28,161 nucleotides of DNA from a virus. The DNA lies in the IMG/VR virus record IMGVR_UViG_3300031578_000265, positions 1 to 28,161 of that record, one strand, 5' to 3'. The notes beneath the pieces were generated by a model that saw nothing but the letters and a program-made list of their open reading frames with translations, did no database searches and had not been told where the DNA came from. Shown here in pieces: positions 1 through 28,161 of the stretch (the stretch's first letter is position 1; each line of letters opens with the position of its first letter). Both the position numbers and the translations under genes were made by a program.

Positions 1-274
1 CGGATGTCATGACAGCCTCATTTTTGTAGCCGGCAGGATTGTACGTCATGTCATCATCGCTCAGTACATTGTAGGTGACACCTGCAACAGCGATTGCCCG
101 CGGCGATCCTGACACGTCCCCGGACCCGTAGAATACTGCCCACGTGTTGTCCCTCGAATGCATCGACAACGTCAGTTTCGAATCCTGGTTCGTCCAGTTC
201 TCAATATCAATCCACCCGGTCGCGCGGAGAATGGTACCGTCCGCGAACTTCGCCGAAAGCGTTACGTCAGCCAT
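1..274 (-). CDS. Putative tail tube protein (partial, C-terminus outside window)
   Basis: An open frame starts with ATG at 274 and runs off the left edge after about 91 codons, beginning MADVTLSAKFADG. A strong Shine-Dalgarno (GAGGAG) lies 6 nt before the ATG and overlaps the end of the sheath gene, whose stop is at 285. In contractile-tail phages the tube gene normally follows the sheath gene, and the beta-rich, aromatic start fits a tube subunit. I see no diagnostic motif, so the name rests mainly on position. It could be another small baseplate or tail protein. Confidence 0.5.
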   Translation of the reverse strand, partial: MADVTLSAKFADGTILRATGWIDIENWTNQDSKLTLSMHSRDNTWAVFYGSGDVSGSPRAIAVAGVTYNVLSDDDMTYNPAGYKNEAVMTS

Positions 275-284
275 GTGTCACTCC

Positions 285-1898
285 TCACAGTCCCGCGACC
301 GAAATGTCAAACTGTATTGTCGTATCGATGATGTTCGCCATGCCTGAGAACACGGTCGGAATCACGTTCGTGAATCCGTCGCCTGCAGGCCGAACCGTAA
401 CCGCTCCGGGAACCTGAAGCGCAGCGATTGTCTCCGCCGTGTTGTAAAGCCACGCTTTCGATGCCCAGTATTTCACGCGAGCGATGAGCTCATCTATCAC
501 GTCATCGACCGATCGCACGATCTGCCGAGCGTCAGGATCGGTAACCACTGCCGAATCCTGCACAATCGTGCACCCGGACCACTTTGCGTTTTTGAATGTC
601 GATATCGTATCGGCAATAATGTTCTGGATTTTCGCGAGATTCACGAACTCACGATACCCGTTACTCACGCTCGGGACACTCGTGTTTGAGGTGTAGAATG
701 TGACCACGTTCTGAAGCACCGCATATCCGCCAACCACAAGGGCCGGCGAGAGTCCCGCCTTCACGGCCGTGTCGCGGTTGTCGTAGTCCTGATTCCACTG
801 TGCGCCGGGACCTGGCTCGACGCCGATGAGGATCTGGTTGACATACGTTTTTGCCGCTACCTGCGCGGTCACAGACTCGACGACACCGGATGCAACCGCA
901 GCGATTTCGCACGGATGGGTTCTCGATCCGCCGAGACACAAGAGGCCGTCGGTGCGGTCCTCATCGTTTGTGGTTGCAAGCGTCACGAGCGCCGACGGAA
1001 CCGTTGCCGAGTTTGTGTTGTCCCCGTTGATGCAGCGGAACGGTCGACCGACGATATGCGCATAGCACCCGGTCGGCGGGTTTGTTCCAGCGAGGCCGTT
1101 GTAGGTCGAGATTGCGGTGAGAGTCGTCTGGTCCTGAGCCGTCGTCGCCATCGCGGTAGAGCTACCGAGATACCCGTGCACGAGGTCAGTCATCCACTGG
1201 TTGTTCGGCAGGTTATTCGCATTCGAGCCGGTCCCCAGGGCATTGAGCGCATTCGCGATAACTGGAACCCCGGTGCCGCCTGTGAGCGCGGTAACCGTGA
1301 CACCAACTCCCGCCGGGAGCGCATCACCGTGGACAATGTTGACCGCAACCGGAATCGAGTTGCCCCATGGACCCTTGGATTTCGCGGTGAGCGCAACCGA
1401 TCCGGTTGTGTCAACTGCGGTAACGGGCGACGATGAATCAGCATTGATTGCCGCCGCGAGTGCGTCTCCGATGGTCGTTACCGAGTCACCGGATGCGACC
1501 GAAATCGCATATCGTCCGTAGCTCCCGAGCACATCGATGTAGACAGCGAGTGTTCCGGCGGCCGTCGCCGGCCCTGTCACTACCACAGACGCAGAGGTCG
1601 CAGTGGCCGCGCCGACTGTCTCGGCCTGAGGGACTACCCAGACTGTCGCACCCGTATTCGACTGGAATGCGGCCAGCGCGAGCCTGTGAATCATCGAGCC
1701 GAACCCGAAAACGGCGCCGATCGCGGTTGCACCGGTATACGGGCCGTAGATTGTCTCGTTCGTAATTCCGGAAATGCTCGAGAGGTATGTCCCTACGATT
1801 ACGATGTTTCGCGGAACATCTGAGCCTGAGACTCCGCGGGGAACGTTCTGAACGCCTGCGCCAACGCCGGCCGCGAGGGAACTCGAATTGAATGCCAT
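285..1898 (-). CDS. Contractile tail sheath protein (Mu gpL-like)
   Basis: This 537-residue protein is a candidate sheath subunit that polymerises around the tail tube and contracts on infection. It has a Gly/Ala/Thr/Val-rich N-terminal and middle part typical of surface-exposed sheath domains. The C-terminal third (from about residue 330) has the layout of the Mu gpL-type sheath core: an AGLSPALVVGG-like segment, then a Thr/Tyr stretch followed by a long helix-rich region (NLAKIQNIIADTISTF) and a final beta strand (TTIQFDISVAGL). Length is in the usual 450-550 range. The start ATG overlaps the upstream stop as TAATG, so translation is probably coupled. The next gene begins 11 nt beyond the stop and is the tube candidate, which supports the call. 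Confidence 0.75.
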   Translation of the reverse strand: MAFNSSSLAAGVGAGVQNVPRGVSGSDVPRNIVIVGTYLSSISGITNETIYGPYTGATAIGAVFGFGSMIHRLALAAFQSNTGATVWVVPQAETVGAATATSASVVVTGPATAAGTLAVYIDVLGSYGRYAISVASGDSVTTIGDALAAAINADSSSPVTAVDTTGSVALTAKSKGPWGNSIPVAVNIVHGDALPAGVGVTVTALTGGTGVPVIANALNALGTGSNANNLPNNQWMTDLVHGYLGSSTAMATTAQDQTTLTAISTYNGLAGTNPPTGCYAHIVGRPFRCINGDNTNSATVPSALVTLATTNDEDRTDGLLCLGGSRTHPCEIAAVASGVVESVTAQVAAKTYVNQILIGVEPGPGAQWNQDYDNRDTAVKAGLSPALVVGGYAVLQNVVTFYTSNTSVPSVSNGYREFVNLAKIQNIIADTISTFKNAKWSGCTIVQDSAVVTDPDARQIVRSVDDVIDELIARVKYWASKAWLYNTAETIAALQVPGAVTVRPAGDGFTNVIPTVFSGMANIIDTTIQFDISVAGL

Positions 1899-2539
1899 TA
1901 TTGATTTACCTCCGCGCCCTGTTTGGCGCTATCGTAGGTCGATCCGCTCTGGTCTGCGGTAACGTTTATGCTCGTGTCGACGGTCGCAAGCGTAACCGGA
2001 GTTGCGCCCTTGGTAACTTCAGTTGCGCGACACGTGAACGACCAAGACCCTGCAAGTACGACAAGCTCCCCTTGGTGCAACGGATTGTCTTTTTGGAACG
2101 CCCCAACCCACGGGGATGACACGGTACCAACCGGAAGCCCGAGATCGTAATTGCGCGGATCTCGTATGATCTGATACACATTTTCGAGCGTCTGGTCCAA
2201 GAGGTCGTCTGCATTTACTGTCGCGCTGGTTGATGCAGCGATTGCCGATGCAATCTGTTGTGATGTCGCATTCGGATCATTGAGCGTTCGCAGGTCCACG
2301 GTCGCAGATTGCGCTACCATTACCTCAATACGAAACGTCATGTCATGCATTGAGAAAATAGGGCCGCCTGATCCTTTCTGGAAATTGCCCTGCTCGTAGA
2401 ACACGGTGACAATCGGATGCGCTTTGATGTAGTCAGCATCAAGCGCACGTCGCTGCGCGGTCTCCACGTGAAACGCACCATTCGCGTTTGCAATGAGGAG
2501 ATCGGTGAGCGCTTTGTCGATTGTCCGAAATGCCATCAT
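1898..2539 (-). CDS. Putative tail terminator/completion protein
   Basis: This 213-residue protein sits between the head-closure candidate and the tail sheath, the usual place for the protein that caps the tail and joins it to the head. The N-terminal half has a helix followed by beta strands (ADYIKAHPIVTVFYEQGN), a layout common in tail terminators. The C-terminal 50 residues are Thr/Val/Ser-rich. The ATG at 2539 overlaps the upstream stop as ATGA; a second ATG follows immediately at 2536. No catalytic motif is seen. The role is inferred from gene order. Confidence 0.45.
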   Translation of the reverse strand: MMAFRTIDKALTDLLIANANGAFHVETAQRRALDADYIKAHPIVTVFYEQGNFQKGSGGPIFSMHDMTFRIEVMVAQSATVDLRTLNDPNATSQQIASAIAASTSATVNADDLLDQTLENVYQIIRDPRNYDLGLPVGTVSSPWVGAFQKDNPLHQGELVVLAGSWSFTCRATEVTKGATPVTLATVDTSINVTADQSGSTYDSAKQGAEVNQ

Positions 2540-2928
2540 TCCTGGTCAGCCCTCTTTGGATACATCTTAAGGAACCCGATTGTCTCCCCACCGTCGACAG
2601 GTCGCGCGGTATTGAGTTTGAACGTATACAACGGATCAGTCGGCTGCGGTCCGGTCGGCATCTGGATAAACCATCGTTCGCCGGGTTTCGGGACCCGCGG
2701 GAGCGACGATTTTCTCACGACCACAACCGGTTCATGAACCGCAATCGTCTCCCCCTGAGACGTCATACTCACGTAGTCGTAATCAATTCGCCCCTTGATT
2801 CCAGGATGTCTCAACCCGTCAGGGTCAATGAGCGTGATCATTCCGACACCTTTTGTATTAACTGATGCAAAATCCCCTTCAAGGAGTGTGGCAAGATCAG
2901 CTTCGACCATGTGACGGGCGTTGTTCAT
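2536..2928 (-). CDS. Putative head-tail connector / head closure protein
   Basis: This 130-residue, strand-rich protein starts with an amphipathic helix (NNARHMVEADLATLLEGDF). The rest has the alternating strands expected of FII-like or SPP1 gp16-like head-closure proteins, including KGRIDYDYVSMTSQGE and KPGERWFIQMPTG. It overlaps both neighbours by ATGA. It lies after the capsid genes and before the tail terminator and sheath, which is the canonical order. The role is inferred from architecture and position; no motif is unique to this function. Confidence 0.45.
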   Translation of the reverse strand: MNNARHMVEADLATLLEGDFASVNTKGVGMITLIDPDGLRHPGIKGRIDYDYVSMTSQGETIAVHEPVVVVRKSSLPRVPKPGERWFIQMPTGPQPTDPLYTFKLNTARPVDGGETIGFLKMYPKRADQE

Positions 2929-3089
2929 TCGCTTTTTTCCTGCGTGACAGCAGGCCTAGACTGTGATGCAGGAGGAACCTGTTTCACGTGATCGGCAAGT
3001 AGTCGTTCATGATCACGCTCCACTTCATCCCCTGCCCGATACACGCGGCCGGATGGATGGTGGAATGTGACGCCCTCGGGTATTTTCAT
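2925..3089 (-). CDS. Small 54-residue head-operon protein
   Basis: A short open frame from ATG at 3089 to TGA at 2925 encodes 54 residues starting MKIPEGVTFHHPSGRVYRAG. It begins 6 nt after the stop of the 149-residue gene, and its own stop overlaps the next ATG as ATGA. Without it there would be a 165-nt hole in an otherwise gap-free operon. The segment YRAGDEVERD followed by a leucine-rich helix resembles small phage proteins with a 'pathway for G-D-x-V' beta turn, and the 50-residue gene at 3807 has a similar plan. Function unknown. Confidence 0.75.
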   Translation of the reverse strand: MKIPEGVTFHHPSGRVYRAGDEVERDHERLLADHVKQVPPASQSRPAVTQEKSE

Positions 3090-3095
3090 GTCGTG

Positions 3096-3545
3096 CTACC
3101 TCGGACCTGCGCCGGGACGAAGAACAGTCTGCTCTGATACGGCGCGCTGGCCGGGTCCCGGAGCGTCAGTCAACGTTTGCTGGACCGCGTTTCCAGACTG
3201 GTCAGTGACCGGGCGCGCCTGTGCGGAAAGCGCTTTCTCTGCGTCCGCTGTTTCCTGCGCCTGCGTCTGCGCTGCGGCTAACTCATCCTCGGTCATGGTT
3301 CCAACCGACGGACGCATGGCCTCCATGATGCCGTCAACAATTTTCAGCTCTTCGGCATACCCTGCTTTGATCAGGTGCTCGATTCGTTCGGCGCCAAGTG
3401 CGATCAAGTTTTCGACCTTTCGCACAATAGACGGTTTCCCGCCCGGCGGAACTACCACGACTTCCCCTGATTTGTGATGGATGTGAAGCACTCCCGGCCC
3501 GAGCCATCGAAATGCTTTCGGTTTCTGATTCGTCTGATCTGACAT
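3096..3545 (-). CDS. Head-operon protein of unknown function (149 aa)
   Basis: The N-terminal 75 residues contain a GEVVVVPPGGKP turn followed by two helices (KVENLIALGAERIEHLIKAGYAEEL). That helix-Gly-Tyr-Ala pattern is similar to the small neighbours at 2925 and 3807. The C-terminal half is Ala/Gln/Thr-rich and low in complexity, so probably flexible or coiled. It lies between capsid and head-tail connector genes, suggesting a virion assembly role. I do not recognise the family. Confidence 0.6.
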   Translation of the reverse strand: MSDQTNQKPKAFRWLGPGVLHIHHKSGEVVVVPPGGKPSIVRKVENLIALGAERIEHLIKAGYAEELKIVDGIMEAMRPSVGTMTEDELAAAQTQAQETADAEKALSAQARPVTDQSGNAVQQTLTDAPGPGQRAVSEQTVLRPGAGPR

Positions 3546-3563
3546 TTCTCACCTCTCCTCGAG

Positions 3564-3806
3564 TTAGCTACCGACCACGGACCCTGCCGCGATCAGCGCT
3601 CTGACTGCCGATGTTACCGGAGTGTCGGCGGCAACCGCGGTCTGCACGGGAGTCCCCGGCATTCCCGCAGCGTAACAGCGATACCATCCGTTTGCCTGTG
3701 CGAGAGAATACAGTACATGGGTTTTTGTGCACACAGGGCATGCATCCGTATACCATCTGTCACTACCATATCCGCCTGCACCGCCATAGGTATTGATAGC
3801 CGCCAT
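3564..3806 (-). CDS. Small head-operon protein with CxxC motif (80 aa)
   Basis: The start ATG at 3806 directly follows the stop of the upstream gene (TAAATG). The first 45 residues are Gly/Tyr-rich and contain CPVC plus a later WYRCYAAGMPG, so three cysteines could bind a metal or form disulfides. The second half is Ala/Val/Thr-rich, like the exposed parts of head-fibre or decoration proteins. Function unknown. Confidence 0.55.
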   Translation of the reverse strand: MAAINTYGGAGGYGSDRWYTDACPVCTKTHVLYSLAQANGWYRCYAAGMPGTPVQTAVAADTPVTSAVRALIAAGSVVGS

Positions 3807-3959
3807 TTACCGCCTCACATACTCCGCGTTTCCCGCGCTCACGTGCTTTTCAGCCGTGAATGAATCAACGTATACAATTTCCCCAGGATGCGCCACGACA
3901 TGCCCACGATCTGTGAGCACGCCGCGCGCGACCCATCGGATCGCGATCGACCCGACCAT
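3807..3959 (-). CDS. Small head-operon protein (50 aa), downstream of capsid
   Basis: The ATG at 3959 overlaps the capsid stop codon as TAATG, which fixes this start and gives 50 residues. The sequence has a beta turn with HPGEIVYVD followed by a short helix and AEYVRR. Small proteins of this type are common just after the major capsid gene in lambda-like head modules, but their role is mostly unknown. The pattern (G-E-x-V-x-x-D, then helix, then G-x-A-E) is shared in outline with 2925-3089 and with part of 3096-3545. Confidence 0.65.
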   Translation of the reverse strand: MVGSIAIRWVARGVLTDRGHVVAHPGEIVYVDSFTAEKHVSAGNAEYVRR

Positions 3960-5194
3960 TAGCTCGTGGTACCTACGACGAGAGTAGCCCAAGCGTCAGT
4001 CTGAGTCGTCGGGAACACCGGTGCGCCCTGCATGCGCATCGTCAGGTGTTTCCGGTCGTTCGAACTGTATGCGTCGGTATAGAACATCTGCGGGAGCACG
4101 GTCTGGCTGTCGCCCTCGATATTCGGCGGAAGGATCGGAGTTGCGGGGTTAAACGCGAACCTCTCCATCATCTCCGACGCCTCAATCGCGGTGAGCGGCA
4201 GGCGCTCCGGAGGTCCGAAATACCGGTCATTCCGTGATTCGGTTGACCCGACAAGCACTTTGGTGTCGTCGAAGAACTTTGCCTTCGTCTGCGTTCCGTC
4301 GAGCGTCGCCGAGTCGTACATGTACGGATAGGTGAAAATCACAAGCTCGTATCCCTTCGGGGTCATCATGACTCCCCACGGCTTGAGTCCGGCCTCGACG
4401 AGGTAATCGTACTGCGGATCCGGCTTCTGGTCGAGCCCGAATCTCAGAAGTTGGAAATACAGTTTGTTGGCGTAGACTGTGGTGATCTGCGGGTTTGCGA
4501 GGAAATAGTTCATGACCGTTCCACCAAACACGGCGAAGTTCGGCATCACCTTTCCGGCAAAAAGAAGCTGATCGCAGATCGAGTCAAGATCAGTGAGCGG
4601 AACGCCCAATGGGTTTCCCCACCCGTGCGACGGGGTGACGGTGTTCGCACTGTTGCGCCGCCAATCGTAGATATTGACGGTCGTGTCTGCGGTCGACTGG
4701 TAGCTCTGCACTCCGAGGAGGAGCGACTGCCACGCAAGCACTTCCTGCAGACGCACCATGCGCCGCACAAGTTCCATGTACCCGTATCGGGCGAGGATTC
4801 GCAGGCGGTCGGCCTCGGTTAGATTGTCGTAGGGACCCTCTGAACCGATGACACGGAAGTTGAGCTGGTCGGCGCCGAGGTTGAACTCCTCTTCGATGAG
4901 CGGATAGGCGCGCGAGAACATCGTTCCCTGGTTCACCTGCACATCGTGGTTGCCGGGACCAACGAATCGTCCGACCATTCCACGAGGTTTGAGCGCGGCC
5001 AGTTTCTGATTCGCGCGTACAATTTCGATGTCAAGCGCGTTCGCGTTCGGAGAGAACACCGTGAACGATCCTGTCCCCGGTCGTCCGAACATCGCCTGTC
5101 CTGCCGTGTAGAGTCTGACGTAATTCGACTCGCGGAATCCTCCTGCGAGGACGCGGGCAAATACGTCAAATACTCCGGGTGTACTGTATGCCAT
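3959..5194 (-). CDS. Major capsid protein (lambda gpE-like)
   Basis: This 411-residue protein is the probable HK97-fold shell subunit. It directly follows the gpD-like decoration gene and the protease/scaffold gene, the order C-D-E of lambda. The start has a good Shine-Dalgarno (AGGAG, 7 nt upstream). An arginine/glutamate-rich helix (RRMVRLQEVLAWQSLLLGVQ) around residue 145 matches the spine-helix region of gpE-type capsids. Later segments, a leucine/aspartate helix followed by a region around FGGTVMNYFLANPQ and a GYELVIFTYPYMYD strand, fit the A-domain pattern of this family. It is about 70 residues longer than lambda gpE. Confidence 0.85.
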   Translation of the reverse strand: MAYSTPGVFDVFARVLAGGFRESNYVRLYTAGQAMFGRPGTGSFTVFSPNANALDIEIVRANQKLAALKPRGMVGRFVGPGNHDVQVNQGTMFSRAYPLIEEEFNLGADQLNFRVIGSEGPYDNLTEADRLRILARYGYMELVRRMVRLQEVLAWQSLLLGVQSYQSTADTTVNIYDWRRNSANTVTPSHGWGNPLGVPLTDLDSICDQLLFAGKVMPNFAVFGGTVMNYFLANPQITTVYANKLYFQLLRFGLDQKPDPQYDYLVEAGLKPWGVMMTPKGYELVIFTYPYMYDSATLDGTQTKAKFFDDTKVLVGSTESRNDRYFGPPERLPLTAIEASEMMERFAFNPATPILPPNIEGDSQTVLPQMFYTDAYSSNDRKHLTMRMQGAPVFPTTQTDAWATLVVGTTS

Positions 5195-5203
5195 AATTTA
5201 CTC

Positions 5204-5701
5204 CTAATTCTCCGGCAGGTCTGCGGCCTGAGTCCCGGTGACAAAGATTCCCTTCAGGTTGAGAATCACCTCCGCTCGAACAACGAAATACGGAGTAGCC
5301 GTTCCGGAACCCGCTGCGTTGTCGGTGAAAACCGTATCGAGTGTGAGCGCGGTCCCTGCGCCCGTTGATCCCTTGTCGAACACAATCAGATTCGTGTCGA
5401 TGACAGCATCCCCAACGAGGATGGGAGCGTTTGTCACGTCCCCTGCCGCAAGCGCTGCCGCTGTCACATCCGGCCCGACGTATATTCCAAGCGGAATTGA
5501 ACTTCCGTCTGTCGCGGTGACCGTCGTCCACGGGACCCACTTTTTTGATGCGGCAACCTGCCCCAGCAGAGTTCCCGAGTACATGACGACCGTTCGCGAG
5601 GCGTCAGTCAACAGCGTTTCGAACGGAAGGACCTTCGCGTCCTCGGAGAGGATAAGCGGAAAATCCTTATTGACAATCGAGTTCTGCAGTGCTCCTGCCA
5701 T
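5204..5701 (-). CDS. Head decoration protein (lambda gpD-like)
   Basis: This 165-residue protein lies between the protease and the major capsid gene, where lambda gpD lies. The beta-rich, Ala/Thr/Gly-rich body contains a GTLLGQVAASKKW-like strand pair followed by a GSSIPLGIYVG segment, typical of the capsid-stabilising trimer protein. The conserved end contains a strand (NLKGIFVTGTQA). It is longer than gpD (about 110 residues), as is common in HDPD-family members. In gpD, trimers bind the shell after expansion and stabilise it. Confidence 0.8.
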   Translation of the reverse strand: MAGALQNSIVNKDFPLILSEDAKVLPFETLLTDASRTVVMYSGTLLGQVAASKKWVPWTTVTATDGSSIPLGIYVGPDVTAAALAAGDVTNAPILVGDAVIDTNLIVFDKGSTGAGTALTLDTVFTDNAAGSGTATPYFVVRAEVILNLKGIFVTGTQAADLPEN

Positions 5702-5703
5702 TT

Positions 5704-7500
5704 TTACTGCCTCCCGTTCCCGATGACGGCCATATCACGAACGAGCTGTTCCTGATACTCGATCTCAGCTTTGAGCGTCGCTTTCAGGTCGCGCTGCTCT
5801 TTTGCGTGGCTCGGATCCTTATTCCACCCCTCGACGAACATCTGCACGCGAGCGATGTTGATCTTGAGCGATGCGGCCTTCTGGTAGAGGACCTCATCAT
5901 CGGTAACCATGGTTGCCGGCGTGTCGTCGGGCTGCTCTTTGACAACCGTAGTGGTAGCCTGTGCCTCTTTGAGCATGTCGAACATGGACGCGGCCATCTC
6001 GAACGAATCCACTGTCGCGTCACCGGCGAGCACTTTCATGCCGATCGCCTTGACCTTCTCAGGGTATGCGGCCGATGCGATGATCGGAAGCACACGCTTT
6101 GAATCACCGTATACAGATGCTCGCGCCTGCGTTTTTGCATCGGCGATCATTGTCCCGAGTTCCGCCTGCGCTTCCGGGTTTCCCTCGAGAAACTCTTTCA
6201 GGGTCATGCGTTTCTCCTTGTCCGCAGTCGCGGAACCTTTTTTCTTTGTGGACTCATCGTCCATTTTCTTGATCTTGTTTATGTATCCGTCGATACGAGA
6301 TTGCACGGATTTCTTGTCGCCTCCGGGAATCTGCACGCCTCCGCGCGCACCCGACATTGCCCCGTTACAGGCAAACACCGCTCGGCGAATCGCAACCGCT
6401 TTCCCGTCTACCACGTCGACGAACTGCAGCTTGTATGCGCCGAAGTTCTTCGCGTCCTTTGCGTCGTACCAGAAAAAGCCGTCTTTATAGGATGCACTGG
6501 GTTCCTTGTCAGACCCGGATTTTTCGCGCCATCGTTTATTGGCGGCCGTCACATCCCACGGTTTGTCAACGATATCGAAATCGGACTTCCCGGACGCTCC
6601 GGCAAAAAGTGTGTGCTCATCGGCCTCGGAGTTCATTCCAGGCATTCGGCCCGGCATTTTGCGCGACATGTCATCCGGTGCAGCCGGTCCCGACTGAGCC
6701 CCGAACGGAACTACCTTGTCGATCATTCCGACCGATAGCGCGTCGTCTTCGCCGGGGTCCGGGTCCTCGGCGAGCATGAGGCCACCACGGCCGAACTTCT
6801 CACGGACGGTGTCAATCGACACTCCGCGACCTTCGGCAACCCGCGACATGAAAACGCGCTCTGAGGCATCGACTCGCGACTGCATCGAAGTGCGGCCGGC
6901 CTTTTCGGAGGGATCGTCGCTCTTGTTCGGTGCGTTTTTCGATATGATCTGCACCTGTTTCTCGTATTTCTGACCTTCGGGACCGGGAACGACGGCGACC
7001 ATTTTCACACCGATGCTCCCGATTTCATCACCTGGGCTTGTAGCCGCGATGTTGTCACAGGCTGAGGCGAGGTAATAAGCGGCAGACGCGCACATACCCT
7101 CAACTCGTGCGGTCACCTTTTTTTGCTGCCCGAGTGACCGGATGGCCTGCCACGTCTGATCGACGCCCATGACCTCGCCGCCTGGTGAGGAAAAGTGCAT
7201 TGTCACATTGTCTTTCGATGAAGCTCGCGCCTTGTCGATCGCCGCTCGAATGCCAGCATAGGAAGTACCGGAAAAACCGAGAAGGCGCGCAATCGGCGGA
7301 GGACCTGCTTGAGTCAGCGGCCCCGCGACCTTGATGTGCGCTCCATCGTCGTCCTCATTGTAGATGTCATCTATGTCGTCGTCCGGTTCAGAATCACCGA
7401 ACATCTGAGCAGCGAGTTTCAGCTCTTCCGGTGTCGCGGATTCAACCGTTGTGAGGTAGGCTATGAGGTTTTGTTCTTCCCACGCATACAATTTGTGCAT
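5704..7500 (-). CDS. Prohead protease (S49/ClpP fold) fused to scaffold domain
   Basis: In this 598-residue polyprotein, residues 55-270 form an S49 peptidase domain. It includes FSSPGGEVMG (oxyanion region), GMCASAAYYLASA with the nucleophile candidate Ser139, and ISKNAPNKSDDP with Lys193 (or Lys188) as general base. Residues about 313-412 form an extra alpha/beta domain (FFWYDAKDAKNFGAYKL, then ARGGVQIP) that I recall from other phage proteases. Residues 430-598 are a Glu/Lys/Ala-rich helical scaffold. The protease shapes the prohead and removes the scaffold before packaging. The ATG at 7500 has no good Shine-Dalgarno. The same frame stays open upstream and reads protein-like (KIDPLSYILPN), so the true start may be a non-ATG codon nearer 7530. 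Confidence 0.85.
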   Translation of the reverse strand: MHKLYAWEEQNLIAYLTTVESATPEELKLAAQMFGDSEPDDDIDDIYNEDDDGAHIKVAGPLTQAGPPPIARLLGFSGTSYAGIRAAIDKARASSKDNVTMHFSSPGGEVMGVDQTWQAIRSLGQQKKVTARVEGMCASAAYYLASACDNIAATSPGDEIGSIGVKMVAVVPGPEGQKYEKQVQIISKNAPNKSDDPSEKAGRTSMQSRVDASERVFMSRVAEGRGVSIDTVREKFGRGGLMLAEDPDPGEDDALSVGMIDKVVPFGAQSGPAAPDDMSRKMPGRMPGMNSEADEHTLFAGASGKSDFDIVDKPWDVTAANKRWREKSGSDKEPSASYKDGFFWYDAKDAKNFGAYKLQFVDVVDGKAVAIRRAVFACNGAMSGARGGVQIPGGDKKSVQSRIDGYINKIKKMDDESTKKKGSATADKEKRMTLKEFLEGNPEAQAELGTMIADAKTQARASVYGDSKRVLPIIASAAYPEKVKAIGMKVLAGDATVDSFEMAASMFDMLKEAQATTTVVKEQPDDTPATMVTDDEVLYQKAASLKINIARVQMFVEGWNKDPSHAKEQRDLKATLKAEIEYQEQLVRDMAVIGNGRQ

Positions 7501-7525
7501 GTTAGGCAGAATATACGAGAGCGGA

Positions 7526-7732
7526 TCAATTTTGTACAGTACGGAGTTTTTCCGTAGTCTGTGCGATTTCCATGATCACAGACTCAGAAGTACGGGACGG
7601 AATGCCGCGCGATTGCTCCCAGAACTCCACTGTCCGGGGAGCAACGCCGATGGACCGAGCAAACTCCGCGCGTGATAGGCCGAGTGATGTCCTCAACTCC
7701 CTGATATCATCGGCGCCGATCATTCCCGTCAT
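7526..7732 (-). CDS. Small HTH (XRE-like) DNA-binding protein in the head operon
   Basis: The start ATG at 7732 overlaps the upstream stop as ATGA and gives 68 residues. A longer frame from 7918 exists but lies antisense-shifted over the neighbouring gene and is not needed. Residues 8-40 (DIRELRTSLGLSRAEFARS, then IGVAPRTVEFWEQ) match a lambda-repressor-type helix-turn-helix with the two helices SRAEFARSIG and APRTVEFWE. Most tailed phages do not carry such a gene inside the head module, so it may be a late-gene regulator or an autonomous insertion. The stop lies 26 nt before the annotated protease start. Confidence 0.75.
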   Translation of the reverse strand: MTGMIGADDIRELRTSLGLSRAEFARSIGVAPRTVEFWEQSRGIPSRTSESVIMEIAQTTEKLRTVQN

Positions 7733-8157
7733 TCCTCGATCACAATCCATCCGTCGATGAGAGAGCCTGTCGCGAGTAGGAAAAGCGCAAGTGATGTTGC
7801 GGGGAGTAGCGCGAGCCCTTCCGGAAATCTCCAGATTGTCGGGAATGCCTGAGATGCGGGGATTGTCGCTTTCCGGTAATAGTAGCCGTTCGTCGGAGCC
7901 GCTGGGGCCGTTCCCCATGCGGTCGCAAACGAAACACCGGTTGCCGCAGACTCCGCGCCCTCGGTCAAAAGCGTTGCCCCGCCGGTTGGTGTTACCCCGA
8001 TTGACCCTGAATACCCGAGGCCTACCCGGGTGAGCGTCGCGCCCTGAATCGTGAGGCCAATTTCCATGAGTCGCGCTTTCTGTCCGGAACCGATTATCTC
8101 AAGGACCGCCTGCGATGCCGTGATCCCGGTCGAAAATCCCACACTGTATCGTGCCAT
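7729..8157 (-). CDS. Putative virion structural protein (142 aa)
   Basis: This Gly/Ala/Thr-rich, strand-rich protein has no membrane segment of clear strength. The plan (short conserved start, glycine-rich middle, PASQAFPTIWRFPEG, hydrophobic end with LLPATSLALFLLATG) resembles small surface or fibre-associated virion proteins often found in phage late operons. The start has a Shine-Dalgarno (AGGAGTG) that overlaps the TAG stop of the upstream 169-residue frame. It lies at the downstream edge of the lysis-like block. Function unknown. Confidence 0.55.
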   Translation of the reverse strand: MARYSVGFSTGITASQAVLEIIGSGQKARLMEIGLTIQGATLTRVGLGYSGSIGVTPTGGATLLTEGAESAATGVSFATAWGTAPAAPTNGYYYRKATIPASQAFPTIWRFPEGLALLPATSLALFLLATGSLIDGWIVIEE

Positions 8158-8166
8158 GTAACACTC

Positions 8167-8676
8167 CTACCAGATTCGGAAAATGTAGTGGCCGGCCAGA
8201 TACGCCGAAAGGCCGCCGACTACAACCGACAGACTGATTTTCAAAAAACGATTCTGCGCCTCAATTACGGCGAGGTCCGATTGTGCTCGGGTTATAGATG
8301 TCGTAGAGTTTGTCAAATCCATCTGCAATCGCTCTAATGCGACTCTCGATGTCTCCGCCTGCTGCAGTAACTGTTTGTTGGAGTCCTGCAACGTCTTGTT
8401 GCCCTTGAGCAAGTTTGTTACGGAGAGTTGTGAGCTCGTTAGCTTGCTGTTCAGCGAATCTAACTGTGTCTGCAAGCTTTGATTGTAGTCCGCTATTTGT
8501 TTCGGAAAGCTGTCGATACTGAGTTTTAGAGTCGACCAAAGAGGACTTGGCTGCTGCGAGCTCACGCCCGATACCGGAAACAGCATGAGGAACAATGACA
8601 AACTCAAAAACGGCAACAGAACACGCAATCCCGATACCGAATGCGAGAATATACATTTTCCAGTTTTTCGGCACAT
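8167..8676 (-). CDS. Signal/TM + coiled-coil + C-terminal TM protein (spanin-like), frame A
   Basis: This 169-residue frame has a basic N-terminus and a hydrophobic stretch (LLPFLSLSLFLMLFPV, about residues 20-36) followed by VSG. Next comes a long Gln/Leu/Ser/Asn-rich coiled-coil candidate (about 50-135) and a C-terminal membrane segment (SVVVGGLSAYLAGHYIF). The ATG at 8676 overlaps the stop of the 92-residue gene as TGATG. The stop at 8167 abuts the Shine-Dalgarno of the next gene, and both contacts argue that this frame is the regular gene. A periplasmic coiled coil anchored at both ends fits a unimolecular spanin or related lysis protein, but no lipobox cysteine is visible. It overlaps frame B (8261-8674) for nearly its whole length. 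Confidence 0.6.
   Translation of the reverse strand: MCRKTGKCIFSHSVSGLRVLLPFLSLSLFLMLFPVSGVSSQQPSPLWSTLKLSIDSFPKQIADYNQSLQTQLDSLNSKLTSSQLSVTNLLKGNKTLQDSNKQLLQQAETSRVALERLQMDLTNSTTSITRAQSDLAVIEAQNRFLKISLSVVVGGLSAYLAGHYIFRIW
8261..8674 (-). CDS. N-terminal TM + coiled-coil protein (Rz/i-spanin-like), frame B, overlaps frame A
   Basis: This second frame, starting at GTG 8674 two bases after frame A, encodes 137 residues. An N-terminal membrane segment (MYILAFGIGIACSVAVF) preceded by three lysines is followed by a long heptad-like region rich in Gln/Leu/Ala and an ending GFDKLYDIYNPS. That is the layout of an inner-membrane spanin (Rz). A Shine-Dalgarno (AGGGGG) lies 6 nt before the GTG, better spaced than for frame A. 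Against it, ending at 8261 would leave a 103-nt gap before the next gene, which is unusual in this tight operon. The relation to frame A is +1, as in lambda Rz/Rz1. Confidence 0.5.
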   Translation of the reverse strand: MPKNWKMYILAFGIGIACSVAVFEFVIVPHAVSGIGRELAAAKSSLVDSKTQYRQLSETNSGLQSKLADTVRFAEQQANELTTLRNKLAQGQQDVAGLQQTVTAAGGDIESRIRAIADGFDKLYDIYNPSTIGPRRN

Positions 8677-8954
8677 CACGCCCCCTGGCTCGGCAGAGTC
8701 GAGAGCGACAGTTTGTCACTCAGTACCGACACGCCGAGTGATACGAGACCGAGAACGATTTGGCCGTAATCCATGTACTGAAGCGGAGCTTTGCGCGTCC
8801 AGATGTAAAGAACACCTGACACTACAAGAGCAAGCCCCGCTACCCGTTTGTCATCGACCACGTTTGACTGATCAACGAACATCTGACGGAAGTCGGTCAC
8901 GACATCGTGGATGAACTCGACGAACTTGTTCGGCTTTTTTGGAACATCGCTCAT
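8676..8954 (-). CDS. Small membrane protein with two TM segments (holin candidate)
   Basis: This 92-residue protein overlaps the upstream gene by ATGA. After a charged, soluble N-terminal 40 residues it has two hydrophobic segments (VAGLALVVSGVLYIW and YGQIVLGLVSLGVSVL) separated by a short lysine-containing loop. It lies between a putative peptidase and the spanin-like frames, as in many lysis cassettes where the holin, which opens the inner membrane, lies close to the muralytic enzyme. No sequence family is recognised, and the neighbouring membrane proteins are equally possible holins. Confidence 0.6.
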   Translation of the reverse strand: MSDVPKKPNKFVEFIHDVVTDFRQMFVDQSNVVDDKRVAGLALVVSGVLYIWTRKAPLQYMDYGQIVLGLVSLGVSVLSDKLSLSTLPSQGA

Positions 8955-9394
8955 ACCGCACCTCTCAATTTGAAAACTCGGCAGTCAGTCGGTTTCCCGA
9001 GCCTGCCGCAATGCGACCGCCCGAGCGGATCATAGGTCTGATGCCCGTTCCCGTCGTCACCGATCGCGTGTGACCACAGTTTGCCGGTTGCATCCGTGTA
9101 CGACCACATCCGGAACCCGTATTCACCGGGAGCGAAAATGTAGTTGGCGGATTCCGCACGAACAGGTTCCGCATCCACTCCCATGTAGGAAAGTATCTGA
9201 TCGGGTTCATTCACGTCCATTTCCTGGGACAGGAAACCCTTTTGCTGGAAAATATCGATGAGCGCTTTTATCTCTGGGATTCCCAGGCTGAATGCCGCGA
9301 GTTTGTTTCCGAGGTACAGATACTGGAAAAGGACGCATGCAAACTCTTTGATATTCGGGTTCTCCGAAAAACGGGAATCATCCTGCCTGATCAT
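8951..9394 (-). CDS. Putative C39/papain-like cysteine peptidase (DUF261-like)
   Basis: This 147-residue protein starts at ATG 9394 (ATGA overlap). The order of conserved residues fits a cysteine peptidase: Cys20 in EFACVLFQYLYLG, His109 in LWSHAIGDDGNG, and Asp122 in TYDPLGRSH. The N-terminal pattern (MIRQDDSRFSENPN, then a Cys in a helix) and the late YDPL resemble, from memory, Borrelia plasmid proteins of DUF261, but I cannot confirm this by search. Cleavage of a peptide cross-link would make it an endolysin-type enzyme, and the adjacent membrane and spanin-like genes support this. No signal peptide is present. Confidence 0.45.
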   Translation of the reverse strand: MIRQDDSRFSENPNIKEFACVLFQYLYLGNKLAAFSLGIPEIKALIDIFQQKGFLSQEMDVNEPDQILSYMGVDAEPVRAESANYIFAPGEYGFRMWSYTDATGKLWSHAIGDDGNGHQTYDPLGRSHCGRLGKPTDCRVFKLRGAV

Positions 9395-9744
9395 TTTACG
9401 ACCACCTGCGCGATGAGCGATACCAGTTTCCACGCCGAAAGCGGGATGATCACGACCGCACACCCAGCCGAGTACATGCCGACGACACGCTGCGGAAGGC
9501 GCACTCGCTTGCGGATCCTGTTTATCGGATCACCCATTCCGCGCCTACTGTCATGGTACACAACACCGATCGCAAGCCCGAGAGCGAACACGAGACGCGC
9601 CGCAGTGAGCCAATCGTATCGCAGCGCTTCTTTCCAGTCGACAAGCGATTCAGTCGACACGATACCGAGAAATGTTGCGATCACAAGAATCACCCATGAG
9701 CCTGAGTTTGTGATCCACGATTCATTTTCCGATAATCGTTTCAT
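9391..9744 (-). CDS. Small membrane protein (three TM candidates)
   Basis: The ATG at 9744 overlaps the upstream stop as ATGA and gives 117 residues. A longer start at 9834 would lie deep inside the previous gene. Hydrophobic segments are WVILVIATFLGIV, LVFALGLAIGVVYH and AGCAVVIIPLSAWKLVSLI, with a basic loop of about 20 residues before the third. Function unknown. Possible holin or antiholin given the neighbouring peptidase. Confidence 0.55.
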   Translation of the reverse strand: MKRLSENESWITNSGSWVILVIATFLGIVSTESLVDWKEALRYDWLTAARLVFALGLAIGVVYHDSRRGMGDPINRIRKRVRLPQRVVGMYSAGCAVVIIPLSAWKLVSLIAQVVVK

Positions 9745-10112
9745 TTGAGCCACGCCCCTGCGGTTGCGATTGCAAGAACAAGCGTGAGTAACAGCATGAG
9801 CCACTCGCGCGCCGACATTTTCCGCCTCTCCCATTTGTCAACGATGTCCCGTCGGTACTGGTCCTGTTCCGCATCGTGGCCGGCTTCCCATTTGTCATGG
9901 GCATCGCGTGTCCATACCGACGATTCGAGCTGAACGAGCCTATGCGCAAGCGCGGTCTGAAACTCGCGCGACTCCTTCATGAACTCGTTCATCTCTTTTC
10001 GAAACTCATTGAACATGGTAATCATCCCGTGGCCGTTTGTCCCTATCATCGCGTGCCACAGTTGGTCGAGTCGCTCTTTTTGCGTCTCAGGAGGTTCCCG
10101 ATGCTCAGCCAT
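9741..10112 (-). CDS. Coiled-coil protein with C-terminal TM (haemolysin XhlA/holin-like)
   Basis: This 123-residue, highly charged protein has heptad-like Glu/Lys/Met/Phe helices (residues about 30-95), followed by RRKM and a single C-terminal membrane segment (LMLLLTLVLAIATAGAWL). The layout is that of XhlA-type holin partners or other tail-anchored lysis helpers. Its start lies directly after the portal stop (TAAATG), so it is translated with the head operon. No enzymatic motif is seen. Confidence 0.55.
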   Translation of the reverse strand: MAEHREPPETQKERLDQLWHAMIGTNGHGMITMFNEFRKEMNEFMKESREFQTALAHRLVQLESSVWTRDAHDKWEAGHDAEQDQYRRDIVDKWERRKMSAREWLMLLLTLVLAIATAGAWLK

Positions 10113-11933
10113 TTATCGCCTCACAGGTTGTACCGGTTTTAATTGAGACGGCCGACTGCCGTTTACATTTTTCAATATCGTTTTCTGATCAGTTGGCGCA
10201 GGTTGCGATTCCTCGGCATTCTGAAGCGTGATCGGGGCCGCCTGCGCCTGTTTGTTTTCGTATGGCGGGATGGGCATATCGGGGAACGCTTTCCGGTTTA
10301 TCTCCGCATTCTGTTCATAGCTCGACCCGTTGTGCTCCCGCGCGACACGACGAACGTTCGTCGCCGACACCTGCAGGAATTTCATCGCGGCATCCGCCTC
10401 TTTTGTCGGGTCAATCTGAATCGGAGGAGTTCCGATCAGTGTGTGAGCGCACCACGCCGCCCGCAATCTCGGATCACTCCACCCCGGACACGATACGCGG
10501 CCGGCCGCGATCTCCCCGGACAGCCACATTTCATACACGGTCGATACGACATTGTGGTCAAGCCAAGTCCGTTCCATTTCGATCAGTCGCCAGAGGACCG
10601 CAAGTGCGCCGCGCGCCGCAGAATACGAGGAGTCGAACTTGATTTTGAACATCTCCATCGACATTCCGTGCGCATTCACAAGCGGACCGATCACCGCGTC
10701 AACAAACGACTCGAAATCGGGAGTTGGTGATGTGTTCTGCAGAAATTCGAGTTTATCACCCTGCGCGGCAGATGTGATGAGCATCGAGCCTGGAACGTTG
10801 AGGCTTGCTTCCTCCATCGGAGTAATCCGCACAGAGGATCCTGCATCGATTGATCCAGAAACAGCGACGCCTCCGGACACCGGAGTTCCGCCGAACTGCG
10901 ATTGCTGGTTCGGCCCGGCAGGCGTTGCGCCTATCGTCTCGAAAATGTTCGTCGGCATCGCCTGATTATTCGTGACGATCCCAACCATTTGCGATTGATT
11001 GATTGCTTTTTTGACGGTCGATAGGATGTAGTCCTCGACCTCCTCGAACTCCTGCACCGAGATCCCGAATTGCGAATAGCCGCGCTGTTGGCCGGCATAC
11101 TCTGGCTTGAATGCATGGATCATGATCACTCGGCCTGATTTCTCGCCGATTCTCGGGATCTCAACCGCGTAGTATTTGCCCGGGGTCGGATCGTTTCCGA
11201 TCGTCCAGACGAGATATTTCGTCTCCCGGCCGCGACCGTCGCGCACTATTCCGTCAGGGTATTTGAGGCTCATGATATTTGTGACAGTCAGCGCGTCGCC
11301 CCGTAGTTGATTCGGATCGATGATTTCGTACTGCAGCGGATTAAGGAGGTCCGTCGCCTGCGAATAATATAGCCGCAGGAAAATATCGTTCTCGCGGGTT
11401 TCGGCGACCTCCAGTTGATGAAGCGTGGAATGCCAGTTGTATTTTTCGGCGCGATGCTGTTTTTTCGACGTTGCCCAGAGCTCAAACGATTCGGCGACAT
11501 TCACCGCCCACTCAGTCGTTTCCTCGAGCGTGAGCCCGAGCACTTGCGCGTTCGGCGATGGCTCAAGGTGCAACCCGGAGTCAACCACCGTATCGGCTTT
11601 TCGGTGCACGAGCGTATAGGCGTGTGGTGAGTCCTCGATGATGTCGCGCGCCTGGTTGCGCAGAATCCAGTGGTTCCAGATGCGGCCGCCGATCGATTTC
11701 GACAGGCCACCCGGATATTTGTCACCGGACGACCGAGCCCAACCGCCCCATACCATTGGCGCCTGATTGGTTGATGCAGTCGGCGCAGGATTATCGACCT
11801 GCGAAACAAGCCGCGCTTTTTTTCGCATGATCCTCGAGACAGAATCGTAGTAGTCGGCGGTTATCTCCGCATTGGCCTGTTCCACCGTCTGAGGACGCCG
11901 GCGGAGGAGTTCCAACAGGCTACGGCGTGCCAT
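10113..11933 (-). CDS. Portal protein (lambda gpB-like)
   Basis: This 606-residue portal forms the dodecameric ring at one capsid vertex through which DNA enters. Lambda-family features include an early Tyr/Trp-rich segment (ADYYDSVSRIM), a helical crown region, and RNQARDIIEDSPHAYTLV, which matches the stem-approaching helix typical of the family. Further on are VEIPRIGEKSGRVIMIHAFKPE and a C-terminal Gln/Pro/Ala/Lys-rich tail. Gene order TerL - small - small - portal is that of lambda A-W-B. Size is similar to other gpB-family portals (about 530-600). Confidence 0.9.
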   Translation of the reverse strand: MARRSLLELLRRRPQTVEQANAEITADYYDSVSRIMRKKARLVSQVDNPAPTASTNQAPMVWGGWARSSGDKYPGGLSKSIGGRIWNHWILRNQARDIIEDSPHAYTLVHRKADTVVDSGLHLEPSPNAQVLGLTLEETTEWAVNVAESFELWATSKKQHRAEKYNWHSTLHQLEVAETRENDIFLRLYYSQATDLLNPLQYEIIDPNQLRGDALTVTNIMSLKYPDGIVRDGRGRETKYLVWTIGNDPTPGKYYAVEIPRIGEKSGRVIMIHAFKPEYAGQQRGYSQFGISVQEFEEVEDYILSTVKKAINQSQMVGIVTNNQAMPTNIFETIGATPAGPNQQSQFGGTPVSGGVAVSGSIDAGSSVRITPMEEASLNVPGSMLITSAAQGDKLEFLQNTSPTPDFESFVDAVIGPLVNAHGMSMEMFKIKFDSSYSAARGALAVLWRLIEMERTWLDHNVVSTVYEMWLSGEIAAGRVSCPGWSDPRLRAAWCAHTLIGTPPIQIDPTKEADAAMKFLQVSATNVRRVAREHNGSSYEQNAEINRKAFPDMPIPPYENKQAQAAPITLQNAEESQPAPTDQKTILKNVNGSRPSQLKPVQPVRR

Positions 11934-12177
11934 AGGTTACCTGTATGATAAGTTCCATCGCCCGCGTCTGAGGATTAAGCCTGACGCTCACGGTTGCTCC
12001 ACGCGCTCCATGCCGCCATCCGAGATCAACTACAGCTCGGGCAAGGTCGCCGAAATCTCGATTTGATATCGTGTCATACGGAATCCGTGCAACCGGGATT
12101 CCTCCGAGAAACTCGACCTTGATTTCTTTCGGAGTTTTACTGAAATCGATCCCGAACACGTCCTCGGTTTTTATCAT
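11920..12177 (-). CDS. Small head-joining candidate (85 aa), gpW position
   Basis: This 85-residue protein lies between TerL and portal and overlaps the portal start by 14 nt. It starts with a charged helix (IKTEDVFGIDFSKTPKEIK). A strand-rich second half (GATVSVRLNPQTRAMELII) follows. Lambda has gpW at this place, but there is no clear gpW similarity. It may be a head-tail joining or packaging accessory protein. Confidence 0.5.
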   Translation of the reverse strand: MIKTEDVFGIDFSKTPKEIKVEFLGGIPVARIPYDTISNRDFGDLARAVVDLGWRHGARGATVSVRLNPQTRAMELIIQVTYGTP

Positions 12178-12497
12178 CGGCGCCTCAATCCCATTGTCAT
12201 GAGTCCGCGGCCATGCATTTTGCGGTAGTAATACAACTGCTGCTCAACTGCCCATGTGAGAGCTGCGCCGAGCTCTTTTATCGTCATTCTCGTGGTTGAC
12301 TGCGAGCCCTCGCCGGCGTTGAATGAGTATGCGTTGATCGGCTGGTCGAGGGTTCGCGCGGTCAACTGCACCTGAAGATTTGTGACGATTGACGTGTAGT
12401 AGGTATACAGACTCTGGTACAGCTGGTAGGTGGTAGTGGGTAGATTTGTGAGAGGACCTACTGTTACCGGATCACTCGGAATCGAGGTATCGCTCAT
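12174..12497 (-). CDS. Small head-joining candidate (107 aa), possibly gpW-like
   Basis: This 107-residue protein follows TerL and overlaps the next gene by ATGA. It has a Tyr-rich middle (QLYQSLYTYYTSIV), then an alpha+beta ending with RMTIKELGAALTWAVEQQ followed by a basic tail (GLRRR). A helix after a short strand pair and an Arg-rich tail is reminiscent of lambda gpW, which stabilises packaged DNA and joins the tail. This rests on layout and position only. Confidence 0.5.
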   Translation of the reverse strand: MSDTSIPSDPVTVGPLTNLPTTTYQLYQSLYTYYTSIVTNLQVQLTARTLDQPINAYSFNAGEGSQSTTRMTIKELGAALTWAVEQQLYYYRKMHGRGLMTMGLRRR

Positions 12498-12534
12498 GCG
12501 CGTAATATATGCGACAACGCACAGAAATGCAACA

Positions 12535-14475
12535 CTATTTTCGTGATCTTGTCGATTCCAGCCACTGGATCGCAGTCAGTGTCGTGATCTGCGATAACTG
12601 CGCCGGACTCGCACCCTGCTGTTTTGCCGCGGCCTGCATTTGCGCTCTGATTCCCGCGAGATATACGTCGCCTGCGCACAATGCATATACCCGGCAGTCC
12701 AAGGGCTCGTTCCGCGACACTACTTTGTGAAAACTGCCATCGGACCGTTTTTCCTCGGAGATAAGACCTGCGAAATACGGATCGGGTCGGTCGAATGGGA
12801 AATCACAGAATCCCGGATCCTGCGGACCGGGAATCCTGCGCCTGATGTTGAGCCTGTTGTACAGTGCCGTTTTGTAGTAGTTCGTTCCGACCTCGTAGAT
12901 CACCTGCCCGTTTTCAAGCTGTTTCGGTCGATACGGAACTCCGGTTCCGGCCGCCCGGTCGCCGTACTTCTCCGCTTTTGATTTGTCGAGGATTTTTCCG
13001 AATCCCTTGATCGGATATGCTCCATGCCATCCCGCGCAGAATGCATATACAGTGTCTGTGACAAATCCATCGCCTGAGTCGATAAAAATGATTTCGACCG
13101 ATATAGAACTTCCGTCTCGGCGCTTGAATGATAGGCCGCCATCGGCCGCGAATTGCGTGAGCAAATCCCATGCGCCGGCAAGAGGCGATTCAACCTCTCC
13201 GTCAAACCTGCGGTACAGGATCGACCATGTTCTGTGCCCGATGCCATGGCCGACCACTTCCATTTCGAGTCTCGCCCCGAACGCATCGTCTTTTTCCTTG
13301 CCGCGCTGAACGTCTATCCCGGCCGTGAGGTACAGGACGCCATCCGGAATCGTTCGCTCCGAATACTCCCCGCGCAACTCGATCACGTTTCGTAGTTGCG
13401 GACGGCCTCCTGTTTCGAGGTACGGCACCCCGCGCCATAGCGTTTGGAAACTCCGCGTTGATTCCGGATCACCTTCGGCGGCGAGGCGCTTGCGGTAATA
13501 CTCATCCCATGCGAGCATACCGACCGGCGAGTAAAGCGCGCTTATCTGACGGGACCGGATCACTGGATCGGTAGATTGCTTCGTTGGTTCCCAGTGGCCT
13601 CCTGCAAGCATCTGGGTTTTTTGGTGGTTGAATATCGCGTCGTGGCATCGCTCACACAGGTAATAGGCGCGTTTGAAAACTCCCGCTTCGAAGTCGGCCT
13701 TCAGCCCATGATTCTCCTGGTCGTCAACCAATTCCTGCTCCGATCCGCAATACGGACACGGCACGAGGAACTTCCTGCAGTCTCCGAGTTCGTACATTCG
13801 GTTTATGTTCGATGATTCAAGAGTCGCGGGTGATGAAAAGAGCATCGCCTTTTTTCGCGCTCCCCAGCTCACTTGATGGCCAAGAAGGATTTCCAGCCAG
13901 TTCCCCTCACCGGTCGTCGTGAGCATCGGGACACCGTCTATCTCATCGACGAGGAGCACCCGGATATCACCGGACCTGCGCGCGAGCATCGACCCCGCGC
14001 TTATGATGTTGAGTGAACCGCCGATGAACTGTTTCGAAAAAATCTTGTCCCCAGTTCTCCGAGATTTCGGATTGTTGATGCTCGCGATCATCTTGTGCCG
14101 GAACCCGAGTGAGTCGATAACCGGCTCAAGCCGTTTCGTTGCCCAGTCCTCGGCAAGATCTGCGGTCGCGGTCACATATTCAACGCGCGTCGGACTCGCA
14201 TCCATCCAGTATGCGCATACGTTTTCCGCGGCGGCAGTAACACCGAGCTTGCGGCTTTTCATTGTCACCGAAATCTGTATCGGGGAATACGGTGACAGGT
14301 CGTCCATGATCTCGACCAGGTATGGAGTACGTCGATTGTTCCAATATCCGGGGAACGGGGTATCGGTCGGCATGATGCGTCTGCCCTGCACGTACTCGCT
14401 GATGAGGTTCGGCGGCGAGTCAAGCGGCATGAGGTCGATCATTTGGCGCCAGAATCTCATGTCGGAGGTGATCAC
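12535..14475 (-). CDS. Terminase large subunit (lambda gpA-like, ATPase + nuclease)
   Basis: This 646-residue packaging motor starts at ATG 14475, overlapping TerS by ATGA. The ATPase part shows a deviant Walker A around residue 80 (SRKLGVTAAAENV) and a Walker B RVLLVDEIDG. A zinc-binding pair follows (CPYCGSEQ and LCERCHD). The C-terminal nuclease domain contains TAGIDVQRGKEKDD and FIDSGDGFVTDTV, whose Asp residues fit the RNase-H-like metal site of GpA-family terminases. The family packages DNA by translocation and makes the end cut. The downstream joining and portal genes complete a lambda-like packaging module. Confidence 0.93.
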   Translation of the reverse strand: MITSDMRFWRQMIDLMPLDSPPNLISEYVQGRRIMPTDTPFPGYWNNRRTPYLVEIMDDLSPYSPIQISVTMKSRKLGVTAAAENVCAYWMDASPTRVEYVTATADLAEDWATKRLEPVIDSLGFRHKMIASINNPKSRRTGDKIFSKQFIGGSLNIISAGSMLARRSGDIRVLLVDEIDGVPMLTTTGEGNWLEILLGHQVSWGARKKAMLFSSPATLESSNINRMYELGDCRKFLVPCPYCGSEQELVDDQENHGLKADFEAGVFKRAYYLCERCHDAIFNHQKTQMLAGGHWEPTKQSTDPVIRSRQISALYSPVGMLAWDEYYRKRLAAEGDPESTRSFQTLWRGVPYLETGGRPQLRNVIELRGEYSERTIPDGVLYLTAGIDVQRGKEKDDAFGARLEMEVVGHGIGHRTWSILYRRFDGEVESPLAGAWDLLTQFAADGGLSFKRRDGSSISVEIIFIDSGDGFVTDTVYAFCAGWHGAYPIKGFGKILDKSKAEKYGDRAAGTGVPYRPKQLENGQVIYEVGTNYYKTALYNRLNIRRRIPGPQDPGFCDFPFDRPDPYFAGLISEEKRSDGSFHKVVSRNEPLDCRVYALCAGDVYLAGIRAQMQAAAKQQGASPAQLSQITTLTAIQWLESTRSRK

Positions 14476-15092
14476 ATATCACCCCCGCGCAATTCCTCAC
14501 CGTCTCCGATTGATTCGAGGTAGGCATACAGATCGGATTTGATTTGCTCGAGAACTTTCGTCGTGTCCTCGTCGATCATCGATTGCACAACAAGAGCCCG
14601 ATCCTCCGCACCGAGCACCGCGGCAATCTCCGGTCCCATCCGCTCGCTGAGCGTTTTCAATTGCGCGCGATGCACGGCATATACCCGGGACAGGATGAGT
14701 TTCACCTGATCCCGCGGCAACAGTTCCCCGCGGGTAATGGCAAGTTTTTGCTCTTTGAGATTCGCCGCAGCTATCTTGTCTCGACGTTCTGCCTCGGTGA
14801 ATGACTCGCCTTCGGTCTCATCGGAGTTGTCGACCCTGCGCTCGCGTGCAGTTTTGACGGCAGGTTTTTTGGGAGTGACCTTTGCCGGTACTTCCCGCTT
14901 CGGTGATTCTCGCTCCTTTTTTCGGAGCGCTTGACGACGCTGTCGCTTGACCGTCGTGATGTACTCGCGGGCAAGCTCATCGTCCTCGTCGATTCCGCCG
15001 TCCGCATTTTTCCGCAGGCGTCCGCGCTTGATCAGTTGTGTTATTGCTGCGCGACTCACGTTTGATTTTCGCGCGAAATCAGCCAGTGTCAT
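14472..15092 (-). CDS. Terminase small subunit
   Basis: This 206-residue DNA-recognition subunit has an N-terminal helix-turn-helix (residues 2-27: LADFARKSNVSRAAITQLI) followed by a very basic, Lys/Arg-rich linker (about 45-90). A helical C-terminal part could bind the large subunit (AANLKEQKLAITRGELL and the Glu-rich YLESIGDGEE). This order matches Nu1-type small terminases. The gene is coupled to TerL by ATGA. It lacks a closely placed Shine-Dalgarno. The 145-nt gap before it carries a cluster of palindromes that could be its binding site. Confidence 0.8.
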   Translation of the reverse strand: MTLADFARKSNVSRAAITQLIKRGRLRKNADGGIDEDDELAREYITTVKRQRRQALRKKERESPKREVPAKVTPKKPAVKTARERRVDNSDETEGESFTEAERRDKIAAANLKEQKLAITRGELLPRDQVKLILSRVYAVHRAQLKTLSERMGPEIAAVLGAEDRALVVQSMIDEDTTKVLEQIKSDLYAYLESIGDGEELRGGDM

Positions 15093-15138
15093 TGCGTCGG
15101 AATGTACCCGACCGAGCGCTCAGGTGTCAACGTCGCGG

Positions 15139-15162
15139 GTTAACCGGCCCGTTAACGTTAAC
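15139..15162. promoter_or_regulatory. Palindrome cluster upstream of TerS (GTTAAC repeats)
   Basis: In the gap 15093-15237, GGTTAACC (15139-15146) is followed by a perfect 12-bp palindrome GTTAACGTTAAC (15151-15162). Together they contain three GTTAAC units within 24 bp. Terminase small subunits bind repeated sites beside their own gene in several phages, so this could be a packaging recognition site or an operator. No ORF or promoter is evident elsewhere in this gap. Confidence 0.4.
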
Positions 15163-15237
15163 GGCGTGACCCGCACGTGAAAACAAAAGCACGTCGCGAC
15201 ATGACGCGCTATGATTTCACCATGCTGTCACAGTACC

Positions 15238-16041
15238 TTAGGAATTATGTTTGGCGCGATCTTCGACACGTTGCATGGCATCTGACCATGCGGCCCTGTA
15301 GTCAGTGCGTTGTAGCGTGCGCTTGATGAGCTCTTGTATCCATGCATATCGTCGTGCATGTGGTGGTCTGTCGAATCGTTGTACAATTTGTATCTTCGGA
15401 TATACTTTGCCACGAATGGATTTCTTTCCACGAACAACCTTGTATAATCCAGGTGACATGCGTCCGGATTGTCCTTTGGGCAACACGAACATTTTGCCAG
15501 TGTCGTACATTCCAGAAGCAACCTCACGAATCATTGCCTGTATTCGGTTGCCGATTGTGCGTCCACGTGCATCATCGAATGCACCGGGATTTGGATAATC
15601 AATTGCAGGTTTGAGACGTGACTTTGCGCGTACCTTATTGGCTTTGTCACCGCCGCGAGACAATAGCGTTGTGACTCGATTGCGATCTTTCGGCGTTGGA
15701 CGACCTGTCTGCAGACTGCGCCATCCATCATGGGTGATTGATCCGCCTTTGCCTTTTGTTTCGACTGACCCGATAATGACGCGCTGATCCTGAATCGGTT
15801 TGGCCGTTGTTTTCTGGACTCGCATTCGAGATACGGTGAACTTCGGATTGCGGACGATGAATCCATGATCTCGCAGAACATCGGGCATTTCCTGTCGTGC
15901 GGCAAACCCGAGATTGTTGAGCATGATGGATGTGGCCTGTCGCGCACCTTTTGGAAACTCGCGAAAATACTGCTCGAGTTTTCGAAACTCGGTCATATCG
16001 AGTTTCAGGAATTGGCCGTTAATTTTTCCGAGTTCTGACAT
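15238..16041 (-). CDS. Basic morphogenesis/minor tail-like protein (gpZ-like?)
   Basis: This 267-residue, Lys/Arg-rich protein has an early helix (FRKLEQYFREFPKGARQATS), followed by LNNLGFAARQEM and several Gly/Arg patches. The first half has the look of lambda gpZ or gp10-type tail-completion proteins: an early 'A-x-x-x-x-N-x-x-x-x-A' helix followed by a basic strand region. It lies between the putative regulator and TerS, upstream of packaging genes rather than among tail genes. By eye its codons use more A/T at third positions than those of neighbours, suggesting separate acquisition. Identity is tentative. Confidence 0.45.
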   Translation of the reverse strand: MSELGKINGQFLKLDMTEFRKLEQYFREFPKGARQATSIMLNNLGFAARQEMPDVLRDHGFIVRNPKFTVSRMRVQKTTAKPIQDQRVIIGSVETKGKGGSITHDGWRSLQTGRPTPKDRNRVTTLLSRGGDKANKVRAKSRLKPAIDYPNPGAFDDARGRTIGNRIQAMIREVASGMYDTGKMFVLPKGQSGRMSPGLYKVVRGKKSIRGKVYPKIQIVQRFDRPPHARRYAWIQELIKRTLQRTDYRAAWSDAMQRVEDRAKHNS

Positions 16042-16050
16042 GGAGACATC

Positions 16051-16272
16051 CTACCACGGTTCGGCCGCCATGTCACGATTGACCGCGGCAAACCGCTCGA
16101 CATCGATGCCCTCATTGATCATGGAAATTGCGAGTTTTTGAAGCGCGTCCCGAATGATCTGGGCGTGCGTGTATTTTCGCCTGCGGTCGACCTGAAGCGC
16201 AATCTGAATCCCTCGAACAAGCTCTCCGATTTCCCCGTCTGTGTCATAAACCGAAAATCTATCGTTTTTCAT
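16051..16272 (-). CDS. Putative small regulator, first gene of leftward operon (RHH-like?)
   Basis: The ATG at 16272 gives 73 residues starting MKNDRFSVYDTDGE. An alternative ATG at 16320 would add 16 residues, but a promoter-like pair lies inside that stretch and favours 16272. The middle (QVDRRRKYTHAQIIRDALQKL) has the strand-helix-helix look of ribbon-helix-helix DNA binders, though I see no conclusive motif. It leads the packaging/head operon and faces the rightward first gene at 16765, so the two may form a divergent regulatory pair. Confidence 0.55.
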   Translation of the reverse strand: MKNDRFSVYDTDGEIGELVRGIQIALQVDRRRKYTHAQIIRDALQKLAISMINEGIDVERFAAVNRDMAAEPW

Positions 16273-16307
16273 GTCTTCTCTATAGCATATGTGCGACAGT
16301 TCGTCAG
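16273..16307 (-). promoter_or_regulatory. Leftward promoter with -10 adjacent to start codon
   Basis: On the minus strand, CTGACG (16302-16307) is separated by 17 nt from TATAGA (16279-16284), preceded by TGC (extended -10-like). The -10 ends 6 nt before the ATG at 16272, so the transcript would begin at or near the start codon. The six intervening bases (GAAGAC) could alternatively act as a poor Shine-Dalgarno for a longer transcript. It is nearly the mirror of the rightward module at 16730-16758. Confidence 0.5.
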
Positions 16308-16327
16308 CGTATACTCGCATTTTCAAC

Positions 16328-16337
16328 TTACATGTAA
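16328..16337. promoter_or_regulatory. Palindrome TTACATGTAA, possible operator
   Basis: A perfect 10-bp palindrome lies 20 nt upstream of the leftward -35 element. It sits inside a weak hairpin (CTTAC...GTAAG) followed by T6 on the plus strand, so a weak rightward terminator is the alternative reading. Confidence 0.3.
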
Positions 16338-16470
16338 CGAGTAAGCTTTTTTCTCGAATGATGATCCTTGCAAGTATTTATACCATCAATAGTTGCACGA
16401 TTCTTAGCGCTAAAACACGAGATTACCATTTTCCCGCCACCCAACAGCCTCTTAGAAACACCTGATCTAA

Positions 16471-16547
16471 CCCCCATATAAGATAACTATATAATATATA
16501 TATATATATGTAATGTAATGTAATGTATATGTATGTCTTATAGGGGG
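16471..16547. repeat. Large imperfect inverted repeat with (TA)n and TAATG repeats
   Basis: The left arm CCCCCATATAAGA (16471-16483) pairs with the right arm TCTTATAGGGGG (16536-16547) over 12 base pairs with one bulged A. The 52 nt between the arms are almost pure A/T, with a (TA)n run up to about 16509 and three TAATG copies (about 16511-16525) that can fold on themselves. This could extrude as a cruciform or act as a DNA-unwinding region for replication. It is not followed by a T-run, so it is not a simple terminator. It lies mid-way in the 492-nt divergent gap. Confidence 0.55.
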
Positions 16548-16582
16548 ATTCAAGTCGTTATCCTACAATGATTTATGGACCT

Positions 16583-16599
16583 ATACCCCTACAGGGTAT
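16583..16599. promoter_or_regulatory. Small inverted repeat ATACCC-N5-GGGTAT (operator candidate)
   Basis: Perfect 6-bp arms (16583-16588 and 16594-16599) around a 5-nt spacer form a symmetrical site between the AT-rich repeat and the rightward promoter. That is a typical size for a repressor site; the partner protein is not known. Confidence 0.3.
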
Positions 16600-16690
16600 T
16601 GGAGATAATTGATACGAAATTGCTACAAAGTTACGCGAAAAGTGCGGAAATGACGGTTCGATGCGCTTTTGAAGCTGATTTTCATCGGTG

Positions 16691-16719
16691 AAAAAAACGC
16701 CGAAATAGCGTTATTTTTT
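16691..16719. terminator. Terminator-like hairpin flanked by A7 and T6
   Basis: AACGC (16696-16700), loop CGAAATA, GCGTT (16708-16712), with seven As on the left and ATTTTTT on the right. The stem is short but the A and T tracts extend it with one bulge, and it could terminate transcription in either direction. It lies just upstream of the rightward -35, so it might insulate the early promoter. Confidence 0.35.
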
Positions 16720-16729
16720 ACGATTTTTG

Positions 16730-16758
16730 TTGACGTAGAGCATTGGCCGTGATATGGT
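16730..16758 (+). promoter_or_regulatory. Rightward early promoter with -10 adjacent to start codon
   Basis: TTGACG (16730-16735), 17-nt spacer, TATGGT (16753-16758), then GAAGGC and the ATG at 16765. A start of transcription about 7 nt after the -10 would coincide with the start codon, making the first mRNA leaderless. Alternatively GGTGAAGG inside the -10 region acts as a Shine-Dalgarno for a transcript from further upstream. From the TG before the -10 to the AAAAAC after the ATG, 20 of 24 positions match the leftward module. Confidence 0.55.
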
Positions 16759-16764
16759 GAAGGC

Positions 16765-17004
16765 ATGAAAAACAAGAATTCCGAAGTCGGACACCTTCAC
16801 GTTGACATTCCCAGGCGGTTCATTGACTACCTCGAAAACGATGTTTCGATCCGTGGGTACGGGACAAAAACAACTCGGTTGATGGAAATCCTGTCAGCAG
16901 TCTATGAGCCGTACCGGGCCGAAATCGATCGGGTACGGCTCGGCGGTACGCAGGTTGACCCGTCGATTGTTGCCACTGATTCGGATGTCGAGCGCAGGAG
17001 GTAG
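16765..17004 (+). CDS. Putative small regulator, first gene of rightward operon
   Basis: This 79-residue protein starts MKNKNSEVGHLHVDIPRRF. A short strand (HLHVDIP) followed by a helix (RRFIDYLENDV) and a second helix (TTRLMEILSAVYEPY) is compatible with a ribbon-helix-helix DNA binder, but no signature is certain. The C-terminal tail is charged. It is the first early gene and directly opposes the leftward first gene, the usual place of a cI/cro-type switch pair. The next gene has its own strong Shine-Dalgarno overlapping the stop. Confidence 0.6.
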   Translation: MKNKNSEVGHLHVDIPRRFIDYLENDVSIRGYGTKTTRLMEILSAVYEPYRAEIDRVRLGGTQVDPSIVATDSDVERRR

Positions 17005-17007
17005 AGC

Positions 17008-17427
17008 ATGATGGATGCGAACGAACTGAAAAAACTGCGCGATGAGGCTGCGGCCACCATTGCGCGGATCGACAAAGCACTTGCGGGTATGGCCGAGAAA
17101 GCTATACGGGAACGCCCATTCCGACGCGGGGAACCGGTGATAACGTGGGATGACGAGAAGTACAAATTCATGGGTTTTTTCGTTGAGCTACGGAACGGTC
17201 AGTGGATAGTAAGCGGAAACTCGGCGCTGTTATATCAGACGGCGTGGCTTCACTGCGAGCACCTGCCGACGTTTATCGCCTGGGATTTGATCGATGAATA
17301 CTTCGGGTGGGCAGCCGAGTACGATTCCGGTTTGGTTACGCCATGGAGCATATCTCCAGAGGTTGGTTATAAAAACAATTCAGGTACCATCGTCGCCGTT
17401 CACAAGCGACCGGAGGCGGAGAAATGA
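17008..17427 (+). CDS. Early protein of unknown function (139 aa)
   Basis: A very good Shine-Dalgarno (AGGAGG) precedes ATG 17008. The N-terminal 35 residues form a helical, coiled-coil candidate (ELKKLRDEAAATIARIDKAL). The rest is aromatic-rich (TWDDEKYKFMGFF, WDLIDEYFGWAAEY) and probably a compact beta-rich fold. Unknown family. Confidence 0.65.
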   Translation: MMDANELKKLRDEAAATIARIDKALAGMAEKAIRERPFRRGEPVITWDDEKYKFMGFFVELRNGQWIVSGNSALLYQTAWLHCEHLPTFIAWDLIDEYFGWAAEYDSGLVTPWSISPEVGYKNNSGTIVAVHKRPEAEK

Positions 17428-17567
17428 CCGCGAACGAAATCATCTTTATCGTGAGCGCATCGATATGCCTTCTTTCCGCAATTGCCATTGTCTGGGCTCT
17501 CAACAAACTGGAAAAATCGCTCGTCGAGCTCGGAAATCTGCTCAAGGATAAGGACACAGACAAATGA
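17424..17567 (+). CDS. Tiny membrane protein (47 aa)
   Basis: The ATG at 17424 overlaps the previous stop as ATGA, and its own TGA (17565-17567) overlaps the next ATG. The 47 residues contain one membrane segment (IIFIVSASICLLSAIAIVWAL) and then a charged tail (EKSLVELGNLLKDKD), giving an N-out/C-in topology by charge. Without it there would be a gap in the operon. Small single-span proteins here may be accessory lysis or superinfection proteins; function unknown. Confidence 0.7.
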   Translation: MTANEIIFIVSASICLLSAIAIVWALNKLEKSLVELGNLLKDKDTDK

Positions 17568-17758
17568 CCGCCGCACAGGAAATACGCGCGGTCGGCGCTA
17601 CCGACCGGGAAAAACTGATCGCAATCGCAACGCTCCTTGGGTGCGAGCCGAAAATCTATGCATCATCTGTCGTGTTCGCACGGCGCCGGTACTACACGAA
17701 CACTGCCGGCGAAATAACGAGTATCGTCACCTATTCGGCGGTAAAAAATGAGCGTTGA
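17564..17758 (+). CDS. Small early protein (64 aa)
   Basis: ATGA-coupled to the 47-residue gene. A helix (AAQEIRAVGATDREKLIAIA) is followed by a short mixed part with YYTNTAGEITSIVTY. It ends 11 nt inside the next gene. No motif; function unknown. Confidence 0.6.
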   Translation: MTAAQEIRAVGATDREKLIAIATLLGCEPKIYASSVVFARRRYYTNTAGEITSIVTYSAVKNER

Positions 17759-17993
17759 CAATTCCCGCGAGCTGTCGCGGATCCTCACCGACTGGATCTG
17801 GTCGGCGAAAACAAAAACACTTTCGTCCGGCAGAGTCGATCTATTGTGGAGGATGCGTGACCACATCGAGGGCGCGCACGCGATGTCCGATGACATGCGA
17901 AACCGGGCGATTGAAATGCTCGAGGAAATGAAATCCAAGGCGCGCGGCCGCCAGCTGCGCAATGTCGAAATGATCAGGGAGGCGCTCAAATGA
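17748..17993 (+). CDS. Small helical early protein (81 aa)
   Basis: This highly charged, predominantly helical protein has WIWSAKTKT near residue 16, then AIEMLEEMKSKARGRQLRN. It starts inside the end of the previous gene and overlaps the next by ATGA. No recognised motif. Confidence 0.6.
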   Translation: MSVDNSRELSRILTDWIWSAKTKTLSSGRVDLLWRMRDHIEGAHAMSDDMRNRAIEMLEEMKSKARGRQLRNVEMIREALK

Positions 17994-18346
17994 TGCTTTT
18001 TGCGAGTATCGTCGGATGGTTCGGCGTGTCAGTTTTTGCGGTTACCGTGGGATTGATTTTCGCGTTCGTCATAATCGGTGCGGTCCAGTCCGACAGGCTG
18101 CGACGACGGATTGCAAAAAACCTCTGCATCGTGTGCGGCGAACCTGCCGAGATCATGACAGGCTATATATGTTCGCATAACCCTGACCTACCGTGGCGAT
18201 GGTGCTCGGAGCGACCGCTTCCGATGTGTCTGCATCATATCGGAGAATCAGGCGGTCACCTGTATTGTGAGCGTCATTTTCATGACCCGAACGCCAGCGT
18301 CCCAGAGCGCGATAACATCGACGCTGTGATCAGAAACAGTCGGTGA
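17990..18346 (+). CDS. Membrane-anchored Cys/His-rich protein (118 aa)
   Basis: An N-terminal membrane segment (residues about 8-32, FGVSVFAVTVGLIFAFVIIG) is followed by a Cys/His-rich soluble domain: CIVC, then C in a GYICSH stretch, WCSERP, MCLHH and YCERHFHD. At least eight Cys/His side chains suggest one or two zinc sites in a treble-clef-like fold. It lies immediately before the transglycosylase gene. The function is not recognisable; possibly a membrane-bound adaptor. Confidence 0.65.
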   Translation: MMLFASIVGWFGVSVFAVTVGLIFAFVIIGAVQSDRLRRRIAKNLCIVCGEPAEIMTGYICSHNPDLPWRWCSERPLPMCLHHIGESGGHLYCERHFHDPNASVPERDNIDAVIRNSR

Positions 18347-18352
18347 CCGAGG

Positions 18353-18793
18353 TTGTATCGCTATATTCTTTTTCTGCTACTGTCGGCGTCACCCGTATCG
18401 GCGTGGTCGCAGATTGACACGGTGATTGCATCCGAGTGCCGTGCGCACAATGTGCCGTTTGCAATCGCTGAATACGTGATAGCGCATGAGTCCTCTTGGG
18501 ACGTGATGGCAATAGGTGACGATGGGGCGAGCGTCGGGCTCATGCAACTGCAGGTTCGGTACCTGAAGTGGTTTGCCGACATGTTCAACGGCCGGATTGC
18601 GTTTGACCTATTCAATCCGTTTGAATCAGTGCGAATCGGAATCCGGTACCTATCGTGGCTGCACGATCGGTATCGTGATTGGTGGCTAACCTTGGTCGCG
18701 TACAACGCAGGCCCTGGATTGGTTGACCGTGGAATATACCCCGCGAGTTCGCAGGAATACGCGACATCGATTATGGAGGATACGAAACAATGA
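18353..18793 (+). CDS. Secreted lytic transglycosylase (SLT fold)
   Basis: This 146-residue protein cleaves the glycan strands of peptidoglycan. The TTG start at 18353 has a Shine-Dalgarno GGTGA 6 nt upstream. A signal peptide (YILFLLLSASPVSA) of about 17 residues sends it to the periplasm. SLT hallmarks are AHESSW with the catalytic Glu, GASVGLMQLQ, and AYNAGPG followed by a Tyr, all in the order of goose-type/Slt70 enzymes. It is small and could act in lysis, or in local opening of the wall during DNA entry. It sits in the early operon, unlike the lysis-like block in the late operon. Confidence 0.85.
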   Translation: MYRYILFLLLSASPVSAWSQIDTVIASECRAHNVPFAIAEYVIAHESSWDVMAIGDDGASVGLMQLQVRYLKWFADMFNGRIAFDLFNPFESVRIGIRYLSWLHDRYRDWWLTLVAYNAGPGLVDRGIYPASSQEYATSIMEDTKQ

Positions 18794-19002
18794 GAGCATA
18801 CGATTTAGGCGATTGTCACGCGATAGTCCTCGAAGAAATAGTTGGCATCGAAAGCTGGGACCGAGCCGCCGAAAACGGCTGGCACTATTGGTACCTCTTA
18901 ATTTCCACGAAAACCGAACGTGTTTTGTCATTTCGGTACGCGACCTGGGCAGACCGGCTATCGGCATTTCGGTCTCTATTGGAGGCGATAAATGAAAAGT
19001 GA
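18790..19002 (+). CDS. Small early protein (70 aa)
   Basis: ATGA-coupled to the transglycosylase gene. Trp/Tyr-rich (ENGWHYWYLLISTKTERVL), probably a small alpha/beta fold. Overlaps the next gene by 11 nt. No recognised family. Confidence 0.6.
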   Translation: MRAYDLGDCHAIVLEEIVGIESWDRAAENGWHYWYLLISTKTERVLSFRYATWADRLSAFRSLLEAINEK

Positions 19003-19303
19003 ACGAACGGTGACAATTCCGCTTGACGAGTACATGGAACTCGTGGCGGCGTCGAAGAATCAGGAAAAAATCTATTTTGAATCGGTGGATCAGATCCTTT
19101 TCGGCACTCCTAGGGCCGACCGATTTGTCTATGTCGGCCACGACGAAACGATTGCGGCGTTTACCAAATCGCTCAATACAGAGCTGTCAAACAACATGGC
19201 CCTGCGCAGGAAAATCGAGGTGCTCAAGATGGATCTTGCCAAATGCGAGGACCGCTCCGAGCACCGGGAACCTGAGCCGCCAAAGCGGAGATGGAGGAAA
19301 TAA
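18992..19303 (+). CDS. Early protein with C-terminal coiled coil (103 aa)
   Basis: It begins with a strand typical of small phage accessory proteins (RTVTIPLDEYMELVAASKNQ). A helical, coiled-coil-prone second half follows (TELSNNMALRRKIEVLKMDL) and a basic Pro/Arg-rich end. The stop overlaps the next ATG as TAATG. Function unknown. Confidence 0.6.
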   Translation: MKSERTVTIPLDEYMELVAASKNQEKIYFESVDQILFGTPRADRFVYVGHDETIAAFTKSLNTELSNNMALRRKIEVLKMDLAKCEDRSEHREPEPPKRRWRK

Positions 19304-19677
19304 TGGAACTGAAAGATTTAGTCGGTGAGCATGTCCTTACCGGTATCGGAGAGGGAACGTTGCCGGGGAGTTGTGAAAACTACTTTTCGTTCGAGCTCGA
19401 CGGCCATGTATATACCGCTATCGAGGACGAGGAAGATGGTTACCGGTCGTCGATGGCGGAAATTGCTGTTGATCAATTCACCGCCGAAACAAGACTTCCG
19501 AATGTGCGAGTCGTTGCGACGATGGATGACGATGGGTATAACGAAATACTCACCCTCACTGACATGCTGAGCGGTAAACCAATCGCAAATATTGGAACCG
19601 AGGACTTTCACGGTTACTACCCGTGTTTCACGGCCCATTGGATGCCTGAAAATATGGCGGTAAACCATGGGCAGTAA
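19303..19677 (+). CDS. Acidic early protein (124 aa)
   Basis: I chose ATG 19303, coupled to the preceding stop as TAATG, with GGAGG 5 nt upstream. An ATG at 19291 would add four residues but has the Shine-Dalgarno inside. The protein is acidic (AIEDEEDGYRSS, MDDDGYNEIL) and mixed alpha/beta, with a His/Tyr/Phe/Cys-rich end. Overlaps the exonuclease start by 11 nt. Function unknown. Confidence 0.6.
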   Translation: MELKDLVGEHVLTGIGEGTLPGSCENYFSFELDGHVYTAIEDEEDGYRSSMAEIAVDQFTAETRLPNVRVVATMDDDGYNEILTLTDMLSGKPIANIGTEDFHGYYPCFTAHWMPENMAVNHGQ

Positions 19678-20743
19678 ACCAGTCAGGATCAGTGCAAGCC
19701 GTGGCGCTGCGGTTCTGGGGGAGTCGGACTATCAGACGGTGTTCGAGGTGTGGCAGCGGATCCGCGAAGAGCGAGAACCCGGATGGAACGCGGCGCACGG
19801 CATGATCGCTCCTCCTGAACCCGACAGCGCCGCGCTCCGCTGGGGCACGGCGTTCGAGGACGCGATTGTGGGGCTCTCCGAGGCGGCGCGGGAAGTGAAA
19901 ATAGTCGATAGAGAAAAACTGTTTTCATACAACGACCACGTCGGTATCTCCGCAGGAGGCGATATCGGATACATCACCTGTCACGTCGATGGAGTTTATT
20001 TCGACAGGTTCGTACCATCCCCCAAGACGCTCCACGAGGGCAAAACGACATCCGCGTGGGCGTTTCGCTCGATGTGGGGCGAGCCGGGAACTGACCATGT
20101 GCCGCGAACCTACCAGATACAGTGTCAGCATCAAATGCTATGCACCGGTGCCGAACTCGATATCGTGAGTGCGCTCGTTTTTCCCGATTCACCGGACAAC
20201 TGGGAGAAGACGGGAATTGAAGTGCACCAGGACGACAGCAGGCGATGGTGGGTTTGCAATTTCAAGAGCTCGAATTCATGGTATGAGCGTGTCGAAACAT
20301 GGGGCCGGGTGTTGGCTGAGCTCGGCAATTTCCATCAATACCCGATCGCGGCGAATCGAGACCTGCAAAAACTGCTCGTCGACGGGTACGCCGATTTCTG
20401 GAACAGGTACATTCTCGGCGACGAGGAACCGGACATCACCCGCTACGAGGACATTCGCCGCGCGTTTCCCGAACCGGTGGGAACTATCCTCTTAACCGAC
20501 CAGGAAGAGCGCTGGTTGACCGAGTACCGGGATTTGCACGCGGAGATTTCTGCGTCCGGGAAATGGGGCAAGCGCTGCGACGAATTGAAGGTGACGCTCT
20601 TGTCCGCACTTCGCGGCCGGGTGGGCGATGCGATACTTGACGATGAGTCGAAAGAAAAGTTGGTTTTACGCAACAGCCGAGGCGATAAACTCGGGCAATA
20701 CAATCCACGTACAGGTTTCCGCGTGAGAGCGGAAAGGGAGTGA
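19667..20743 (+). CDS. YqaJ-type phage exonuclease (lambda Exo-like, PD-(D/E)xK)
   Basis: This 358-residue member of the YqaJ/lambda-exonuclease superfamily resects DNA ends 5'-3' for recombination. Motifs in order are RISASRGAAVLGESDY (start of the fold), LRWGTAFEDAIVGL (with the acidic residue of motif I), ITCHVDGVYF (Asp metal ligand), LHEGKTTSAWAF (E-x-K motif), and PRTYQIQCQHQMLCTG (QxxHQ-like). The later C-terminal part is helical with a Lys/Arg end. It is followed in the operon by a Gp3-like protein and, further on, helicases, so it belongs to the phage recombination/replication set. Confidence 0.85.
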   Translation: MGSKPVRISASRGAAVLGESDYQTVFEVWQRIREEREPGWNAAHGMIAPPEPDSAALRWGTAFEDAIVGLSEAAREVKIVDREKLFSYNDHVGISAGGDIGYITCHVDGVYFDRFVPSPKTLHEGKTTSAWAFRSMWGEPGTDHVPRTYQIQCQHQMLCTGAELDIVSALVFPDSPDNWEKTGIEVHQDDSRRWWVCNFKSSNSWYERVETWGRVLAELGNFHQYPIAANRDLQKLLVDGYADFWNRYILGDEEPDITRYEDIRRAFPEPVGTILLTDQEERWLTEYRDLHAEISASGKWGKRCDELKVTLLSALRGRVGDAILDDESKEKLVLRNSRGDKLGQYNPRTGFRVRAERE

Positions 20744-20757
20744 TAGCGTAACTGACA

Positions 20758-20773
20758 GCCGGGAAAGACCGGC
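20758..20773 (+). repeat. GCCGG-CCGGC hairpin in untranslated region
   Basis: GCCGG (20758-20762), loop GAAAGA, CCGGC (20769-20773), 15 nt after the exonuclease stop. The same stem recurs at 27587-27600 and 28052-28065. The leader from 20744 to 20906 has no clear gene of its own; a TTG frame from 20787 continues into the following gene but has no support. Confidence 0.4.
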
Positions 20774-20866
20774 AAATCGGGCCGGTTTGGAATGGCCTTG
20801 TAATGCGGGTAGGAACATCCCGACGCGATGCACAGGCAGGCGGATCATTCCCGCCCCGGTCCACGA

Positions 20867-20880
20867 TGCCCGTACGGGCA
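20867..20880. promoter_or_regulatory. 14-bp perfect palindrome TGCCCGTACGGGCA
   Basis: A perfect palindrome 27 nt before the ATG of the 55-residue gene. It could be an operator or a small RNA hairpin in the leader. Confidence 0.35.
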
Positions 20881-20906
20881 CAGAAATTGTATTCGGAGGT
20901 GCAGAA

Positions 20907-21074
20907 ATGGTGCAGATTGTCCTACAGTACGACGGTCCGATGTCGAAGCTCTTCCAGTCGAAAAACCGGTATCTCGGCTCGCTCGGAAAAGGCCCGCTTC
21001 TTTGGAGAGCCGATGCGGGCATCAGCCTCGTGTCAGTTGAAACGGTTCGTGCCCCCAAAAAGGCCGCGAAGTAG
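20907..21074 (+). CDS. Small basic protein (55 aa)
   Basis: The ATG at 20907 has a strong Shine-Dalgarno (GGAGGTG, 5 nt upstream), which favours this start over a longer frame that begins with TTG at 20787. Residues start MVQIVLQYDGPMS and continue to a Lys-rich end (APKKAAK). Function unknown; DNA binding is plausible given the basic end and position between exonuclease and the Gp3-like protein. Confidence 0.6.
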   Translation: MVQIVLQYDGPMSKLFQSKNRYLGSLGKGPLLWRADAGISLVSVETVRAPKKAAK

Positions 21075-21123
21075 TGCCTCTGGTCGGCTGCCTGTGGGCC
21101 GACCGTCTTTCGAACAGGGGAAA

Positions 21124-22095
21124 ATGAATATGGCAATAAAAAACGGATTGCGCGTAAAACTCGCCGAGGTCGGGAAAATCAAAACCGGTTTTAAAGGCGA
21201 AATGGTCAAATCCAAAAACGGGACCGAGTTCCAGCCGCCAAAAAAACTTGACTATTTCATGATCACAACTACCGAGCGCGACCCTAAAACAGGCAACCTG
21301 ATTCGCAACAAGGAACTCGAGGCCATGCTCGGAGAAAAACCACGGGAATTGAAAATCAGGCTTCCGTTCGACAGCATCGACAAAAACTTTTTCACCCAGT
21401 TTCAGGCGTACCACGGCGGAAAGAAAATCTGCGCAGGTGACGGTGAAACAGCCGAGCGCCGAGGTAATGTGACGGTCAAGGGCGATAAACTTGATATCAA
21501 GGGCGCCGACATCCATACGGTCAAATGCGATTATGAAACCTGCCCAATCGCTGTTGCCGGCAAGTGCAAGGTGACCGGGATTCTATCGGCATTTCTCCCG
21601 CAGTCCGGGGATCTCGGGGGAGTCTACAAATACCGGACACACTCATTGAACGGGGTTTCGTCCATCCTCGGCGCGTTGCAGTTCTTCGCCGAAAACACGG
21701 GCGGAATCCTCCAGGGAATGCCGCTGAAACTCGTCATCGTGAAAAAAACCACAGAGGATCATGGGACCATCGCATATGCGACAGTCGTTCTTGACGGGGA
21801 GGAAATCCACGGACTGCGTAAACTCGCACTCGAGGAAAAACGGTCGCGCCTTGAACTCGGATACGATGTCAACAAGGCGGAACGCGAGGCAGAGAGTTCC
21901 GGTTTTTTTCGTGACACTGACCCGGAGGACGAGATACAGGCCGAGTTCTACGCCGAGGATATCCCAGACGCTCCCGTTGATCAGGTCGCACCGAAACCCG
22001 AGCGCGGGACAAGTGCGGAAGCGCTCGCTGAGACCATGAGCGAAAAGCGCGAGACTGCGGAATCGTCAGAACAGGGTGAAATGGATATTTTCTAA
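21124..22095 (+). CDS. Gp3-like recombination directionality factor family protein
   Basis: The ATG at 21124 has an AGGGG Shine-Dalgarno; the frame stays open upstream to 20803, but that extension lies over the 55-residue gene and is not protein-like. This 323-residue protein matches, from memory, the family typified by phiC31 Gp3 (recombination directionality factor, also named 'hydrolase or metal-binding protein'). Features are VKLAEVGKIKTGFKG, then GEKPRELKIRLPFD, a Cys cluster (KCDYETCPIAVAGKC), and GGVYKYRTHSLNGVSSILG. The acidic end EQGEMDIF resembles an SSB C-terminal tip. Many members lie beside exonucleases, so a role in recombination is likely; actual direction control is unproven here. 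Confidence 0.75.
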   Translation: MNMAIKNGLRVKLAEVGKIKTGFKGEMVKSKNGTEFQPPKKLDYFMITTTERDPKTGNLIRNKELEAMLGEKPRELKIRLPFDSIDKNFFTQFQAYHGGKKICAGDGETAERRGNVTVKGDKLDIKGADIHTVKCDYETCPIAVAGKCKVTGILSAFLPQSGDLGGVYKYRTHSLNGVSSILGALQFFAENTGGILQGMPLKLVIVKKTTEDHGTIAYATVVLDGEEIHGLRKLALEEKRSRLELGYDVNKAEREAESSGFFRDTDPEDEIQAEFYAEDIPDAPVDQVAPKPERGTSAEALAETMSEKRETAESSEQGEMDIF

Positions 22096-22131
22096 GCGTT
22101 TTCAATCTGACAATCTAAAACGAGGTCTCCT

Positions 22132-22392
22132 ATGCCCGAATCAACGTTGCGCTGCTTTTCGTTCGGCTGTTACACGATAACAGAAAAATGCCCGGTGTGC
22201 GGTCACTCTCACGCCGCAGGACCATCACATATCATAGTCCATGATTCAAGAATCCGCGAGGCGCTCGCCCCATCCCGCGGAGAAGTGCCGAAATGCGTAG
22301 TCGATGCATACTCCAGATGGTGCTCAAGCCGCGTCGGACCGCTTGCCGATGCGATCAGTACGAGCGTGTACATGCACGCGGGCGATAATTGA
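22132..22392 (+). CDS. Small zinc-ribbon protein (86 aa)
   Basis: The ATG at 22132 has GAGG 6 nt upstream. The N-terminal part has CFSFGC and CPVCGHSHAAGPSH, a pair of knuckles that could bind one zinc. The rest is helical with Trp/Cys/Arg. It lies just before the primase/helicase, whose own N-terminus has a zinc ribbon. Function unknown. Confidence 0.6.
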   Translation: MPESTLRCFSFGCYTITEKCPVCGHSHAAGPSHIIVHDSRIREALAPSRGEVPKCVVDAYSRWCSSRVGPLADAISTSVYMHAGDN

Positions 22393-22452
22393 AATACCTA
22401 TCCGTGGCGTCCGGAATCGAAGCGGTAACAGCTGTCATGCACGAGGTGCCCC

Positions 22453-24453
22453 ATGTCTAAATCACCGTCATCGGTCCGAACCGCGTGCCCGTCCTGCGGG
22501 TCAATCATCGGCCACGATGTGCCGGACGGCAGGTACTGCGACAACTGCCATACCCTCGCATTCAGTCGCACCGCGATGGTCACGATGAGCGAATCCGAGC
22601 GACAACAGGCCGAAGCTTACGAAACAGCCGCGGTCATGCAGCGCAAAAACGCGCAGGCGGCCAAGGCCGAACAGAAAAAAAACCGATTGCCTGTTCTCAT
22701 CGGCGAGCTGTCCCGATTGTCCCGACCGGAATATGAGTTCTCGCGCGCCGAACTTGCGAAAAAAGAAAACGTGCGTCCTGAGTTTCTGGATGAAATATAC
22801 AAGCGTGCGCGCTCAAAATCACGCGGTGACCGGCCTGAAACATCCCCGGACAACGTGGAGAAAACTCGGAACGGCGCGAACCCGAAACACGTTCCGTTTC
22901 GCATCCTCGGGGTGGCCGACGACGGGCTTGCCTATTTTCTCGATGACTATAGTAGATTGCAATCGTTCAGGCCCTCGGGAATCACGAAAGGTCAGCTTTT
23001 GCAATTGGGAGATCTCAACTCGTTCTGGTATCGCGAGTTTGGCCACAAAGGCCACGTGCAATGGGATGATGCGACAAACTGGATAGTGCGTGAGTCAAGT
23101 GCGCGGAGTTTTGATCTTTCGGTGATCCGGGGACGCGGTGCGTGGAGGGAACGTGATGGGAGTATCTGTTACCACGACGGCCAGGAGACCTACGGGACCC
23201 CCGACCCGACGCGAATCTATCAGAAAAAAAGCCGTCTGGATTTGGGATTGGAGTCGAATCCTGCAGGCGATTCTGTGCGACAACAAATGCTCCGCGCTGC
23301 GGGCATGCTCAGTTTCGAGACAAAAGCGGATGCGGCCCGGCTTTTAGCGTGGTCAGCTCTTGCCCCATTCTGCGGCGCACTCCCGTGGCGGCCGGCTGGC
23401 TTTGTTACAGGTCCGTCTAAATCGGGGAAATCTACCATATTGAGTATGATCGTGCGGAAACTCGCGCTTCCGCTCGCGGTATCAGGTGGCGCGACGGATG
23501 CGTATATCAGGCAGAAACTCGGGCTTGATGCGCTCCCGGTCGTGATCGATGAGGCCGAGGGCGCCGATGAGACTGACCGGCACCGGATGGAGGGGATTCT
23601 CTCGCTCATGCGACAGTCGACATCGGACGATGCACCATTGATCGGCAAGGGCTCAACTTCCGGTAAACCGATCGAGTTTCTGACGCGCTCGATGTTCCTA
23701 TTCAACGCGATATCGCCGAACGTCGGGAAACTCGCGGATGCAAATCGACTGTTTACTGTCGATCTCGTGCGACCTGAGAACAATTGGCATGCGATCCGCG
23801 ACTCGATAAAAGATGCATTTACCGATGTAAATTGTGCCGGTGTTCGGGTTGCGACGTGGAAATTGCTTCCTGAGATCATCGCTGAGGCCGAGCGGATAAG
23901 TGATTTCGTGGGCGAGGCGACGCTCATGGACTCACGCTACGCGCTGCAAGAGGCGATACTCTGGGCGACATTCTGGCTCGTATGGAAAGGAGAGCGCGCG
24001 AGTGATGACACGCTTCGGACGTGGCTTGCATCCGTGTACGACCAGAAAGCACCAGAGGAACAGGAGGATGAAGCGGACGGGATGTTGTCGCGTCTCATGG
24101 ACGAGGTTGTTCAGGTTTCTGGTAAACCATCGGAGCGTGTTCGGATCGGGAAAATCGTCGACCGACTGCTTGACGTGGCCGATGAGGATGAGCTCATGCC
24201 AGCCCCGGTATCAGGTGATGACAGGAGGTACTACAAAACTACACTCGAGAACTACGGGTTGCGGCTCACGCGGGAAGGGACGCTTGCGATAGCGATTCAC
24301 AATCCGCAGCTTGAGCGCGTCTGGGGACAGCGAGGGTACGCAAAAGTGCTCATGCGCCATCCATCCTGTATCGAGCGCAACAAAAACGTGCGCAACGTCC
24401 GATGCATGGTGATATCGGCAAGCGCGACGTCACGAGAGGAGATTCCGATATGA
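22453..24453 (+). CDS. DNA primase/helicase (zinc ribbon + ATPase, DUF927-like)
   Basis: In this 666-residue replication protein, residues 12-32 form a zinc ribbon (CPSC ... CDNC). Helical and basic parts follow, then an ATPase core with Walker A GPSKSGKST (320-328) and Walker B VVIDEAEG (Asp366-Glu367). A sensor-like strand (SMFLFNAISPN) comes about 60 residues later. The later part is helical with charged ends. The Walker pattern resembles phage DUF927/primase-helicase proteins that load and move along DNA at forks. Start ATG 22453 has AGGTG about 5 nt upstream. The methyltransferase remnant overlaps the stop by ATGA. Confidence 0.75.
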   Translation: MSKSPSSVRTACPSCGSIIGHDVPDGRYCDNCHTLAFSRTAMVTMSESERQQAEAYETAAVMQRKNAQAAKAEQKKNRLPVLIGELSRLSRPEYEFSRAELAKKENVRPEFLDEIYKRARSKSRGDRPETSPDNVEKTRNGANPKHVPFRILGVADDGLAYFLDDYSRLQSFRPSGITKGQLLQLGDLNSFWYREFGHKGHVQWDDATNWIVRESSARSFDLSVIRGRGAWRERDGSICYHDGQETYGTPDPTRIYQKKSRLDLGLESNPAGDSVRQQMLRAAGMLSFETKADAARLLAWSALAPFCGALPWRPAGFVTGPSKSGKSTILSMIVRKLALPLAVSGGATDAYIRQKLGLDALPVVIDEAEGADETDRHRMEGILSLMRQSTSDDAPLIGKGSTSGKPIEFLTRSMFLFNAISPNVGKLADANRLFTVDLVRPENNWHAIRDSIKDAFTDVNCAGVRVATWKLLPEIIAEAERISDFVGEATLMDSRYALQEAILWATFWLVWKGERASDDTLRTWLASVYDQKAPEEQEDEADGMLSRLMDEVVQVSGKPSERVRIGKIVDRLLDVADEDELMPAPVSGDDRRYYKTTLENYGLRLTREGTLAIAIHNPQLERVWGQRGYAKVLMRHPSCIERNKNVRNVRCMVISASATSREEIPI

Positions 24454-24737
24454 GCCTGCGAAACGTGATATTGGTCGGTGACGTGCTCGACCGTCTGCGC
24501 GAAATACCGGACGAGTCCGTGCATTGCGTGGTGACTTCTCCGCCGTATTGGGGATTGCGGGACTTCGGTATCGAGCTCAATCCAGCCTATGCAGAAATGG
24601 CTCGGAACCGAATCGAGCACGGCACCGTTGACCCCTCCGAGGTATCAGAAATTGAGTCGCAAGGTATGCTTTTTGACATGAGCAATTCCAACATTATGCA
24701 ATCACCAGCGCAGGAGGCCGAGCATGCCGCTCCGTGA
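24450..24737 (+). pseudogene. DNA methyltransferase with in-frame deletion of the central domain
   Basis: The ATG at 24450 overlaps the helicase stop as ATGA; a start at 24402 would be inside the helicase. The 95 residues begin with the start of a beta-class adenine/cytosine methyltransferase: GDVLDRLREIPDESVHCVV, followed by motif IV SPPY (30-33) and WGLRDF. The sequence then jumps straight to GIELNPAYAEMARNRI, which in intact relatives follows motif I (DPFxGSGT) near the C-terminus. The target-recognition part and motif I are absent, so it cannot bind S-adenosylmethionine normally. The frame is intact and still overlaps the DEAH helicase start. It may be a recent loss or a retained mini-protein. 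Confidence 0.75.
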
Positions 24738-26388
24738 CTACCAATTATCGCTTGTCGACGGCGCGCGCGAGATACTGCGAAGTTCCCGGTCGTGCCTGAT
24801 CCAGCTACCGACCGGTGCGGGGAAAACGCCGGTCGTCGCTGAGATCACCCGCGCCGCGTTCTCGCGGGAGTTTCGGGTATGGTTCGTGGTCCCGAGGAAC
24901 GAGCTACTCATGCAGGGCTCGGAGCATTTCGCCAAGTGGGGCGTACCGCACGGGTTCATATCCGCCGGACGCGAGGAATCCCGAGCGTATCGCGTGCATG
25001 TTGTATCAAAGGACACACTTTTACGCCGACTCGACCGGATCAAGAATTGGCCGGATCTCATCATTTTCGATGAGGCTCATCTGTATTACGATGCGCAACT
25101 GAAAATCATCGAACACCTGCCGGAACGGTGCCGAGTGATCGGCATGACCGCGACTCCTGAGCGCCTCGACGGCCGAGGGCTGTCAGATATCTACGGAGGT
25201 ATTGTGTATGGACCGAGCATTCCTGAGCTCACAAGGGTGGGTTTCCTTTCTCCTCTTAGATATTTCGCGCCGCCAATTGAGGGGCTGGATAAAGTTCATC
25301 GAAAAGGAACCGAATATGATGCTCACGAACTTGAGGCGCTCCTGGAGAAAAGGAAGATTTACGGGGATGTGGTCAATTACTATCAGAAATATGGAACTAT
25401 CAACCATTCTGGGAGGTCCTTCCCGGATCAGCCGACGGCTCGCTCGAATACCGATTATCACAAAGGAAAACCCGCCCTCATTTTCACTCGGTCGGTAAAG
25501 TCCGCATACGAGACCGCAGAACGATTCACACAGGCCGGGTTCCTGTTTTTTTGTATTGAAGGAAACATGCCGCAGGAACGGCGGAAAGCTCTGATCGAGG
25601 CATTGCGCAAAGGAGAAATCGATGGTCTTACAAATTGCGAGATTGCGACGTACGGGCTGGACGTCCCTCGCGTGGAGTATGGGGCGAGTATTCGGCCGAC
25701 TCTGTCTCGTGCTCTATATTTCCAGAAGGTGGGACGCCTTCTCCGTCCATTTCCAGGGAAAGAGGAAGCACTATTCTTTGACCATGCGAACCTGGTTGAG
25801 GAGCACTCAGAACCATTGGCTCCCGGAGTTCCGCTTTTCTACCTGGAAAACATAACCTGGAACTTCGAAGGCCGCGAGGTGCGCAAGCGCGAAAAGATCG
25901 GCGCTCCGATCAGACTATGTCCGGCGAGGGACTATATGTACTGCGACGATCCGGGGTGCGCGCGGGGATGCAAACTCGATCCGAACGCTGCGCTCAATCC
26001 GCGCGGATCATTGGAGGTGATCGATGCCCCATTGGTTGAGCGCACGGCGAAAGCGGCCCTGCGAGATTACCCGCCAGATGAGCGTTCGGCAATCGAAAAA
26101 CGGATAGCGACCGCGACCGCCGAGTTTATCCATGCTGCGGAGGCCGATCCGACGCACATCGAATCGGGGCCGGTCGGCGCGCTCCTGCAGATAGCGGACG
26201 AACTCGGGTATGCTCCGATGTGGGTGTATTGGCGGCTCATGCCGAGAGCCGCCGGCATCGTGAATGTCCCATTGTTGCACGAGATCGCGCGGCAGAAAGA
26301 GTACAAGCCAGGCTGGGCGTGGTGGAAACGCAAACAGATACGCGATGGTATCCGCGAGGGAGCGGAGAAATCAGAATCGAAACAATAG
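24724..26388 (+). CDS. DEAH-box SF2 helicase
   Basis: In this 554-residue RecG/Rad25-like superfamily 2 helicase, Walker A PTGAGKT is at 29-35 and DEAH at 116-119. GMTATPERLDG (motif III) follows, then a glycine/aspartate region and motif V/VI (TYGLDVPRVEYG, QKVGRLLRPF with arginine fingers). After residue 395 there is a Cys-rich stretch (CPARDYMYC, CARGC) that could bind zinc, and a helical, Trp-rich C-terminus. Residues about 205-240 seem an insertion relative to simple SF2 helicases. By eye the part encoded by about 25230-25860 is less GC-rich than its flanks. It probably assists phage replication or recombination. Confidence 0.85.
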   Translation: MPLRDYQLSLVDGAREILRSSRSCLIQLPTGAGKTPVVAEITRAAFSREFRVWFVVPRNELLMQGSEHFAKWGVPHGFISAGREESRAYRVHVVSKDTLLRRLDRIKNWPDLIIFDEAHLYYDAQLKIIEHLPERCRVIGMTATPERLDGRGLSDIYGGIVYGPSIPELTRVGFLSPLRYFAPPIEGLDKVHRKGTEYDAHELEALLEKRKIYGDVVNYYQKYGTINHSGRSFPDQPTARSNTDYHKGKPALIFTRSVKSAYETAERFTQAGFLFFCIEGNMPQERRKALIEALRKGEIDGLTNCEIATYGLDVPRVEYGASIRPTLSRALYFQKVGRLLRPFPGKEEALFFDHANLVEEHSEPLAPGVPLFYLENITWNFEGREVRKREKIGAPIRLCPARDYMYCDDPGCARGCKLDPNAALNPRGSLEVIDAPLVERTAKAALRDYPPDERSAIEKRIATATAEFIHAAEADPTHIESGPVGALLQIADELGYAPMWVYWRLMPRAAGIVNVPLLHEIARQKEYKPGWAWWKRKQIRDGIREGAEKSESKQ

Positions 26389-26399
26389 GAGCTATTGGT

Positions 26400-26684
26400 A
26401 TGAATTACGAATTCCAGAGTTTAATCGATGTGTCAAGCGAATATCTGAAAATGATATCAGACACGCGGCGAGTTCCGCGGGAATCAATCGACAAATTGGT
26501 GGACGGGGAACTGATCGATGCGGCCGCCTGCTACCTGTATTCGGACGACTACGCAGAGCGATTAATCGCGTGGCCGTTCGGGGATTCCGACTGGAGGCCG
26601 AGTGACCGGAGGTCAAATCTCATTCGCGCTGCAGCGTTTATCATCGAGGAGCTGGACCGGATGGACAGGGAGAGGATCAGATGA
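26400..26684 (+). CDS. Small phage protein (94 aa) of the WPFGDxDWRP type
   Basis: The ATG at 26400 has AGGAG 8 nt upstream, so longer frames from 26220 are not needed. Residues 36-94 (LIDAAACYLYSDD, then AWPFGDSDWRPSDRRSN, then LIRAAAFIIEELDRMDR) form a pattern I recall from many phage early proteins of unknown function: an Ala-rich helix, a WP...W..P loop and a final helix. Likely cytosolic. The last gene of this co-oriented run before the antisense nuclease. Confidence 0.7.
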   Translation: MNYEFQSLIDVSSEYLKMISDTRRVPRESIDKLVDGELIDAAACYLYSDDYAERLIAWPFGDSDWRPSDRRSNLIRAAAFIIEELDRMDRERIR

Positions 26685-26896
26685 TCATCACCTACGAGGT
26701 CGACGGCGCGCACGTGTTTTGCCCGGAGGATCGGGTTCCGCGCTCTGTTCGGTCACAACTGACACCCGCGCGCCCATCCGGCGCAATGTCGCCAGAAACG
26801 ACCGTTGACCCCGCGAAACAGGTACTCCCGGAGTTTTCGCCTCGACCGCAACAAACACGGCCACAGTCTGACCTACCATATCAGGAGTTATCGTAA
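26681..26896 (+). CDS. Doubtful plus-strand ORF opposite the nuclease (possible remnant)
   Basis: It starts as ATGA-coupled to the previous gene and the first 20 codons look protein-like (MIITYEVDGAHVFCPEDR), but almost all of it lies opposite the nuclease gene on the minus strand. The later half is Pro/Arg/Ser/Gln-rich, as expected from a shadow frame. It may be the N-terminal scrap of a gene cut by insertion of the nuclease. Confidence 0.25.
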   Translation: MIITYEVDGAHVFCPEDRVPRSVRSQLTPARPSGAMSPETTVDPAKQVLPEFSPRPQQTRPQSDLPYQELS

Positions 26897-27092
26897 TAGA
26901 CTGCCATCCGCAGAGGTCAGGCCAGCCCTCGGGAGCTGCATGGAGCACGCGGGGATTCCGGATGCTGATGCCTCCCCTCGTGCTCCGGACATCGCCGACC
27001 CATCCTTGCCCGGCATTGATCCGGAACAGCCGGGTATCGGATGGCTCGTCGAGGAGGATTTGGTCAATGATTCGCCGCTCTTTCTCACCCAT
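26688..27092 (-). CDS. VRR-NUC-type nuclease, antisense within the early arm
   Basis: This gene is read leftward among rightward genes. The ATG at 27092 gives 134 residues; a TTG at 27143 would add 17. The PD-(D/E)xK pattern of VRR-NUC is visible: EGWPDLCGW (acidic ligand), then VAVFVAVEAKTPGV (E-x-K), SRGQRSFLATLRRMG (Q-x-x-F-L helix) and VSVV. VRR-NUC proteins cut branched or Holliday-type DNA and are common in phages. The Arg/Pro-rich tail is unusual and partly lies against the doubtful ORF. Promoter evidence for leftward reading is only the shared TATAAT-like element at about 27161-27170. Confidence 0.75.
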   Translation of the reverse strand: MGEKERRIIDQILLDEPSDTRLFRINAGQGWVGDVRSTRGGISIRNPRVLHAAPEGWPDLCGWQSITITPDMVGQTVAVFVAVEAKTPGVPVSRGQRSFLATLRRMGARVSVVTEQSAEPDPPGKTRARRRPRR

Positions 27093-27136
27093 TCGCGAAA
27101 TATCGCCGAAAATCGTAAAACAATCAACATCATCTG

Positions 27137-27164
27137 TTGACAAACCGTGCGCAGTGGGTATATT
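27137..27164 (+). promoter_or_regulatory. Strong sigma70-type promoter for the distal accessory cluster
   Basis: TTGACA (27137-27142), then 16 nt, then TATATT (27159-27164), within a TA-rich run to 27170. The minus strand of the same run reads TATAAT-like and could serve the antisense nuclease. Transcripts would start about 27170, some 30 nt before the next Shine-Dalgarno (GGGAG) and ATG 27204. Confidence 0.7.
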
Positions 27165-27203
27165 ATATATACAGATGGTGCGGGTAGCACCGAGGGAGAC
27201 AAA

Positions 27204-27575
27204 ATGACAGACTGCGAAATCAGAGCTCGAATTGAGAAGCTGATCGAAACTGCTGCGGAAAGTGGCGACATTTGGGCAGTCCGTGGAGATGACCGTCAGT
27301 TATCGGCTGGATATGAGTTGGGGCACAGCAAGGACAACAGCGACCGCGAAGACGACCGGGATTATCCGGAATTCGGATCACCTGAGTATGACAACCTCCC
27401 CACGTTGCGCGGAACATCTGCATGGGACCCGAATGTTGCCATCAATATCAATCCTACATCGTGCAATTGGCACCACGCGTATATCGTGGTTGGGGACTGC
27501 ACGGTTGGACATCCGTGCCCAGACCAGGGCGAATTGCTCCTTGTCAATGCGCGGGTCGTTGAACAATTGTTCTAG
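27204..27575 (+). CDS. Acidic accessory protein (123 aa)
   Basis: The ATG at 27204 has a GGGAG Shine-Dalgarno 5 nt upstream; a longer frame from 27147 would start before the likely transcript. The N-terminal helix (EIRARIEKLIETAAESGD) is followed by a Asp/Glu/Arg-rich stretch, then a Trp/His/Cys-rich part (TSCNWHHAYIVVGDCTV). First gene of a separately promoted cluster. Not recognised. Confidence 0.6.
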   Translation: MTDCEIRARIEKLIETAAESGDIWAVRGDDRQLSAGYELGHSKDNSDREDDRDYPEFGSPEYDNLPTLRGTSAWDPNVAININPTSCNWHHAYIVVGDCTVGHPCPDQGELLLVNARVVEQLF

Positions 27576-27578
27576 CGC

Positions 27579-27600
27579 AGAGTGACGCCGGGTAGCCGGC
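27579..27600 (+). repeat. 22-bp intergenic repeat with GCCGG hairpin, copy 1
   Basis: AGAGTGACGCCGGGTAGCCGGC after the 27575 stop. The stem GCCGG (27587-27591) and CCGGC (27596-27600) encloses GTAG. It differs from copy 2 at one base. A further stretch with CGGCAAGCCGG and AAGCCCGG follows before the next Shine-Dalgarno. Confidence 0.6.
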
Positions 27601-27645
27601 GGTAATGCGGCAAGCCGGTCACAAGCCCGGTAAAAGGAAGGTGCT

Positions 27646-28050
27646 ATGGACACGACGATAGATTTGGCTCGGGTGCTCGATTCTCATCGCCAGTGGATGG
27701 AGCGAGGGGAGGGAGATCGTGCGAACCTGAGCGGTGCGGACCTGCGCTATGCGGACCTGAGCGGTGCGGACCTGAGCGGTGCGGACCTGCGCTATGCGGA
27801 CCTGAGCGGTGCGAACCTGCTCGGTGCGATCCTGCGCTATGCGGACCTGAGCGGTGCGAACCTGCACGATGCGAACCTGCGCTATGCGGACCTGAGCGGT
27901 GCGGACCTGAGCGATGCGAACCTGCGCGGTGCGGACCTGCGCTATGCGAACCTGAGCGGCGCGGACCTGAGCGGTGCGGACCTGCTCGGTGCGAACCTGC
28001 GCTATGCGGACCTGCTCGATGCGAACCTGCTTGGGTTACTACCAGAGTGA
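27646..28050 (+). CDS. Pentapeptide repeat protein (134 aa)
   Basis: After a helical cap of about 25 residues ([19 protein letters not shown]), the whole protein is a run of A(D/N)LxG-type pentapeptides: [20 protein letters not shown] and similar, 20 full units and a partial one. Such proteins fold as a right-handed quadrilateral beta helix; Qnr/MfpA members mimic DNA and bind gyrase, but most phage members are unassigned. AAGGTG lies ahead of ATG 27646. No dimerisation helix of Qnr type is visible. Read in frame; the other-frame and antisense ORFs here are repeat shadows. Confidence 0.9.
27721..28020 (+). repeat. 20-unit 15-bp tandem repeat within the pentapeptide gene
   Basis: Exactly 300 nt of 15-bp units of the kind GCGGACCTGAGCGGT. 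Units ending in CGCTAT (Arg-Tyr) occur at units 2, 5, 8, 11, 15 and 19, giving a higher-order period of three and then four units. The near-identity of units suggests recent expansion by slippage or recombination. Confidence 0.85.
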
Positions 28051-28065
28051 CGCCGGGTAACCGGC
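28044..28065 (+). repeat. 22-bp intergenic repeat with GCCGG hairpin, copy 2
   Basis: AGAGTGACGCCGGGTAACCGGC overlaps the end of the pentapeptide gene. The stem GCCGG (28052-28056) and CCGGC (28061-28065) closes a GTAA (GNRA-type) tetraloop. AGGAG follows shortly, ahead of ATG 28079. Confidence 0.6.
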
Positions 28066-28078
28066 AAAGGAGAAACTA

Positions 28079-28161
28079 ATGAGCTATTCAAATGAAAATG
28101 ATGACCGCGACTACGCGCACTGGGCCGGATTCGATGTGATGGACGAGGATGCCCAGTATGA
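28079..28161 (+). CDS. Start of acidic protein (partial, window edge)
   Basis: The ATG at 28079 has AGGAG 6 nt upstream and the frame runs to the window end, 27 codons. The visible part is acidic with aromatic residues (SYSNENDDRDYAHWAG). Too short to assign. Confidence 0.5.
   Translation, partial: MSYSNENDDRDYAHWAGFDVMDEDAQY

Follow-up and report, generated by a model that had tools for sequence, protein, structure and literature searches.

DNA methyltransferases (MTases) of the beta class carry their conserved motifs in an established order, and the roles of motif I (DPFxGSGT) in SAM binding and of the target-recognition region are likewise established. Phage MTases of this kind normally shield phage DNA from host restriction. 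For the lactococcal 936-group phages, the available text of one account reports one type of orphan MTase in the replication region of 41 of 90 phages (PMC4759559), cites homologues of these MTases as protecting against restriction (PMC4759559, citing PMC4190342), and mentions shortened replication-module homologues without known function (PMC4759559). These orphan MTases resemble the genomic slot described here in being accessory genes distributed patchily among phages. However, homologues of the 936-group MTases are active, unlike what is expected of the gene described here, and a gutted MTase is not described in that text (PMC4759559). Our literature search found no report of a protein made of the two ends of an MTase in this way.

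The window analyzed here is an entire IMG/VR virus record (28,161 bases). One of its strands carries the genes for tail sheath, major head protein, portal and terminase, and the opposite strand carries most of those for recombination and replication. Near the right end of the record (27646-28050, +) is a pentapeptide-repeat ORF (ADLSGA-type), with DNA matches to pentapeptide genes in other phages. A 95-codon ORF (24450-24737, +; translation MSLRNVILVGDVLDRLREIPDESVHCVVTSPPYWGLRDFGIELNPAYAEMARNRIEHGTVDPSEVSEIESQGMLFDMSNSNIMQSPAQEAEHAAP), referred to below as the stub (Table 1), lies between the primase and helicase genes. Residues 1-40 of the stub run up to and include VTSPPYWGLRDFG, which is the beta-class amino-MTase motif IV region, with the motif IV consensus (S/D/N)PP(Y/F) present as SPPYW at residues 30-34. 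Residue 40 is followed by (G)IELNPAYAEMARNRI, the motif II region found near the C-terminus of beta-class MTases. In the translation, SPPYWGLRDFG abuts IELNP without a spacer at about 24569/24570, although the exact breakpoint is ambiguous within a common glycine codon and the neighboring bases. The 95-residue translation bears out the initial annotation, in which SPPYWGLRDF was seen to run straight into a C-terminal motif. The open frame of 95 codons and the 14-nt overlap with the next gene (24724-24737) also stand as first described, but the ATGA coupling had been assigned to the wrong neighbor: its partner is the primase (phrog_35358), whereas the helicase lies downstream.

Table 1. Features of the stub and its neighbors in the window.
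Feature	Position	Strand	Evidence
DNA primase upstream of the stub; stop overlaps stub start (ATGA, 24450-24453)	22453..24453	+	phrog_35358 DNA primase, E 1.9e-49
Stub N-part: beta-class amino-MTase residues 1-40, to motif IV SPPYWGLRDFG	24450..24569	+	Translation; phrog_67; identity to L002
Deletion junction	24562..24570	+	Intact relatives aligned to both sides
Stub C-part: motif II GIELNPAYAEMARNRI and tail with SQGMLFD, including stop codon	24567..24737	+	Identity to L005; LF tails
Helicase ribosome-binding-like site AGGAGG (24712) and ATG (24724), within last stub codons	24712..24737	+	Sequence
DEAD/ResIII-type helicase downstream of the stub	24724..26388	+	PF04851, E 1.1e-22; PF00271, E 9.2e-13; phrog_16, E 1.6e-72

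Both ends of the stub are homologous to the same family of intact MTases. Residues 5-39 match phrog_67 with an E value of 1e-13, residues 5-40 are 72% identical to one intact MTase (L002), and in the C-part 15 of 17 residues are identical to another (L005), in which IELNPAYAEMARNRI is unchanged and the similarity continues into the tail (51% over 37 aa). Because of the phrog_67 match on one side and the identity to L005 on the other, the resemblance to an MTase is not due to chance, and judging from these alignments the stub contains both genuine termini of a single protein family. As a whole it scores 11.7 bits against Pfam PF01555 (N6_N4_Mtase), below the gathering cut-off of 26.7; an intact MTase from a related contig (L013) scores 184 on the same profile (E 5e-54). 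Compared with intact PF01555/PHROG 67 enzymes (L013, L005, and L002), the stub retains the N-terminal 40 residues including motif IV, as well as motif II and the C-terminal tail, but lacks motif I, motifs V-VIII, motif X, and the target-recognition region.

The distance between the joined parts had been put at 150-200 residues in intact enzymes, which is too small: in 98 intact relatives, 210-761 residues separate the motif IV and motif II points (median 292, quartiles 267-323), the largest values probably coming from proteins with insertions. Generating the stub from a gene of the syntenic L013 type requires the deletion of 281 residues, and from one of the L005 type, 339. The missing middle is absent from the 28-kb record, where tblastn outside the stub gave only weak matches in stop-containing frames or unrelated genes, motif I occurs neither in the stub ORF nor anywhere else in the window, and a six-frame search for [DNS]PP[YFW] finds this motif solely at 24537. 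A split or relocated gene was rejected because no missing middle is present anywhere in the window. Since motif I and target recognition are gone, the stub product should not methylate DNA, and no such activity appears plausible for it.

The genomic slot occupied by the stub was compared in 13 virus contigs (L010-L022), which have the helicase in common with the window. In L013, whose helicase and primase are 46% and 41% identical to those of the window, an intact 350-aa MTase of the stub's type (3354-4406) comes immediately after the primase gene, which it likewise overlaps by 4 bases (3354-3357). The suggested check for a full-length copy in related phages was answered by this syntenic gene. 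The contig closest by helicase (L015, 64%) holds a different 238-aa amino-MTase in the interval, together with a 360-aa ORF that is C5-type MTase-like by sequence, and L022 holds a 255-aa MTase. The intervals of L010-L012 contain other small genes without an MTase match, while in L018 and L019 the primase and helicase matches are separated by about 0.1 kb or less, compared with kilobases in others. The primase-helicase interval is a high-turnover slot, in which MTases are gained and lost and which may otherwise hold other small genes or nothing. Scanning genome contigs with an alignment of the helicase yielded no relative, and a terminase search found only a distant one, on a 5.4-kb contig.

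We consider it probable that the stub is what a single internal deletion left of an accessory beta-class DNA amino-MTase gene of the orphan type. Its two ends match one intact family with the middle missing, and the stub is best read in this way because L013 carries an intact MTase of the same family in the same place. These two observations support the in-frame internal deletion proposed in the initial annotation. Among the three explanations offered there (loss of the MTase, a retained mini-protein, or assembly collapse), the best fit is that a dispensable MTase was lost, and an ordinary relic of gene loss is the most likely identity of the stub. Probably 210-340 codons were removed in one internal event (281 for an ancestor matching the L013 gene in length), which would have brought motif IV and motif II together by slippage across a few bases or by illegitimate recombination, and the loss of motif I and target recognition would have removed any plausible methylation activity. 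Because such an MTase serves to shield phage DNA from host restriction, it could become dispensable once host restriction changes. The preserved frame may be due to chance (1 in 3) or to read-through into the overlapping helicase start, which would maintain translational coupling.

The second of these options can be taken further, as a refinement of the gene-loss reading in which the stub has no protein function and its frame was kept as continuous translation from the primase to the helicase start aids helicase expression. The ATGA overlap upstream, the 14-nt overlap downstream, and the placement of the helicase start and its AGGAGG inside the stub all agree with such a role. However, the helicase has its own strong ribosome-binding-like site, relatives manage with almost no spacer between primase and helicase (L018, L019) or with kilobases, and a role in translation would account for the open frame but not for the intact motif IV residues. 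We regard this refinement as rather unlikely.

The junction itself bears on both the mechanism of the deletion and the possibility of an artefact. When 65 intact genes were compared at the positions corresponding to the junction, its two sides had 2-3 bases in common in 56, 4-6 in eight, and 10 in one, and the junction homology of the stub was probably 2-6 bases. Because the two sides have only a few bases in common, short-homology illegitimate recombination or replication slippage is the likely mechanism. The same counts bear on an artefact, in which a chimeric read, an amplification deletion, or an assembly error would have removed the middle from a real genome with an intact MTase. Such an artefact is conceivable in that the window is one IMG/VR virus record and the L013 relative has an intact gene, but the 2-6 bases shared in 64 of the 65 genes lie far below the usual assembly k-mers, and an exactly in-frame joining has a chance of 1 in 3. 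This microhomology is too short for a k-mer collapse, so the assembly collapse raised in the initial annotation is unlikely, while a chimeric read or chimeric amplification could still have produced the junction; taken together, we judge an artefact to be improbable.

With an internal deletion in an MTase gene remaining the preferred reading, the condition of the two ends bears on its age. Scored against intact genes, with near-identical relatives left out, the N-part falls at the 99th percentile, a figure biased upward because retrieval of the relatives relied on their similarity to the window N-part itself and to sequences related to it, and the C-part falls at the 81st. The stub ends appear free of decay, which in a single copy fits a recent deletion or constraint alike; we favor a deletion that was probably recent. 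Well-kept ends and a preserved frame in this single copy would also fit a retained short protein.

A retained protein would still bind a partner (for example the sliding clamp via the SQGMLFD tail, or another MTase) and act as a decoy or regulator, and the frame, the start signal, and both ends are intact. A second member of such a family, by contrast, was not found. Two degenerate DNA junction patterns, one tolerating 0-30 nt between the RD and EL codons, returned no second short form from 2.9 million viral contigs, a result whose sensitivity is restricted to the patterns used, since degenerate patterns miss variants; the second pattern matched the window as a positive control. By these patterns, the viral contigs gave no further independent member of a natural short-protein family. 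Neither 50,697 phage records nor 72,556 plasmid records yielded a match covering 80% of the query.

The 160 loci retrieved by the stub N-part are mostly full-length, with a minority cut by contig ends, frameshifted, or without the C-part. Microcystis phages Mae-JY04/28 and L003 initially resembled further short forms because the tblastn match extended beyond the junction, but these candidates were rejected, their genes encoding full-length proteins of 478 and 516 aa. N-terminal MTase stubs at other loci (L066, L146, L136, L109, and others) are not of the same design, with the C-part wholly lost. One viral contig (L059:2941-3676) does contain an independent internal deletion of an MTase, spanning approximately residues 184-369 of the reference. 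Like the stub, it joins an N-part to a C-part with a portion of the middle absent; unlike the stub, it retains more of the middle (about reference residues 1-184) and motif I, and its C-part is in another frame. Since deletion derivatives of MTases do occur, an in-frame one is to be expected now and then. A separate observation among the intact viral genes is an intein-like insertion in the L002 MTase (L002:5004-6881), located between SDIIW and the conserved KPNAMPES, which starts with Cys and ends with LTHN before Ser.

The tail of the stub supplies the remaining argument for a binding role. QxxLF resembles the known beta-clamp-binding pentapeptide, and among 99 intact MTases (loci L002-L008, L013, and L026-L185) the tail contains QxxLF in 13, against 0.3 expected from shuffles, and LF in 42, against 6.0. 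Examples after motif II include QQELF, QQSLF, EQLKLF, and GQRDLF, and the stub keeps QGMLF. We take this enrichment as a lead about the MTase family more than as evidence for the stub. Single-sequence AlphaFold predictions were of low confidence for both the stub (pLDDT 48) and the intact L013 MTase used as a control (pLDDT 32), and so speak neither for nor against a retained protein. A kept partner binder acting as a decoy or regulator seems to us very improbable, and slightly more so a rare phage micro-protein built from two MTase ends that persists because of some non-catalytic task, for instance binding the clamp or interfering with another MTase.

Should the stub nevertheless prove to be expressed and kept, it would illustrate how the remains of an enzyme can be reused as a small binding protein. 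Read as the most likely relic of gene loss, it offers a clear snapshot of a phage losing an anti-restriction MTase through a single clean deletion in a turnover slot.
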